A stretch of DNA of 64,000 nt from Marinobacterium jannaschii DSM 6295. GTDB taxonomy: Bacteria; Pseudomonadota; Gammaproteobacteria; Pseudomonadales; Balneatricaceae. Of the stretch, positions 1-64,000 are shown in pieces. The stretch spans positions 248,001-312,000 of the forward strand of contig NZ_JHVJ01000007.1 of NCBI RefSeq assembly GCF_000620085.1, read 5' to 3'. The number at the start of each line of letters is the position of its first letter. Position 1 is the first letter of the stretch. Below the pieces are notes generated by a model. It was given only the letters and a program-made list of their open reading frames with translations, searched no databases and was not told the DNA's origin. The translations under genes and the position numbers were made by a program.

Positions 1-965
1 AGCTCATTGTCCTCGATAATATCCTGCAGAACAAAGCCCGCATCCAGACCGATATACACCTTACTAAAGAAGATCGCCGCGAGGGTAATCCAGATCAGCA
101 TCCCCATTAGCTTGGTAGTATCGAGCAGCACCCGCCGCATAAGATCAAATGTCAGCGTTCGATATATGGCAGCACAGATAATAGCGCCGAAAGCGCCGAT
201 AGCCGAGGCCTTAGAAGGCGACGTAATACCCGAGATAATACAGAACAGCACTGTGGTGATCAGCGCTCCGGGCAAAATCAATGCCTTCAGAGAAATCAAC
301 TTGCCTTTCCAGTCCACTTGCTCCGAATCAGAAATCGGCGGCGCCAGCGAAGGCTTGATACGACTGAGAATCAGGATATAGACAATATAGATACCCGCCA
401 GCATTAACCCAGGCACTAGCCCAGCCGCAAACAGTTTTCCGACCGACTCCTTAGCCAGAAAAGCATAGAGGATCATCAGCACGCTCGGAGGGATCAGGAA
501 GCCCAGCGCCCCGCCTGCCATGATCGTTCCGGTTGCCAGACGCTTATCATAACCACGCTTCAGCATCGCAGGCAGCGCAATCACACCGAGACTCACGGTT
601 GCCGCACCGGAGACTCCCGCCATCGCTGCGATCAGGGCACAAATAATGATCGTTCCGATTCCCAAACCGCCGGGCACCTGCCCCATCAGCTTGTTAATCA
701 TCTCAAACAGGTCATCCGTGATTCCGGATTTCTCCAGCATCAGACCCATAAATATAAACATTGGCAACGCGACAAGAAGGAAGTTATCCATCGCAGCGAA
801 CGAACTGATCGTCAGCAGCTCAAGCGCTCCCGGCCCCCACAATGCGTACGCAAAACCAACACCAACCGTCAGGAGAGACCAGGCCAGCGGCGCCCCCATC
901 ATCAGCATGGCGAACATCGCCCCGAACATCCCGAGGGTGACAATTAGCGGATCAAGTTCCGACAC
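1..965 (-). CDS. TRAP transporter large permease (DctM family), partial
   Basis: Large membrane subunit of a tripartite ATP-independent periplasmic transporter, which couples ion gradients to uptake of organic acids. About 321 codons are present; the family is usually about 425-440 residues, so the C-terminus lies beyond the window edge. No ATG suits the start: the ATG at 970 runs into a stop after 8 codons, while the GTG at 963-965 opens the frame and follows AAAGG by 7 bases. The N-terminus (VSELDPLIVTLGMFGAMF) and the downstream Gly/Ala-rich hydrophobic helices, including a GALGFLIPPS segment, are typical of DctM. It is third in the operon after the binding protein and small permease. The substrate cannot be told from sequence. 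Confidence 0.9.
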   Translation of the reverse strand, partial: MSELDPLIVTLGMFGAMFAMLMMGAPLAWSLLTVGVGFAYALWGPGALELLTISSFAAMDNFLLVALPMFIFMGLMLEKSGITDDLFEMINKLMGQVPGGLGIGTIIICALIAAMAGVSGAATVSLGVIALPAMLKRGYDKRLATGTIMAGGALGFLIPPSVLMILYAFLAKESVGKLFAAGLVPGLMLAGIYIVYILILSRIKPSLAPPISDSEQVDWKGKLISLKALILPGALITTVLFCIISGITSPSKASAIGAFGAIICAAIYRTLTFDLMRRVLLDTTKLMGMLIWITLAAIFFSKVYIGLDAGFVLQDIIEDNE

Positions 966-1037
966 GTCATATACCTTTCTAATTCTTATCAGGAAACCCC
1001 GAAAGCGCCGCTTTCCCCTATCAGCGCATACGGGTTA

Positions 1038-1562
1038 TTACGAGCGGCCCTCTGCAGGCACAAGATTAAAAGCCACCTGGATATCCCTTACCAGATGGAC
1101 GAGGGTCTGCAACCAGATCAGCCCTACCGCCAGAGGAAGAATCGATTTAAACGGATAGATAGGCGGCGCCCAGGTACTCTTAGAAGACAACTCGCCCCTC
1201 TGCCAGGACTCAAGAGCAAACTCCACGGCCGCAAAAAAGAAGACACCGAACATAACCAGTACGATGCAGTTGGTCAGCACATCAAGTACCGCACGCCCCC
1301 GCACCGGAAACAGATGATAAACCACTTCGCTGCGCACATGCGCATGATGTTTATGGGTATAGACGCCACCCAGAATGCAGAAAGTACCATAGAGCATCGT
1401 GGTACTTTCATGCGCCCAGGAGGTCGGGCTTAAGAACAGATATCGCGCGGCAATTTCAAATAACAAAACGCCAATCATGACAAGGCACATCCAGGAGACG
1501 GCCTTGCCAATCATTTCGGATATCCCGTCCTGAATTTCAAGAAGTCGAGATATCCCGGCCAT
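1038..1562 (-). CDS. TRAP transporter small permease (DctQ family)
   Basis: Small four-helix membrane subunit of the same TRAP system, 174 residues, the usual size. The hydrophobic segments (near residues 18-35, 50-65, 85-110 and 135-160) fit DctQ topology. Its ATG at 1560-1562 overlaps the stop of the binding-protein gene (TAATG), so translation is probably coupled. A gap of 72 bases separates it from the large permease. DctQ bridges the binding protein and the large subunit in the inner membrane. The family call is firm and the substrate unknown. Confidence 0.9.
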   Translation of the reverse strand: MAGISRLLEIQDGISEMIGKAVSWMCLVMIGVLLFEIAARYLFLSPTSWAHESTTMLYGTFCILGGVYTHKHHAHVRSEVVYHLFPVRGRAVLDVLTNCIVLVMFGVFFFAAVEFALESWQRGELSSKSTWAPPIYPFKSILPLAVGLIWLQTLVHLVRDIQVAFNLVPAEGRS

Positions 1563-2572
1563 TACGCTCTCCCGGTTGCTTTAGCAGCCGCTTCCAGGAT
1601 ACCGATAGCCTTTTTATTGCGATCAGATTTCGCCGCTTCCTCAGCCCAGATCACTTTAGCCGCATTACGCAGACGCGCAGAGTCCTCAGCACTCAGTGAG
1701 TTCAGCTCAAACAGACCGCTGTTACCGGCATCGATAGAACCGCTCACCATCCAGGTGTGCATCTTGCTTGCATGCTTGGCAAAAGAGGTTTCAATAATGG
1801 CGCGCTGATCATCAGTCATCGCTTTCCACTTGTCCATATTGATCAGCATCTGATCGGTATAACCCGGGCTCACCATATTCAGAGAAGTATAGTGCTTAGC
1901 CGCTTCATACAGCTTCATGGACATATACTCATTGGTACCGGCATAGATAACACCGTCGATCGCACCCGTACTCAGACCGATATACAGCTCGGACCCAGGC
2001 AGGAATACAGTCGGGATACCAAACTGGTCGAGGATTTTTGCCACACTCGGTGTCGCACGGATCTTCATCTTTTTCAGATCATCGAGGCTGTTCACCGGCT
2101 TCTTGGTCAACAGATCAAATGGGCCACCCATAATCGGGCCCAGGTAGTGCACATTCTGCTCCGCATAACCTTCTCGGATCAGGTCGATCAGGCCCTTGGT
2201 TTCCATGATGTACATCGCTTCATCATAGTTAGTCCAGGCACCTGGCAGACCGGCCTCAATAGAAGCAATATCCAGCTGACCAGGCCAGTAACCTGCATAG
2301 CCCTGACACATATCGATGGTACCTTTACCAACAGCCTGGAACATCTCAGCATCCGGCACCAGAGAACTACCAGTGTAGCGGCGAATACGCAGAGATTTTT
2401 TTGAAGCTGTCTTCACATCATCAGTAAAGGATTTGAATATATCGTTTGCCTCCTTACCCCAGTAAGTCTGCATGCGCAAACTGGTCGCAGCCTGAGCAGA
2501 AGTAGATGTCACGGCAAGTGGTGCCGCAGCCAGACCGGCTGCCGCTGCTTTCAGAAGATTACGACGATTCAT
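1562..2572 (-). CDS. TRAP transporter substrate-binding protein (DctP family), Tat-type signal
   Basis: Periplasmic solute-binding protein of the TRAP operon, 336 residues. The N-terminus MNRRNLLKAAAAGLAAAP has a twin-arginine motif (RRNLLK) followed by a hydrophobic stretch and an Ala-x-Ala cleavage site (AQA) near residue 28, so export is predicted through Tat. The body shows DctP hallmarks: KKMKIRATPSVAK with the ligand-binding Arg, a LYIGLSTGAIDG segment, and repeated Tyr/Trp near the cleft. Tat-exported members often bind keto acids, aromatic acids or metal-complexed ligands, but no ligand can be assigned. It is first in the operon, with a 430-base upstream region likely to hold its promoter. 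Confidence 0.92.
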   Translation of the reverse strand: MNRRNLLKAAAAGLAAAPLAVTSTSAQAATSLRMQTYWGKEANDIFKSFTDDVKTASKKSLRIRRYTGSSLVPDAEMFQAVGKGTIDMCQGYAGYWPGQLDIASIEAGLPGAWTNYDEAMYIMETKGLIDLIREGYAEQNVHYLGPIMGGPFDLLTKKPVNSLDDLKKMKIRATPSVAKILDQFGIPTVFLPGSELYIGLSTGAIDGVIYAGTNEYMSMKLYEAAKHYTSLNMVSPGYTDQMLINMDKWKAMTDDQRAIIETSFAKHASKMHTWMVSGSIDAGNSGLFELNSLSAEDSARLRNAAKVIWAEEAAKSDRNKKAIGILEAAAKATGRA

Positions 2573-3003
2573 AATTTAGTACTCTCTTTGTACACGCTTT
2601 TATTTTTATCTAAAACAGGCTAGCCAATCAGAAAAGTGATCTGCGTCAGCGCGCAGAACTCTCCCACATGGCAGCCAGTCCTGCTTTAAATCCAATCTGA
2701 AACAACGCCTAGTTAAGCGGTTAAAACTCTATCTTATATAACGCAAAGCGACATCCGTATATCAACGTACGACCGGTTTACAAATCATTACATCCGCGTA
2801 CATTTTTCAGCCAATGCCAGAGAACATGGCAGCTCCTGACATAAAACCATTCAGCGCCCACCAACAACACTGAATCAAAGATAGCTGATAATCCAAACGA
2901 TGACAGAGCAAACAGGCTATAGACAGAAGCGAAAGCGGGGATTCAAATAATAAAAGCAGAAAGGGAATTGCGATAGCAATAGCAGGATAGAGCAATAGAT
3001 GAA
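2573..3003. promoter_or_regulatory. Intergenic region upstream of the TRAP operon
   Basis: About 430 bases without a credible gene. The half nearest the TRAP operon is AT-rich and should carry its promoter; on the minus strand a TTATATAAGAT stretch near 2730-2745 could hold a -10 box, but I cannot pair it confidently with a -35. GTAC-containing sites (TTGTACAC near 2590, CGTACG near 2765) look like pieces of an operator, without a recognisable consensus. The half nearest the tRNAs shows no T-tailed hairpin, so I cannot place the tRNA operon terminator. Confidence 0.35.
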
Positions 3004-3079
3004 TGGCGTCCCATAGGGGGTTCGAACCCCTGTTACTGCCGTGAAAGGGCAGTGTCCTAGGCCACTAGACGAATGGGAC
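3004..3079 (-). tRNA. tRNA-Glu (TTC), copy 2
   Basis: 76 bases with encoded CCA. On the minus strand it begins GTCCCATTCGTCTAGTGG and ends with T-arm GGGGTTCGAACCCC, acceptor ATGGGAC, discriminator G and CCA. The anticodon loop CTTTCAC gives anticodon TTC. The anticodon stem is CTGCC/GGCAG, differing from the other copy by a compensated pair (T-A instead of C-G). It is last of the four tRNAs in transcription order. Confidence 0.97.
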
Positions 3080-3117
3080 GCACAGGCTTTTCATAGAGAA
3101 TAATGAAAAGTAAAGAT

Positions 3118-3193
3118 TGGTGGAGCCTAGCGGGATCGAACCGCTGACCTCAACACTGCCAGTGTTGCGCTCTCCCAGCTGAGCTAAGGCCCC
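3118..3193 (-). tRNA. tRNA-Ala (GGC), copy 2
   Basis: 76 bases with encoded CCA. On the minus strand: acceptor GGGGCCT, D arm TAGCTCAGCTGGGAGAGC, anticodon arm CAACA-CTGGCAG-TGTTG (anticodon GGC), T arm GCGGTTCGATCCCGC, acceptor AGGCTCC, A, CCA. Identical to the copy at 3307-3382. Confidence 0.97.
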
Positions 3194-3207
3194 ACACACA
3201 ATAAGGA

Positions 3208-3283
3208 TGGCGTCCCATAGGGGGTTCGAACCCCTGTTACCGCCGTGAAAGGGCGGTGTCCTAGGCCACTAGACGAATGGGAC
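3208..3283 (-). tRNA. tRNA-Glu (TTC), copy 1
   Basis: 76 bases with encoded CCA and the same arms as the copy at 3004-3079, except that the anticodon stem reads CCGCC/GGCGG. Anticodon loop CTTTCAC, anticodon TTC. It lies between the two tRNA-Ala genes, 23 bases after the first. Confidence 0.97.
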
Positions 3284-3306
3284 ACTACATACTCAATGCA
3301 ATCTTT

Positions 3307-3382
3307 TGGTGGAGCCTAGCGGGATCGAACCGCTGACCTCAACACTGCCAGTGTTGCGCTCTCCCAGCTGAGCTAAGGCCCC
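3307..3382 (-). tRNA. tRNA-Ala (GGC), copy 1
   Basis: 76 bases with encoded CCA; first gene of the four-tRNA unit. Anticodon arm CAACA-CTGGCAG-TGTTG reads GGC. A strong promoter begins 17 bases upstream on the minus strand. Confidence 0.97.
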
Positions 3383-3398
3383 TCAAAAGACGTGCGCT

Positions 3399-3427
3399 AT
3401 AATAATCACCGGCCCAGGCACTGTCAA
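3399..3427 (-). promoter_or_regulatory. Stable-RNA promoter of the tRNA Ala-Glu-Ala-Glu operon
   Basis: On the minus strand TTGACA (3422-3427) is followed after exactly 17 bases by TATTAT (3399-3404), a near-consensus sigma-70 promoter. The following AGCGCAC is a GC-rich discriminator of the kind found at stringently controlled rRNA and tRNA promoters. It lies between the gltX terminator and the first tRNA, so the tRNAs have their own transcription unit. Confidence 0.85.
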
Positions 3428-3486
3428 GCAATAAACTCCCAACAAATTCAAAAAAAGTCCTTTTATATTCAACCGGTTATCTATTG

Positions 3487-3513
3487 CACAAAAAAGCCCG
3501 CACAAGCGGGCTT
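3487..3513 (-). terminator. Rho-independent terminator of gltX
   Basis: Hairpin AAGCCCGC / GCGGGCTT with a 4-base loop (3494-3513), followed on the minus strand by a T run. It lies 26 bases after the gltX stop. Confidence 0.88.
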
Positions 3514-3538
3514 AATACCAGTCAGAAGCAGCCCTTTA

Positions 3539-5035
3539 TCAGGAAACCGCCTCCCGTACCGCACGAAATTCTTTTTCCCAACGCTTGGCTTCTTTCTTCG
3601 AAGGTCCACCTAATACGTTAAGGGCATGACGCAGGCGGGCACGGCTCATATCCGGCCCCAGTATCGCCATCGAGTCCATAACGGAGACAGTCTGATTGGT
3701 GCCAGCAATAGCAATAAACAGTGGGAACAGCAGGTCACGAATTTTCAGCCCCATGACATCAGCTAATTGCTTCATCACTGCAAACAAACGATCTTTATTC
3801 CACTGATTTTCGGTATCCAGTAACCAGACGGCAAACTGCAATACACGGCGCATCTCATCTTTCTCGATCGACTTATGCTCGAAATCCGCCTCAACCAGCT
3901 CCAGCATGCCCGACATAAAGAATCCGGCCAGTGGAGCCACATCGGAGAATTTCTCTACGCGCTGCTGAATCAGCGGCACAATCTGCATCAGATATTCCGG
4001 ATTCAGCGCCCACTGCTGGAACTGTGCGGCAAACTGCTCAGGCGAGAGATCTTCACGAAGCCAGAGACCATTCAGCCAGCTCAGCTTCTCCTGATCGAAA
4101 ACCGGCCCGCCCAGTGAGACGCGATGAATATCGAATTTCTCGATCATCTGCGCCAGACTGAACTTCTCCGCCTCACCCGGCATCGACCAGCCCATTCGAC
4201 CGAGGTAGTTCAGCAACGCCTCCGGCAGATAGCCCATACGCTGATAGTAGAGAATACTGGTTGGATTCTTACGCTTGGAAAGCTTGGACTTATCCGGGTT
4301 ACGCAGCAATGGCATATGACAAAGCTTAGGCATATCCCATCCGAAGTACTCGTACAACAGCTTATGCTTAGGCGCTGACGAGATCCACTCCTCACCACGA
4401 ATCACGTGAGTAATCCCCATCAGGTGATCATCCACCACATTCGCCAGATGATAGGTAGGCATACCGTCAGACTTCAACAGAATCTGGGCATCGACCATTC
4501 CCCAGTCCAGCTCTATCGGGCCACGCAGCATATCATCGACGACGCAGGCGCCCTCCTCCTCCGGAACAGCCATACGCACAACGTATGGAGCCCCGGCAGC
4601 CTGGCGACGCTCAACCTCATCTGCCGGTAATGCAAGATCACTCTGCTTCAGCGCTGTGTGCTTACCATCGGCCCGGCGCGCTTCACGCAACTGATCCAGC
4701 TCTTCGGTAGTCCGATAGCAAAGAAAGGCTTTACCCTGCTCGACTAACTGCATGGCGAAATCTTTGTAGGAATCCTTGCGCTCACTCTGACGATAAGGCC
4801 CGTGAGGCCCACCCACGTCCGGCCCCTCATCCCAGTCGAGACCAAGCCAGCGCAGTGAATCCAGAATCTTTTGTTCCGACTCTGCTGTACTGCGGGTCTG
4901 ATCAGTATCTTCGATACGCAGAATGAACTGGCCACCATGCATACGGGCAAACGCCAGATTAAACAACGCAATATATGCTGTGCCTACGTGAGGATCACCT
5001 GTCGGTGACGGAGCAACTCGGGTACGAACAGTCAT
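3539..5035 (-). CDS. gltX: Glutamyl-tRNA synthetase
   Basis: Class I aminoacyl-tRNA synthetase that charges tRNA-Glu, 498 residues, normal length. The ATP-binding HIGH motif is PHVGTAY near residues 15-21 and the KMSKS counterpart is [11 protein letters not shown]. The [11 protein letters not shown] segment near residue 40 is the glutamate-specific signature. The insertion region has one Cys ([11 protein letters not shown]), so the zinc site of the E. coli enzyme is not evident. tRNA-Glu genes lie directly downstream but behind a terminator and their own promoter. Confidence 0.97.
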
Positions 5036-5163
5036 CGGATTCCTTAGAGTCTGAGATTACCAAATCAAAGCCGGATTATACCCGCTATCAGCCGCTATAA
5101 ACTATGCTCTGGCAGGGATAAATAGCAGCCCTATCCGAGATAGTTTTCCACCAGAACCGCCCC

Positions 5164-5511
5164 CTAGGTCAGAGCGGTAAACAAAAGCATAAAGAAGACG
5201 GCTGCAGACCCCACATCCTTGGCAACGCCAGCCAGCTCGTGATATTCAGTACCGGCACGATCCACTACCGCCTCCAAGCCTGTATTCACCAGTTCAAAGG
5301 CCAATACCAGCAAGCAGTTTCCCACCAACAGAGACAGCTGCACTGCGGAAACCGCCACAAAGAACGCAGCCGGAATCAGCACCAGCGCCGCATAAGCCTC
5401 ATAGCGGAATGCAGGTTCATTACGATAGGCTGCCCTTATTCCTTTGAAAGAGTACTGAGTCGCATAATAAAAACGCTTCAGTCCGGTTATCTTTCTTACA
5501 CCCACATCCAT
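5164..5511 (-). CDS. dgkA: Diacylglycerol kinase, prokaryotic type
   Basis: Small integral membrane kinase that phosphorylates diacylglycerol, recycling lipid for phosphatidate synthesis. The signature ELVNTGLEAVVDRAGTEYHE and the following AKDVGSAAVF helix are diagnostic. Three membrane segments are visible. The open frame extends to 5580, but I place the start at the ATG at 5509-5511 (MDVGVRKITG): it has AGAGGG 7 bases upstream, gives 115 residues (E. coli has about 122), and the extra N-terminal residues have no family counterpart. Divergent from dusA. Confidence 0.9.
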   Translation of the reverse strand: MDVGVRKITGLKRFYYATQYSFKGIRAAYRNEPAFRYEAYAALVLIPAAFFVAVSAVQLSLLVGNCLLVLAFELVNTGLEAVVDRAGTEYHELAGVAKDVGSAAVFFMLLFTALT

Positions 5512-5642
5512 CTCCATACCCTCTGTTACCACCACCCCGATATTTGTCGATATAGCGCTCTCTGTCGCTACCTTCCTCATTTGGATACAATAAGCACTTT
5601 CCTACAGACGGGCCAGCGGCCCTCCAATCTCCAGTACCTTTA

Positions 5643-6662
5643 ATGCAAGATTTTACTCAAGAAAGCCGTCCCGATCCTGTGAATCTTAAGCCCGTTTCTG
5701 TAAATCGCCGCTTTTGCGTCGCCCCCATGCTGGACTGGACAACCAGTCACTGCCGTGTCTTTCACAGAAGGATCAGCCAGCATGCCGTACTTTATACGGA
5801 AATGGTTACAACCGGCGCATTGATCCATGCGGATGAAGCCCGCTTCCTCCGTTACGACCCCAGCGAGCAACCGGTCGCCCTGCAGTTGGGAGGCAGCAAT
5901 CCCTCAGAGCTGACTAAGTGTAGCCAAATGGCCGAACAATGGGGTTACAACGAGGTTAATCTGAATGTGGGCTGCCCCAGCGACCGGGTTCAGAACAATA
6001 TGATCGGCGCCTGCCTGATGGCCCACCCGGAACTGGTCGCCGAATGCCTGAGCCAGATGCAGCAGGCTGTCAGCATACCGGTCACGGTTAAGCACCGACT
6101 TGGCATAGATGATATGAACAGCTATGAAGAGCTGCATCACTTTGTCGATATAGTGCGCCAGTCGGGATGCAGAACCTTCATTATCCATGCCCGCAAGGCC
6201 ATCCTGCAGGGACTGAGCCCAAAGGAAAACCGCGATATCCCGCCACTAATATATGACTGGGTCTACCGTATAAAGCAGGCATTTCCGGAACTGGAGATTA
6301 TCATTAACGGCGGCATTAAAACTCTTGATGAATGCGAACAACATCTGCAACATATCGATGGTGTAATGCTGGGCCGGGAAGCCTACCAAAACCCCTACAT
6401 GATGGCAGAGGTTGATCAACGCCTTTATGGCACCGAATCGCCCACCCCAGACAGAAAGCAGATCGCTACTGAACTGATCCCTTATATCGAAACCCAGCTG
6501 GAGCAGGGCGTGTACCTGAACCATATGCTGCGCCATATACTGGGGCTGTTTCATGCACAAAGAGGCGGCAGACAGTTCCGCCGCTACATCAGCGAGAATG
6601 CACACAAGCCAGGCGCTGGCGTGGAAGTACTCAGATCTGCACTTGATCTGATTCCAGACTAA
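5643..6662 (+). CDS. dusA: tRNA-dihydrouridine(20/20a) synthase
   Basis: FMN enzyme reducing uridines 20/20a in the D loop of tRNAs. 339 residues with the DusA start [19 protein letters not shown], the substrate/FMN segment [12 protein letters not shown] (catalytic Cys in GCPS) and the late [10 protein letters not shown] and [12 protein letters not shown] phosphate-binding segments. The PMLDWT and C-terminal RQFRRYISE features separate DusA from DusB and DusC. It precedes tal by 24 bases, as in Pseudomonas. Confidence 0.95.
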
Positions 6663-6686
6663 TTTTTATGCTAATGGACTAAGACT

Positions 6687-7640
6687 ATGGCCACTCAGCT
6701 CGACCAACTTAAAGCAATCACTACCGTTGTCGCCGACACCGGAGACATCGAAGCGATTCGCACCTTTAAACCGGTTGATGCCACGACCAACCCATCACTA
6801 CTGCTTAAAGCAGCGGGTATCGCCGAATATCAACCACTGCTGACCAGTGCCAAAGAATGGGCACAACGCCAGGGTGGAGATAGCCAGTCGTTGCTGAGCA
6901 ATATGACCGATCGCTTTGCCGTTGAGATTGGCCGCGAAATTCTCAAAATCATTCCAGGCCGCATCTCCACCGAAGTAGATGCCCGCCTTTCATTTGATAC
7001 CACGGCAACGATCAACCAGGCCCGCAAGCTTATCGCCATGTATGAAGAGCTGGGCATTGGTCGTGAGCGCATATTAATTAAGATCGCATCCACCTGGGAA
7101 GGCATCAGCGCTGCCAAGACACTCGAGCAGGAAGGGGTTAACTGCAACCTCACCCTGCTTTTCAGCTTTACCCAGGCCGTTGCCTGTGCCGATGCTGGCA
7201 CATACCTGATCTCCCCCTTTGTTGGCCGCATCCTGGACTGGCACAAAAAGAGTACCCCGGATGCAGACCTCTCAGGCCCAGCCGATCCCGGCGTACAATC
7301 AGTAAGCAAGATATACAACCACTATAAAGCCAGCGGCTATAACACGATCGTTATGGGTGCCAGCTTCCGCAACATTGAAGAGATTCGTCAGTTAGCAGGC
7401 TGCGATCGACTCACGATTGCTCCAGCCCTGATGCAGGAACTGCAACAATGCGAGTTACCACTACAAAGAATGCTAAACCCGGAACAGGGCAGCATTAGCC
7501 AGGAGACTCCCCTCAGCGAGGGTCAGTTCCGCTGGGGCATGAATGAAGACCCGATGGCCACAGAGAAGCTGGCTGAAGGGATCAGAAAGTTTGCCGAAGA
7601 CCAGATCAAGCTGGAACAACTCCTCAGCAAACCGCAATAA
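6687..7640 (+). CDS. tal: Transaldolase
   Basis: Pentose phosphate pathway enzyme moving a dihydroxyacetone unit from sedoheptulose-7-phosphate to glyceraldehyde-3-phosphate. 317 residues, matching E. coli TalB. Seen: the N-terminal [12 protein letters not shown], the [13 protein letters not shown] segment, and the Schiff-base lysine in [12 protein letters not shown] near residue 132. Probably cotranscribed with dusA and followed by a terminator. Confidence 0.97.
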
Positions 7641-7665
7641 TCCATATTGCTCTATTTAGTGACAC

Positions 7666-7690
7666 AAGCCCTGCCAGCCAGGGCTTTTTA
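7666..7690 (+). terminator. Terminator of dusA-tal
   Basis: Hairpin AAGCCCTG / CAGGGCTT with loop CCAGC, ending in a run of five T. It begins 25 bases after the tal stop. Confidence 0.88.
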
Positions 7691-7735
7691 GCTCTTTATT
7701 TTAAGCCCAGAAGCTCAACGCTTCTTTCAGGCATT

Positions 7736-7770
7736 AAAAAGGCCCGATAACTATCCCGTTATCGAGCCTT
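7736..7770 (-). terminator. Terminator of the STAS/PP2C unit or of the sRNA candidate
   Basis: Stem AAGGC-(mismatch)-CGATAAC / GTTATCG-GCCTT on 7739-7770, followed on the minus strand by TTTTTAA. It lies about 150 bases after the STAS gene stop, an unusually long 3' region. Confidence 0.8.
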
Positions 7771-7900
7771 ATCCCAGCCTCCCTGCCGGACACCACATCA
7801 TTCCGTGAGCGGTGTAGAGCCTGATCTACTCATCCTGAGTTTATTCGCTCCTGCGCCTCAAGCTCTGGGGAATATTCTACCAATCCGGCTCTGAATTTAT
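7736..7900 (-). ncRNA. Candidate CsrB/RsmY-type sRNA with GGA hairpin loops
   Basis: Read on the minus strand, this stretch forms five consecutive hairpins with GGA in the loop: CGC-AGGA-GCG (7846-7855), ACTCA-GGA-TGAGT (7828-7840), TCA-CGGAA-TGA (7798-7808), a 5-pair stem closing AGGGAG (7774-7789), and the terminator, whose loop is GGGATA (7752-7757). A further GGA lies near 7890. GGA-loop hairpins are the binding sites of CsrA/RsmA, and a series of them ending in an intrinsic terminator is the architecture of CsrA-sequestering RNAs. The 5' end is unknown; an AT-rich TTATATAAA near 7900 could be a -10 box. It could instead be the structured 3'UTR of the STAS gene. Confidence 0.5.
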
Positions 7901-7920
7901 ATAAGACAAATTCTTAATTT

Positions 7921-8406
7921 TCAGCGAGCAGCCTCAAGCGTCAGCACCAGATCCTTAAACGCCTCGCGATTCACCTCATTCAGCTCCATCAGTACTCGGT
8001 GAGCAGCAATAATTCGTTCTCGCATAAGCTCTTCTGATTCCAGCATCATTGGCAGCTGCTTCAGATCAGAGCAGCTGGTTGGAAGCTCGGTAAGCAAAAC
8101 AAATATATGATCAAACCCCATACTCATCAGAATATGGGTAATATCGGAGTTCGTTGAAACCACCGCCGGATCTGGCAAGCCTGAGCGCCTGGCCTTGATA
8201 GACAACTTTGCAATCAGACCCAGCGAGGTACTATCGATCGCCTCGGTTTCGGTGAGATCAACAAGTATCTCGCCAACCGCATTCCCCTGCAGAGCCTGCT
8301 CAATATGACTATCCAGCGTAGCACACAAGGTCAACCGGACATCACCAACAAACTTAAGAACGTAGTGACCATCAAGGCAAGCTGAATAAATAGAGCCTTC
8401 TTTCAT
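7921..8406 (-). CDS. STAS-domain anti-sigma factor antagonist-like protein
   Basis: 161 residues. The N-terminal half is a STAS domain: DVRLTLCATLDSHIE, ILVDLTETEAIDSTSLG (phosphorylatable Ser in DSTSLG, residues 58-63), then SIKARRSGLPDPAVV. The C-terminal 50 residues are helical. It starts 4 bases after the PP2C regulator stop, so the pair is probably cotranslated. By family knowledge the PP2C enzyme dephosphorylates the STAS Ser, freeing it to bind an anti-sigma kinase or another partner, as in the HsbR/HsbA pair of Pseudomonas. No cognate kinase lies nearby. Confidence 0.85.
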   Translation of the reverse strand: MKEGSIYSACLDGHYVLKFVGDVRLTLCATLDSHIEQALQGNAVGEILVDLTETEAIDSTSLGLIAKLSIKARRSGLPDPAVVSTNSDITHILMSMGFDHIFVLLTELPTSCSDLKQLPMMLESEELMRERIIAAHRVLMELNEVNREAFKDLVLTLEAAR

Positions 8407-8410
8407 ACTA

Positions 8411-9577
8411 CTATCTGGAAATCGTCATTATCGCTATATCATCCGGCGCCATACTGACACCGCCCGAAATAAGCGCCCGCTGCAAATCATGGGCCGAACC
8501 ACCTTGCAGACGATGCACCAGAGACATAAGCGAAGCCTCTTTAGCTTCCATGCCATGATCCGGGAGCACCTCAAGGACACCATCTGAGAACAACGTTAAC
8601 TGAAAAGACTCAGGTAACTCAATGCTTCTTTCATCAAATACCGGCTCTTCAAACAATCCTACCGGCATCCCCCGCCCCTTCAGGAAATCTATCTGCTCCC
8701 CACTTTGAAGCAATGGCATCGGATGCTGACCACCAATGGCATAGGTCAGCCGATTCTCATCAAGATCTATTATTCCAGCAAAGATACTCAGGTGCTTACC
8801 CAGGGCGGCCTCAAGAAGCTCCTTATTAATACGCTTCAGAAACTGAAGGGGCGACAAAATATCATAGCTGGAACCGCGCCGGAAATTGCGCAACAGCCGC
8901 CCGGTCATATTTTTTAGCAGCACCGTCACCAGTGCAGATGAGGCCCCGTGCCCTGAAACATCAGCAAGATAGAAAACCACACGATGCTTATCTAAAGCAA
9001 TAGCATCCACAAAGTCCCCACTCAGATAAAGCGATGGTAGCAGGGTATAATCCACCGTCATACCAGCCAAGACCTGCTGTTCCGGCGGCAACATATTCTG
9101 CTGAACCTTCAGCGCAGCTTGCTGATCGTCCTTCAACTCGGCCAGACGCTGCTCCAACTCTTCACGATAGCGCTGATTGTCTTCCAATAACTGCGCCTGC
9201 CTCAATGCGGAGGAGACCAGTTCAACGAATTCTTCAGATTGACTATGCAGCGAAGCCACTGGAAACAGGTCGGACGCCCCCGACCTTAAAGCCCCGAACA
9301 ACAGGGAGGAGTCATCTTCATCCAGCAGAACCACAAGAGGCTTACAACGATGGCGACAAGCAATATCCTTTACTGCAGCCAACACACCCTCAGCGCCCGG
9401 CCTGAAAATCACTACCGAATAAGCCCGCTCCTCAAGTGCAACCAACGCCTCACCGAGTGAAAACCGGGTGACAACCCGAAAGGCAGGCAGCTCAGCCTCA
9501 TTGAGCATTTCAAATACTGTATCAATCACCTGCGATGGACGATCAATCAATAGTACAGCCTGATCCGCATGCCCCAT
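8411..9577 (-). CDS. PP2C-type phosphatase with a degenerate receiver domain
   Basis: 388 residues: a receiver-like domain (about 5-125), a coiled linker (about 130-165) and a SpoIIE/PP2C serine phosphatase domain (about 170-388). The phosphatase keeps its metal ligands in LSGDFVDAI, LADVSGHGASSAL and LFSDGVLEVLP. The receiver resembles the fold, but the phospho-acceptor position reads VVIFRPGAEG (Arg59 where Asp is expected), the acidic pair is IDR, and the conserved Lys is missing (LFPVAS). Input is therefore unlikely to be classical phosphotransfer. The start has GGGAGG 7 bases upstream. It pairs with the STAS gene downstream. Confidence 0.88.
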   Translation of the reverse strand: MGHADQAVLLIDRPSQVIDTVFEMLNEAELPAFRVVTRFSLGEALVALEERAYSVVIFRPGAEGVLAAVKDIACRHRCKPLVVLLDEDDSSLLFGALRSGASDLFPVASLHSQSEEFVELVSSALRQAQLLEDNQRYREELEQRLAELKDDQQAALKVQQNMLPPEQQVLAGMTVDYTLLPSLYLSGDFVDAIALDKHRVVFYLADVSGHGASSALVTVLLKNMTGRLLRNFRRGSSYDILSPLQFLKRINKELLEAALGKHLSIFAGIIDLDENRLTYAIGGQHPMPLLQSGEQIDFLKGRGMPVGLFEEPVFDERSIELPESFQLTLFSDGVLEVLPDHGMEAKEASLMSLVHRLQGGSAHDLQRALISGGVSMAPDDIAIMTISR

Positions 9578-9638
9578 TTGGGACCTCCCACCTGCCAGAA
9601 CTTCAGCCCCGCCCAGAATTCATCTTCACCAACGAAAG

Positions 9639-10340
9639 CTAGAAATCATCGTCATCAAATGACTCTAGCTGCCCGTCGTTCACCTGAAATTCCCGACGCT
9701 GCAGATATAGATTTCTGATAAAAAGGTACTTGTCACCGGAAATAAGCCTTTCAGCTTCCAGCAACCCAGCCCGCTGATCGATAGCACGTAATGCCGTCAG
9801 GCTATAACGCAATGTATCATCTTCCAGGTTGTTGTATGGAGAGGTGACGCTCTCCGCAACAAAGCCGACACCATCCCGTACCGTTGACGGGCCAAAGAAA
9901 GGCAACATCAGGTAGGGGCCACTTTCAAAACCCCAGTAGCCCAAGGTCTGACCAAAATCCTCGTCTGTCTCAGGTAACCCCATCGGGGTTGCCACATCGA
10001 TAAACCCCGCCAGGCCAATTGTGGTATTGAATGTCAGGCGAGCAAAATCATTCAATGCAGGTTCGAATTTTGCCTGAAGCACATTATTGACGAAGGAACC
10101 AATATCACTGATATTGCCAAAGAAGTTGGAGACCCCTGTCTCTACAACATCCGGTGTCACAGCTTTATACCCCAGGGTGGCAGGCTTCAATAAATAGCGG
10201 TCAAAGCCTTCATTGAATGCAAAGATACTGCGGTTCATCCCCTCCCAGGGATCTACCTCTGCCTCTTCCGCAAACACGGGCACAGAAACCGCTGAAGCTA
10301 TCACACCGACAGCAACCAGCTTAAGTAACATCTGCTTCAT
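9639..10340 (-). CDS. mlaA: MlaA (VacJ) family phospholipid-retrieval protein without a lipobox
   Basis: Outer-membrane component of the Mla pathway, which removes misplaced phospholipid from the outer leaflet. The start is set at the ATG at 10338-10340, 6 bases after GAGGAT, giving 233 residues; the longer frame to 10466 lacks a site. Core motifs: DPWEGMNRSIFAFNE, DVVETGVSNFFGNI, ETDEDFGQTLGYWG and SGPYLMLPFFGPST. The signal peptide MKQMLLKLVAVGVIASAVSV ends PVFAEEAE with no lipobox Cys, so cleavage by signal peptidase I is predicted; E. coli MlaA is a lipoprotein. Confidence 0.92.
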   Translation of the reverse strand: MKQMLLKLVAVGVIASAVSVPVFAEEAEVDPWEGMNRSIFAFNEGFDRYLLKPATLGYKAVTPDVVETGVSNFFGNISDIGSFVNNVLQAKFEPALNDFARLTFNTTIGLAGFIDVATPMGLPETDEDFGQTLGYWGFESGPYLMLPFFGPSTVRDGVGFVAESVTSPYNNLEDDTLRYSLTALRAIDQRAGLLEAERLISGDKYLFIRNLYLQRREFQVNDGQLESFDDDDF

Positions 10341-10464
10341 AACATCCTCATTCAATATCAGGCTCCGTGCAATTTTATACCCCTTACAACTCAACAATAA
10401 ACACTCGGAGAAAAATAACCGGCAATTCAGCCGCAGAAAACATCGCACGCTAAAAACCGGGCAC

Positions 10465-10490
10465 AAAAAAGGGCCCCCTAAGGAGCCCTT
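10465..10490 (-). terminator. Terminator of the porin gene
   Basis: On the minus strand AAGGGCTCC / GGGGCCCTT (one mismatch) with loop TTAG, followed by TTTTTT. It starts about 30 bases after the porin stop. Confidence 0.85.
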
Positions 10491-10519
10491 CTCTCAAACC
10501 TGACTAGTCAGATCAGAAC

Positions 10520-11431
10520 TTAGAAGTCTACGCGGTAGCCAACTTCCAGAGTATCAGCTTTACCAGCTGTTTCTGCATCGCTGTCAGCCAGAGTGTAAGC
10601 CGCGAATACGCGTGCTTTTTTACCCAGTTTCTGCTGAACTTCCAGTGCGGTCAGAGAACCTTCGTTGTCGAAATCCAGGTACTGACCGATCAGCTTGGTG
10701 TTACCCATAGCGTAAGAACCAACAACTTCGTAAGTATCAGAGTCAGCAGAGCCGTCTACAGAATCGTTAGTTTCGTAACGAGCAGCAACATACAGAGCGT
10801 CAGCGCTGTAAGAAACAGCTACAGCAGAAGTGCTGTCAACTGCAGCGCCAGTAGCTTCTTCCAGCTGAACAGTAGAGAGACCGAAGCCCAGACCGCCCAT
10901 GCTGTAAGTAGCAGCCACGTTGTAGCCAGCTACGTCTTCCTGAGTTGGATCAGAATCGTCGCCACCATCCAGTACAGCTACAGCTGCAGCCTGGAAGCCG
11001 GACATGTTTGGAGTGATGTAAGCAACAGTGTTGCCCAGACGGAAGTACTTCTGAGTACCACCAGTAGCACCGTTATCACCGATATCAGTAGCGCCACCAG
11101 TCCAGTTGTAGTGAGGAGTCCACTGCTGACCGATTGTAGCAGTACCGAAATCACCAGTTGCACCTGCGTACCACAGACGACCGTCGCCGAAACCAGCGTC
11201 GTCGTTGTTACCTACTTTCCACTCACCCTGGAAAATACCTTTAGCGCCGGAGAACAGCTCAGTAGAACCCTTGATACCAACACGGGAAGAGTTGTCTGCT
11301 ACATCCAGAGTTTTGTCGTCAGCAGAAACAACTTTCAGACGTACGGAACCGTACAGAGTAGCGTCAGCCTGTGCAACCATTGGAGCAGTCAGAGCACCGG
11401 CAACAGCCAGAGCGATCAGTGACTTTTTCAT
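10520..11431 (-). CDS. Outer-membrane trimeric porin
   Basis: General diffusion porin of the Gram-negative porin family. The start is placed at the ATG at 11429-11431 (MKKSLIALAVAGALTAPMVA), 8 bases after GGGG, giving 303 residues; the two ATGs upstream fit the ribosome site less well. The signal peptide is cleaved after AQA, followed by ATLYGSVRLKV, the usual first strand. The acidic, Gly/Thr-rich body alternates polar and hydrophobic residues and ends VGYRVDF with the C-terminal Phe recognised by the BAM complex. Codon use is strongly biased (GCA, GTA, CGT), suggesting high expression. Pore selectivity cannot be inferred. Confidence 0.93.
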   Translation of the reverse strand: MKKSLIALAVAGALTAPMVAQADATLYGSVRLKVVSADDKTLDVADNSSRVGIKGSTELFSGAKGIFQGEWKVGNNDDAGFGDGRLWYAGATGDFGTATIGQQWTPHYNWTGGATDIGDNGATGGTQKYFRLGNTVAYITPNMSGFQAAAVAVLDGGDDSDPTQEDVAGYNVAATYSMGGLGFGLSTVQLEEATGAAVDSTSAVAVSYSADALYVAARYETNDSVDGSADSDTYEVVGSYAMGNTKLIGQYLDFDNEGSLTALEVQQKLGKKARVFAAYTLADSDAETAGKADTLEVGYRVDF

Positions 11432-11768
11432 TAACATTTCCCCTTCAATATTCAACGTACTAGTAGTGAATTCTAGTTTTTCGTCGCCCCTGTTATGCAG
11501 GGCTTCTAGAAAAATACTATAAAACGAACTTATTTCAAACAGATGAAAGTATTTTTTTCACGCTGCCTGTTTTACCCCGAAACAAAGATTATCGCCCGGA
11601 GTATTAACTCAAACTTAATGCCCTTATTTACAGGCTCCCCAGCCATAAATAAGTAGCGTCAAATCTAAAATTGACGGCATTACAGCATACCCCGCTAAGC
11701 AGTGCAACCACCTGAGGGGAGATTCACCCTTCACGGTCGCATCAAGGCAACATATGGCTTGACCTGTA
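11432..11768. promoter_or_regulatory. Porin leader and intergenic region
   Basis: About 337 bases between the porin start and the hrpA stop. It must contain the porin promoter; AT-rich sequence on the minus strand near 11505-11560 is the likely place, but no -35/-10 pair is convincing. The transcribed leader holds a small hairpin GCCCTG-CATAA-CAGGG near 11490-11506. A larger hairpin at about 11623-11653 has arms CTTATTTA/TAAATAAG enclosing GGCT-CCCC-AGCC, without a T tail. Confidence 0.4.
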
Positions 11769-14700
11769 TCAAGCGGTGGCTTGTAACCATTGCTGTTTCA
11801 GGCGTTTCTCCGAAACTGTCATCTCGGTACCCAATTGCTGAGCGAATAACGAGACCCGATATTCCTCCAGCATCCAGCGATAGTTCTCTAGTTCACGACT
11901 ATACAATCCCTGCTTATCCAGCTGGGCCTTCTTCGCCAGATACTGAGACCAGTTCGCCGAAAGCTGCTCACTTAACATACGCTCATGATTAATTTCGCGA
12001 CGGAATTTTTCCAATCGTTTATCTATTGCACTCAGATACCGGGGGAAGTGCTGCAATCGGGACCAGGGTGTATTACGCAGATAATCAGGAGAAATCAGAT
12101 AGGTCAATTGCTGCTTAACATCATTTAACACCGGCACAGCCGCCAGATCCATTTTCCCTTTTAATTGCTTTTGAATTGAGTGATAAGACTGATGGCATTC
12201 AAAAACAAAAGCTGATAAAGCTGCAACAGTAGAAACCAACTCAGCCTTTGCTGCGCTGACCCGCAGTTGAAACTCCGCTTCATCTCCCGGCAATGCTTCA
12301 TCCAGTTTTAAAACCTGTCGAAGCGCCTGGGTAATGCATTGAGATTCAAGCTGCTGCTTGTTCATTACCCGCGGGGCCAGCATGACACTTTTATCCAACT
12401 CCGGCATAGCACGCTTTGCCGCCCGAATCTGATCCTTCATCGCCTTCTCTGCCAACCTGCAGATTCCGAACACCGACTGATACTGGGCATCTTCGGCGCT
12501 ACTCAGCACTTTCAGCACCACCTGATCCCCCTGGTCGATCAATGCTGGATATGCTTCCACCTCGATACCACCAGCCTGGCGCAGCGTAATCACCCCCGGC
12601 AGCTGACCGAAGTCCCACCGGGTAATACCGTCCCGGCCCCAGCTTTCTCCAGGACCACGCTGTAGCACAGCCTCTAGCTGATCCGCATACTTTTCGCTTA
12701 GTGCAGCCCAATCCCTTGATTGTTCAAGTATTTTTCCATCCTCATCCAGCAGACGGAGATTAAAATAGCTATGCTTTTCCAGCGAGGAGGCTCGCAGCAT
12801 CTCGACATCGGCCGCCACGCCCGTCATTCTCTTCAGCTGCAGGGCGATCGCTTCGTACAGATCCCCCTCAGCAAAGACCACTTTCTGCAGTATTGCCTCA
12901 ACATAATCGGGAATTGGTACATAGTTCTTGCGCTGCTGCTTCGGCAGGCCCTTGAGGATCGCGACACACTTCTCTTTCAGCATACCGGGCACCAGCCATT
13001 CCAGACGGAGCTGCGGCAGCTGGTTAAGCAAAGCCAGCGGCAGGTGCAGTGTGACACCGTCATCGACTGCACCGGGTTCAAAGTTATAGCTCAACCGCAG
13101 CTTAGCTCCGCCTATATCCATCTGATCCGGATACTGGCGGGCATTGACGTGATCGGCCGAGCGCTGAAGGATATCTTCCTCTGTCATAAACAGCGCTTTG
13201 GCATCGCCCTGTTCAATATCCTGACGCCACTTCTCGAATCCCGCACCGTTGATCACACCCTCTCCACCATGGGAGTTCAGCTTCAGACGATAAAACTGGT
13301 ATAGCTGCTCTTCATCGACCAGCAGGTCACGCCGGCGAGACTTCGCCTCAAGCTTTTCAATACCTTTTAACAGCGACCGATTGTGGCGGAAAAACTCACC
13401 CCGGGTATGGAACTCCCCCTCTACCAGCGCCTGGCGGATAAAAATGTCGTGACTGGCAACCGGGTCGACCTGCCCGTAATGTACCTTGCGGCGGTTCACG
13501 ATCACCAGCCCATATAGCGTGACCTGTTCCAGAGCTACCACCTGGGCGCGCTTTTTCTCCCAGTGCGGTTCGAGATAATTGCGTTTAACCAAGTGCCGGG
13601 CTAACGACTCTGCCCACTGCGGTTCAATTTTTGCCACCATGCGAGCATAAAGACGCGCCGTCTCCACCAGCTCTGCCGCCATAATCCACTTAGGCGCTTT
13701 TTTGAATAACATAGAACCGGGGAAGATAAAGAAGTGCTTATTCCTTGCACCGAGATACTCTTTATTCTCCTGCTTGAAGCCCATCTGACTCAGCAGGCCG
13801 GCCAGAAGCGCTTTATGAATCGCTTCGTAACCGGCCTCATCGCCATTTTCCTTTAATCCCAGCTCCTTACACACCAGATGCAACTGGCGATGCACATCAC
13901 GCCATTCCCGCATACGCATATAAGAGAGGAACTGCTTTTGACAGAACTTGCGCAGCTGACTTTGACTTAGTTCCTGCCGCTGCTCTTCATATAGCTTCCA
14001 CAAGTTAAGCATCGACATAAAATCAGAGTCTTCATCCGCATATTCCCGGTGCTTCTGGTCGGCGGCCTGTTGCTTATCAGCCGGGCGCTCACGCGGATCC
14101 TGCACACTCAGGGCGCTGGCAATCACCAGCACCTCACTCAGACTTCCCTGCCGCGCGGCCTCCAGCACCATCCGACCTATACGCGGATCAACCGGCAGTT
14201 TGCTGAGATTACGCCCCAACTGAGTCATCAGGCGCTTGGCATCGACCGCACCCAGCTCCTGCAACAGCTTAAAGCCATCATTAATAAAGCGGCTGTCGGG
14301 TGGATCGATAAACGGAAACTCAGATATGTCGCCCAACTTCAGGTTGAGCATCTGCAGGATAACGGAGGCCAGATTTGTGCGACGGATCTCCGCGTCAGTA
14401 AACTGCGGCCGGCCAGCAAAATCCTCTTCACTATAAAGACGGATGCAGATCCCCTCGGCGACACGACCACAGCGCCCTTTCCGCTGGTTGGCACTGGCCT
14501 GAGAAACCGGCTCGACCGGTAAGCGCTGTACCTTGGAGCGGTAGCTGTAGCGACTGATCCGGGCATAACCAGGGTCAATTACGTAGCGAATGCCCGGTAC
14601 AGTCAGCGATGTCTCTGCCACATTGGTTGCCAGCACGATACGACGCCCGGCCCTTCCGGAAAGATGGAATATCCGGTTCTGCTCCGCCACGCTGAGGCGC

Positions 14701-15680
14701 GCATATAGCGGCAGGATTTCGGTATCTCTCAGTTGTGCCTTACGCAGGAAGTCGGCGGTTTCGCGGATCTCCCGCTCACCACTGAGAAATACCAGTATAT
14801 CTCCCGGCGCACTTCTTTTTTGCTGTCGCTCTAGCTGCCGGAGCTCTTCAACCGCCAGTAAAATACCTTGAGCCTGGCCGATATCCCCCTCATCGTTCTC
14901 ATTCAGCGGACGATACAGCGTTTCTACCGGATAGGTCCGGCCCGATACTTCGATAATCGGCGCATCATTAAAGTGCTTAGAAAAACGCTCCAGATCGATG
15001 GTGGCAGATGTGATAATAATCTTAAGATCGGGGCGCTGTGGCAGAATCCGTTTCAGATAGCCCAGCAGGAAGTCGATATTGAGGCTTCGCTCATGCGCCT
15101 CATCAATAATCAACACTTCATATCCACTCAGGAGGCGATCCCGCTGGGTTTCAGCCAGCAGAATTCCGTCGGTCATCAGCTTAACCAGGGTATGATCCGT
15201 TACCTGGTCGGTAAACCGCACTTGATAGCCCACCGTGCCACCCAGCTCTGAACCAACCTCTTCGGCAATACGGGCAGCGACGGTTCTGGCAGCCAGCCTT
15301 CGGGGCTGGGTATGACCGATCAGCCCCCGCACGCCCAATCCCAGCTCCAGACAGATTTTCGGCAGCTGAGTTGTTTTACCGGACCCGGTTTCACCCGCCA
15401 CCACAACCACCTGATTTTCGGCAATAGCTTGTTTAATCTCGTCTTTCTTCTGACTGACCGGCAGATCGGGATACTTTATCTCGCCCAGCTGAGCAGCGCG
15501 CCGCTCAACGACTTTCAGCGACTCAGCGATCTTACGTTCAACCTCCTCCAGCATGCGACTGGCGGGCTGATTGTTACGCAAACGTTGCTCAGCCTGATTT
15601 AATCGGCGCTGTAATGGAAAAACATCCGCAAACAGGCACTGACTGAGGCGGGATTTCAGATTGGCTATTGATGAATTCAC
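11769..15680 (-). CDS. hrpA: ATP-dependent RNA helicase HrpA
   Basis: Large DEAH-box helicase implicated in rescue of stalled ribosomes and mRNA processing. 1303 residues, the usual length. Walker A is GETGSGKTT (96-104) and the DEAH box IIDEAHERS lies at 191-199; the SAT motif follows as IITSATIDLERFS, and the QxxGRxGR-like motif is NQRKGRCGRVAEG. The OB fold and the long C-terminal HrpA-specific region (DUF3418-type) follow. It is transcribed alone. Confidence 0.97.
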   Translation of the reverse strand: MNSSIANLKSRLSQCLFADVFPLQRRLNQAEQRLRNNQPASRMLEEVERKIAESLKVVERRAAQLGEIKYPDLPVSQKKDEIKQAIAENQVVVVAGETGSGKTTQLPKICLELGLGVRGLIGHTQPRRLAARTVAARIAEEVGSELGGTVGYQVRFTDQVTDHTLVKLMTDGILLAETQRDRLLSGYEVLIIDEAHERSLNIDFLLGYLKRILPQRPDLKIIITSATIDLERFSKHFNDAPIIEVSGRTYPVETLYRPLNENDEGDIGQAQGILLAVEELRQLERQQKRSAPGDILVFLSGEREIRETADFLRKAQLRDTEILPLYARLSVAEQNRIFHLSGRAGRRIVLATNVAETSLTVPGIRYVIDPGYARISRYSYRSKVQRLPVEPVSQASANQRKGRCGRVAEGICIRLYSEEDFAGRPQFTDAEIRRTNLASVILQMLNLKLGDISEFPFIDPPDSRFINDGFKLLQELGAVDAKRLMTQLGRNLSKLPVDPRIGRMVLEAARQGSLSEVLVIASALSVQDPRERPADKQQAADQKHREYADEDSDFMSMLNLWKLYEEQRQELSQSQLRKFCQKQFLSYMRMREWRDVHRQLHLVCKELGLKENGDEAGYEAIHKALLAGLLSQMGFKQENKEYLGARNKHFFIFPGSMLFKKAPKWIMAAELVETARLYARMVAKIEPQWAESLARHLVKRNYLEPHWEKKRAQVVALEQVTLYGLVIVNRRKVHYGQVDPVASHDIFIRQALVEGEFHTRGEFFRHNRSLLKGIEKLEAKSRRRDLLVDEEQLYQFYRLKLNSHGGEGVINGAGFEKWRQDIEQGDAKALFMTEEDILQRSADHVNARQYPDQMDIGGAKLRLSYNFEPGAVDDGVTLHLPLALLNQLPQLRLEWLVPGMLKEKCVAILKGLPKQQRKNYVPIPDYVEAILQKVVFAEGDLYEAIALQLKRMTGVAADVEMLRASSLEKHSYFNLRLLDEDGKILEQSRDWAALSEKYADQLEAVLQRGPGESWGRDGITRWDFGQLPGVITLRQAGGIEVEAYPALIDQGDQVVLKVLSSAEDAQYQSVFGICRLAEKAMKDQIRAAKRAMPELDKSVMLAPRVMNKQQLESQCITQALRQVLKLDEALPGDEAEFQLRVSAAKAELVSTVAALSAFVFECHQSYHSIQKQLKGKMDLAAVPVLNDVKQQLTYLISPDYLRNTPWSRLQHFPRYLSAIDKRLEKFRREINHERMLSEQLSANWSQYLAKKAQLDKQGLYSRELENYRWMLEEYRVSLFAQQLGTEMTVSEKRLKQQWLQATA

Positions 15681-15741
15681 GACTAACTGTATATCCGAAA
15701 ACAGAAGACAAGCCGGCGATTATACGCAGGCTGAAAAAAGA

Positions 15742-17382
15742 TCATAAGTGGCGGCGGGGTTTAAGCTGCTTGCTCAGCTCCTCCTCGCGAAGGACCCGTC
15801 GCAACAGTTTACCGATATCATTTTTCGGCAGACTCTGACGAAATTCAAGCTGCTCCGGCACCTTGTAGGAGGTCAGACGTTCACGGGCATAATCGCGCAC
15901 CTGCTTGAGCCCCAGGCGCGGATTCTCCGTAACAATAAACAACTTTATAAAAGCCCCTTTCTCTTCGCAGGGAACACCGATCACGCAGCACTCCATCACA
16001 TCGGGATGGCTGCAAATAATATTTTCCACTTCGCTGGGGTAGACCGAAAACCCCTGGGTCTCGATCACATCGACCTTACGATCCAGAATCCGGATTCCGC
16101 TCGCAGATAAGCGGGCCATATCGCCGGTGGATAACCAGCCGGTCTCCGGATCTTTTTCCAGCGTGCTTACCTGAGGCCCTTTGACCTGCAACTCCCCGGC
16201 CTCACCGTGCGAGAGCAGATTCCCCTCCTCATCCACCACCCGAACCTGGGTCAGAGGTAGGGGAAGGCCAGCCCCGCTGAGCTGCTCTTCGGGTAAGTTT
16301 ACCGAAACGATGGGGGAAGCCTCTGTCAGCCCATAACCTTCTGTGATACGGCAGCCAGTGACTCGCCACCACTGTTCAGCGGCTGATGCGGTCAGAGAGG
16401 TTCCACCGGAGATCGTTAGCCGCAGATGAGAAAAATCCAGCTGCCTGAACTCAGAGGAGCGGCATAGCCCCACAAACATAGTGTTAAGCCCGGCCAGCAC
16501 AGAAAAATGCCAGCGAGATAGCGTCTTCACGACACCTTTGGTATCTGCCGGATTAGTAATCAGCACAAGATGATGACCTTTACCCAGCATGGCCAGCAGG
16601 TTCAGGGTGAAGCTGTAAATATGATAGAGGGGCAACAGGGTCACGACGACCTGGGGCAGATCCCCTAACCGGGCGATGATCAGCTTATCCGTCTGGACAA
16701 GATTAGCGATCAGGTTACGGTGACTCAGCGCAACCAAACGGGGCTTGCCTGTGGAGCCACTGGTGAATTGAATAACCGCGTCATCAGCCGGCGATGACTG
16801 TACCGGGCTGAGTGTCAGCCGCGCGCCAAGCTGCAGACACTTAGTCAGGCTATACGCTTTCGGGATTGAACTGCGGGGCACTATTTTTCTGATATAGCGC
16901 GCCTGAAAGTTGATTGTCTGCCGCTTTGGAAAAGGATGCAGGTCGGCCAGTTCGGTAACAATGACATCAAGCGGCGGCAAAACCGGCAGTACAGCTTCCA
17001 GTAGCTTCACCGAGTTCGCCAGTACAATAATGGCTTTGGCGCCGGCCGCTTTCAGCTGGCGGTACAGCTCATCTTCAGACAGCAACGGGTTGATATTTAC
17101 AACCACAAAACCAGCCCGGAGCAATGCCAGTACAGCCACAGGATACTGCAACAGGTTAGGCATCATCAGGGCAACCCGGTCTCCCGGGCGCAGCTGACTC
17201 CGGCTCTGCAACCAGGCGGCAAGGTCCCGACTCAGAGAGAGTAACTGACTATAACTGAGACTGGACCCCATATTGGAAATGGCCGGATTTTCCGGATTAC
17301 GAAGAAGGCCGCTCTCCAGATAGGAAAACAGATCGACCGTATTATCGATTTCAGCCAATAACTCCCGTTCATTGCAGTCCAA
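15742..17382 (-). CDS. Long-chain acyl-CoA synthetase (FadD-like)
   Basis: AMP-forming ligase activating fatty acids to acyl-CoA. Motifs: phosphate loop FTSGSTGKPRLVALSHRN, GYGLTEASPIVSVN, STGDMARL and the catalytic Lys in LPKNDIGKLLRR; the N-terminal GDRVALMMPNLLQYPVA matches FadD closely. The frame extends to 17445, where it would overlap the upstream gene and lack a ribosome site. I choose TTG at 17380-17382, 5 bases after AGGGGG and 16 bases after the yafJ stop, giving 546 residues. Second in a unit with the amidotransferase gene. The exact chain-length preference is unknown. Confidence 0.9.
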   Translation of the reverse strand: MDCNERELLAEIDNTVDLFSYLESGLLRNPENPAISNMGSSLSYSQLLSLSRDLAAWLQSRSQLRPGDRVALMMPNLLQYPVAVLALLRAGFVVVNINPLLSEDELYRQLKAAGAKAIIVLANSVKLLEAVLPVLPPLDVIVTELADLHPFPKRQTINFQARYIRKIVPRSSIPKAYSLTKCLQLGARLTLSPVQSSPADDAVIQFTSGSTGKPRLVALSHRNLIANLVQTDKLIIARLGDLPQVVVTLLPLYHIYSFTLNLLAMLGKGHHLVLITNPADTKGVVKTLSRWHFSVLAGLNTMFVGLCRSSEFRQLDFSHLRLTISGGTSLTASAAEQWWRVTGCRITEGYGLTEASPIVSVNLPEEQLSGAGLPLPLTQVRVVDEEGNLLSHGEAGELQVKGPQVSTLEKDPETGWLSTGDMARLSASGIRILDRKVDVIETQGFSVYPSEVENIICSHPDVMECCVIGVPCEEKGAFIKLFIVTENPRLGLKQVRDYARERLTSYKVPEQLEFRQSLPKNDIGKLLRRVLREEELSKQLKPRRHL

Positions 17383-17398
17383 TGGTTCCCCCTGCGTT

Positions 17399-18190
17399 TC
17401 AATCGGCAATAGCGGAACGGGACCAGCTGGGATCACCATCAACAAAGACTATCATCTCGCCAGTTTTCAGCGCACTCCAGTCTTCGTTTTCTGTTAGCGG
17501 ATCGGTTGCAATGACCGTCACAACATCCTTGGGCGTGGTTTCCTTATAAAAATCCACCGCCATCTCATAATCCTTCAGGCTGGCTTCACCAAAGGGTGCG
17601 CGCCGGGTCAGCCAGGAGAGTTTGGTCGTGCAGTAGCAGTAAAGATGGGTCGACTCACTTAGCAGCATATTGTAGACCCCCAGAGCCCGCAGCTGCTCGC
17701 AACAACTGTGGATAAAGCTATTGAGCTCAGCAAAGTCATCTGGCCGCGTTGGGAAACGTTCACGGATCTGTCCCAGCAGCCAGCAGAAAGCATACTCACT
17801 GTCGGTGGTACCAACAGGACGATACTCTCCCAGAGGCATATCAAACAAGGCGGGATCAAGCTGGCCGTTGTGAGCAAAGGTCCAGATATAGCCCCAAAGT
17901 TCCCTTGAAAAGGGATGGGTATTTTCCAGATTCACGGCCCCTACATTGGCCTGCCGGATATGGCTGATAACGACATGACTTTTGATCGGGTAGTCTTTAA
18001 TCAGCCTGGCGATCTCGGAATCAACACTGGGAGCCGGATCATGGAAACTGCGCACGCCTTTTCCCTCATAGAACGCGATACCCCAGCCATCCCGGTGCGG
18101 TCCGGTGCCCCCGCCTCTCTGCATCAGGCCACAGAAGCTGAAGCAGATATCGGTTGGCACGTTCGCACTCATTCCCAGCAATTCACACAT
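17399..18190 (-). CDS. yafJ: Class II glutamine amidotransferase, YafJ type
   Basis: 263 residues, colinear with E. coli YafJ. The N-terminal nucleophile is Cys2 ([19 protein letters not shown]). The glutaminase pocket is intact: [37 protein letters not shown] and [14 protein letters not shown]. The family is a stand-alone glutaminase-like domain; the ammonia acceptor is not established. The start has GGAG 7 bases upstream. A paralogue without the catalytic residues lies at 44764-45576. Confidence 0.92.
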
Positions 18191-18219
18191 TTATTTCTCC
18201 TGCTCAGTCCAGGGCGCGA

Positions 18220-18603
18220 TCAGTTTTCAATCAGATCAGGTAGCGCCATGACATCTTTAACCCTGCGTTCACCCTCAAAGCAACCTTTCGGGCTGATGGA
18301 CATCTCTTTGCTGACAACTGTAGCACGGACCCGGCCACCGGCCTCCACATGCAGCTCATCACAGTAAACCTCCCCTTCGAGGATACCACTGACAATAATC
18401 TGCCGGGCACGGGTAACACCGCTGATATGGCCGCTCTTACCGATAGAGATATAGTCCATAGAGGATATGGTACCGTCAAAAATCCCGTCGACGTGCATCT
18501 TACCGACGATACTCATCTCACCACTGAACTTATTTCCCTCTGCGATAATAGTTATGGCAGAGCGTTCTGATTTAGCGGATACATTTCTTTTAAGGATGCC
18601 CAT
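18220..18603 (-). CDS. Bactofilin (polymer-forming cytoskeletal protein)
   Basis: 127 residues with the DUF583/bactofilin beta-helix: ITIIAEGNKFSGEMSIVGK, MHVDGIFDGTISSMDYISI, GHISGVTRARQIIVSG and ELHVEAGGRVRATVV. Bactofilins polymerise without nucleotide and scaffold wall enzymes. The gene overlaps the upstream M23 peptidase gene by 52 bases in another frame; adjacency to an M23 endopeptidase is a known bactofilin arrangement. A basic N-terminus (KRNVSAKSER) could bind membrane. Confidence 0.93.
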   Translation of the reverse strand: MGILKRNVSAKSERSAITIIAEGNKFSGEMSIVGKMHVDGIFDGTISSMDYISIGKSGHISGVTRARQIIVSGILEGEVYCDELHVEAGGRVRATVVSKEMSISPKGCFEGERRVKDVMALPDLIEN

Positions 18604-19520
18604 TTCAGATGCTTCACTTCAGTAAACAGAGATTCAAAATTATTCAGTCCCCAGGCGATAAACGGCTCGGGATTAATCGGAGTATGCAGGTGGCGAACCT
18701 CATAATGCAGGTGCGGCCCGGTTGAGATACCCGAGTTGCCGCTCAAGCCAATCAACTGACCTTTCTTAATCAGCTGCCGACTGCTTACTTTTACTTTACT
18801 CAGGTGAGCAAAATAGGTTTTAAAACCGAGATTGTGCTGAATGATCACCAGATAACCATAGCCGCTCTTCTTATGGTACCCGGCAAACTCAACCACGCCA
18901 TCAGCCGTTGCATAGACCGGCGTACCTGTTTTGGCCTTAAAGTCGATCCCGGCATGCTTAATCCGTTTCTTTGCTACCGGATGTATACGGTAGCCAAAGC
19001 GATCTGTAATTCTGGGCGATGTAATCGGTTTACCATTCGGGATGCTGTGCAGAAAAAACAGCCGTTTCTGGGCGATCACTTCCAGTTCCTGCGCCCTCTC
19101 GCGGTCGACCTTATCTGAAGCAGGCAGGCCCAGTAGTGACTCCACAGCAGAAAATGATTTATCCAGCGATTGATTTAACTCACCGATACGGAGATTCTCC
19201 TGCTCCAGCAACTGCTTTTCACTGGTTATCTGGCTCAACGACAGGGTCAGGTGCTCCAGCTGTTGCTGGTAGGACTGCTGCGAATCGGCGATCGATGCAT
19301 AGTCAGCTTCCAAACGCTGATGATTCTGCTCCAGTAACTGATGGTTTTGCTCAAGTACCGCCAGATCGTCTGATGTCTGGAATAATAAAACGTTGGATAT
19401 GAAAAAGCTGGCTGCAGCCGCCAGTAGAAATGCCAGTAAAACGTATTTGGCAATCTGTCCCAATGAATACTGACGTGAGCCACGTACGGTGGTCAACGTG
19501 ACAATCAAGCGGCCTTTCAA
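18552..19520 (-). CDS. M23 family membrane-anchored peptidoglycan endopeptidase
   Basis: 322 residues: one membrane segment (about 25-47), a coiled coil rich in Gln/Leu/Glu (about 50-120) and a C-terminal LytM/M23 domain. Zinc ligands are visible in HAGIDFKAKTGTPVYA (HxxxD) and GPHLHYEVRH (HxH). The start is TTG at 19518-19520, preceded by AGGG at 7 bases. It should cleave peptide cross-links, or regulate amidases if inactive, and overlaps the bactofilin gene, implying coexpression for cell shape. Confidence 0.92.
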   Translation of the reverse strand: MKGRLIVTLTTVRGSRQYSLGQIAKYVLLAFLLAAAASFFISNVLLFQTSDDLAVLEQNHQLLEQNHQRLEADYASIADSQQSYQQQLEHLTLSLSQITSEKQLLEQENLRIGELNQSLDKSFSAVESLLGLPASDKVDRERAQELEVIAQKRLFFLHSIPNGKPITSPRITDRFGYRIHPVAKKRIKHAGIDFKAKTGTPVYATADGVVEFAGYHKKSGYGYLVIIQHNLGFKTYFAHLSKVKVSSRQLIKKGQLIGLSGNSGISTGPHLHYEVRHLHTPINPEPFIAWGLNNFESLFTEVKHLKWASLKEMYPLNQNALP

Positions 19521-19605
19521 AATATAACCCTGTACTTCCTGTCTACATGCGGCCGCTAATATACCGCAAATGAAGGTATTGTCATAAACCCCGTGCGCTT
19601 GCCAG

Positions 19606-20829
19606 TCAGTTTCCGGCCAGTTTCAGCTTTCTGATCAGCCAGGGGGTTGTCGGCGCCTGCACAATCAATGTAAATAGCACCACGCCATAGGCTATAGACT
19701 GAATAGTAAACCAGGACTCGACTTCCAGCGGCAGTGAAAGCGCCAGCGCGACGGTCACCGCTCCCCGCACGCCTCCCCAGTAGATCACCAGACTGTGGCG
19801 CCAGCCCATTTTTTCACCGGGCAGCAGAGCCACCAGCGGCATAAACACCGTCATTGCCGCCGCCCGGGATATAAGAATCGCGCCGATCCCTATCAGCATT
19901 GCCAGCCATTGCTGCTCAAACATGGTCCAGGTCACCGTGACTCCCAGCAAAAGGAATATCAAAGCATTGGCCAGTTCACCATTAAAGGCCCATACCGCGC
20001 CCAGCTGATCATTATCACGATCAGCAAAACGTCGTTGCAGCTCGCCAAAAATCAATCCACTTACCAGTACCGCCATCACTCCGGAGACATGCAATACGGC
20101 TTCAGCCAGCAGATAGCTTCCATAAGCTGCAATCAGCGTAATCAAAATCCGGGTGAAAGGCGTCGAGAATAACCGGTACAGCAGGCCTAAGAGCGCCGAT
20201 ACGCCACAGCCTACCAGCATGCCACCAAAGAAAATCATCAGGAATCGCTGCAATACAACGTCTGCCGTCAGCGTGTCCGTCGCCATTAGCAACAGTCCCG
20301 ATAGCAGGGTAAATAATACGATCGCAGTGGCATCGTTAAACAGGCTCTCACCATCCACTAACAGAATAAGTCGCTCTGATACCCCTGAGCTACGGAAAAG
20401 ATCCAGCACGGCAGCAGGGTCTGTTGCCGACAGCAGCGCACCGGTCAGGAAGGCCGCGAGCAGCGGGAAATAGGCCGGATAACCAATCCCGTAGTAGAGC
20501 AGGAACGAAGTGATGCTGGCAGCCAGTAACATCATCGGCGTCGACATCAGCAATATGGCCAGCAGGTTACGCCACAGCGAGCGCCCGTCCATATGCAAGG
20601 CAGACTCAAAGACCAGCGCCGGCAGAAAAACGTAGAACACCAGCTGGTGAAAGTGCTGCCACCGCAAACCCAGATCAACCCCGGCCATGGTCACCAGTTC
20701 TGAACCGACAAATCCCCCCAGCACCAGCACCAGGCTATAGGGCAGATGAAGCTTTTGGGCCAGCGGAGCCAATACCACCGCAAATAACAGCATTCCCATA
20801 AACATCAGTACGATACTGGCGATATCCAA
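19606..20829 (-). CDS. Na+(K+)/H+ antiporter, CPA1 (NhaP) family
   Basis: About 407 residues and 12 or so membrane segments. Family signatures: LPALVFESALHMD, LLSATDPAAVLDLFRSSGVSERL and LVDGESLFNDATAIVLF (conserved acidic ion-binding pair). The frame is open to 20865, but the ATG near its start has no ribosome site; TTG at 20827-20829 follows AAGGAAGG and gives MDIASIVLMFMG, a typical N-terminus. The start remains uncertain. It exchanges cytoplasmic Na+ or K+ for protons. Confidence 0.9.
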   Translation of the reverse strand: MDIASIVLMFMGMLLFAVVLAPLAQKLHLPYSLVLVLGGFVGSELVTMAGVDLGLRWQHFHQLVFYVFLPALVFESALHMDGRSLWRNLLAILLMSTPMMLLAASITSFLLYYGIGYPAYFPLLAAFLTGALLSATDPAAVLDLFRSSGVSERLILLVDGESLFNDATAIVLFTLLSGLLLMATDTLTADVVLQRFLMIFFGGMLVGCGVSALLGLLYRLFSTPFTRILITLIAAYGSYLLAEAVLHVSGVMAVLVSGLIFGELQRRFADRDNDQLGAVWAFNGELANALIFLLLGVTVTWTMFEQQWLAMLIGIGAILISRAAAMTVFMPLVALLPGEKMGWRHSLVIYWGGVRGAVTVALALSLPLEVESWFTIQSIAYGVVLFTLIVQAPTTPWLIRKLKLAGN

Positions 20830-21021
20830 AACAGCCCTTCCTTTATATAGAAGCAGTATCATCAAATCGTGGCAGAGACGCCCGAAAGATCAAGCAATTC
20901 GCACCCTGTATTGTGATGTGCACGCAAAAGCTGTTGTCAATTCAACCAATAGGCAACCCCGCATACATGTAGACTTCACATTAAACTGCTAGCTTAGGAG
21001 ATCCGGGCAGTTTTGAAGTCG

Positions 21022-21074
21022 CCCGCAATTTGAGCGGGGAGTTTAAAAGACGGGTAACAGGTCTGATGCCCGTC
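21022..21074 (+). other. Two hairpins in the thiolase leader
   Basis: CCCGC-N7-GCGGG (21022-21038) and GACGGG-N14-CCCGTC (21049-21074) lie 55-110 bases upstream of the thiolase start. Neither has a T tail. They could be a structured mRNA leader. The rest of 20830-21129 shows no gene. Confidence 0.4.
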
Positions 21075-21129
21075 ACTGCAGTTTTTGAAAGCCTCGGTGT
21101 ATGGCGATAAAAAGCAAAAAGGAATCAAA

Positions 21130-22314
21130 ATGAGCCAGAGAGATATCGTAGTTGTTAGCGGCGTGCGCACAGCTATAGGTGGTTACAATGGTAGCCTGAA
21201 GGACAAATCACCCTGCGAACTGGCAGCCGCCTGTGTCGCTGAAGCGGTCTCCCGCTCCGGCATCAACCCTGAAGATATTGGTCACAGCGTTTTCGGTAAC
21301 GTTATTCATACGGAACGCCGTGACATGTACCTTTCCCGCGTTGCCGCTATCGAAGGAGGCCTGCCCCAGGAAACACCGGCACTGACTGTAAACCGCCTCT
21401 GTGGCAGCGGCCTGCAGGCGATTGTAACTGCAGCCCAGCAACTGGAACTGGGTCATTGCGATGCCGCGGTGGCCGGAGGCGCTGAAGTAATGAGCCGTGC
21501 TCAGTACTGGATGCCATCCGCGCGTTTTGGTCAGCGCATGGGTGATACTACCCTGATTGACGCGATGGTGGGGGCACTGACTTGTCCGATCGATAATACC
21601 CACATGGGAATCACTGCCGAAAATATCGCCGAGAAATGGGGTATCAGCCGTGAAGAACAGGATCAGCTGGCCGTCCTGAGCCATCAGCGTGCCGAAGCGG
21701 CGATCAATGCAGGTCACTTTAAAGACCAGATCATGCCGGTCGAGCTGAAAAGCCGTAAAGGCACTGTGATCTTCGATACAGATGAGCACACCCGTCTGGG
21801 CTGCAAGATTGAGGATATGGCGAAACTGCGCCCGGCCTTTAAGAAGGACGGCTCCGTCACGGCGGGGAATGCTTCCGGCGTCAACGACGCAGCAGCCGCC
21901 GTGACCCTGGCCACTGCCGACCTGGCTGCCGCTCAGGGCCTGAAGCCAATGGCGCGTCTGGCCGGTTACGCCTTTGCCGGTGTCGAACCTAAATATATGG
22001 GGATTGGCCCGGTTCCGGCCGTACGTAAACTGCTGGCGCAGGCAAACCTGGCGATCGGTGATATCGATGTGTGGGAAGTAAATGAGGCATTCGCAGCACA
22101 GGCGCTGGCGGTAGCGCGAGATCTGGAGCTGCCGGCAGATAAGGTCAATCCGAACGGTTCAGGTATCTCTCTGGGACATCCTATTGGCGCTACCGGTGCG
22201 ATTATCACCGTCAAAGCGCTGCATGAGTTACAGCGCACTGGCGGTCGTTACGCGGTGGTCACTATGTGTATCGGAGGCGGCCAGGGCATTGCAGCTCTGT
22301 TCGAGCGCGTTTAA
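21130..22314 (+). CDS. Acetyl-CoA C-acetyltransferase (thiolase)
   Basis: Condenses or cleaves acyl-CoA by the biosynthetic thiolase mechanism. The start at 21130 follows AAGGA by 7 bases, giving 394 residues; the frame extends upstream to 21085 without a site. Catalytic residues: Cys in NRLCGSGLQAIV, His in GHPIGATGA and the late Cys in VTMCIGGGQG. The family also includes BktB-type beta-ketothiolases, so chain-length preference is open. No polyhydroxyalkanoate genes are adjacent. Confidence 0.94.
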   Translation: MSQRDIVVVSGVRTAIGGYNGSLKDKSPCELAAACVAEAVSRSGINPEDIGHSVFGNVIHTERRDMYLSRVAAIEGGLPQETPALTVNRLCGSGLQAIVTAAQQLELGHCDAAVAGGAEVMSRAQYWMPSARFGQRMGDTTLIDAMVGALTCPIDNTHMGITAENIAEKWGISREEQDQLAVLSHQRAEAAINAGHFKDQIMPVELKSRKGTVIFDTDEHTRLGCKIEDMAKLRPAFKKDGSVTAGNASGVNDAAAAVTLATADLAAAQGLKPMARLAGYAFAGVEPKYMGIGPVPAVRKLLAQANLAIGDIDVWEVNEAFAAQALAVARDLELPADKVNPNGSGISLGHPIGATGAIITVKALHELQRTGGRYAVVTMCIGGGQGIAALFERV

Positions 22315-22359
22315 TTCGACTGAAGTCGTCCTTTGAGACGTCCTGAAAGCTCCTTTTTC

Positions 22360-22388
22360 GGGGAGAGCTCCGGCTCTCCCCTTTTTTT
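22360..22388 (+). terminator. Terminator of the thiolase gene
   Basis: Perfect hairpin GGGGAGAGC-TCCG-GCTCTCCCC followed by seven T. Confidence 0.95.
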
Positions 22389-22420
22389 GAGCAAGCTAAT
22401 CCAGATCGGAAAAGCTGTAA

Positions 22421-23824
22421 TCAGGATTGATCATCACAGGCAGCGGTTTCCGCCAGTGGCGTTATCCTGTAGCAAGGCTGGTACTCCTGATAGTTAATCT
22501 TCATGCGACGCTGGGCAACAAAAGACTCCAGTAACGCATCCAGTGCTTCCATAATGGCCGGCTCGCCCTGCAGCTCAAAGGGCCCATGGGTTTCGATCGC
22601 GCGAATACCGGGTTCTTTTACGTTCCCGGCAACAATACCGGACAGACCACAACGCAAGCTTGCGGCCAGCTGACAATCAGACTGGTTACGGGACAGCTTC
22701 AGATCCGCCATATTCTCATGGGTCGGCTCAAACGGCTCCTGAAATGCTTCGGGAATATGTAGCTGCCAGTTGAAATGGAACGATTCGCTGGTGGCCTTAC
22801 GGTAAGTAGTCACCGCCTCCAGCCCCTCTCTCATCTTCAGCGCCACTTCATGCGGGTCTCCGACGATGATCTGATAGCGCTCCGCTGCTTTATCTCCCAG
22901 CGTCGAGCGGATAAAGCGGTCAACCGTTTCAAAGTAGGCTTCGCTACCCTCAGGTCCGGTAAATATCAGTGGATAGGGCAGGTCATGGTTCTTCTCATGC
23001 AGCAGGATACCCAGCATGTAGAGAATCTCTTCCGTAGTACCCGCCCCTCCGGGGAAGACAATGATGCCATGCCCCAGGCGCACAAACGCTTCCAAGCGTT
23101 TCTCGATATCAGGCATGATGATCAGTTCGTTCACAATAGGGTTCGGGCTCTCTGCGGCAATAATACCGGGCTCGGAGATACCAACATAGCGGGCTTCTGA
23201 AATCCTCTGCTTGGCATGAGCTATCGTGGCCCCCTTCATCGGCCCTTTCATCGCGCCGGGGCCACAGCCGGTGCAGATATTGAGGCCACGCAGCCCCAAC
23301 TCATATCCTACCTTTTTGGTGTACTCGTATTCATGGCGGCCGATTGAGTGCCCCCCCCAGCAAACCACCATATTCGGCTTAACATGGGGGCGAATCGCAC
23401 CGGCATGGCGCAGAATATGAAACACCATGTTGCTCAGGTTCTCGCCCTCCCGGAGCCCTTCACAACGCTTTTCAAGCTCGTCCCCTACATAGAGCAAGTC
23501 CCGCACCACTGTAAACAGATGTTCGCGGATACCGGTAATAATCTCACCATCAACAAAGGCCGAAGCTGGTGCATTCACCAGTTCCAGCTGGATTCCCCGG
23601 TGTTTGTGACTCACGCGGATATCGAATTTTCGATACTTTTCAAGAACCTGTTTGGTGCTGTCCAGTTCACTGCCGCAATTAAGTACGGCAAGACTGCACT
23701 GACGAAAAAGACGATAAAGACCACCCTGGTTAACATCCTGCAGTTTGGCTACTTCATTGGGTGACAAGCTGTCCAGGTGATCCAGCGGCGTAACATTCGC
23801 TGTTACAAAATGTTCGGTAATCAT
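22421..23824 (-). CDS. ppnN: Pyrimidine/purine nucleotide 5'-monophosphate nucleosidase
   Basis: Cleaves nucleoside monophosphates to base and ribose-5-phosphate; in E. coli it is (p)ppGpp-responsive. 467 residues, slightly longer than E. coli PpnN (454). The Rossmann core shows CWGGHSIGRHEYEY, ICTGCGPGAMKGPMKGA and the LOG-family motif FPGGAGTTEE. Flanking PpnN-specific N- and C-terminal domains are present. The start has GGAGG upstream. It is a single-gene unit convergent with the thiolase. Confidence 0.94.
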   Translation of the reverse strand: MITEHFVTANVTPLDHLDSLSPNEVAKLQDVNQGGLYRLFRQCSLAVLNCGSELDSTKQVLEKYRKFDIRVSHKHRGIQLELVNAPASAFVDGEIITGIREHLFTVVRDLLYVGDELEKRCEGLREGENLSNMVFHILRHAGAIRPHVKPNMVVCWGGHSIGRHEYEYTKKVGYELGLRGLNICTGCGPGAMKGPMKGATIAHAKQRISEARYVGISEPGIIAAESPNPIVNELIIMPDIEKRLEAFVRLGHGIIVFPGGAGTTEEILYMLGILLHEKNHDLPYPLIFTGPEGSEAYFETVDRFIRSTLGDKAAERYQIIVGDPHEVALKMREGLEAVTTYRKATSESFHFNWQLHIPEAFQEPFEPTHENMADLKLSRNQSDCQLAASLRCGLSGIVAGNVKEPGIRAIETHGPFELQGEPAIMEALDALLESFVAQRRMKINYQEYQPCYRITPLAETAACDDQS

Positions 23825-24115
23825 GCATTACCACCTCCTGCGGAAGCCGGTACAGGGGTCAGGCGTTATTTTTCTGTTCTAAAGCCCGAACGTATTTCCT
23901 GTCCGACCGTTATTGTACAGCCCCTACTGTTGAACAAACCTGTGACGGTTTCGTGAAGCAGCAGGGGGCGGAGTTCACCCCGAAAACCGGTCCGCTTAAG
24001 CATCACCGGATACCGGTTCGTCACGCCGGTTCAGCTTTCAAGGCCACTCCCATCCATAGCTTCACTATAGGCTATAGATCTGACTCGCGCACAAACCGTA
24101 TAAAAATCAAACAGT

Positions 24116-24823
24116 TCAGCCAACCAACAGCTGCCTGACGAAGGCTGGCACTACCTCGCTCGCCGGGCCATAGCAATGTTCTTCGAAGGCGGAACGCACC
24201 TTAGACGGCTCCAGGTTCAACTCGACAGTCCGGGCACCGGCTGCGGCTGCAACCTCGACAAAGCCGGCGGCAGGATAGACGTGCCCGGAGGTACCGATCG
24301 ACAGGAACAGCCCACAGTTCTCCAGCGCATGGTAGATACGTTCCATCTGCATTGGCATTTCGCCAAACCAGACGATATCCGGCCGCAATGTGCCCGGTCT
24401 GCCGCAACAGGGGCAGCGGCTCTCCGTATCGCAATCCTCATGGTGGTTGTGGATTTCACCACTCCGGGTACAGCGCAGATTGAGTAATTCACCATGCATA
24501 TGGATCAGTTTGTGACTCCCGGCCCGCTCATGCAGATTGTCTATATTCTGCGTTACCAGTAGCACTTCGCCCGGGTACCTCTGCTCCATTTCGGCCAGCG
24601 CGCGGTGTCCTGCATTCGGGTTGATCTGCGGAGAAAGAAGGTGCCGGCGGCGCTGATTATAGAAACGGTGAACCAGCGACGGATCACGTTCAAATGCCTC
24701 AGGCGTCGCCACATCCTCAATACGGTGATCTTCCCAGAGTCCATCTGCGGCACGGAAAGTACGAATACCCGACTCGGCAGATATTCCGGCGCCGGTAAGA
24801 ATAACGATCGGCGGTAACGACAT
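24116..24823 (-). CDS. cobB: NAD-dependent protein deacylase, sirtuin CobB type
   Basis: 235 residues. NAD-binding motif [30 protein letters not shown], catalytic His in LIHMHGE, and the acyl-lysine site DIVWFGEMP. The zinc module has Cys in [10 protein letters not shown] and CPCC, as in CobB. A Tyr-x-x-Arg pair in FYNQRRRHL matches the class III arrangement that accepts succinyl-lysine, so it is predicted to be both deacetylase and desuccinylase. The start has AAGGAG 7 bases upstream. Confidence 0.94.
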
Positions 24824-25269
24824 AGCGACTCCTTTTTCAATATTCGGATGTCATACAACAGCAACATCCTTTCTGGACTATTCTAGAGTGTATGGGAACC
24901 TGAGACCGGATCGTTGTATATCCTGCAATAAATTCATTTGCTGGCAGGCTATAACGATCAGTCAGGGATTCCGGCCAGTATCAGTCAGTCGTAGCGGAAA
25001 GAGGATCCCGTTGACAACATGCTTCCGGTATTACAGCCGACCGTTGAAGGATACGACGGTGCCAATGGCCTGCCGCCAAAGGCTTTTCGGGTATTCCCCC
25101 GAGCTGTCGTTATGCCACTGGTTACCAGCCTGTTCAGGCCTGGTAACAACACTCCTTCCGGCACGGCTTACGCCTGTTGTCGTCAGCTACCGCCATGCCT
25201 GCACCGATATATCCAAAGTTCACGGCGCTGCCGTAACGCCCTTTCTGTCTGCTGCATAGGGAAAACGCT
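24824..25269. other. Intergenic region upstream of the PIN-PhoH gene, with a strong hairpin
   Basis: 446 bases without a convincing gene. A perfect inverted repeat at 25121-25147 (arms GTTACCAG / CTGGTAAC with inner CCTG/CAGG) would form a long hairpin without a T tail, about 125 bases before the PhoH gene. An 84-codon frame (25019-25273) ends ATGA-overlapped with the PhoH start but has poor composition and a distant ribosome site. A TTGACA at 25013 has no clear -10. Confidence 0.35.
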
Positions 25270-26664
25270 ATGACTGCATCCAAACTCTACATACTCGATA
25301 CCAACGTCCTGCTGCATGACCCAAAGTGTCTTCATGCGTTTAAAGAGCAGGATATCTCTATCCCCATGACCGTGCTGGAAGAGCTGGATGACATAAAAGA
25401 TCGCAAGAAAAACGTGTCTCAGGAAGCACGCTATGCGATCCGTGCTATCGATAAGATTCTTTCCGAAGCCCAGACGCCTTCCCAGATTACCAAGGGCGTC
25501 AGAATCAGAATTCCGGGGACAGACGGCCAGCAGGAGATCAGCCTGGGTAAGCTGAGCATCTTTCCGGACCATGAGCTCACCATGCAGCGGGGCTTTCTGC
25601 CAAACCAGCAAAACAAGGACAACCAGATAATTAACTGTGCCCTGCACCTGCAGTCCACCAACCCCCACCGCAAAATCATCCTGGTCACCAAAGATATCAA
25701 TATGCGCCTCAAGGCCCTCGGCGCGGGCCTGGAGAGGGTCGAGGATTACCGCACCGACCAGCTGGTCTCTGACCTCGACCTGCTGCCCTCTGGCCATGAG
25801 TATATTGAAGGCCTGTTCTGGGAACAGGTTGAAGAGGTGAAAAGCTATCAGGTCGGCAGCCATACTTATCACGATGTGGACCGCAGCCTCCTGCCCAAAG
25901 CGTTCCCCGGCCAGTATATATTCGATGAAGGCGAGGAGTTCGCCGCCCGCGTCAGCTCAATCAGCGACGATAAAGTCACCCTGCTCGATCTGGGTAACCA
26001 GCACCTGATGCAGCAGAACTGCTGGGGCATTGAGCCAATCAATATATTCCAGGCCTTCGCCATGCACTCCGTACTCGATCCATCGGTTGATCTGGCGATT
26101 CTGAACGGGGCGGCAGGCTCCGGTAAAACCCTGATTGCACTGGCCTGCGCCCTGGAAATGGTGATCGAAGAACGCCGTTACAACAAGATCATTGTCACCC
26201 GTTCAACGCCGCCTGTGGCGGAAGATATCGGCTTCCTGCCGGGAACCGAAGAGGAGAAGATGACACCCTGGCTCAGCTCGATCCACGACAACCTGGAAGC
26301 CATGCATGAGCATGATGAGCGTCCGCAGAGCAGCGTGAAATACGCCATCGAAAAAGCCAATATTCAGTTTAAATCGCTGAACTTTATTCGCGGCCGCAGT
26401 ATTCAGGATGCCGTGCTGCTGATCGATGAGGCTCAGAACCTGACGCCATCCCAGTTGAAAACCATTATTACCCGCTGTGGTAAAGGCACAAAAATGATCT
26501 GCCTGGGTAACCTGGCCCAGATCGACTCCAACTACCTGACAGCGCTCACTTCAGGCCTGACCTACGTGGTTGAACGCTTCAAGCCGTTTGAAGGCGCCTG
26601 CACCGTGCACCTCGAAGGCATATTCCGCTCCCGACTGGCCGAATACGCTGAAGAACATCTCTGA
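25270..26664 (+). CDS. PIN domain-PhoH ATPase fusion (PhoH2/YlaK type)
   Basis: 464 residues. N-terminal PIN ribonuclease fold (about 1-140) with acidic residues in [12 protein letters not shown] and [10 protein letters not shown]-terminal PhoH-type ATPase with Walker [11 protein letters not shown], Walker [12 protein letters not shown] and the LGNLAQID segment. PhoH2 proteins in other bacteria have been reported as ATP-dependent RNA helicase/RNases. No antitoxin-like gene is evident upstream. A likely terminator follows at 26686-26708. Confidence 0.92.
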
Positions 26665-26685
26665 ATGGGATAACAGGATCTCGCG

Positions 26686-26708
26686 GGGCGGCTCAGGCCG
26701 CCCTGTTT
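26686..26708 (+). terminator. Probable terminator after the PIN-PhoH gene
   Basis: GGGCGGC-TCAG-GCCGCCC followed by TGTTT; strong stem, weak T tail. Confidence 0.55.
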
Positions 26709-26780
26709 GGTATCAGGCTCCAACCGATTTACAATGGGCAAAAACTACAATTCCGTCGCCACCTGCCCGTAACCGAAACC

Positions 26781-27074
26781 ATGCGCCTTGCCAAAAAATG
26801 CCTGATCCTGCTGGTCAGATGCTATCAGTTGCTGATCAGCCCGGTACTGGGCAACAACTGCCGCTTTTACCCCAGTTGCTCCCATTACATGATCGAAGCG
26901 ATCGAGTTACACGGCCCCCTGAAAGGCGTATGGCTGGGCCTGCGCCGGTTGTCACGCTGCCATCCGTACAGTGACGGAGGCTTCGATCCCGTGCCCGGTC
27001 ATTGCGACTGTGCGTCAGGGCCAAAAGATACAGGCGATCCCCCCGCCTCCCGCGAACAGTCAGACCATCGATAG
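26781..27074 (+). CDS. yidD: Membrane protein insertion efficiency factor YidD
   Basis: 97 residues with the YidD core: [20 protein letters not shown] (three Cys), [31 protein letters not shown]. YidD helps YidC-mediated insertion at the inner membrane; it has an amphipathic N-terminal helix. It normally lies between rnpA and yidC; here it stands alone between the PhoH and SSS genes. The C-terminal tail after FDPVP is longer and unconserved. The ribosome site is weak. Confidence 0.92.
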
Positions 27075-27218
27075 CTTGGACATCGCCTCAGGGTAGGCCA
27101 TACTCCATTGATATAAGAACAATTTTCCGGAAGTCGGTAGCGGTCACGGCGATTGCTGGCAGTCGCGCCCTGGCCCGCCAGAACGTCCGTCTATATCAGG
27201 AAGATAGAAGCCGCGCCT

Positions 27219-29411
27219 ATGTTCAGTACCTATAGCGTTATTATGCTGGTTATCGGCTATATGGCCGTTCTGTTCGGGATTGCCCAATGGGTGGAAAAAC
27301 GGCTGGAAGGCTCCGGCAATACCTTTAAGAGCCCCTGGATTTACGCCCTTTCGCTGGCAATCTACCATACGTCTTGGACCTTTTACGGCAGCGTAGGCTT
27401 CGCAGCTACCTCCGGCTTGCTGTTTTTCTGCATCTACATAGGCTCACTGATCAGCATCGCATTCTGGTGGAGCACCCAGCGCCGGATGGTACAGGCGAAG
27501 GAAACCTTCCATATCACCAGCATCGCCGATTTTATCTCCACCCGCTACAACCGCTCCCAGAAGATTGCTGGTGTCGTTACGCTGATCGCGATCATCGGGG
27601 TTATGCCCTATATTGCGCTTCAGCTCACCGCGATTACCAGTAGCTACAACCTGATCACTCATGAAGTCACCGCATCTCAGGATTGGGAGCTCTCCGGTAT
27701 CCTGACAACCGGCATGATGATCGCCTTTACCATCCTGTTTGGCGCCCGCCGTCTCGACCCCACCGAACGTCATCAGGGGATGGTTATTGCACTGGTGGTG
27801 GAATGCCTGGTTAAGTTGGCGGCCTTTCTTGCGATTGGCATCTTCGTCACCTATCACCTCTATGATGGATTTGGCGATATCATTAACCGGCTGCACGAAC
27901 AGCAGCTCAGTCACGTGATATCGATCAGCGGCGATAACGGATATACCATTGCGGTCACCCTGATCGTGCTGAGTTTTTTTGCTGTGCAGTGCCTGCCCCG
28001 CCAGTTCCATATGGGGGTGGTCGAAAATACCGACCAGAACCATATCAAAACGGCTATGTGGGTATTCCCGCTGTATATCATCGCTATCAATATCTTCGTC
28101 TTACCGATCGCAGGCGCCGGGCTGTTGAGCGGCTACGATATCGCTCAGGCCGATTACTTCGTGTTGCTGCTGCCTCAGCTGGCGGGTCAGAACGAGCTGA
28201 CCCTGGTTGCCTTTATCGGTGGTTTTTCCGCCGCAACCGGTATGATTATCGTCACGACGATGACCCTCTCGACCATGGTCTCGAACCACCTGGTACTGCC
28301 GCTGATCGAACGAATTAATCTGCTCTCGGCCGGGCGCGCCTATCTGCTGCAGATCCGCTGGGCGGTGATCACACTGATCCTCACCGGTAGCTACTGGTTT
28401 GCAAATGAGTTCTCCGAATCCCATATCCTGGTCGCTATTGGCCTGATCTCTTTTGTCGCTGTATTTCAGTTCGCTCCGGCCATGTTTGGCGGTATATTCT
28501 GGAACCGGGGTAACAGCGCTGGCGCGCTGATCGGGCTCGCAGGGGGCGCACTGGTATGGTTCTACACCATGGTACTGCCCACCTTTGTCCGACAGGGCTG
28601 GTTCGACGCCCAGTTGATGACGGAAGGCCCTCTTGGAATTAGCCTGCTCAGGCCTGAAGCACTGATGGGCGTCGAAGGACTGCCGGCGGTCACTCACAGC
28701 CTGCTATGGAGTGGCCTTGCTAATATAAGCCTCTATGTTATCGGCTCACTGATCTACAAACCGCATAAGAACGAGCGCAACCTGACCACCGAATTCATCT
28801 ATACCATGCAGCCGAAGTCACGCCCGCATCGTGCACGGCCAACCGGGCTGGATGCTTATATCGTACTGGAACACAAACTGGCCGAAGCCCAGTCCCTGCT
28901 GTCCAGCTACCTTAGCGACGACAAGGCCAGCAGCGCCATCCATACCATCGCAGAAGACCTTCAGGTACTGAAGAAAGCGCACATCACCATCATCGAACTG
29001 GTGGAATTTCACCGTATGGTAGAGCATACCCTGGCAGGTTCAATCGGGGCCGCCAGTGCCCACAGTACGATGGAAAACAGCATTCGTTACACCGAACGCG
29101 AAGCTGCAGACTTGCAGGCCCTGTACAGCCATATCGTCACCGAGCTTGGCGGCCAGAATATTGTGGACGCAGAACCCAGCGTGCCAGCTCAGGAGCAGGG
29201 CAGCTTCGGCCTGATTGAAGATCTGCAGTCACAGATCGACAAACTCCAGACCCGGGTACAGAAACAGGATCGCATGATCCAGGAGATGGAGGAAAAGCTG
29301 GAACATCGCTATGAAGAGATTTTCCGCTATCGGCTGGAAGCCCAGAAGGCCCAGCAGGAGAATAAAAACCTACAGAAAGAGCTGGAAGAGCGAATCCGCC
29401 TGAATATGTAG
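27219..29411 (+). CDS. SSS-family transporter with STAC domain and C-terminal coiled coil, no kinase
   Basis: The open frame begins at 27153, but the ATG at 27219 gives MFSTYSVIMLVIGYMAVLFG, a natural first helix, and 730 residues. Residues 1-530 are a sodium:solute symporter-like domain of about 13 helices (LAIYHTSWTFYGSVGFA, FISTRYNRSQ, PRQFHMGVVENTD), closely resembling the transporter half of CbrA-type sensor kinases. About 542-640 is a STAC-like helical domain, which in that family links transporter to kinase. Instead of PAS and kinase domains there follows a coiled coil (about 662-729, Gln/Glu/Lys-rich), then a stop. No H box or ATPase domain is present here or just downstream. It may be a pure transporter, or signal through an unlinked kinase. 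Confidence 0.85.
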   Translation: MFSTYSVIMLVIGYMAVLFGIAQWVEKRLEGSGNTFKSPWIYALSLAIYHTSWTFYGSVGFAATSGLLFFCIYIGSLISIAFWWSTQRRMVQAKETFHITSIADFISTRYNRSQKIAGVVTLIAIIGVMPYIALQLTAITSSYNLITHEVTASQDWELSGILTTGMMIAFTILFGARRLDPTERHQGMVIALVVECLVKLAAFLAIGIFVTYHLYDGFGDIINRLHEQQLSHVISISGDNGYTIAVTLIVLSFFAVQCLPRQFHMGVVENTDQNHIKTAMWVFPLYIIAINIFVLPIAGAGLLSGYDIAQADYFVLLLPQLAGQNELTLVAFIGGFSAATGMIIVTTMTLSTMVSNHLVLPLIERINLLSAGRAYLLQIRWAVITLILTGSYWFANEFSESHILVAIGLISFVAVFQFAPAMFGGIFWNRGNSAGALIGLAGGALVWFYTMVLPTFVRQGWFDAQLMTEGPLGISLLRPEALMGVEGLPAVTHSLLWSGLANISLYVIGSLIYKPHKNERNLTTEFIYTMQPKSRPHRARPTGLDAYIVLEHKLAEAQSLLSSYLSDDKASSAIHTIAEDLQVLKKAHITIIELVEFHRMVEHTLAGSIGAASAHSTMENSIRYTEREAADLQALYSHIVTELGGQNIVDAEPSVPAQEQGSFGLIEDLQSQIDKLQTRVQKQDRMIQEMEEKLEHRYEEIFRYRLEAQKAQQENKNLQKELEERIRLNM

Positions 29412-29427
29412 TCCACTCTACAGACAT

Positions 29428-29450
29428 AAAAGAAGGGGCTTACGCCCCTT
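29428..29450 (-). terminator. Terminator of the mscS-type gene
   Basis: GAAGGGGC-GTAA-GCCCCTTC followed on the minus strand by TTTTAT. On the plus strand the same hairpin follows the SSS gene and may serve it weakly. Confidence 0.75.
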
Positions 29451-29467
29451 CCCTGCTTCCAGCTCTA

Positions 29468-30289
29468 TCAGGCCTGTGCGGCCGGTTCTCGCTGCAGATG
29501 CACCTCCATCTGCGGGAACGGGATAGTGATACCTTCGGCATCAAAGCGCAGTTTTACCTTTTCAGTGGTATCCCAGAGTACCGGCCAGTAGTCGCTGCTA
29601 CGGACCCAGGGACGCACCACAAAATTAACGCTGCTATCGGCCAGCGCACCCACGGCTATTGTCAACTCGGGCGACTTCAGTACGCGTTCATCCTCTTCCA
29701 TAATTTCAGTGAGGATGCGCTTGGCTTTCAGCAGATCATCACCATAGCTAATGCCAAAAACCATATCGACACGACGGGTCGGGCGTTTGGAATAGTTGAC
29801 GATCACACCATGGTAGATCTCTCCGTTCGGTACAATCAGTTCTTTGTTATCCACTGATCGCAATACTGTTGTGAAGATCGACACCTTCTCAACAATACCT
29901 TCAGTACCGGCTATCTTGACGTAGTCTCCATCTTTAAATGGACGGAAAATCACCAGCATCACACCTGCAGCAAAGTTCTGCAGTGAGTCTTTCAGGGCAA
30001 GGCCAACCGCCAGACCCGCAGCACCCAGCAAGGCGATCAGGGAGGTTGTGTTAACCCCCAGCTGATCCAGTGATGCCACGACTACCAACAGTAAGAATAT
30101 CGTACTGATAATTGAGGTAATGAAGTCGATCAGGATCTGATCCATCTTAGATCGGGACAACCCCTTCTCAATCAGTTTCACCAGCTGCCGGGCGACAAAA
30201 CGGCCTACGATAAATACAGCAAGCGCCATGGCAATGTTAATTGCCCACGGCAGCACGTAGAGATCGAGGTATTCCTGATACTCACTCAT
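29468..30289 (-). CDS. Small-conductance mechanosensitive channel (MscS family)
   Basis: 273 residues, close to E. coli MscS (286). Three N-terminal membrane segments; the pore helix is rich in Gly/Ala (LIALLGAAGLAVGLALKDSLQ), followed by FRPFKDGDYVKIAG, GIVEKVSIFTTVLRS, IVPNGEI and the cytoplasmic vestibule. It releases solutes on hypo-osmotic shock. A single gene, divergent from the YgiM-like gene. Confidence 0.94.
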   Translation of the reverse strand: MSEYQEYLDLYVLPWAINIAMALAVFIVGRFVARQLVKLIEKGLSRSKMDQILIDFITSIISTIFLLLVVVASLDQLGVNTTSLIALLGAAGLAVGLALKDSLQNFAAGVMLVIFRPFKDGDYVKIAGTEGIVEKVSIFTTVLRSVDNKELIVPNGEIYHGVIVNYSKRPTRRVDMVFGISYGDDLLKAKRILTEIMEEDERVLKSPELTIAVGALADSSVNFVVRPWVRSSDYWPVLWDTTEKVKLRFDAEGITIPFPQMEVHLQREPAAQA

Positions 30290-30386
30290 TCAATCTTTCT
30301 CCATAATGATCTGTCAGCGTGAGGATATTAATAAGCTATAAAACTGTAGCCAACTGGCGACAAAAACCCACTAAAACACATGATTG

Positions 30387-30401
30387 AGTCAAAAGTTGAC
30401 T
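30387..30401. promoter_or_regulatory. Palindrome in the divergent mscS/ygiM region
   Basis: AGTCAA-AAG-TTGACT is a perfect inverted repeat that reads as a -35-like TTGACT on both strands, midway between two divergent genes. The matching -10 boxes are weak. It could be an operator or paired -35 elements. Confidence 0.35.
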
Positions 30402-30501
30402 TGTATTCCCACATTTCATGCAAACTTTATCACATTACCCCTTAACACCCATCGAAAAATGATTTACAACCCCCTAGAATAAGTTTCCTCCTGAAGACCA
30501 A

Positions 30502-31083
30502 ATGACTGTATCGATGAAAAAACTGCTAATTGCTCTGCTCATCAGCCTGCCCCTGACTGCACAGGCTAAGCCCGGCCACATCGCCGATGATGTCTTCACT
30601 TTCTACCATGGAGGTCCGGGCAACCAGTATCGCATCACGGGTCGTATCCGAAGCGGCGACCCGGTGGAGATTCTGAAAGTAGATGAAGCCAGCAAATATA
30701 CTCAGATCAGAACCTCAAGCGGTCGTACCGGCTGGGTTCCAAACGACAACGTACGACCAGGAGCCAGCCTTGCTGTACGCCTGCCGGAACTGGAGTCCAA
30801 TCTCGAAAGCAGCCGCAGCTCTGTCGAGACCCAGCGCGAAGAACTCCAGAACCTGCAGCAGGAACTGGCCGCCGTCCGCGATGAGAAGGAACTGCTGGCG
30901 GAAGAGACCCGTAAGTTGCAATCAACCATCAAGGATCTGAACTTCCGCATCGACTCGATGGATGAAAGCAATATGATGCGCTGGTTTACCCACGGCGGCC
31001 TGGTCGCGCTGGGTGGCGTTATACTGGGACTGGTACTGCCGATGTTCCGCGGACGTCGCAAGACCCGCAGTGAGTGGGTCTGA
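30502..31083 (+). CDS. ygiM: SH3-domain membrane protein, YgiM type
   Basis: 193 residues: signal peptide (MKKLLIALLISLPLTAQA), a bacterial SH3 domain (about 25-90; TGWVPNDNVR), a long coiled coil (about 95-150) and a C-terminal membrane helix (FTHGGLVALGGVILGLVLP) with a basic tail. This matches the YgiM/TIGR04211 architecture. The role is not established; the layout suggests a periplasmic wall-binding domain anchored in the inner membrane. Confidence 0.88.
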   Translation: MTVSMKKLLIALLISLPLTAQAKPGHIADDVFTFYHGGPGNQYRITGRIRSGDPVEILKVDEASKYTQIRTSSGRTGWVPNDNVRPGASLAVRLPELESNLESSRSSVETQREELQNLQQELAAVRDEKELLAEETRKLQSTIKDLNFRIDSMDESNMMRWFTHGGLVALGGVILGLVLPMFRGRRKTRSEWV

Positions 31084-31603
31084 CCCGCTGTCACCACTCA
31101 CGCCCCCTACTCTCTCACACTACTCAAAGCCTGCAGGGTCTGACCGAATCCTGCAGGCCATTCTCACCAGCAGTTTTAAGTCCCGCCCGACAATTACCCC
31201 GCCCGCCTTAGCATGCAGTTCCCGTTAATTTTCTAACCAATATTCACAGTCAATACTTGACTCAGGCTTATCCCGTTTTTTTTACACAAATTTGTCACGA
31301 CTGACATAAATAGCGGCTTGACTATATTTTTTTACTTAAAAATCAACGACATAAATATATGTGCATTTTTTGACCAATTCGCTGAATCGCTGTATTTATG
31401 CGGAACAGAGCATCTTTCCCAAAACTTAATCACAAAGTTATCCACAGGATATGGGGGCACTTGGCTGCAGCCATTGTAAACTCTGGTTTACACTTGTTCC
31501 GGGGCCCTATTGAGTCGATTTATCGTTCAGATTTAGAGTTCCAATTGGAAGCATCAACCGTACAACTGGTTAAATAGCGCTATTCAATTCAGGAGTATCC
31601 AAG
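31084..31603 (+). promoter_or_regulatory. Long AT-rich regulatory region upstream of grxA
   Basis: 520 bases with no gene but several signals. A sigma-70-like promoter TTGACC-17 bp-TATTTA lies at 31370-31398. GACATAAATA occurs twice directly (31303-31312, 31348-31357), with its core inverted at 31393-31400 over the -10. A perfect DnaA box TTATCCACA is at 31438-31446. Palindromes: TGTAAACTCTGGTTTACA (31474-31491), AATAGCGCTATT (31573-31584), ACAAATTTGT (31286-31295). An inverted repeat CCTGCAGG near 31130-31158 may end the ygiM transcript. Confidence 0.45.
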
Positions 31604-31846
31604 ATGCAGCGTGTAACTATTTTTGGCCGGGAAGGTTGTGGCTTTTGTGTTCGGGCAAAGGAACTTTGTGAAAGCAAAGAGTTCAACTATCGGTACATCG
31701 ATATCCACCGCGAGGGGATCAGTAAGGCTGACCTGGAAAAGACCGTGGGCAAACCGGTAGAAACAGTACCTCAGATCTTTATCGGTCAGACCCATGTCGG
31801 TGGCTATACAGAGTTTGCAAAACATGTTGAACAACAGGGTCTATAA
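31604..31846 (+). CDS. grxA: Glutaredoxin, Grx1 type
   Basis: 80-residue thioltransferase using glutathione, typically reducing ribonucleotide reductase and other disulfides. It aligns with E. coli GrxA: VTIFGREGCGFCVRAKEL, KPVETVPQIFIG (cis-Pro) and HVGGYTEF (glutathione site). The active site is CGFC instead of the usual CPYC, which should shift the redox potential. The start has AGGAG 8 bases upstream, after an unusually long regulatory region. Confidence 0.9.
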   Translation: MQRVTIFGREGCGFCVRAKELCESKEFNYRYIDIHREGISKADLEKTVGKPVETVPQIFIGQTHVGGYTEFAKHVEQQGL

Positions 31847-31943
31847 TCTGTATAGGATCCAATACGCCGATCAGGATTTGCCAAACAGTCGCTGATCGAC
31901 TTTAATAGCCGTTCGCCGAGCATATTCGGCTAAGGAGTATTGA

Positions 31944-32078
31944 ATGATTATTGAGACATCTTTAGTAGCAATGGCGGCGGTAGCGATCATCTTTATGCTG
32001 GCAGGCCGCAATCAGGACTCCCTGAAGCCTATCCGCATTCGCAGCGAAGATCAGCAGCGCCCGCGCCGCAGACGCTGA
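31944..32078 (+). CDS. Small single-pass membrane protein, 44 residues
   Basis: A short gene with AAGGAG exactly 6 bases before its ATG. The product starts MIIETSLVAMAAVAIIFMLA, one hydrophobic helix, then GRNQDSLKPIRI and a very basic end (RPRRRR). The helix then positive tail predicts N-out, C-in insertion in the inner membrane. It follows grxA by 97 bases; a possible leader hairpin (CCGA/TCGG) overlaps the ribosome site region. I do not recognise a family. The strong ribosome site and coherent topology support it as real. Confidence 0.65.
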   Translation: MIIETSLVAMAAVAIIFMLAGRNQDSLKPIRIRSEDQQRPRRRR

Positions 32079-32109
32079 TTCTATTCCTGATGTGTAATGA
32101 CGGGAGAGA

Positions 32110-33954
32110 TCACCCTCTCTCCCATAGCCTCTCCCGTAATCCCCCTACCCGCTCGGTTCTGCGCTGTACACTCAGGCGCAGGGACGGCAGCGTGGCGTAT
32201 AGATCAAACTGCTCTTTTGCCCGGGTAATACCGGTATAGAGCAACTCCCGGGTCAGCAGGGGGTTATCTCCCGGTGGCAGCACCAACAAGGTGTGGCGGA
32301 ACTCCGAGCCCTGGCTCTTATGAACAGTCATGGCAAACACTGTCTCATGATCCGGAAGGCGGCTTGGCAGCACCGGGCGCACCTCCCCAGCCTGCTCAAA
32401 CCACACTTTCAGCGCCCCCTCGTCATCGGGCAAGGCAATGCCTACATCTCCGTTATACAGCTCCAGTGCAGGCTCGTTGCGGGTCACGATCACCGGGCGG
32501 CCGCTGAACCACTGCCCCTCGCTGCTGACCAGTCCACGTCGCGCCAGCCCCTTACGGATCGATTCGTTCAGGCCCGCGACACCGAAAGGGCCTTCCCTGA
32601 GGGCGCAGAGCAGCTGGATTTCACTGAACAGCGCCAGCACAACCGCCGGTGAGGATCCCTGCTGCATCGCCTTCAGGTAAGCACTGTAGCCATCGACACA
32701 ACTCCCGATCAGCTTTTCATAGCTGGCCTTATCCAGCGCATTGAAAGCGATGTCCGACCAGCCCCGGTGCAATACCTGGTTTACCGCAAAGGGTTCGCCG
32801 GCATTGACCGCACGGGCCAGATAGCCAATACCGCTGTTTTCGTGGAAACGATAACTCTTGCGTAACTGCGCCACACTGTCGGCAATGGCGGCGGAATAGT
32901 CCTGCTGCAACGCTTCAACAGGCAGATCACACAGCGGCGCCAGTCTGGCGGCCTGCGCAGCCGAGTAACCCGGTTCACCCGGCCAGCTGCAGATATCGCC
33001 CAGTACGCTACCCGCCTCGACAGAGGCCAGCTGGTCCCGGTCACCAATCAGCACCAGCCGGGCGCTGTGAGGCAGCGCCTCAAGCAAGCGCGCCATCATC
33101 GGCAGGTCGACCATCGAAGCCTCATCCACCACCAGCAGGTCCAGGTGCAGCGGATTTTCCCGATTATGGCGAAACCGGTGGCTGTTTGGGATCACTCCCA
33201 GCAGTCGATGCAGGGTGGAGGCATCTTCGGGAATCAGCGTATCCACTGCATCCGGCAAGCCCAGCTTCTGACGCGCGCCAGAGATCGATTCGGACAAACG
33301 CGCAGCCGCTTTGCCTGTTGGTGCCGCGAGGCGTATCAGGGGGGCCCGCCCCTCCTCCATCATCTGATGGATATAGAGTGCCAGCAACTTGATAACCGTA
33401 GTGGTTTTACCGGTACCCGGCCCTCCGCTGATCACCGCGAAGCGTCGCTGTACTGCTACCGCGGCGGCAACCTTCTGCCAGTCTATCTCGCCATCCTGTG
33501 GCGGGAACAGCTCGCGGATAGTGGGTTTAAGCGCTAACAGATCCTGCGCCACCGGTCCGGCACGCAGGCACAACTCTTCACTGACATCACGCTCGAAGCG
33601 CCAGTAGCGATACAGGTAGTAACGCCCGGCATCCAGCACCAGTGGTGTTACCGCGCCATCGCCATCGGGCCCGCTGCCATCGCCAAGAATATGTCCATCG
33701 GGTTGTGGGACAGCTTCCATCCAGCCAGCCAGCAGCGCCTTAATCTCCGGTGCCAGTCCCCCCGATGCCAGCAGCTGCGCGGCGGGCAGGCAGACATTGC
33801 CCTGCATCAGCTGGGCGCTGACCAACGCTCCCAGCAGGGCCTGAGACTTGCAGGCCCCCTGAACCGCAAGAAAACGGGCAAACTGATAATCAAGCGCACG
33901 GATCAGGCGCTGCTCCTGCAGCTGCTTCAGCTCATCCCAGAACGTATCCACCAT
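32110..33954 (-). CDS. recD: RecBCD enzyme subunit RecD
   Basis: 5'-3' helicase (exonuclease V alpha) of RecBCD, 614 residues as in E. coli. Walker A ISGGPGTGKTTTVIKLL, VVDEASMVDLPMM (Walker B), LIGDRDQLASVEAG, and late motifs AMTVHKSQGSEF and LYTGITRAKEQ. Its ATG overlaps the recB stop (TAATG), so translation is coupled. Last gene of recC-recB-recD. A GGGAGAG/CTCTCCC repeat at its stop may help termination. Confidence 0.96.
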   Translation of the reverse strand: MVDTFWDELKQLQEQRLIRALDYQFARFLAVQGACKSQALLGALVSAQLMQGNVCLPAAQLLASGGLAPEIKALLAGWMEAVPQPDGHILGDGSGPDGDGAVTPLVLDAGRYYLYRYWRFERDVSEELCLRAGPVAQDLLALKPTIRELFPPQDGEIDWQKVAAAVAVQRRFAVISGGPGTGKTTTVIKLLALYIHQMMEEGRAPLIRLAAPTGKAAARLSESISGARQKLGLPDAVDTLIPEDASTLHRLLGVIPNSHRFRHNRENPLHLDLLVVDEASMVDLPMMARLLEALPHSARLVLIGDRDQLASVEAGSVLGDICSWPGEPGYSAAQAARLAPLCDLPVEALQQDYSAAIADSVAQLRKSYRFHENSGIGYLARAVNAGEPFAVNQVLHRGWSDIAFNALDKASYEKLIGSCVDGYSAYLKAMQQGSSPAVVLALFSEIQLLCALREGPFGVAGLNESIRKGLARRGLVSSEGQWFSGRPVIVTRNEPALELYNGDVGIALPDDEGALKVWFEQAGEVRPVLPSRLPDHETVFAMTVHKSQGSEFRHTLLVLPPGDNPLLTRELLYTGITRAKEQFDLYATLPSLRLSVQRRTERVGGLRERLWERG

Positions 33955-36900
33955 TACCCAGCCTCCCTGAACATCTGATCCAACGCTTCGACCAGCGCAT
34001 GCGGTGGCCGGTTAAAGAAAATCCCGCTGTCACTGCCGGTTTTCATACCCCGCAGGAACAGGTAGTAAACACCGCCAAAATGGCGTTCGTAATCATAATC
34101 TGGTAACCGGCTGGCAAGTAAGCGGTGCAGCGCCAGCGCATACAGCTGGTATTGCAGATCATAGCGATGCCCGGTCATGGCGTTGGCCAGCGCATCTGCC
34201 TGGTACAGTTCGGGCTGATCGCCCAGATGATTGGATTTGTAATCGAGGATGTAATAGCGCCCCTCATAACGGAACACCAGATCGATAAAGCCCTTCAGCA
34301 TCCCCTTTACGGCATCGAAGTGGAGGCCCTGAGCCTGGGCTGAGAGTGGATCATAGCGGCTGATCAGTTTGTTCAGCGCGGTCGCATTCAGCCCCTCAAC
34401 CGGCAGCATAAACTCCATCTCCACCTGCTTATCCTCTGCTGACAGATTGCGCAGTGCCAGCCCCGGTGCCAGTTCGGTATCCAGCACATCCGCCACCAGC
34501 TGGTCCAGCACGCCCAGCCAGTGCTCAGGGTATCCCTCGACTTCCAGGCTTTCGGCGATCTGCGCCTGCAGTTCCGCACCACGTGCCTGCGGGAAATCAA
34601 TCTCCTCAAACAGACTGTGCAGAAAAGTCCCTGCCCGCGCGCCCTTGGGGAAGGTGAAGATGCTGTGCTCTTCGGTTACGTGCTGGTCTCTCTCTTCAAT
34701 TACTTCAAGATCCAGCCCCGGCAACTCCACCACCGCCTGGCCGCCATGACGGGCCAGTGCCGAGTAGCTGGTGATACGCCAGCCGCGCGGTACCTGCGCC
34801 GTAAACTGGCGCGCCTGCAGTGTTTGCTCAGCAGCGTCCTGATGCCCCTGATCGCCAAACATATCGACCTGCGCGACATCCTGCGGCGGCGACATCAGAT
34901 CGATACCACAGTCACTTTGCTGCAGCAGCGCCAGCTTGTCGTCCAGCTCTGCACCATCGCCCAGCAGCAGATAACCGAGTGCGCCCTGGTCCAGTACACT
35001 CTTCTTGCTGTTACCGATTTTCAGGTGGGAAAGTCCCAGGTAGCAGCGATAGACAGAACGGGTCAGGGCTACATAGAGCAGACGAATCTCTTCCGCCAGC
35101 CGCTCCCGATCAGCCAGCCCCATCGCTTCGTCCTCTTCATCCAGGTCGAGGATCGCCTGTCCGTCATCATCGTGATAAAAGGCGTTTCTGGCTTGCCGCA
35201 GGTCGGCCGCGAAAGGCAGGAATACCACCGGATACTCAAGCCCCTTGGATTTGTGTACGGTGACCATAGTTACCAGATTGCGGTCGCTCTCCAGCCGCAG
35301 CAGCTGCTCTTCTGACCCGCCATTCGGCGCCATAATATGATCGGCAAACCAGCGCAACAGACCTGCGTGCCCTTCGACCTCGGTACTGGCCTGCTGCAAC
35401 AGCTCGGCAATATGTAACAGGTCGGTCAGACGACGCTCACCACCCGGCATGGCCAGCAACTGCTCAGCCAGGTTTCGGCGTTGCAACAGGCGGTGCAGCA
35501 TCGGCAGTACACCGTGGCGGTGCCAGCTCTGCTGATAGTCGCTGAACTCAGCCACCGTGGCTTCCCAGGTGCGCTCATCATGGTTGAGGCGATCCAGCGC
35601 CTCCACATCCAGCTGCAATAGCTCGGTCGCCAGTGCGGCGCGCAGCGCCCGTTCCCGGCCCGGCTCCTGGACGGCCTGCAGAATCAGGTAGAAGTCAGCC
35701 GCCTCCTGGCTGGCAAACACGCTTTCGCGGTTACTGAGGTATACACAGGGGCGTTCAAATTGCGCCAGCGCACTGCGCACCGCATCCGCCTCATAACGGT
35801 CGCGCACCAGTACCGCGATATCACCCGCCTGCAAGCAGCGCTCGCCGATCCGGCAGTCACTGCTGAGCAGACGGTCGATCTCGACGGCGGTCGCGCGGGC
35901 AAAACACCTGCGATAATCCGTGCGCGAGAGCGGCTCTCCCGGTTGATGCCAGAGCGCCATCGCCGAGAGCTTTTTACCTTCCAGTGTCAGCGGCGTCTTG
36001 TCGGACTTACCGGCCGCCTTTACCGGCTGAAACAGGATATCCTGATCATAGATAAAGGGGCTTTGCGCCGACTCAAACAGACGGTTTACCGATGCCACCA
36101 TCTGACCGGTACTGCGCCAGTTGGTATCCAGAGTATAGGGTGTCCCAACCTGACGCCGGGCGGTAATATAGGTAAAGATGTCGGCGCCGCGGAAGGCATA
36201 GATCGCCTGCTTCGGATCACCGATCATAATCAGTGCGGCGTCATCCCGATCGCCATAGAGGGTGCTGAAGATACGGTACTGCAGCGGATCGGTGTCCTGA
36301 AACTCATCGATCATCGCCACCGGAAACTGCTGGCGTATCGCTTCAGCCAGCCGCTCACCACCTTCACGCTGAATAGCGCTATCCAGTCCGGATAGCAAGT
36401 CGTCGAACGTCAGCAGGTTATGCTGCTGTTTATGTTGCTGCAGGCGCAGCTTCACCTCCGCCATTGCCCGGGCCAGCATCGCCTGCCGCAGCGGTACTTC
36501 ACTGTCGGCTAACCGATCGATCTGACGAAACAGTGCGTGTTCTGGCGGCGCGCCCTTTTTAGTCTTACTGATCAGGGTTTCCTGAGAGAAGCGCTGTAGC
36601 TGCTTCGCCACCTCTTTCGAGGGTTCGGCTTGTTCGGAACTGACCCAGGCAGCGATCTGAGCTATCCACTTCGGTACAAAATCCTTGCGGTAACTGCTTT
36701 TATTCACACCGGAATCACGAATCAGCGCTTCCAGATCGTCGCTATTCTGCAGCCACGTCTGGCGGAACTGGTCGATCTCCTGCTGGCGCAACTGAAAGCT
36801 GTGCTCCAGATCCAGTCCGGACAGGTCGGGCTGCAGCCGGAGTTCGTGGGTACTGAGCCAGGAGCGGATATCGGCCAACAGCGCATCCGGCGTTTTCCAC

Positions 36901-37451
36901 TGGTTTAGCACCGCATCAGCCAGTGCCGGCGACATGGTATAGATCTGGCTGCGCCAGAAATCCAGCACCGCATTGCGCACCAGTGGCTGGTCGTCCTGAG
37001 TCAGCTCACTCTCAAACAACGCACCACTTTCAAAGGCATGGCGGCGCAGCATCCGCTGACAGAAGCCGTGAATGGTAAAGATCGCCGCTTCATCCATCTG
37101 CTGCGCCGCCTGCTCCAGCAATCGGGCCGCCGCAGGATGATCTTCTGTATCATCCAGAAGACGCTGCAGCAGCGGGTCATTGCTGGCCCCCAGCAGAAAT
37201 GCCAGGCGCGCTTCACCGATACGGTTGCGGATACGGTCACGCAGCTCTTCGGTTGCCGCCTCGGTAAAGGTCACTACCAGAATCTGGTCTGGCCCGGGCA
37301 ATGGCCGTCCGGCCTCGGCACCATGCCCCAGCAGCAATCTCAGATAGAGTGCGGTAATGGTGTAGGTCTTGCCCGTGCCGGCACTAGCCTCAATCAGGCG
37401 CAGTCCGTGCAGGGGAAAGGTGATCGGATCCAGCGGCAATGGCTTAGTCAT
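33954..37451 (-). CDS. recB: RecBCD enzyme subunit RecB
   Basis: 3'-5' SF1 helicase and nuclease subunit, 1165 residues. Walker A IEASAGTGKTYTIT near residue 20, AMIDEFQDTDPLQYRIF, MIGDPKQAIYAFRGAD, MVTVHKSKGLEYPVVFLPF and LYVALTRS. The C-terminal nuclease domain is intact (KGFIDLVFRY and YYILDYKSN). Its ATG overlaps the recC stop by 8 bases. Confidence 0.97.
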   Translation of the reverse strand: MTKPLPLDPITFPLHGLRLIEASAGTGKTYTITALYLRLLLGHGAEAGRPLPGPDQILVVTFTEAATEELRDRIRNRIGEARLAFLLGASNDPLLQRLLDDTEDHPAAARLLEQAAQQMDEAAIFTIHGFCQRMLRRHAFESGALFESELTQDDQPLVRNAVLDFWRSQIYTMSPALADAVLNQWKTPDALLADIRSWLSTHELRLQPDLSGLDLEHSFQLRQQEIDQFRQTWLQNSDDLEALIRDSGVNKSSYRKDFVPKWIAQIAAWVSSEQAEPSKEVAKQLQRFSQETLISKTKKGAPPEHALFRQIDRLADSEVPLRQAMLARAMAEVKLRLQQHKQQHNLLTFDDLLSGLDSAIQREGGERLAEAIRQQFPVAMIDEFQDTDPLQYRIFSTLYGDRDDAALIMIGDPKQAIYAFRGADIFTYITARRQVGTPYTLDTNWRSTGQMVASVNRLFESAQSPFIYDQDILFQPVKAAGKSDKTPLTLEGKKLSAMALWHQPGEPLSRTDYRRCFARATAVEIDRLLSSDCRIGERCLQAGDIAVLVRDRYEADAVRSALAQFERPCVYLSNRESVFASQEAADFYLILQAVQEPGRERALRAALATELLQLDVEALDRLNHDERTWEATVAEFSDYQQSWHRHGVLPMLHRLLQRRNLAEQLLAMPGGERRLTDLLHIAELLQQASTEVEGHAGLLRWFADHIMAPNGGSEEQLLRLESDRNLVTMVTVHKSKGLEYPVVFLPFAADLRQARNAFYHDDDGQAILDLDEEDEAMGLADRERLAEEIRLLYVALTRSVYRCYLGLSHLKIGNSKKSVLDQGALGYLLLGDGAELDDKLALLQQSDCGIDLMSPPQDVAQVDMFGDQGHQDAAEQTLQARQFTAQVPRGWRITSYSALARHGGQAVVELPGLDLEVIEERDQHVTEEHSIFTFPKGARAGTFLHSLFEEIDFPQARGAELQAQIAESLEVEGYPEHWLGVLDQLVADVLDTELAPGLALRNLSAEDKQVEMEFMLPVEGLNATALNKLISRYDPLSAQAQGLHFDAVKGMLKGFIDLVFRYEGRYYILDYKSNHLGDQPELYQADALANAMTGHRYDLQYQLYALALHRLLASRLPDYDYERHFGGVYYLFLRGMKTGSDSGIFFNRPPHALVEALDQMFREAG

Positions 37452-40400
37452 CGCGATTCTCCTCCATCCATGGCTGCATTGGCTGGATCAGCTGATCTAC
37501 CAGGATTTTCAGTTCAGTCTCAAACATATTCAGTTGCGGGTAGATACGGCGGATATAGGGGTCATCCAGTGCACCGAAGTTACGGGGGCCGCCGTTAAAG
37601 CGGTTCTCCAGTGCGGTCTGAGCTTTGTCTTCACCTTTTTCCAGCTGCTTGTAGTATTCCCAGGCACACCCCGGATCAAAGGCGATCGGCCGGCACCGGC
37701 CCTCTTTATAGAGTTCAACCAGTTGTGTCAGCTGCTCTGCGGCTTTATCCCGTGGTAGCGGCCTGAAGCTGACCAGCCCGGACAGTCCCCGGTAGTAGCT
37801 TACTTTCAGATCGGGGAAAGCAAGTGAACAGGCCAGATGTTCGATCCAGCAGTTTATACGATCGTGAGCCTGGACCTGAGAGGGTCGGTATCGCAGCAAG
37901 GTATCTTCATAAAAGCCATCGATCCAGGCGGTCAGGCTAAGACCTGCAATATCAAGGCGCAGCTCACGTCGCTGCGGCTCTCCCTCCTTCAGGGCATTCA
38001 CCTTTTCCGCCAGCTCCTCGCAGTCATGGCGCAGCTTTGCCAGCAGGCGCTGGCCTCCCATCGCCACCGGCAACAAGCCTTCGGCATACACCTGCGCGTC
38101 CACCCGGTCCAGCGGCCCCTGCTCTAACGCGACCTTGAGATAGCGATTCTTCAGCAGGTAATCATCCAGACGCTCCAGATCGAAAGGCTCCTCATCCAGG
38201 GTCTGACTGTCGCCATCACGGAAATACACTTTCAGGCGCTGATTTAGGAAGTAGCGGCAGGGGTTACGGAAGAACGCCTGCAACTCGCTCAGCTCAAGGG
38301 ATTCCGGCAGATCCGCCTCAAGCCGCTTGACCAGGAAACCCGCGCTGGCATCGGCCTGAGGGGCCGCGGCACCGAGCCACTCACGGGCATAGCTGAACAA
38401 TGCACTCCCCTGACGGAAGTAAGCGGCGCTGAAAGGTGCCAGTGGATGCTCGGTGGTCAGGCGACGGCGCAGGGCATCGGTACTATCAAGACCGTTCAGT
38501 GTCAGATGTTCCGGCAGCACATATCCCTGGCCACAGTATTCCATCAGCTCACTCACCAGCACCGAGGGGACTTTTTCGCTGTTATCCTGGATCGAGCGCC
38601 CGACATAACTGATATAGAGTGTTTCCCGGGCCGACAGCAGCGCCTCCAGAAACAGGTATCGGTCATCGTCGCGCCGGGAGCGATCTCCCCGGCGCGGCTG
38701 ATCGGACATCAGGTCGAACCCCAACGGCGGCATGCTGCGCGGATAGTCGCCATCATTCATCCCCAGCAGGCACACGACCCGAAACGGGATCGAGCGCATC
38801 GGCATCAGCGTACAGAAGTTGATTGCCCCGACCATAAAGCGCTGACTGGAACGCTGCGATGACAGGCCGTTACTGAGATAGTCGTGCAGGATCTCAGCAG
38901 AGATCGGCTGATCAAAAGCGGCATCTGCAGTTTGCTCCGCCAGCCGCTTGAGCAACTCTCTCACCCGCTCCATCGCCACTTCATCATCATCGTCGGCCAG
39001 GTAGGTGTCCTGCAGCAGCTGGTTAATTTCCAGTATCCACTGGTTCAGCGGCTTATCGCCACTGAAGCTCTGCTGGCAGCGCTCCAGCAGATCGATAAAC
39101 TCCAGCAACTGTCCCAGCAGGGCCGCCTCCAGTCCCTCTACCTCGCTGTACGGCGCAATGCTATCCCAGAGCTGATCCAGCTCGCCCATGGCATAGCCAG
39201 CCAGCATCCGCTTCAGGCCAAAGCGCCAGCTGTTCTGCTCAAACAGCGGCAGGTCCAGCAGGCTGCGATGCTCGCTGTTCAGTCCCCAGCGGATATTCAC
39301 CGCCGAGATCCAGCGTCGCAGGGTGTGATAGTCCTCTTCATCCAGCTCAAGGCGGCGCAATACGGCCGGCACTTCCAGCAACTCCAGCATCTCCGAGACG
39401 GTAAAGCGGCTCTGGCGCAGGGAGGTGAGCTTCAGCAGGCTGAGCAGTAGCGGATTCTCCTGCTGTGCAGAACGGTCGGAGATCGAAAACGGCAGGTAGC
39501 GCTCAGCCGGGGCATTGGCAAATACCGCTTCGATATAAGGCGCGTAGGCTGCCACATCCGGCACCATGACGATGATATCCCGTGGTGAAAGGTCCGGCTG
39601 GCGCTCAAACATCGCCAGGAGCTGATCATGCAATACCTCAACCTCACGCAGCGGGCTGTGGCAACTGTGCAGGCTGATCGAACGATCATCGGGCTGCAGG
39701 GACTGCTTGTAATGGCTGCTCTCTATCACATCCCGCGCAGCGGGAAAGCGGGCGGCATCGTCCAGCTGCAGAATATCCTTCTGCACCCGGGACAACAGGC
39801 TGTTCGGTTCAGCCTCCTGAAACAGCTCAATCTCATCGGCCCCCAGATCCTGCAGCAGGTAAAGATAGTCCCGTCCCAGCTTCCCCATGGACGCCAGTAT
39901 CGGGTTACCGTGGTTAAAATAACTCTCTGCGTCCACACCCGGCTTATCAAACCAGCGACGGCTGATACGGGCGATCTGTGCCCGGTCAACGATATCGCCC
40001 CAGTAGTACTGGCAGGGGTTGGTCACCATCAGATGCACATCCACCTTACGTCCCATCGCCTGCAGCGCTTCGACGTAATTCTGTGGCAGAGCCGAAATGC
40101 CAAAGACAAACAGGCGTTCGGGCAACCCCGCCCGGGCAGCGTCGGTCCTGGCCAGGGCCGACACAAAGCTGCTGTACATATTGGCCCGGTGCCAGTGCGG
40201 CTGGCCCAGCTCAGCACTTCTCTGTACCAGTGCGTGCCAGAGGATCGGTTGCCATAACTGGGTCTCGGCCGCCATCTGCCCGCCCTGCTCCCAGTCGGCG
40301 ATCCAGTCCGGCCGATAGACCAGATACTGGTCAAACAGGTCGGCAATCTTGCCGCACAGCTGGTAAAGCTTGAAATCAGACTGATCGTCACTCAGATACT

Positions 40401-40737
40401 GCGCCAGCGCGGTAAATTCTTCGCGCGGCAACAGGTCCGGGAGGAGTTGCATCAGCTTCCAGCTCATCGCCTCCTTTTCAAAGGCAGAGCGGCGCGGCAC
40501 GCCGTCGAGCACCTGAGAGAAGCTCTCCCAGAGAAAACTGGCTGGCAGCGGGAAATCCACCGACGCCGCGATGCCAAGGCTTTTCGCCAGCTCGAGTTTC
40601 AGCCACTGGGCCATACCCGGGCTCTGCACCAGAATGGTCTCGCGGGCAAAGGGGTCCTGGAGCGGCTCACGGCGCACCATTTCAACCAGCAGGTCTTTGA
40701 GAAGGTCCAGCTCATTTGAGTGATAGATTCGAAACAT
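37444..40737 (-). CDS. recC: RecBCD enzyme subunit RecC
   Basis: Chi-recognition subunit of RecBCD, 1097 residues. N-terminal MFRIYHSNELDLLKDLLVEM, RETILVQSPGMAQWLKLELA, an inactive helicase-like core (VCLLGMNDGDYPRSMPPLGF) and a C-terminal inactive nuclease-like fold. First gene of the operon. The upstream 170 bases separate it from a small hypothetical gene. The Chi sequence recognised cannot be predicted from sequence alone. Confidence 0.97.
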   Translation of the reverse strand: MFRIYHSNELDLLKDLLVEMVRREPLQDPFARETILVQSPGMAQWLKLELAKSLGIAASVDFPLPASFLWESFSQVLDGVPRRSAFEKEAMSWKLMQLLPDLLPREEFTALAQYLSDDQSDFKLYQLCGKIADLFDQYLVYRPDWIADWEQGGQMAAETQLWQPILWHALVQRSAELGQPHWHRANMYSSFVSALARTDAARAGLPERLFVFGISALPQNYVEALQAMGRKVDVHLMVTNPCQYYWGDIVDRAQIARISRRWFDKPGVDAESYFNHGNPILASMGKLGRDYLYLLQDLGADEIELFQEAEPNSLLSRVQKDILQLDDAARFPAARDVIESSHYKQSLQPDDRSISLHSCHSPLREVEVLHDQLLAMFERQPDLSPRDIIVMVPDVAAYAPYIEAVFANAPAERYLPFSISDRSAQQENPLLLSLLKLTSLRQSRFTVSEMLELLEVPAVLRRLELDEEDYHTLRRWISAVNIRWGLNSEHRSLLDLPLFEQNSWRFGLKRMLAGYAMGELDQLWDSIAPYSEVEGLEAALLGQLLEFIDLLERCQQSFSGDKPLNQWILEINQLLQDTYLADDDDEVAMERVRELLKRLAEQTADAAFDQPISAEILHDYLSNGLSSQRSSQRFMVGAINFCTLMPMRSIPFRVVCLLGMNDGDYPRSMPPLGFDLMSDQPRRGDRSRRDDDRYLFLEALLSARETLYISYVGRSIQDNSEKVPSVLVSELMEYCGQGYVLPEHLTLNGLDSTDALRRRLTTEHPLAPFSAAYFRQGSALFSYAREWLGAAAPQADASAGFLVKRLEADLPESLELSELQAFFRNPCRYFLNQRLKVYFRDGDSQTLDEEPFDLERLDDYLLKNRYLKVALEQGPLDRVDAQVYAEGLLPVAMGGQRLLAKLRHDCEELAEKVNALKEGEPQRRELRLDIAGLSLTAWIDGFYEDTLLRYRPSQVQAHDRINCWIEHLACSLAFPDLKVSYYRGLSGLVSFRPLPRDKAAEQLTQLVELYKEGRCRPIAFDPGCAWEYYKQLEKGEDKAQTALENRFNGGPRNFGALDDPYIRRIYPQLNMFETELKILVDQLIQPMQPWMEENRDD

Positions 40738-40908
40738 CGGGTCCCTGAAGTCGGTGCAAACTATGGAGGCTACAAGCTTAACCGATCAGGTTACGGGCTG
40801 AGAACAGAGGATGATGGCGGATTAAGATACGGACGCATCAGGAGAGACCGGCCTGGCCGGACAGCGGCAGCAAGAAATGGGGGTTGCGGGTAAAGCGGAA
40901 ACGCCGGG

Positions 40909-41112
40909 CTATCCGGCGGAATCAGGATCGGGGTCAGCCGCAGGCAACGCCGTAAACCCCTCTTCAGGGGTCCAGTAATCACGTCCCTGCTCGACCCTGA
41001 CAACACCGGCAAAGCGGTTCTGAAGATAGACTACGGCTTCCTCAAGAGTATCCAGGTCACAGAGAATCACGCCACCGCGATCATTATCAGTCGTAAACAG
41101 GAAACTCTTCAC
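40909..41112 (-). CDS. Hypothetical protein, 67 residues
   Basis: Starts at GTG (41110-41112) with GAGG 6 bases upstream. The product VKSFLFTTDNDRGGVILCDL has an alternating strand-helix pattern (LDTLEEAVVYLQNRF) and an acidic Pro/Asp tail, suggesting a small soluble alpha/beta domain. I do not recognise a family. Located upstream of recC on the same strand, possibly in one transcript. Confidence 0.6.
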   Translation of the reverse strand: MKSFLFTTDNDRGGVILCDLDTLEEAVVYLQNRFAGVVRVEQGRDYWTPEEGFTALPAADPDPDSAG

Positions 41113-41184
41113 GCTTTACCTCAACAGGTCTTTTTACTTCAATCGCCAGACAGGCCGGCCAGGGATTACATCAGCATAACGCAG

Positions 41185-41454
41185 TCAGGATAAACGGGTA
41201 AATGCCCGGATACTGTCCTGCAGTTTACGATTGCGGCGCAGCACCAGCCAGGGGCTGATGATCAGCGAGAACCCCCAGCAGACTGCGGGAATCGTCCAGG
41301 AATAACCACCGGCCATCGCGATAATCGTCAACAACAACGACGCAGCCCAGGAGCTGTACACCAACCCCAGAGGCCCCAACAATGCCGCCAGCAATAAGCC
41401 GGTACGCTGCCGTTTACGATGTCGCTGAGTAAGTTGTTTCACCAGTTTTGACAC
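41185..41454 (-). CDS. Small membrane protein, unknown function
   Basis: Start placed at GTG 41452-41454, with GGAG 7 bases upstream; the frame is open to 41499 without a site. About 89 residues: a basic N-terminus (KLVKQLTQRHRKRQR), then two hydrophobic segments (LLLAALLGPLGLVYSSWAAS and a following GYSWTIPAVCWGFSLIISP) and a basic C-terminus. Two helices with both ends inside are predicted. Family not recognised. Confidence 0.6.
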   Translation of the reverse strand: MSKLVKQLTQRHRKRQRTGLLLAALLGPLGLVYSSWAASLLLTIIAMAGGYSWTIPAVCWGFSLIISPWLVLRRNRKLQDSIRAFTRLS

Positions 41455-41558
41455 GGACTGACTCCCTGAACTCTGTTCTGCCCTTCCTGCGGGCAGCACA
41501 TCATACCGATATCCTGCCAGCTTTCCAGCTCTTCTCTGCGCGCTCCGTCGCGGTCGGT

Positions 41559-43163
41559 CTATACGTGAAATCGGGCAACCAGTCCGTTCAGCGTTTCACT
41601 GCGTCCGTCAAGCGTGGCGATGGCATTCTTATTCTCGGCCACGGCCTGAGACGTTTCTTCTGACAGGGTGAAGATCCGCTGTATATTTGCGCTGATCTCA
41701 TCGGTAACAGCCGACTGCTCCTCCGATGCACTGGCAATCTGCATGTTCAGGTCTGAGATATGATCCATCTCCTGCGAGATCTCCTTCAGGGCCCGCTCGG
41801 CTAGCTGAACCCGCTCTACCGCGTGGCCGCTCTTTTCTTCACTGGAGGCCATAACACGTACAGCATTCTCACTGCCAAGTTGCAGCTCCTCGATCATTTT
41901 GCGAATCTCGATAGTGCTCTGCTGGGTCCGTCCCGCCAGGGTACGCACCTCATCGGCAACCACTGCAAAACCGCGTCCCTGATCACCGGCCCTGGCCGCC
42001 TCAATCGCCGCATTCAATGCAAGCAGGTTTGTCTGATCCGCGATATCACCAATCACACTGACAATCTCACCGATACGGTCTGACTGGGTCTTGAGTCGGG
42101 TAATCACCGCTGCACCCTGGCGGACATCCTCCGCCAGGTGGCGCATACCGTCAGCTGCACTGCCCAGAGAATCAACCCCGGCAGTAAACTCAGTCTGGGC
42201 ATGATCCACGGCTTTCACGGCATCAGAGGTATTGTTAGCAACACTGTGAGCGGTGTTCGCCATCTCCTCAACCGCTGCGGCCAGCAATTCTGTCTCGTTT
42301 TTCTGCTGCTCGGTGCGGGCAGCGTTGCCGCTGGCATTGTTGTTAATCCGGTCGAGTCCGAGTTCCAGGTCCTGCGACAGGCCATGAATATCAGCAATCA
42401 GCTTCGCCATATTGGCCATAAAGCTGTTGATCTCCTGGGCCAGGCGCTGAAACTCATCATTGCCTTTTAACTGCAGGCGCTGACTCAGGTCGCCCTGGCC
42501 ATCGGTAAGGTTTTTCAGGGCCGCAAACAGCGTGTCCAGCCGGCCGGTAAGGTACTGATAGAGCCAGAAAGCCACGCCCATAATCAGGACAAGTGCGATG
42601 CCGGTGGCCAGAAGCATATACCGGAAGCCCGCACGACTGATCGCTTCAAACTCCGCAGTCGCATTCTGCACTATCTCCTGATAGTGCTTTTCCAGACGCT
42701 GAAAGCCTTCGATAGCCGGGCCATCAGAGATCTTTACGGCTTTATCCAGTTCACGGACAGAGAACCCCTGAGCTATAAGCGCCTGTATCTGATCTGCGGC
42801 GTTGCGGTATTTAAGCAATGTATCGGAGATATCCCGCAGCGCCTTTTTCTCCACCGTGGTCAGCTGTGGCAGGTCACGATAGCGATCGATCAGCCCGGAG
42901 ACCTGCTCAAAGTCAGCGATGACACGCTCATGGTATTTGGGGGTTCCGCGCAGAACATAGTTTTTGAAATTATGAATCAGGGCTCCGTAGCCCGCATATT
43001 GCCGGATCTCCAGCAGCAGTTGCTGTCGCGCCTGCGCCTGTTGCTGCAGTTTCTCCCAACTGTCCTGATGTGCGCTGTTCTGCCAGCTCTGGATGGCGAA
43101 TAATGCCGCGAATGCCACGACAACGCCTGCAAGCAACAGCAAAAAACGATGTTTAAGGGTCAT
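41559..43163 (-). CDS. Methyl-accepting chemotaxis protein
   Basis: 534 residues: membrane helix (about 8-25), periplasmic four-helix sensor (about 30-180), second membrane helix ([20 protein letters not shown]), HAMP and a long cytoplasmic coiled coil. The signalling tip is present ([38 protein letters not shown]). It lacks a CheR-tethering pentapeptide. The ligand is unknown and no other chemotaxis genes are near. Confidence 0.95.
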
Positions 43164-43328
43164 TTGAGAGTTCCTTTCCGGGTATCTGTGAAGAATGAAT
43201 GTTCATGCAGACAGAGCATAAACTCAGACTTTATTCCTAGTTATGAGATAACTCAAAGATTATATCCATGCCAGCCTCACATAGACTAGTCAATGAATAC
43301 TCTTTCTGCTCCGCATCTCCGGACTGAC

Positions 43329-44180
43329 CTATTCTGCCTGGCACAGCGGCCTGAACAGCTGCTCCAGCCAGGGAGCAATATCACCTGAAAATGCCAAATC
43401 CAGCACAAACTCCTGTCCCCGGGCCGCGGCCTGCAAAACAACCTCTTCATCTGTCTGCTGCCAGCGCCAAGGTTGACGGTGATAGCTCAGCGCCTGTTCA
43501 AATTCGTCAGGCCAGAATGCCGGGGGCAGGCGCCAGACAGAACGGGTTGCTCCCTCCCGGGTGAGTTTCAATTCAGGACGATGGTGATTAAAGCAGCCAG
43601 AGCCGGGCAAATCCGTCTCACCCCCGGGCAGGGTCAGGCGGGGTGTGGGCAGATAGAGGGTATTGAACGGATAGTCCTTTACCAGATGAGGGTGCTGTTG
43701 CAGCTGGGGGAAGCGAGCTGCCAGCTGACTGTCCGGAGTCGCGATTTCACCGACCTGGAGCCAGCCATAGATATGATGCATATCTGCTGCCCCTGGGCGG
43801 AACTGCCAGCGCCCGCGCACTTTTTCGACCTCACGAAACCAGCCGAAAAACAGAAACAGATCGCCTACGCCCACGCCCTCCTGCTCCAGATGCCGTTGTG
43901 CACTGCCACTTTGCCCGAATGCAGGCAGCCATTGTTCATCGACGGACTTCAGGCGCGGATCTATATCCGGATCAAGGTGACAGGCACTGCGCCACTGCTT
44001 ACCTCCTAACTGCTTGATCAGGCGGGATAATGGCAGATTATCCTGATGCAACTGACTGTAACGCACAGGCCCGTCAGCCTGCGGGATCGGCAGAGATAAC
44101 AGGCGACCATCGGGGAATATCGGGCTTGCCAGGCCCCCCGCACTGGAATCAGTGCCTTTTCGGCTTAAGATGATTTTCAT
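43329..44180 (-). CDS. Nmad3-like (nucleotide modification associated domain) protein
   Basis: Start placed at ATG 44178-44180 (MKIILSRKGTDSSAGGLASP), 13 bases after the SMR gene stop; an in-frame GTG at 44205 is the alternative. 283 residues. The N-terminal KxxxSRKGxDSxxGGxxSPIxPDG with LLSLPIPQ is the signature I associate with Nmad3 domains, found near DNA-modification genes in phages and bacteria. Other blocks: GDLFLFFGWFREVE and MHHIYGWLQVGEI. Function is not established. It is not next to any methylase or hypermodification gene here. Confidence 0.65.
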   Translation of the reverse strand: MKIILSRKGTDSSAGGLASPIFPDGRLLSLPIPQADGPVRYSQLHQDNLPLSRLIKQLGGKQWRSACHLDPDIDPRLKSVDEQWLPAFGQSGSAQRHLEQEGVGVGDLFLFFGWFREVEKVRGRWQFRPGAADMHHIYGWLQVGEIATPDSQLAARFPQLQQHPHLVKDYPFNTLYLPTPRLTLPGGETDLPGSGCFNHHRPELKLTREGATRSVWRLPPAFWPDEFEQALSYHRQPWRWQQTDEEVVLQAAARGQEFVLDLAFSGDIAPWLEQLFRPLCQAE

Positions 44181-44193
44181 AGAGGGGATAGGT

Positions 44194-44520
44194 TCAATGA
44201 GCACCACCAGCCAGATTCAGGCCGACTACACCCAGAATAATCAGAGAAAGGGATATCAGTTTCATCGTGGTCACGGCTTCACTGAAACAGAGCACGCCGA
44301 TCAGTGCAATCGCCGCCGTTCCCACTCCTGACCAGATCGCATACGCAGTCCCGACTTCGAACACCTTGAGCGCATAGGTCAGGAAGACAAAGGCCAGGCC
44401 ATAGCAGACAAACATCAACACCGACGGAAGCAGGCGACTGAAGCCTTCCGAGTATTTCATCGCGGTTGTTCCGCCAACCTCCAAAAGGATTGCAGCCAGC
44501 AGGTATAGCCAGTGTTGCAT
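44194..44520 (-). CDS. Small multidrug resistance (SMR) family transporter
   Basis: Four-helix proton-coupled exporter, 108 residues. Start at ATG 44518-44520 with GGGAG 7 bases upstream. The essential Glu is in AAILLEVGGTTAMKYSEGF (Glu14 counterpart), and YAIWSGVGTAAIALIG matches the EmrE/Qac branch. Cations, quaternary amines or guanidinium-like compounds are possible substrates. A perfect 14-base tandem repeat lies 65-92 bases upstream. Confidence 0.92.
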   Translation of the reverse strand: MQHWLYLLAAILLEVGGTTAMKYSEGFSRLLPSVLMFVCYGLAFVFLTYALKVFEVGTAYAIWSGVGTAAIALIGVLCFSEAVTTMKLISLSLIILGVVGLNLAGGAH

Positions 44521-44584
44521 CTGTACTCTCCCGAATAGGTGAAGCGCACAGTTTGCACATCCTGCCTGACAGAGGCAACGCATT

Positions 44585-44612
44585 GAGTGACAACACAGGA
44601 GTGACAACACAG
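44585..44612. repeat. Perfect tandem repeat, 2 x 14 bases, upstream of the SMR gene
   Basis: GAGTGACAACACAG occurs twice head to tail (44585-44598 and 44599-44612). It lies in the putative promoter/leader zone of the SMR gene and may be an operator duplication or simple slippage. Confidence 0.8.
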
Positions 44613-44763
44613 AGTTGCGTGGAAACGGGAAACGGCACTATCAAGACAGGGCGGGCCTTGCAGTCACAACGCAGCAAATATCTGATGCACCACCACAGAT
44701 ATCCCCGATTCCTAACCTGCCTTGTCGCAGCCAGCCCTCGGGGAAGACGCCACAAGCGATCAG

Positions 44764-45576
44764 TTAGTCTTCCATAAACTCCTCTTCAAGAATTTCCAGC
44801 GGCTTACAATGATCCACAACCTCGCCCTGGCGAATCATCAGTACTTCGCCATCACTCATCGGTCGCCACTCTCCGTCAGAAAGCGGCCGGTCGCTGATCA
44901 GCACTAATGGCGCGGCATCTGAGGACTGGAGCGTGACATCTTTCAATGCGTGCCGGGTATTTGTTTCAAGTACGTAAAATCCGGGCCTGACGGCACCATC
45001 AATCAGACGGCGGTCGGAATGCACATACAGATAGTCACCATCGGAATAGATAAACGGCGCGGCCCCCAACGGGGCGATCCGTGATGCGAAGTCCGTTACG
45101 ATAGAAAGGCGAACAATTCTCTCTGGCCGTCCATCTTTCCAGATAATCTGATTACGCGATAACAGCGCACAGAAAGCTCGCTCACTGTCGCTCTCTCCTA
45201 AAGGGCTGAAGCTCCCCAGCGGAAACCGGTATGTTTCCTCAATGCCGGGTAAACGGCCTTCATGGAGAAAAAAATGATGATGCCCGGCCATCTCACGGAC
45301 ATAAGGCCCCTGACGACTCAGATCGCGACGACTGCTGTCGGTGCTGCTGGCGGCAAAGAGAGAGTGATACACGGCACGATCCCACTGGGACAGTGCCCGC
45401 TGACCTACTGATCCCGGGCGGGCAGCCGATTCTTTAAGGCAAAGCGCTTCGCTGCCCTCATACTGCACCAGTCCCCAGTCGACGCGTGATCTCTGGTCAT
45501 CAGTTGCGGGCCAGAGTGATTGCTCACTGCGTATAAGAACGGGCGTAGCTGAAGAGACAACAAGAACTCTATCCAT
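44764..45576 (-). CDS. YafJ-fold amidotransferase-like protein lacking catalytic residues
   Basis: 270 residues with the class II amidotransferase layout of the gene at 17399-18190: DWGLVQYEG matches [19 protein letters not shown] matches FAHNGQLDP, and PLGESDSERAFCALL matches [15 protein letters not shown]. The nucleophile is gone: the protein begins MDRVLVVSS instead of MCELLG. The HIRQA Arg and the Asn of HNG are also replaced. The frame is complete with a ribosome site (GGGAA), so this is not a decayed gene. It is probably a non-catalytic binding or regulatory protein. Confidence 0.75.
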   Translation of the reverse strand: MDRVLVVSSATPVLIRSEQSLWPATDDQRSRVDWGLVQYEGSEALCLKESAARPGSVGQRALSQWDRAVYHSLFAASSTDSSRRDLSRQGPYVREMAGHHHFFLHEGRLPGIEETYRFPLGSFSPLGESDSERAFCALLSRNQIIWKDGRPERIVRLSIVTDFASRIAPLGAAPFIYSDGDYLYVHSDRRLIDGAVRPGFYVLETNTRHALKDVTLQSSDAAPLVLISDRPLSDGEWRPMSDGEVLMIRQGEVVDHCKPLEILEEEFMED

Positions 45577-45841
45577 TTTCTGATTCCCGGCAATGATTCC
45601 ATTCTGTCGCTACCTTTTCGTATCGAGCGCTTTGTCTTCACAATACGTTCTACACGCCGCTCCCATTGGCATCCGGTGCAATAGACCGGGAAAAGGTACC
45701 GTGCTTGTCAAACAGTTAAGATCAGGCCTGACTAAACTGACCAGGCTCTACAGGCTCCGACTCCCCGGGGGACTGTAATCTGAAAAGCTTAATCCCCTTC
45801 CAGATCAGGCGACTGTCACCGTTCTCAGTCCAGCTAGTCCC

Positions 45842-47335
45842 TTATTCGGAAGTGGTCTGGTACTTTTCGGCCAGTTCTGCATCGTAGCGTCGTGCAATAT
45901 AGTCCAATTTGCCTGTTTCAAGCAATTTCAAAAAGACATCGACCAGCCTGGCGTCAAGATGTGTCCCGGAAATTCGCCGTAACTCCGCTGCAGCCTCTTC
46001 AGGTGGCCAGGCCTCCTTATAGCTGCGCTTGGAGGTCAGCGCATCATATACATCCGCCACAGCGACCAGGCGCGCCGCCAGCGGTATCAGATCGCCTTTC
46101 AGTCCGCGAGGATAACCACTGCCATCGACTTTCTCATGATGCGCCAGGGCGATATCCCTTGCCATGGCGTAGAAGCTGCCGTTTCCCAGCAAGCGCGCTC
46201 CGGCTTCGGCATGCTGCTGCATCTGCTGCCACTCGTCACTGTTAAGCCTGCCGGCTTTATTCAGTATCGAGTCGGGCGTTGTGATCTTCCCAACATCATG
46301 CATCATGCTTGAGAGTCCAATCTGCTCTACTTGGTCGTCATCCATGCCGATAGCTCTGGCCAGCTCCTCACAATAGAAGCGCACCCGGTTCACATGATTA
46401 CCGGTTGTCTTATCCTTGTATTCGCACAGCAATGACAGTTTGGCGATGGTATCCATATGAGCGTCATGCAGCTCACGGGTTCTCTCAGCAACCCGCCGTT
46501 CCAGATGCGTATTGAAATCCCGCAGCTCGGAATTTGCACATTCCAGCTCCCGGTACAGCTGCCGCGTTCGAAGGTGATTCTGAATCCGGGCCCGGAATGC
46601 TTCATGCACAAATGGCTTGGTAATGTAATCATTTGCCCCTTCTGACAGCAGTGAGCAAAGCAGCTCATCCTGATCACGATGGGTTACGACAATAACCGGA
46701 ATATGATCATAGTCGTTATTCGCACGCACCCTCCGGTTCAGTGCCCGGCCATCCAGTTCCGGCATTTCAATATCGGTAATGATCAGATCAACGTCATCAT
46801 GCTGGCTGAGGTAATTCCATGCCTCCAGGCCATCACAACAAAGCTCACTGCTGCAGCCCATACTTGAAAGCAGTTCACCATACAGGTTGCGAAGGGACTT
46901 GCTGTCCTCAGCCACCAGCACTTTGTGCTGCTTACGCTGGCGGTACTGATCGATCAGAAGCCTGTCCTGCCGTTCGAGCACCGAACGAACCCGCTCGACA
47001 AGAAACGCGGGGCCTGAACGCTTATGAATGAAGTCGATGGCGCCGGCCTGAAAGCAGTTCAACCGAAGTTGCGCGGAGCTTTGAGAAGAAACGATGATCA
47101 CCGGCAGCAGAAGGTTGGCTGGCTCAGACTTGATGGCTTCACACAGACTGATGCAGTCTCCGTCTTCCAGCTGCCCACCAATCAGCATCAGGTCGGGCTT
47201 TAACACTTTCAGTCTGGCAAGGCTGGCGGCTGCGGAGTGGAATGTCTCCACACCAATACCACACTCCTCCAGTATCGCTTTGTAGAATGCAGTCAGGGCC
47301 GGACTACCGTCGGCGACGAATACTTTTTGCTCCAT
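45842..47335 (-). CDS. Two-receiver HD-GYP response regulator
   Basis: 497 residues: receiver 1 (about 3-120), receiver 2 (about 138-258), coiled coil (265-295) and HD-GYP domain (about 300-490). Receiver 2 is complete (VAEDS, Asp in LIITDIEMPELDG, Lys in ITKPF). Receiver 1 has Gly at the acceptor position (LMLIGGQLEDGD). The HD-GYP domain keeps SSMMHDVGKITTPDSIL and AHHEKVDGSGYPRGLKG, predicting cyclic di-GMP phosphodiesterase activity. No cognate histidine kinase is adjacent. Confidence 0.94.
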   Translation of the reverse strand: MEQKVFVADGSPALTAFYKAILEECGIGVETFHSAAASLARLKVLKPDLMLIGGQLEDGDCISLCEAIKSEPANLLLPVIIVSSQSSAQLRLNCFQAGAIDFIHKRSGPAFLVERVRSVLERQDRLLIDQYRQRKQHKVLVAEDSKSLRNLYGELLSSMGCSSELCCDGLEAWNYLSQHDDVDLIITDIEMPELDGRALNRRVRANNDYDHIPVIVVTHRDQDELLCSLLSEGANDYITKPFVHEAFRARIQNHLRTRQLYRELECANSELRDFNTHLERRVAERTRELHDAHMDTIAKLSLLCEYKDKTTGNHVNRVRFYCEELARAIGMDDDQVEQIGLSSMMHDVGKITTPDSILNKAGRLNSDEWQQMQQHAEAGARLLGNGSFYAMARDIALAHHEKVDGSGYPRGLKGDLIPLAARLVAVADVYDALTSKRSYKEAWPPEEAAAELRRISGTHLDARLVDVFLKLLETGKLDYIARRYDAELAEKYQTTSE

Positions 47336-47541
47336 CTGGGCATCCTTATTTCCGAGTCCCTTTTGGAGACCTCCGGTAACTCAGGCGCACCAGAGGAATC
47401 CAGAACAACCCCTGGAGCAGGGCTCCAACTTCCGGATCAGATTCAGTATCCGGCCTTTTCATGGCCAGCACAGTCAGTGTAGATAAGAATGTTAAGAATG
47501 GTATCTGCGGAGCCGCATGTCGCGGCCAGTCGAGCGGTACA

Positions 47542-47565
47542 GCGGGACAGGAGAGCCGGTCCCGC
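47542..47565. other. GC-rich hairpin downstream of ttcA
   Basis: GCGGGAC / GTCCCGC inverted repeat 16 bases after the ttcA stop. No T tail on either strand, so it is only a possible terminator or mRNA end stabiliser. Confidence 0.4.
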
Positions 47566-47580
47566 GCCTTTAGCGAGTGA

Positions 47581-48480
47581 TCAGACGGAGAGGATATCGA
47601 TCATTTCAGGTACCGGAGCAGCGGCCACACCGCGCAGTCCGTTACCTTCGGCGATACCGTGAGCAAAGCCCAGCTGCAGGCCCTTGAAATCAAAGAGTTC
47701 CGTATCGGCAAGATGGGAAGGCACAACGTTCTGCAACGAGCGGAACATTGTCTCGATACGGCCCGGGAATCGCTGATCCCAGTCCTGCAACATCTCTTTA
47801 ATCACCTGGCGTTGCAGGCCATCCTGAGAACCGCAGAGGTTACATGGGATAATCGGGAACTCTTTCAGTTCGGCATAGGCGGCAATATCTTTCTCGCGTG
47901 CATACGCCAGCGGACGGATCACCATGTTCTTGCCATCATCGGATACCAGCTTCGGTGGCATCGACTTCATTTTTCCGCCATAGAACATGTTGAGGAAAAA
48001 GGTTTCCAGAATATCGTCCCGGTGATGACCCAGGGCAATTTTGTTGGCCCCGATCTCTTCGGCATAGCCATACAGCGTGCCACGACGCAGACGGGAGCAA
48101 AGGGCACAAGTGGTCTTCCCTTCCGGTACCACCGACTTCACCACCGAGTAGGTATCCCGTTCCAGCACCTTGAAAGGAATGCCAATGCCTTCCAGATAGG
48201 CCGGAAGAATATGCTCCGGGAAGCCCGGCTGTTTCTGATCAAGGTTTACAGCCACCAGCTCAAAGCTGATCGGCGCACTCTTCTGCAGGTTCATCAGGAT
48301 ATCAAGCATGGCATAGGAGTCTTTGCCCCCTGACAGGCACACCATCACCTTGTCGCCATCTTCAATCATGTTGAAGTCTTCGATTGCCCGCCCCATTTCA
48401 CGACGCAGACGTTTCTGCAGCTTGTTCTGTCGGGTCTTACGCTTTTTCTGCTCGAGTTCCAGGTCTTGCGCTTCGCTCAT
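47581..48480 (-). CDS. ttcA: tRNA 2-thiocytidine(32) synthetase
   Basis: Iron-sulfur PP-loop enzyme that thiolates C32 of certain tRNAs. 299 residues. PP-loop [13 protein letters not shown], cluster-binding CxxC in [12 protein letters not shown] and a third Cys pair in [10 protein letters not shown], plus [16 protein letters not shown]. Single gene, divergent from the DUF302 gene. Confidence 0.96.
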
Positions 48481-48594
48481 TTCGCCTGCCGCTGATCGCT
48501 GTTGCTAATTAAAAGGCGGCGATTATACCCCGGAACAGCGGACTGCTAAACTGCGAATATTTCAGCACCCGTGCGATCAAGGAGAAGAAAACGG

Positions 48595-49089
48595 ATGTCA
48601 TTCCTCAAAGCCCCTGCCCGTTTCGTTGCAAAACAGCTACTACTGCCGCTGATCTGGCTGTTCAGCCTGCCACTTCAAGCGGGTCCGGTCATGACGATGG
48701 AGATCAAAGGCGAATTTTCCCAGAACTACCTCAAAATTTATGAAGCACTGGAGCAGCACCGTTTCTTTGTGGTGTTCGAGCCTAATATCGGTCAGTCGGT
48801 GTCACGCTTTAAGGACCGCTGGAAGGAGGACTACAACCGTAATCAGCTCGAAGAGATCCAGAGCCTGGTGTTCTGTAACCCCTGGTATGTCAATCAGGTC
48901 AGCAATAAGGACCCGCAAATGCTGGCGCTGTGCCCGTTGTCCGTTACCCTGACACAGAAATCCGGCATCACTCAGATTTACTTCCTGCGCCCCTCCCAGA
49001 TCAACCCGCAGAGTCCGGCCCAGCCGATACTGGAAGAGCTGGAAGCGGATATCGTCAAGGCGCTGAAAACCGCTGTCACAACGGATTAA
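48595..49089 (+). CDS. DUF302-family periplasmic protein
   Basis: Start at ATG 48595 (MSFLKAPARFVAKQLLLPL), with AAGGAG 10 bases upstream; 164 residues. A signal peptide ends near LQAGP. The body follows the DUF302 pattern: an extended first strand, helix, FVVFEPNIG, LVFCNPWYVNQV and MLALCPLSVTL. Function unknown. Its stop and that of the convergent metalloprotease gene share the TTAA at 49086-49089. Confidence 0.75.
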   Translation: MSFLKAPARFVAKQLLLPLIWLFSLPLQAGPVMTMEIKGEFSQNYLKIYEALEQHRFFVVFEPNIGQSVSRFKDRWKEDYNRNQLEEIQSLVFCNPWYVNQVSNKDPQMLALCPLSVTLTQKSGITQIYFLRPSQINPQSPAQPILEELEADIVKALKTAVTTD

Positions 49090-49862
49090 GGCGACAACCA
49101 CTGAATCTCGCGGGCGGTGCGCTCACCTACCACCGCCTGCTTCAGGCTTTTCGGCATCAGCGCCCAGCCCGCGCTCACCTGTACCCGCCCGCCCATAATC
49201 TCGGCACGGGACTGAGGCAATAGCGGTTTCCGGTCCGGGTCGGCATAGCCATCAGGCCAGAGCGGAAAGCTGGTACGCGGATCATATTTATCGGTGGCCC
49301 CCAGGGTGTGTAATAGCTCATGGGCGGCGACGAAGTTATTGCGGGCCTGATAATCAATACTGGCGAAGCCGTTCACCACACCGATCATCCCCTTCTGTAA
49401 TCCCAGGGAATGGGCCAGAACACGGTCGTAATCCGGGGTAAAGAAGCGCATATAGATCTTGATATCCGGCTCAGGCCCCTGCCAGTTATCATTATTCCAG
49501 GCCCAGTAGCGCATCTTCAGGCTCCAGATAATACTGCTGAGTACACTCTGGTTCTGCGGCGGTTCCGGCGGCTGTACTTCCAGCGGCGGCGCCAGTTTAA
49601 CTTCGAGGGGCTTATCCAGAACCACCCCATAGCGCTGCGCCTCGCGTGCCATAAAGCGTTCCATATCCTCGAAGTGATCTTCGCTCAGGGCATTCACATA
49701 GAGGCGGGTGATGGGCAGCTGATCGGCAGCGATAGGATAGACAACAGCCCAGAGAGGTTCCTGCCAATCGGTTGTGCGGGTTTGAGACAGCCAGGTATTC
49801 ACCGACACCAGCAGGAGGATAATCAGTAGTAACAGTATCCGTACAGCACGATATCCCGACAT
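49086..49862 (-). CDS. Membrane-anchored metzincin-like metalloprotease, unknown substrate
   Basis: 258 residues: one N-terminal membrane helix (VRILLLLIILLLVSVN), then an extracytoplasmic domain. Residues about 180-192 read AAHELLHTLGATDKYD, an HExxHxxGxxD motif in which Asp replaces the third His of metzincins, as in snapalysin-type enzymes. A Met lies downstream (EIMGGRV) where a Met-turn is expected. It is 13 bases after yqaA, so probably cotranscribed with recQ-yqaA. I do not know a named family. Confidence 0.75.
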   Translation of the reverse strand: MSGYRAVRILLLLIILLLVSVNTWLSQTRTTDWQEPLWAVVYPIAADQLPITRLYVNALSEDHFEDMERFMAREAQRYGVVLDKPLEVKLAPPLEVQPPEPPQNQSVLSSIIWSLKMRYWAWNNDNWQGPEPDIKIYMRFFTPDYDRVLAHSLGLQKGMIGVVNGFASIDYQARNNFVAAHELLHTLGATDKYDPRTSFPLWPDGYADPDRKPLLPQSRAEIMGGRVQVSAGWALMPKSLKQAVVGERTAREIQWLSP

Positions 49863-49875
49863 GCACTCCCTGCCC

Positions 49876-50292
49876 TCAGCTAAGAATTAGGAGCAACCCT
49901 GCATAACGGATTGCCTTTCCGAGTGTAATCATCAACAGGCAGAAAATAAAATTCAGGCGCAGCCAGCCGGCAACAAAGCAGAGGGGATCACCCACCAGCG
50001 GCAGCCAAGAGAGCAACAGAGCCCAGGGGCCGAAGCGCTGCAGCCAGCCAAACGCTTGCTTTTGCCAGCGCTTGTCCGGTGCCCTGAGGGGGTAGCGAGC
50101 TGCCAGCCATAACCCCATCAACAGGGTAACGATCCCCCCCAGGGCATTGCCGGCACTGACAGCGCCCCAAAGCTGCCATCCGGTATAGTCCGGCTGTTGC
50201 AGCATCCAGATAAACAGTGCTTCAGAGCCTCCGGGAAACAATGTAGCCGATATAAAACCGCTGACAAAGAGAGCCGCCAGCGATCCGCTCAT
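49876..50292 (-). CDS. yqaA: YqaA-family membrane protein (DedA/SNARE-associated-like)
   Basis: 138 residues, E. coli YqaA size. Hydrophobic segments with [34 protein letters not shown] and [19 protein letters not shown], the half-size DedA-like core. The ATG overlaps the recQ stop (ATGA). Role unknown; the family relates to membrane lipid flipping proteins. Confidence 0.9.
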
Positions 50293-52412
50293 CCCAGCTC
50301 CAGTCCCATCTTAACGCAGCGCAGTATGCCCATTTCATAGACGCCGGCCAGCGCGTCATACACCGGTTTCAGCGACTGACCAGCTTCGCGCTGGCACTCC
50401 AGCATCACCTGCTGGATATGACTGAGTTCATTGTCCGGTAATTCGACCACATCCCGCAGCAGCAGCTGACCGGCTCGAATCCCCTGCGCCAGGTGACCGT
50501 AGATCACATTCACCGACAGTTTCTGCGTCCGCGCCACCTGCTCAACCGTCATGCCGGTCTGATAGAGGGTTATCGACTCACTCACCTGGGCGGCCCCGCT
50601 GTTATCCGGTGCCTTGGCAAATTCCTCCAGCACAGCGAGGAACGGGTCACCATAGAGTTCCAGCTTGCGCTCTCCCACACCGTTAAGCTTGCGCAGTTGC
50701 TGGTGATTACCGGGGCGGTACATCACCATCTCCATCAGCGTTGCATCATGGAAGATCACATAAGGCGGAACATCCTGCTCATCCGCCAGCGACTTACGCC
50801 GGGCCTTAAGCGCATTCCAGAGCGCAAAGTCCTCCGCCTCCAGCTTGTTCTGTGGAACCTGTTCCTTACGGTAGCGTGACTGCTTACGGCCATCGCGCCT
50901 TAATTCCAGCGTTTGCTCTCCACGCAGCAACGGGCGGCATTTATCCGTCAGTTGCAGCACTCCGTGCCCCTGTGCATCTACATTCAGGAATGAACGCGCC
51001 ACCAGCTGCCGGAATACCGAGCGCCACTGGTTCCGGTCCAGCTCCTTACCGATGCCCCAGGTGCTGAGCTGATGATGCCCCAGAGACTTGAGCTTATCGT
51101 TGTTACTTCCCAGCAGAATATCCACTACATGGGTCACGCCATAGCGCTGGCCACTGCGATAGACCGCTGACAAGGCCTTGCGTGCAGCCTCGGTCCCATC
51201 CCAGACCGGCACCGGCTCCAGGCAGGTATCACAGTTACCGCAGGCCTGGTGGTCCCGTTCGCCGAAATACGCCAGCAGCGTCTGGCGGCGACAGCTGGTT
51301 ATCTCGCAGAGTCCGAGCATCGCCTCCAGTTTCTGCCTTTCCACCTGCTTGTGCAGATCATTGCCCTGGGAGGATTCCAGCATCTGGCGCAGGAAGATCA
51401 CATCCTGTAAGCCATACACCATCCAGGCATCGGCGGGCTGACCATCTCGACCGGCACGTCCGGTCTCCTGATAATAGGCTTCGATGCTCTTAGGTAAATC
51501 AAGGTGGGCAACAAAGCGCACATTGGGCTTATCTATGCCCATGCCGAAGGCGATAGTCGCCACCATAATCACCCCCTCCTCACTGAGGAAACGGTGCTGG
51601 TTGTGGTGGCGGATGTCGTTGTTCAGTCCGGCATGGTATGGCAGGGCGTTAAAGCCTTTTTCACAGAGGAAAGCGGCGGTCTCTTCCACCCGCTTGCGGG
51701 ACAGGCAGTAGACCACACCGCAGTCATTAGGGTGTTCGTCACGCAGGAAGTGCAGCAACTGATCCTTGGCCCGGTCTTTCTGACCGATGCGGTAACGGAT
51801 ATTCGGGCGGTCAAAGCCCTGGATAAACTGCACCGCATCCCTGAGTTCAAGCCGGTTGATGATCTCCTGACGGGTGCGTTCATCAGCCGTGGCGGTCAGT
51901 GCAATACGGGGCACGCCGGGGAACAGTTCTCCGAGGCGGTACAACTGCAGGTACTCGGGGCGGAAGTCATGCCCCCATTGCGACACGCAGTGGGCTTCAT
52001 CGATGGCAAACAGTGCCAGCTGACACTGCTGCAGTAATTCGAGGGTACGCGGCTGGAGCAGGCGCTCCGGCGCAACATAGAGCAGGTCGAGCTGACCACA
52101 GCGCAGCTGGTGCTCTGTCTCGGAAAGCAGCTGGAAGTCCATACTGGAATTGAGACAGCCGGCTCGGATACCCCATTGGGACAGCGCGCTGACCTGATCC
52201 TGCATCAGGGCGATCAGCGGCGAGATAACGATCGCTACACCGGGGCGCAGCAGCGCCGGTATCTGATAGCAGAGTGATTTGCCACCGCCGGTGGGCATAA
52301 TCACCAAAACATCCCGGCCCGAGGCCAGGTTCTCAATCACCTCATCCTGCGGCGTCCGGAAATCGTCGTAGCCGAACGTATCACGCAGTATCTCTCTCGC
52401 CCTGTCAATCAT
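50289..52412 (-). CDS. recQ: ATP-dependent DNA helicase RecQ
   Basis: 3'-5' DNA helicase, here 707 residues. [18 protein letters not shown] (Walker A), [32 protein letters not shown] and [17 protein letters not shown]; then a zinc module (Cys in [17 protein letters not shown]), winged helix and HRDC domain ([18 protein letters not shown]). An extra C-terminal helix region follows HRDC. The start is uncertain: ATG at 52412 fits the domain; ATGs at 52421 and 52448 are alternatives, with no strong site at any of them. Confidence 0.95.
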
Positions 52413-52547
52413 GGGCGGCATTATCCGCAAAGCGTGCAGATATGTCATCCGGCAATGCAATAATTCAGTGTTCCGGCGTCACGGGGCTTTTGTTAGCACC
52501 GTTTCCGAGTACAATCTACCCGGCATAATTTATCTGGAAGAAAACAC

Positions 52548-53129
52548 ATGACCGCGATGAACAATCAGGCTTTAACCGGCGCTGAAATTGATACTCTGGA
52601 CGACTTTCTGTACTCCGATGCTGCGCCAGAAGAAGCGCTGGATTTTGTCGGCGTCCACGGCCTGTTTTGTGCCCTGAATATCAGCAGCGCGGAGGTTGAT
52701 CGCGATAGCCGTCTGGCACTGGTATTTGATGGCGAGCCGGCCTGGGAATCTGATGACCAGAAGACTGAGATCATCTCCCTGCTGGACCGCCTCTATCAGA
52801 ATATCGGCAGCACGCTGTATAACGACCAGCCGATGGATTTCCCATGCTACCTGACGCTGGAAAAAGATGAAGAAGGCGATGACAGCCAGCTGATCTTCTG
52901 GTCACAGGCATTTATGGAAGCCGTATTTGAGCAGGAAGAACACTGGTTTGGCGCCCGCGAAGAGGAAGTGGTCGAAATGCTTCTGCCGGTAATGGTAGCC
53001 TCCGACCTGTTCGAGGAGCCTGAGTTTAAAGAGATTCGCAAGAATGCTGCGCTGGCTGAGGAAATGGTCGCCCAGATCCCTGAGCTGCTGGTTGATCTCT
53101 ACCTGTACTTCCACGCACCTGACAAATAA
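52548..53129 (+). CDS. UPF0149 (YecA/YgfB) family protein
   Basis: 193 acidic residues. The LDDFLYSDAAPEEALDFVGV opening and VHGLFCAL are typical of UPF0149. The C-terminal SEC-C zinc motif of YecA is absent. Start has GGAAG 7 bases upstream. Role unknown. Confidence 0.82.
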   Translation: MTAMNNQALTGAEIDTLDDFLYSDAAPEEALDFVGVHGLFCALNISSAEVDRDSRLALVFDGEPAWESDDQKTEIISLLDRLYQNIGSTLYNDQPMDFPCYLTLEKDEEGDDSQLIFWSQAFMEAVFEQEEHWFGAREEEVVEMLLPVMVASDLFEEPEFKEIRKNAALAEEMVAQIPELLVDLYLYFHAPDK

Positions 53130-53141
53130 CGTTATCAGGTT

Positions 53142-53165
53142 GCAGGCCCGGACTAGCGGGCCTGC
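53142..53165. terminator. Hairpin between convergent genes
   Basis: GCAGGCCCG / CGGGCCTGC, a perfect 9-pair stem between two convergent stops. Without a T tail on either strand; a possible shared terminator or transcript-end barrier. Confidence 0.45.
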
Positions 53166-53174
53166 GCTCGGGAT

Positions 53175-54293
53175 TCAGACAGCGAAGTCGATCTGCTGCA
53201 CGGTACCCGCTTCACCGTTCTCGGTCAGATAGAAGCCACTCTCACGCACCCGTCCCAGGGTCTGATTGTCCTCACCCTTTATATCGAAAGGCGTCTCAGA
53301 AGCGCCGAGGTAGATCGCCCCTATATCGCGTTCTTTCAGCGTTTCCAGCGTATCTTCACCCAGATGCTTGTTCCACAATCTGAGTTCACTGAAGATTGAA
53401 TCGGCCTCGTCTATATAGCCATTGCCATCCTCATCGTACTGCGCCAGATCAGCAAAGCCATCGCCGCTCAGAGCACCGAACAGTTCGGTACCATCATTGA
53501 TCTTGCCATCTTTGTTCAGATCCAGTGCCAGCATGGCACTGTTCTGCCCAAGGAAACTGATCAGCTCATTTTCGCCGTCGGCATCCAGATCAAACTCATA
53601 CTGCTCCGGCGACAGGTCCGCGGCATTACCTTCAAAGTTAATCACCAGCGGATCTTTGAAAACAATGGAGCGGGTCTCAGAATAGGTTACGGTTTCCGAA
53701 TAGCTGCGCTCCATCTGCAGGTTGAGGTTGAGATCAATACTCTTACCATCGGCGGTCTGTACCTTGCCACAGGCCTGGAAGCTGGTGCATTCATACTCTT
53801 CGACATGACGCGACATCTGGACGTTAACCTGCAGCTCCACCGGCTGAAGCTGCAGCTGGCTCTGATAAGCCTGCTGCAATTGGTTATTTGCCTCCTCGGC
53901 TTCGCCGGAAGAGAGGTTTTCAGGCAATTCGGTGGTGACCACTTCTTTTCCGGTCAAAGCTTCCAGCAGGCCCTTCCACATCATCGCCTTACTGTTTTCC
54001 TGAGCCATATTCCGGGCCTCTTTGGCCTCTTCGGCACGGAACTTCATCCCTTCGTCGGTCATGACCAGTACAGATGGCTGAACGGCGCCCTCCTCATCGG
54101 CTCCGCCTCCCTGCATGGAGGCAAAGGATTCGAAGAAGCTGGCGGCGCGGCTCTGGAACATCCCCTGAAACTGACTGAACTGGGCGCCAAAACCACCCTC
54201 CTGCTCGATTGAGCCTACCGATTCGGTTAAGGAAACTGAGGATGTTTTCTGGTGTTCGGCACTGAAATGAACACTGCTCTGTTGGATATACAT
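53175..54293 (-). CDS. EF-hand-type calcium-binding protein
   Basis: 372 residues, acidic, without a signal peptide. The C-terminal half carries three Ca2+-loop-like segments: DLDADGENE (about 231), LDLNKDGKINDGTELFG (about 255-270) and YDEDGNGYIDEADSIF (about 285-300). The N-terminal half is Gln/Glu/Ala-rich and predicted helical, with MQGGG and LQLQPVELQ stretches. I know such proteins as a recurrent gammaproteobacterial family of unknown function. The ribosome site is strong (AGGGAG). Solitary gene with a long upstream region. Confidence 0.75.
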   Translation of the reverse strand: MYIQQSSVHFSAEHQKTSSVSLTESVGSIEQEGGFGAQFSQFQGMFQSRAASFFESFASMQGGGADEEGAVQPSVLVMTDEGMKFRAEEAKEARNMAQENSKAMMWKGLLEALTGKEVVTTELPENLSSGEAEEANNQLQQAYQSQLQLQPVELQVNVQMSRHVEEYECTSFQACGKVQTADGKSIDLNLNLQMERSYSETVTYSETRSIVFKDPLVINFEGNAADLSPEQYEFDLDADGENELISFLGQNSAMLALDLNKDGKINDGTELFGALSGDGFADLAQYDEDGNGYIDEADSIFSELRLWNKHLGEDTLETLKERDIGAIYLGASETPFDIKGEDNQTLGRVRESGFYLTENGEAGTVQQIDFAV

Positions 54294-54969
54294 TCTACTC
54301 TCCCTGAGTATGGATAGTTTTTCTCAGCACGAACAAACCTGCTGCGGCATTCGATTAAAGCGCCACAGTGCTTATGACAGGCATACAGAACCCCCTACTA
54401 TTGCCGGCGGGCAATAGCAAAATTCAGGTTTCTACGGCGAAAAACAAACAACACCCCTTCCCCGGCGTAAAACGGCAAAAACCTGCCTGAACCGAAGAAA
54501 CAAATACGGGCGACTGCGCCGGTCTGGTCTACTGAGATTAAGCGTTATCTAAAAAATCTATCGGTGGGTATCAGCTCTCCTGAAAAATACTCCGCGCTAT
54601 CAGATTGCCTGAATAGCCCGGGTTCCAAGGCACTCAGGGCACTCGGTCCGTTCAGTTCCTGCAAATCAGCAGCGCCAGCACGTAATTTTCTGTTGTTTAA
54701 TGAGTCAAGCCAGATGGCTTCGAAGTACCTTTTCCAAAGTCCGATACGAAGAAAGCACCAGCTTTAACTGAAACACAGCAAAATACGGGCCTGTTTTCAC
54801 AACATTCAAAACGGCAATCAGAGTTCAGGAATAAGGGCGGCGGTGGGCTGCCCCAGGAAACTGAAAAGAAAAAGCCACCGCAGATGCAGTGGCTTTCGAT
54901 CGGAGTATAGAAATGGCGGCCAGCTAATCCGGCCTGGAGATTAATATCGCATCAAACGACTTAGCAGGA
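54294..54969. other. Long intergenic region upstream of the EF-hand gene
   Basis: 676 bases with no credible gene on either strand. It holds an 8-pair hairpin CTATTGCC / GGCAATAG at 54398-54417, two adjacent GGCACTC copies near 54630-54645, and the terminator of the lipoprotein gene at 54867-54896. A promoter for the EF-hand gene should lie close to 54300-54400 but none is clear. Confidence 0.4.
54867..54896 (-). terminator. Terminator of the lipoprotein gene
   Basis: AAAGCCAC / GTGGCTTT with inner GC pairs, followed on the minus strand by TTCTTTTC. Confidence 0.8.
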
Positions 54970-55440
54970 TTAGCGCAGCACGACCCGACTCTGTCCTGCA
55001 CGCTGTAATAACCGGACCCGGTCACCGGCACGCAGAAACTGGCCCTGCTCGACCTCCTGCACAACAGACAGCACCTGGCCATTATCCATCACAACAGTGA
55101 TTTCCTGGCCCTGGGCACGGGTTGCTGATTCCTCTGCTTTATTACCCAGCGCGCCACCGGCAACGGCGCCCAGCACGGTGGCGATCTGGCTACCACGGCC
55201 ACCACCGACCGAACTACCGGCAATACCACCAACAATGGCACCGGCGCCGGTACCAACAATACCATCCCGACGCCCTTCAATGACCACAGGAGTCGCAGAC
55301 TCTACTACGCCGTATCTTACCTGCTGCACTTTGCGGGCATCATTACGGGAATAGGTCTCACCTGTCAGCCCTCCGGCACAACCAGCCAGCAGCGTGGAAC
55401 CCATAAGGATCGCCGCCAGGGTTACCCTCATCTTGTTCAT
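54970..55440 (-). CDS. Glycine-zipper outer-membrane lipoprotein (SlyB/Pcp-like)
   Basis: Start at ATG 55438-55440 with AGAGG 7 bases upstream; 156 residues. Signal peptide ending in a lipobox (STLLAGCAGG). A long Gly/Ala zipper follows (GTGAGAIVGGIAGSSVGGGR, VLGAVAGGALG), then a soluble domain (GQEITVVMDNGQVLSVVQ). This is the SlyB/OsmB-like layout, which stabilises the outer membrane. The start lies 11 bases past the end of the cardiolipin synthase-like gene, on the same strand, and the two probably form a unit. Confidence 0.9.
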   Translation of the reverse strand: MNKMRVTLAAILMGSTLLAGCAGGLTGETYSRNDARKVQQVRYGVVESATPVVIEGRRDGIVGTGAGAIVGGIAGSSVGGGRGSQIATVLGAVAGGALGNKAEESATRAQGQEITVVMDNGQVLSVVQEVEQGQFLRAGDRVRLLQRAGQSRVVLR

Positions 55441-55451
55441 AATAAGACCTC

Positions 55452-56567
55452 TTATCGTATCTTCAGTACCAGCTGACTCAGCCAGGACCACAACATCTCT
55501 TTTAACTTACGGTGCCAGGGGCGCTTCTGCCACTCATCCCAGGTGACCGCCTCACAGTGCTGAATATCATCCTGTAACACCGCCACCGCCTGAGCAATGA
55601 ACTCTGCATCTGTGACCTCAATATTGGCTTCCAGGTTCCAACGCAGGTTCCAGTGATCGAGATTGCAGGAGCCAACCGATGACCAGCCATCGACTACCGC
55701 CATTTTAGCGTGCAGAAAACGGGGCTGATATTCATAAATTTTCACGCCCGCCCTGAGCAGGCTGCGGTAGTAACGCTTGGATGCATGAAATACCCAGGGC
55801 TGGTCGGTATAAGGACCGGCAATCAGTAACCGCACCTCAACCCCCCGACGGGCAGCCTTGCGCAGCGCCGAGCGTACAGAGAGCGAAGGCAGGAAGTAGG
55901 CCGTCATCAACCAGATATGATTTTCTGCATGATTTACCCGGTTGAGAAAGCTGGCCTTGATATCCTGCTGGTACATCCCCTGCACCGTCGTTACCCGCAC
56001 CGAGGCATCTCCTGCCACCGCATGGCCACCACCGGGAGGCAAACGATTGGCGGTACACCGGGCCCAAAGGGCGTTATAAACATCGACCAGATCCGCCACC
56101 ACCGGTCCCTGAATGCGCACCATCAGTTCATGCCACGGACATCCACGTCCCTCTGATAGCCAGTATACATCGCTGATACCTGTACCACCGATGAACGCGA
56201 CCTGCTGATCCACCACCAGCAGCTTGCGGTGATCCCGGGCAAAGTTGCGGGTAAACTTTTTAAGATGCAACGGATTGTAGACCACCAGGTCTACCCCGGC
56301 CCGTTCAAGCCGGATCCGGTCACTGTCCTTAAACTTCAGCCCCCCGAAGCCATCCAGGATTATCTTGACCATAACTCCGCGCCGGGCAGCGGCGATCAGC
56401 TCAGTGATAAACTTGTCAGCAATCTGCCCGGAGGCAAACAGATAGAATTCCAGCAACAGACTGTGCCTCGCCTGAGAGACAGCCTCCAGCATGACGGGAA
56501 AAAACGCTTCCCCGTCCACCATCAGTTTGAGATGGTTTCCATCCCGCCAGGGAAATCGTTTACGCAT
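55452..56567 (-). CDS. Cardiolipin synthase-like phospholipase D family protein
   Basis: 371 residues with two HKD motifs: DHRKLLVVDQQVAFIGGTG and FLHAKMAVVDGWSSVGSCN. The start MRKRFPWRDGNHLKLMVDGE resembles ClsB, with no membrane helix. It joins two phospholipids to cardiolipin, or uses related substrates. The start has AGGA 4 bases upstream. Probably in one unit with the lipoprotein gene. Confidence 0.88.
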   Translation of the reverse strand: MRKRFPWRDGNHLKLMVDGEAFFPVMLEAVSQARHSLLLEFYLFASGQIADKFITELIAAARRGVMVKIILDGFGGLKFKDSDRIRLERAGVDLVVYNPLHLKKFTRNFARDHRKLLVVDQQVAFIGGTGISDVYWLSEGRGCPWHELMVRIQGPVVADLVDVYNALWARCTANRLPPGGGHAVAGDASVRVTTVQGMYQQDIKASFLNRVNHAENHIWLMTAYFLPSLSVRSALRKAARRGVEVRLLIAGPYTDQPWVFHASKRYYRSLLRAGVKIYEYQPRFLHAKMAVVDGWSSVGSCNLDHWNLRWNLEANIEVTDAEFIAQAVAVLQDDIQHCEAVTWDEWQKRPWHRKLKEMLWSWLSQLVLKIR

Positions 56568-56639
56568 CAGATCCTACTACCGGTTGTTCGGGAGAGACCG
56601 TTCCCTCCGCCTGAGAGAGTGCCTGCAGTACGCCGTAGC

Positions 56640-58424
56640 TTAATGCTGATGCTGGCCATAGAGACGGGCATAAAGCCCCTCCTGCTGCAGCAGCTCTTCA
56701 TGCTGACCCTGTTCTGCAATAGTCCCGTCTTCAAAGACATAGACATGATCAGCCTGTTTTACGGCACTGAGGCGGTGCGCAACGATGATGGTGGTGCGGC
56801 CCCGCAGGAATGTCTGCATAGCACGATGCAGGGCAAATTCAGTCTCGGTATCCAGCGCCGACGTTGCCTCATCCAGAATCACGACCTTTGGATCTGACAA
56901 TACCATTCTGGCAATCGCCAGACGCTGCCGCTGACCACCGGATAGCCGCACACCCTGGCGCCCAACCCGTGTTTCAAGCCCGGCCTCCAGCCCTGAGACA
57001 AACTGATCCAGCTGGGCAATCCGCAGGGCATGCCAGAGCTGCTCTTCACTAAAAGCTCGCCCCATCATCAGATTGCTGCGCACCGTGCCATTAAACAACG
57101 CAGGCTGTTGCAAAACCGTTGCAACATGCTCCCTGACAGTCTGCAGGCCAATCCGATCGACAGGCACACCATCAAACAGCACCCTGCCACTGTTGGGGGT
57201 ATAAAGACCGAGCAATACCTGCACCAGGGTCGATTTACCTCCGCCGCTGGCACCTACCAGCGCAATCTTCTGCCCGGCGGCAATATGCAGGGAGATACCT
57301 TTCAGTACTTCATCTTCAGGGTGATAACCGAAACGGATAGCCTCGAGTGTGACCGAAACCGTGCGCGCGCCGGCGAACGGATCAGATAACGTCGGGTATT
57401 GGGGCTCCTGTTCAAGCTCCTGCAGCCGGTTGATCCTCAGTAACGCCGCTTTAGCCGCATAGTATGAATACTGAATATGCAGCACTTCCTGAACGGGTCC
57501 CATCATAAACCAGAGATAACCGAACACCGCCATCATCTCACCAACACTGAGATCGGAGAACACCACCATCATCATTGAGAGGGCGCGAAAGATATCGAAA
57601 CCCACCAGGAAGACCATAAAGCTCAGCCGAGATGCCGCGTCACTCTTCCACTCATAGGCTGTAGAGTAATCCCGCACCTGGCGCGCCGAATCAACCAGAG
57701 AACTCAGGTAGTGACGCTCGCGATTGGCCGCCCGGATCTGCTGAATCGCATCGAGCGTTTCGGTGAGGGCATTCTGGAATATTTCGAAGGCGCTGTTTTC
57801 ATTCTTCTTAAGGTGCTTGACCTGCTTACCGATAACCGTCGTCAGGTAGATCACCACCGGGTTGAAAAACAGGATAAACAGCGCCAGCTGCCAGTGCATC
57901 CAGAGCAGAATAAAGGCCGTCCCAAGTATGGAGAGCGAGGCGATCAGCAATTTGCTCAGCGAGCTGCCAACAAACTGGTCAACAGTGTTCAGATCGGTAA
58001 CGAAATGAGATGCCACTGCGCCGCTGCCGAGCGTCTCATATTCTGACATTGAGATTTTTTTCAGCCGCTCCAGCAATCCGGCCCGCATGCGATAGATCAC
58101 ATCCTTGGAGATAATCGAGAACTGACGCGACTGCCAAACCGATAGAGCCAGGCCGATACAGCGCAATACCACGGTGACGGCAAGGACAGCACCGATATAG
58201 AGTACCGGACCATGCCAGTCGTCTGGAAATAACGGGTTCAGGGTCTCAACGATCAACCCCGGTTGCTGCAGTAAAACCTCATCTACCAATAGCGGCATCA
58301 ACAGTGGCAGAGGCACCAGCGCCAGCGTTGCCAACATGGCAATCAGGTTAGCCAGCAGCAGTTCCCGCCTATGCTCCAGGGCGACCTGAAAGACATATCG
58401 CCAGTTGTATATCTGTTTATCCAT
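56640..58424 (-). CDS. ABC exporter, fused permease-ATPase
   Basis: Start at ATG 58422-58424 (MDKQIYNWRYVFQVALEHRR); 594 residues. N-terminal six-helix exporter domain and C-terminal ATPase: Walker A VGASGGGKST, signature LSGGQRQRLAIARM, Walker B VVILDEATSALD, D loop and H loop IIVAHRLS. It resembles MsbA/lipid or drug half-exporters, likely working as a homodimer as no partner gene is adjacent. Substrate unknown. Confidence 0.92.
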   Translation of the reverse strand: MDKQIYNWRYVFQVALEHRRELLLANLIAMLATLALVPLPLLMPLLVDEVLLQQPGLIVETLNPLFPDDWHGPVLYIGAVLAVTVVLRCIGLALSVWQSRQFSIISKDVIYRMRAGLLERLKKISMSEYETLGSGAVASHFVTDLNTVDQFVGSSLSKLLIASLSILGTAFILLWMHWQLALFILFFNPVVIYLTTVIGKQVKHLKKNENSAFEIFQNALTETLDAIQQIRAANRERHYLSSLVDSARQVRDYSTAYEWKSDAASRLSFMVFLVGFDIFRALSMMMVVFSDLSVGEMMAVFGYLWFMMGPVQEVLHIQYSYYAAKAALLRINRLQELEQEPQYPTLSDPFAGARTVSVTLEAIRFGYHPEDEVLKGISLHIAAGQKIALVGASGGGKSTLVQVLLGLYTPNSGRVLFDGVPVDRIGLQTVREHVATVLQQPALFNGTVRSNLMMGRAFSEEQLWHALRIAQLDQFVSGLEAGLETRVGRQGVRLSGGQRQRLAIARMVLSDPKVVILDEATSALDTETEFALHRAMQTFLRGRTTIIVAHRLSAVKQADHVYVFEDGTIAEQGQHEELLQQEGLYARLYGQHQH

Positions 58425-58623
58425 CAAAGCCACGTCATCCTGTTTCGGGGCATGCCTCCTGCAACGGCAGTAAGCGCAAGCGGCAGAAAGCTGTAAATAT
58501 TCTTTAATATATAGCTTAAGTCTTAAATACGTATCAGGACAGACAATGGATGCGCTCCCGACCGGCACCTCATCTCAGATGACAAGACAGCGAACCCTGT
58601 GGAGCTTGATATAGGCCAGAAAC

Positions 58624-58647
58624 GAAAAAGCCGGCAAATGCCGGCTT
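58624..58647 (-). terminator. Terminator of ydcH
   Basis: AGCCGGC-ATTT-GCCGGCT followed on the minus strand by TTTTCG, about 33 bases after the stop. Confidence 0.8.
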
Positions 58648-58679
58648 GTTAGCAATGGGAACAATTGGGGCCGGTAAAA

Positions 58680-58916
58680 TCAGGCCTGCAGCATCTTATA
58701 AAGCTGATCTTTCAGATGTAGCCGCTTGAGTTTGAGGTCAGCTTCCGTTTTGGTGCATACCGGCTCCACTTCCGATTCCATCCGCTCAACGTCTTTGGTG
58801 ACCACGTGATACTCATTAAACAGACGAGAAAAATGGGCGTCATTCATTTTCAGATTATGGATGCGCTCGCGATGTTCTGGAAATTCGTGAAGCAGATCAT
58901 GATGCTCAATGCTCAT
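58680..58916 (-). CDS. ydcH: YdcH family (DUF465) protein
   Basis: Start at ATG 58914-58916 with AGAGGA 8 bases upstream; 78 residues. MSIEHHDLLHEFPEHRERIH, a single helical hairpin pattern with LKMNDAHFSRLFNEYHVV and LKLKRLHLKDQLYKML. DUF465 proteins are short antiparallel coiled coils. Role unknown. Confidence 0.9.
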   Translation of the reverse strand: MSIEHHDLLHEFPEHRERIHNLKMNDAHFSRLFNEYHVVTKDVERMESEVEPVCTKTEADLKLKRLHLKDQLYKMLQA

Positions 58917-59058
58917 TAAGGGATTCCTCTTTCCTTTCCTTTGGTCTGACTTCAGTGTCTCGCTAACCCTCTTCCGGGACATTGATATCTATCAAAACCC
59001 GCTACAAATGGATCACAATCGCTCAACGTAACAGCTCCGGCCCGGATAAACACCGACG

Positions 59059-59089
59059 AAAAAAACCGGTACGCGCAAGCCCGTACCGG
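59059..59089 (-). terminator. Terminator of the HAD phosphatase gene
   Basis: CCGGTACG-GGCTTGCG-CGTACCGG followed on the minus strand by seven T. It lies 140 bases after the gene stop. Confidence 0.85.
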
Positions 59090-59228
59090 CTGAAAGTTCC
59101 CTTGAAAACACTGGTTTCCCAGATATTCTCCGTGAGAAAGGAGAGCAGTCAATCTGCCCATGAGGCCAAGAGTAAAGCCGTAGGCTTTTCTCACTTTGAT
59201 ATACAGCATACTGCGTGCCAGTTTTATA

Positions 59229-59825
59229 TTAAGGCCTGAAAATTCCGATTAACTCCGCCAGCGAAGAGACTCTGATATCGGTCAGCTCGGGCCAGTGACG
59301 ATCCCCGGCATCTACATGTACAGTGGCACTTCCCGCTCCTTTTCCCGCCTCCAGGTCATACTTAAAATCGCCGACCATCACACTCCGCTCTGGCGATATA
59401 TCCCATTGATTTAGAAGGACTTCTATACCATGCGCATCAGGCTTTGGCCTGGCTTCATCACGCCCCAGAATAGCCTCCTCTTCAAAGTAACCGGCAATGC
59501 CGATCGCCGTCAGAGAACGGATAGCCACTTCCCGCGTGTTACGGGTCAGAATACCTAAAGCAACACCCTGTTCCGCCAACAAGGCAGTCAACTCCCGGGC
59601 CCCCTCTGCAGCCTGCGCCTGTGAAGCATAAAAGTGCTCCCACTCGTCCAGCTGCGTTCTCATGGTGCACTGCACACCAGCGGGCTGAGCCTCTATATAG
59701 CCCAGAATATCTTCAGCGGCGGGGATCCCCAGCGCCTGCCTGATACGATCAAAATCGTGAACGGGCCGGGTCAGGGTGCCATCCAGGTCGAATATCCAAC
59801 CGCTACATTGTGCCAGTCGTTGCAT
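59229..59825 (-). CDS. HAD-superfamily hydrolase (phosphoglycolate phosphatase-like)
   Basis: 198 residues. Nucleophile and motif I IFDLDGTLTRPVHDFDRIR, motif II LGILTRNTREVA, motif III/IV ARPKPDAHG and MVGDFKYDLEAG. The family dephosphorylates small molecules; the substrate is not predictable. The start has GGGGAG upstream. Confidence 0.9.
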   Translation of the reverse strand: MQRLAQCSGWIFDLDGTLTRPVHDFDRIRQALGIPAAEDILGYIEAQPAGVQCTMRTQLDEWEHFYASQAQAAEGARELTALLAEQGVALGILTRNTREVAIRSLTAIGIAGYFEEEAILGRDEARPKPDAHGIEVLLNQWDISPERSVMVGDFKYDLEAGKGAGSATVHVDAGDRHWPELTDIRVSSLAELIGIFRP

Positions 59826-59870
59826 AGGCCACTCCCCTGCGACATCGTCCGGACAGTTTTGACCGGGCTA

Positions 59871-59911
59871 AAACGAAAACAGGCCGGTAACGCACTGCGC
59901 TACCGGCCTGT
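59871..59911 (-). terminator. Terminator of the membrane-protein gene
   Basis: Long hairpin ACAGGCCGGTA(G/A)CGC with complementary arm, about 15 pairs with one mismatch, loop AGT, then TTTTCGTTTT on the minus strand. Confidence 0.88.
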
Positions 59912-59933
59912 CCACAGATACCAGCTTCAGTGG

Positions 59934-60320
59934 TTACTGGAAGCAAGTGTCGTCAAACGGATCCAGCGGGTTTTCCAGCAGAGCGTCCGTTGTACGATAG
60001 ATAATACGGCCTTCAAACTTTAGACCTTTGGTTGCAAACCAGCGATCCAGTGTCTCCAGCTCTTCTTCGGTATCATTGGATTTCGTCCAGCTGGAGATAA
60101 CGTTGTAGAAGTAAACGCCAAACAGACCAGCAGCGGCACCCAGGAAGAAATCGGAGCCCATTGCAAATACAAGTGTAACGATACCTGCAATCCAAACCTT
60201 ACTGGCACGTGCGTGCTTATGGCTTTCCTGGATTGCATCATGACGCTCTTTCAGGCGCATGTAACGACGAAAATTCTGTTGGATATCAAATTTATCGCCC
60301 GCAGCGAGATGTTGTTCCAT
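59934..60320 (-). CDS. Small inner-membrane protein, unknown function
   Basis: Start at ATG 60318-60320 with AAGGA 6 bases upstream; 128 residues (open to 60413 upstream). A charged N-terminus (FDIQQNFRRYMRLKERHD), two hydrophobic segments (WIAGIVTLVFAMGSDFFLGA, AAAGLFGVYFYNVIS) and a soluble C-terminus (LDRWFATKGLKFEGRIIYRT). I do not recognise a family. Confidence 0.7.
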   Translation of the reverse strand: MEQHLAAGDKFDIQQNFRRYMRLKERHDAIQESHKHARASKVWIAGIVTLVFAMGSDFFLGAAAGLFGVYFYNVISSWTKSNDTEEELETLDRWFATKGLKFEGRIIYRTTDALLENPLDPFDDTCFQ

Positions 60321-60472
60321 ATCTGATCCTTGCGGTAGTTCAGTTTGTTTTTTACCGAGTATAACCAAAGCGGGGGAAAGCTTCTCCCCCAACTTTTTAT
60401 CTAGAGAATTCAACAGGCTCTATAAAACGCTGGCGTTCAGCAAAAGCTGGATGCGCCGTTGAAGCCTGGCCA

Positions 60473-63103
60473 TTACTCTACCGCAGCCAGGCTCTTGCTG
60501 ACTACCTCATAGACATCTTTCGACAGCTCACCACTGTCCATAATCCGCCCCAGCTCTGCCTTCATCAGCGCCTGGCGATCAGCATCATACTTCTTCCAGC
60601 GTGTCAGCGGTGTCAGCAGCCTTGATGCTATCTGAGGATTGATGCGGTTAAATTCAATCACCTGGTCAGCGAGGAAGCGATAGCCGGAGCCGTCCGGGCG
60701 GTGGAAATTCAACAGGTTCTGATTACAGAACACGCTGATAACCGAGCGCACCTTATTCGGGTTCTTCATATCGAAGGCTTCATGCTGCATCAAGGCGACC
60801 ACCCGTTCCAGCGCTCCCTCTTTCACATCTGAAGCCTGTACTGCCAGCCACTGGTTGACCACCAGCGATTCATGCTGCCACTGGTCATAGAACTTCGCCA
60901 GTACCTGCTGACCTGCTTCGACAAAGTCGGAGTGAACCACCTGCCCAAGCGCCGCCTGCTGGTCGGTCATGTTATCCGCATCGGCAAACTGGGACTGAGC
61001 GAGGCTAAGGTAAGCTTCATTGTCCAGCGCGACCAGATAGGACAGAGCCAGGTTTTTCAGGCTGCGACGGGCCACTTCCGAGGCGTCAGGACGGTAAGCT
61101 TCAAGCGTCTGGTGACTGTTATAGGTCGCGAGGAATTCTGATTCAAGGGCTTTAGCCAGCTGACGGCGGATAAACTGACGCACCTCATGAATCGCTTCAA
61201 CATCAACCACATCTGCAAGTTCTGCCAGATAGGCCTCGGATGGCAAGGTCAGGATCTGGGCAACCATTGCCGGATCCAGAGACTCATCGGTTAATACCCG
61301 ACGATAGGCGTCCACCAATCGCTGATCGAGTTGCATCTGCGATGGATAGGCTGCCACCAGCTCCTGCATGATACCGACAGCCAGCTTCTGGGATGCATCC
61401 CAGCGGTTAAAGCCATCACTATCATGTGCCATCAGGAACAATAACTCGTCACGGCTATAGTCGTAACTCAGCTTCACAGGCGCAGAAAAGCCTCGCAGCA
61501 GTGAAGGAACCGGCTTAGCGCTGAGGCCTTCGAAGCTAAAGGTCTGCTCGGATTCCGTCAGATCCAGTACCTGAGTTGTCTGCCCTCCGTCCAGAGGCAG
61601 GTCACTGCCCTGCTGATCCAGCAGTCCCAACGCCAGAGGAATGTGGAAAGGCTGTTTGTGCTTCATATCCGGTGTTCCCGGGCAGCTCTGACGCACAGTG
61701 AGCTGATAAACCCCGGTACTTTCATCAAAGCGATCCTCCACCTGCAACTCCGGCGTACCTGCCTGACTGTACCAGCGACGGAATTGGCTCAGGTCACGAC
61801 CCGAAGCGTCTTCCATCGCATCGACAAAGTCATCCGTTGTCACTGCTTTGCCGTCATGACGATCAAAGTAGAGGTCAGATCCCTTTCTGAATAGCTCAGG
61901 CCCCAACAGGGTATGAATCATACGCACCACTTCGGCACCCTTTTCGTAGACGGTCAGGGTGTAGAAGTTAGATATCTCTATAAAGGAGGCGGGTCGTACC
62001 GGATGTGCCATGGGACCGGCATCTTCCGCAAACTGGGCGGTACGCAACAGGGTGACATCCTCGATACGTTTAACGGTACGCGAGTTCATATCGGCGGAGA
62101 ACTCAGCATCACGGAAGACGGTAAAGCCCTCCTTCAGGCTAAGCTGGAACCAGTCACGGCAGGTAACCCGGTTACCCGACCAGTTGTGGAAGTACTCGTG
62201 CGCCACCACGCCTTCAACACGCTGAAAAGCCGCATCTGTGGTGGTCTTAGGGTTAGCCAGCACACAAGAGGTATTAAAGATATTGAGTCCTTTATTTTCC
62301 ATGGCCCCCATGTTGAAGAAGTCCACGGCAACGATCATAAAGATATCCAGATCGTACTCGCGGCCATATACCTCCTCATCCCACGTCATCGAGCGCTTCA
62401 GCGATTGCATGGCATAGTCGAGCTTATCCAGATCCTTCTTTTCGGCAAAGATCTTCAGCTCTACCGGTCGACCTGACGCGGTCGTAAACTGGTCTTCGAT
62501 ATGCTCCAGATCCCCGGCAACCAGCGCGAACAGATAAGCTGGTTTAGGAAACGGGTCCTCCCAGGTTACCCAGTGACGCCCGTCCTCTTCCTGGCCCCGG
62601 GCGATCGGGTTTCCGTTCGACAACAGTACCGGGTAGCGCGATTGCTCGGCCTCGACCGTGGTGGTGAATACGGACAACACATCCGGACGATCCGGGTAGA
62701 AGGTGATACGGCGGAAGCCTTCAGCTTCACACTGGGTACAGAACATGCCATCGGACTTATACAACCCTTCAAGGGAGGTATTATTCTGCGGTTCGATACG
62801 GGTTACGATCTCCAGCGTGAGCTGATCCGGCGTGTCCAATAGGGTCAGCAGCTCGCCCTCACGCGAATACTCGGCCTGCTGCAGCACACCACCGTTAACC
62901 GCCAGGCGCAGCAATTCCATCGATTCGTGCCCGAACAGCTGCAGCGGCAGCGGCTCGGCATGCTGGGTATTGCGCTGCATCTGCAGCTCTGCCCGTACAA
63001 TGGTCTCTTCCTCGTACAGCTCAAATCGAAGCGTGGTTTTATCTACCGAATATGCCGGTGCCTGATAATCCTTGAGGTAAATAACCTGTGGTTCCTGTGA
63101 CAT
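60473..63103 (-). CDS. pepN: Aminopeptidase N
   Basis: M1 zinc aminopeptidase of the cytoplasm, 876 residues, E. coli length. Start at ATG 63101-63103 with GAGGG upstream. Exopeptidase motif GAMENKGLN, zinc motif VVAHEYFHNWSGNRVTCRDW, and the downstream Glu in LKEGFTVFRDAEF. It is 16 bases after the DUF2797 gene and probably cotranscribed. Confidence 0.97.
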   Translation of the reverse strand: MSQEPQVIYLKDYQAPAYSVDKTTLRFELYEEETIVRAELQMQRNTQHAEPLPLQLFGHESMELLRLAVNGGVLQQAEYSREGELLTLLDTPDQLTLEIVTRIEPQNNTSLEGLYKSDGMFCTQCEAEGFRRITFYPDRPDVLSVFTTTVEAEQSRYPVLLSNGNPIARGQEEDGRHWVTWEDPFPKPAYLFALVAGDLEHIEDQFTTASGRPVELKIFAEKKDLDKLDYAMQSLKRSMTWDEEVYGREYDLDIFMIVAVDFFNMGAMENKGLNIFNTSCVLANPKTTTDAAFQRVEGVVAHEYFHNWSGNRVTCRDWFQLSLKEGFTVFRDAEFSADMNSRTVKRIEDVTLLRTAQFAEDAGPMAHPVRPASFIEISNFYTLTVYEKGAEVVRMIHTLLGPELFRKGSDLYFDRHDGKAVTTDDFVDAMEDASGRDLSQFRRWYSQAGTPELQVEDRFDESTGVYQLTVRQSCPGTPDMKHKQPFHIPLALGLLDQQGSDLPLDGGQTTQVLDLTESEQTFSFEGLSAKPVPSLLRGFSAPVKLSYDYSRDELLFLMAHDSDGFNRWDASQKLAVGIMQELVAAYPSQMQLDQRLVDAYRRVLTDESLDPAMVAQILTLPSEAYLAELADVVDVEAIHEVRQFIRRQLAKALESEFLATYNSHQTLEAYRPDASEVARRSLKNLALSYLVALDNEAYLSLAQSQFADADNMTDQQAALGQVVHSDFVEAGQQVLAKFYDQWQHESLVVNQWLAVQASDVKEGALERVVALMQHEAFDMKNPNKVRSVISVFCNQNLLNFHRPDGSGYRFLADQVIEFNRINPQIASRLLTPLTRWKKYDADRQALMKAELGRIMDSGELSKDVYEVVSKSLAAVE

Positions 63104-63119
63104 AACTTCACCCTCGCGT

Positions 63120-63947
63120 TCAGGCACTGAATGCAACCTGATAGGCGGTAAACTTCCGAATGTTGATGACGCCAGTATCCAGTATCAGATACTGCCCCTT
63201 GATACCCTGCAGCACACCGCTGACTTCTGCCGTTTTATCAAAATTAAAGCTGGTAACCTTCTGAGGATAGTTGAGAACCGGATAGCTGATCTCAAGCTGT
63301 TCTGCATCCGGCAGGCGCTGGATCGCCTGCAGGCCAAACTGCTGCTCGAGCCCGGCCAGCCCCTCAGCACAGAGTTCAAATAACTCATCCCGCTTCAGCG
63401 ACAGGTCCATCGGATCAACCTGCCCTTTCAGCATGGCCCGCCAGTTGGTTTTATCAGCAACATGCTCTCCAAGCAAACGCTCAACCAATCCCGACTGCAG
63501 GCGGGTCGAGACCCTCAGTATCGGCAATGCCTGAATCGCGCCCTGATCCATCCAGCGCACCGGCACCTGAGTGCCCCGGGTAATCCCGACTTTCACGCCC
63601 GAAGAGTTGGCCAGATAGACGATATGATCCTGAAAACAGTTACGCTCGCCCCAGTCAGGGTCGCGACAGGTGCCTTCCGCAAAGTGACACTTCTCCGGGC
63701 TCACGATACAGCTGTCACATTGAGGAAGTTTTTTGAAGCAGGGAAAGCAGTAGCCCTGGCTAAAGCTCTTTTTGGTTTTTCGGCCGCAGCCAATACAGTT
63801 AATTTCCCCCTTGTATTGCAACAACACCGGTTGCCCGATCAGCTCATTAAGGGGGATTTCGGAATCGCCGACCGGCAGCCGGTACTCAACCGTATCTGCC
63901 AGCCGGGTGCGCATTTTCTGTAAAGCACCGGATGCCAACTCTTGCAT
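63120..63947 (-). CDS. DUF2797 domain protein
   Basis: 275 residues. The N-terminal half carries a Cys-rich, probable metal-binding region: INCIGCGRKTKKSFSQGYC, FPCFKKLPQCDSC, CHFAEGTCRDPDWGERNC; then HIVYLANSSGVKVGITR, typical of DUF2797. Function unknown. It sits directly upstream of pepN, an arrangement I know from Pseudomonas. The ribosome site is weak. Confidence 0.88.
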   Translation of the reverse strand: MQELASGALQKMRTRLADTVEYRLPVGDSEIPLNELIGQPVLLQYKGEINCIGCGRKTKKSFSQGYCFPCFKKLPQCDSCIVSPEKCHFAEGTCRDPDWGERNCFQDHIVYLANSSGVKVGITRGTQVPVRWMDQGAIQALPILRVSTRLQSGLVERLLGEHVADKTNWRAMLKGQVDPMDLSLKRDELFELCAEGLAGLEQQFGLQAIQRLPDAEQLEISYPVLNYPQKVTSFNFDKTAEVSGVLQGIKGQYLILDTGVINIRKFTAYQVAFSA

Positions 63948-64000
63948 GGATGTAATCGTCTTGTCAGAGAATAGCGAACAGGCTGATATTCTGGCCGGCT

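Follow-up and report, generated by a model that had tools for sequence, protein, structure and literature searches.

The architecture of a sponge built from GGA hairpins is known from the CsrB RNA of E. coli, which measures about 360 nt and carries about 20 sites. According to the available part of PMC9788540, the gene order fdxA-rsmZ is conserved in Pseudomonas, and Alcanivorax dieselolei has two CsrA-related sRNAs, CsrR1 and CsrR2, with five to six unpaired GGAs, which adjoin hfq or a ferredoxin gene and of which CsrR2 has its own promoter. Azotobacter has eight Rsm RNAs (PMC12923157, in excerpt), and for Shewanella a UvrY-type box of the form TGTAAGN6CTTACA is given in the accessible text of PMC3171408. 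The same excerpt of PMC12923157 (2026) states that the Gac-Rsm system governs RpoS proteolysis via ClpXP in A. vinelandii, that RpoS rises in A. vinelandii and P. aeruginosa when rssB and/or rssC are inactivated, and that RssB and RssC are both proposed to be necessary for RpoS degradation in Pseudomonadaceae. The HsbR-HsbA switch is treated, together with the effect that it has on rsmY, in the available passages of PMC6482189.

The stretch of DNA analysed here, 64,000 nt in length and hereafter called the window, comprises bases 248001-312000 of contig 6 in the genome of Marinobacterium jannaschii DSM 6295 (5.18 Mb, 39 contigs). Directly behind rssC, and on the same strand as rssB-rssC, it holds a GGA-rich sRNA which from its sequence we predict with high confidence to be a CsrA-sequestering RNA of the Csr/Rsm type. 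It would belong to this known kind, and no Rfam model matches it. Like RsmZ/PrrB and RsmY of Pseudomonas it is short (the Rfam models have 133 and 121 positions) and combines GGAs in loops with an upstream palindrome; unlike them it has a box of different sequence, scores below gathering with RF00166 and RF00195, and lies behind rssC whereas Pseudomonas rsmZ stands in fdxA-rsmZ order. The GGA-hairpin architecture is that of CsrB and CsrC of E. coli, but the RNA is much shorter than CsrB. As with RsmZ1-7 and RsmY of Azotobacter there are several copies per genome, and as with CsrB1 and CsrB2 of Shewanella there is a box upstream, albeit one that differs in sequence from the UvrY-type box found there. 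CsrR1 and CsrR2 of A. dieselolei resemble it by description, being marine gammaproteobacterial RNAs of similar GGA count, yet their neighbours differ. Among the open-access literature matches listed none describes a Csr RNA from these genera and none names 'CsrA' together with 'Marinobacterium', and the available portion of the main text of PMC5568370 makes no mention of Marinomonas, Oceanospirill-, Marinobacter or Hahella. Since the scope of these searches is open-access only, they are weak evidence of novelty.

Fold and GGA hairpins of the RNA

The features of the locus and of the predicted RNA, in window coordinates, are as follows.

9639-10466, minus strand: mlaA-like gene (frame reading)
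8411-9577, minus strand: rssB, degenerate receiver and PP2C phosphatase (Pfam SpoIIE; structures 3eq2/3f7a; NCBIfam RssB best)
7921-8406, minus strand: rssC, STAS anti-sigma-factor antagonist (Pfam STAS; NCBIfam RssC best; PA7 gene order)
7901-7916, minus strand: palindromic box TAAGAATTTGTCTTAT, candidate UvrY/GacA-type upstream activating site (conserved across genomes)
7874-7879, minus strand: -10 hexamer TAGAAT, predicted promoter of the sRNA itself (conserved spacing to the box)
7737-7866, minus strand: GGA sRNA (fold, conservation, covariation, model R1)
7817-7865, minus strand: 5' domain, 8-bp stem 7865-7858/7824-7817 around hairpins 1 and 2 (minimum-energy fold)
7846-7855, minus strand: GGA hairpin 1, CGC-AGGA-GCG (minimum-energy fold)
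7828-7840, minus strand: GGA hairpin 2, ACTCA-GGA-TGAGT (minimum-energy fold)
7790-7816, minus strand: GGA hairpin 3, loop CGGAA (minimum-energy fold)
7774-7789, minus strand: GGA hairpin 4, CCGGC-AGGGAG-GCTGG (minimum-energy fold)
7772-7774, minus strand: unpaired GGA at the junction of hairpin 4 and terminator, its first G closing hairpin 4
7736-7770, minus strand: rho-independent terminator, loop GGGATA with GGA at 7756-7754 (minimum-energy fold)
6687-7640, plus strand: tal, beyond the sRNA
5643-6662, plus strand: dusA-like gene, beyond tal

We place the 5' end of the predicted RNA, which measures about 130 nt, 8 nt past the -10 hexamer and its 3' end at the T-run of the terminator. A preliminary description made from the letters had proposed five successive minus-strand hairpins with GGA in the loop, the last being the terminator. 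All five lie where it put them and are contained in the minimum-energy fold of 7905-7730, which reaches -63.9 kcal/mol (z = -4.0) and was equalled by none of 200 shuffles. The core of hairpin 3, TCACGGAATGA at 7808-7798, is nested in a longer stem, 7816-7790. Overlooked at that stage were the unpaired GGA at 7774-7772 and the 8-bp stem that encloses the first two hairpins. Conversely, a further 'GGA near 7890' that had been counted with the RNA (7886-7884) falls upstream of the -10 and thus belongs to the predicted promoter and lies outside the RNA as its start is placed here.

That stems and GGAs should coincide five times by chance had been thought improbable, and the calculation confirms it: the RNA proper (7868-7739) has five GGAs in loops as compared to a mean of 0.82 in dinucleotide shuffles, of which 0 of 2000 reached five, and with mononucleotide shuffles the chance of five is 0.0005. 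The total of six GGAs is ordinary, as 37% of the dinucleotide shuffles reach it, and the special feature of the RNA is therefore the coupling of GGA with loops. When the window was scanned on both strands in 130-nt stretches at 15-nt steps, stretches being folded only if they held at least five GGAs, four or more loop GGAs were predicted at the sRNA site (four overlapping stretches) and at just one other place, about 61705-61576 on the minus strand, which has four.

The whole Rfam library returned only tRNAs from the window, and at 7700-8000 a single snoRNA match (E 8.2) at E<=10. In the proposed search with known models, no CsrB, RsmY or RsmZ (PrrB) model matches the window sRNA; CsrB (RF00018), CsrC and RsmY (RF00195) do not reach their gathering score anywhere in the window.

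Conservation among relatives

The STAS protein was matched in 89 of the 116 genomes of the family. The 700 nt past the stop codon were scanned at 90 STAS loci (87 of the 89 genomes and three second copies), 40 of which were read while the others were judged by box pattern and GGA count only. Box, -10 and GGA-rich sequence ending in a terminator stand behind rssC in 29 genomes, that of M. jannaschii and 28 relatives, from five genera (g1 5, g3 7, g8 3, g12 7 and g16 7, M. jannaschii included). In a thirtieth genome (G011) a match to the covariance model described below lies about 1.3 kb behind the STAS gene, and 4 of the 11 genomes of genus g16 are without an RNA behind rssC. Further rssC/STAS genes (L075, L076, L093, L097-L099) are followed by words that weakly resemble the box; these were discarded upon re-reading, as no GGA-rich RNA comes after them.

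An alignment of the 29 RNAs (A1) has 12 invariant columns, namely seven GGA letters, four positions of the terminator and one A before a GGA loop; the GGA of hairpin 3 is invariant in all 29. With a structure taken from the averaged pairing of these same sequences, which had themselves been chosen by eye for box and GGAs, two-sided changes are seen in 36 of 41 pairs, 76.8% of cells pair as compared to 64.8% in shuffles, and the covariation score is 0.452 versus 0.246 in shuffled alignments (0 of 500) and at most 0.225 with the partners slid. Pairing is strongest in helix 4, i.e. hairpin 3 (87.7% of cells, two-sided changes in 8 of 9 pairs), followed by the terminator helix 6 (83.3%) and by helix 5, i.e. 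hairpin 4 (80.5%, two-sided changes in 5 of 6 pairs), while the helix of the 5' domain is the least conserved (59.5%). The mean number of loop GGAs in the 29 RNAs is 3.86 versus 0.65 in shuffles (60 per RNA), and every RNA exceeds its own shuffle mean; several loop GGAs beyond chance, a mark of the Csr/Rsm class, are thus found in the window RNA and in its relatives. The cross-genome comparison that the preliminary description had called for accordingly shows GGA hairpins that are kept and stems that vary by compensation in 29 genomes. Since the relatives retain hairpins and GGA loops over differing stem letters, we consider it very probable that the RNA is real and subject to selection.

A covariance model trained on the 29 sequences (R1) has matches at E<=0.1 in 64 of the 116 family genomes and in 12 of 16 genera, those to the training sequences arising by construction; the window sRNA, being one of the model's own rows, scores 79.3 bits. 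In genera that contributed no training sequence the best E values are 6.4e-13 (g11), 1.1e-12 (g7), 1.6e-11 (g15), 1.8e-11 (g13), 1.3e-10 (g5) and 1.6e-9 (g10); in genus g2 the best is 3.2e-6. The remaining 52 genomes have no match at E<=0.1 under strict filters, and this, together with the four genomes of g16 mentioned above, shows that the sRNA is not universal. The homologous RNAs of g5, g7, g10, g11, g13 and g15 are found at places other than behind rssC. At 13 of 15 such places read by eye the same palindrome stands upstream, the exceptions being L172 and L177, and for the RNAs at 12 of these 15 places the mean number of loop GGAs is 4.33 versus 0.60 in shuffles, all 12 lying above the shuffle mean. 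These homologs suggest that the sRNA does not need the rssBC neighbourhood. Among the 80 named STAS loci kept of 562, R1 matches strongly in 21 (Pontibacterium, Marinobacterium, Neptuniibacter, Neptunomonas and unclassified bins), each time behind the STAS gene and on its strand; the other 59 have no match (one at E 0.82) and include all loci of Pseudomonas, Zooshikella, Kistimonas, Nitrincola and Motiliproteus and many of Marinobacterium.

In 390 genomes of the order, 26 match R1 at E<=0.01, 11 of them members of the family. Of the 15 matches outside the family, one read per genome, 14 were rejected as terminator- or repeat-like sequences with 0-4 GGAs and no box. The other, L149 (G412:C8:168414-168522), comes from another family of the order, matches at E 3e-5 and has six GGAs with hairpins; judged by these features it may be a real relative, a distant Csr-type RNA. 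Of 369 genomes of the class, two match at E<=1e-4, one being that of M. jannaschii and the other (L338) a terminator-like sequence with three GGAs, which like the 14 just mentioned has the look of a chance match.

Genus g11 carries this same GGA-RNA in tandem arrays, with seven units in G150 (L167, G150:C33:6500-12000, positions 2091-3267; E values of 5e-14 to 3e-6) and four units each in G051, G027, G039 and G151 (L168-L171). By eye, two units of the G150 array have a box and several end in a terminator of their own; among five further arrays a pattern search located the box in just one. A GGA-rich RNA of a second kind was also observed behind the same box. It starts with the near-invariant word GTGGATCTCCTGTTCATGGA, which with up to two mismatches occurs in 59 of the 116 family genomes, and among Rfam models it matches only RsmY, and weakly (21 bits of 57). 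In M. jannaschii it lies at the following places.

G000:C18:33044, 33342 and 33610: second kind of GGA-RNA, in tandem (L012)
G000:C3:1187-1206: second kind of GGA-RNA

The Rfam model PrrB_RsmZ (RF00166) exceeds its cut-off in none of the 116 family genomes and matches 25 of them at E<=0.1, none being that of M. jannaschii. The RNA described here is a candidate CsrA sponge for this family, whose members live in the sea and in saline lakes, with Pontibacterium, Marinobacterium, Neptunomonas, Neptuniibacter, Nitrincola and Motiliproteus among those with names, and in which the RsmZ model does not reach its cut-off, and alignment and covariance model could seed an Rfam family.

The upstream palindrome and its candidate regulator

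The box begins 4 bases past the rssC stop codon (7923-7921), and in several genera the stop codon TAG is itself the first triplet of the box. The -10 hexamer at 7879-7874 puts the start near 7866, just ahead of the closing stem. In all 29 rssC-linked RNAs, and in 34 of 41 GGA-RNAs overall, a TA-rich -10 hexamer starts 37-39 nt after the start of the box (scan range 36-49 nt); it reads exactly TAGAAT in 15 of the 29. The consensus of the box over the 41 RNAs is TAGGAAttttTCCTAT, from a sample in which the 29 rssC-linked members were chosen partly for having a box and L174 was entered at a wrong site. RNAs of the Csr/Rsm class are independent transcripts with a promoter of their own and an intrinsic terminator; the conservation of box, -10 and terminator would be compatible with such a transcript here. 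The M. jannaschii genome has the box six times at up to two mismatches and eight times at up to three, the reversed pattern 0 times at up to three; five of the six precede GGA-RNAs and the sixth, C5:9185, does not. When 96 relatives were searched with the DNA of the whole RNA, the RNA proved too diverged, and most matches beyond its own locus fell on the upstream box, so that it was the promoter that was recognised; one match (G019:C1) spanned the 3' half of the RNA.

Which protein would act on this box? The genome has one CsrA match, of 62 aa, whose adjoining frame is read as aspartate kinase. The best UvrY/GacA candidate (G000:C4:93478) lies 4.4 kb from uvrC, not directly adjoining it, is 43% identical to E. 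coli UvrY and has the NCBIfam UvrY/SirA/GacA family as its best model, at 185 bits against a cut-off of 280. A BarA-like kinase covers model positions 2-799 of 920 at 548 bits against a cut-off of 890. From these comparisons both the UvrY-like and the BarA-like assignment are credible, below the curated cut-offs as they are. The core of the window box, TAAG..CTTA, resembles that of the textbook box, and we consider it probable that a UvrY/GacA-type regulator acts on the palindrome.

One could also envisage a CsrA sponge whose box is bound by some other regulator. The conserved palindrome TAGGAAttttTCCTA is unlike the textbook TGTAAGN6CTTACA, the UvrY-like protein scores under the family cut-off, and elsewhere in the genus what follows the box is at times a different sequence with few GGAs, in places an apparent protein start (in a partial survey of 30 loci, 5 of them without a box by pattern and 6 read on the wrong strand, of which L306 was re-read). 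Yet a diverged activator would fit a non-textbook box, and a palindrome that has a similar core, is suitably placed and precedes two kinds of GGA-RNA is what a Gac-type regulator would be expected to use. We therefore regard a different regulator as unlikely, and retain a UvrY/GacA-type protein as the candidate. At L317, L320 and L324, of the Pontibacterium group, the box also stands before a conserved small ORF that by eye starts with a CC.HC-like motif, and the regulon of the box may thus include more than RNAs.

From what was computed (fold, GGAs in loops, covariation, conservation of box and -10, homologs elsewhere and the presence of CsrA, UvrY-like and BarA-like proteins) we infer the following course of events. 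A UvrY/GacA-type regulator would probably bind the palindromic box at about -35 to -50, and the RNA's own promoter would transcribe a non-coding RNA of about 130 nt that ends at the terminator and works like CsrB or RsmZ. The five loop GGAs and the one unpaired GGA would then bind CsrA dimers, and titration of CsrA would relieve the repression of its mRNA targets.

Neighbouring genes and competing readings

The preliminary description took the neighbouring STAS/PP2C genes to be HsbRA-like and on this ground suggested a link between that switch and the Csr system. Our results point elsewhere. Among solved structures the PP2C protein is closest to 3eq2/3f7a (E 1.5e-72), with E. coli RssB next, and in NCBIfam RssB is its best model (7.8e-87, 292 of 700 bits), as RssC is that of the STAS protein (5.7e-54, 182 of 250 bits); both scores are below the cut-offs of these Pseudomonas-named models. 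The structures 3eq2/3f7a are P. aeruginosa RssB, as stated in the available text of PMC12143880. Pfam finds in the PP2C protein only SpoIIE, at residues 197-387 of 388, and no third domain of the kinase/anti-sigma HsbR type. The closest STAS protein of a named species, among the matches listed, is that of Pontibacterium granulatum (74% identity). The order mlaA - PP2C - STAS - tal - dusA recurs in P. aeruginosa PA7, there with one extra small frame between mlaA and PP2C, and we take the PA7 gene pair to be PA2798/PA2797 in PAO1 numbering. PA2798/PA2797 are called homologs of gigA/gigB in the accessible part of PMC13218686. By gene order and best hits the pair is orthologous to RssC/RssB, and the HsbR-HsbA reading is rejected on gene order and on PDB and NCBIfam best hits. 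If the sRNA is linked to its neighbours, the link would hence concern RpoS turnover and not the HptB/HsbA switch.

Different from the orthologous pair of Azotobacter and Pseudomonas, however, the genes described here are followed by an sRNA, and the receiver of the window RssB (about 9577-9390, at the start of rssB) has Arg in place of the phospho-acceptor Asp. This Asp is absent in 9 of 11 aligned family members, including members of all five genera with an rssC-linked RNA, and the paired acidic residues are lost in 11 of 11; Zooshikella and P. aeruginosa PA7 keep both. Marinobacterium sediminicola and Nitrincola retain the Asp and are without an RNA behind rssC, and in Motiliproteus neither the Asp nor an RNA at that place is present.

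The adjacency of sRNA and rssBC in five genera, a matter of gene order, suggests a Csr-RpoS link. As the RNA stands on the same strand directly behind rssB-rssC, and by eye no terminator is seen between the rssC stop codon and the sRNA, it may also arise by read-through of the operon, which would tie the release of CsrA to the switch for RpoS turnover. Carried further, rssB-rssC and the sRNA could form one module that sets RpoS turnover jointly with Csr release, the sRNA being made by read-through or from the box that lies at the rssC stop codon or overlaps it. In such a module, with the Asp missing from the members sampled in each of the five genera, the RNA arm may have taken over control from the phosphorylation of RssB. 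We hold this module to be doubtful; the location behind rssBC does make a Csr-RpoS connection open to direct genetic test.

The same arrangement could be read to mean that the sRNA is merely a structured 3' UTR or terminator region that stabilises the rssB-rssC mRNA, its GGAs being incidental. Strand, position directly behind rssC and the apparent lack of an intervening terminator would suit such a role. They would not explain, however, why the GGA letters are kept while the stems change, why a box and a -10 of its own stand at fixed distance, why homologous RNAs occur away from rssC in g5, g7, g10, g11, g13 and g15, and why 0 of 2000 shuffles reach five loop GGAs, and we judge the possibility to be very slight. 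The strong structure with its terminator might also suit a cis-regulatory leader or attenuator that acts on a gene further downstream. This is hardly credible, since the RNA leads no gene on the minus strand as far as tal, which as the next gene lies on the opposite strand, and since the letters kept belong to GGAs and terminator and do not form an aptamer-like core. A chance cluster of GGAs in structured DNA, for which the six GGAs in 130 nt are indeed not rare given the composition, has a negligible probability, being refuted by the loop placement (0 of 2000) and by conservation and covariation in the relatives.

What stands of the preliminary description is the reading as a CsrA-sequestering RNA, strongly supported by the GGA loops that do not vary, by conservation and covariation, by the GacA-like palindrome of a predicted promoter of its own and by the homologs at other loci; what does not is the HsbRA-like naming of the neighbours. 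The tRNAs that Rfam returned include four consecutive genes on the minus strand of the window at 3007-3382, which form two pairs with equal scores.
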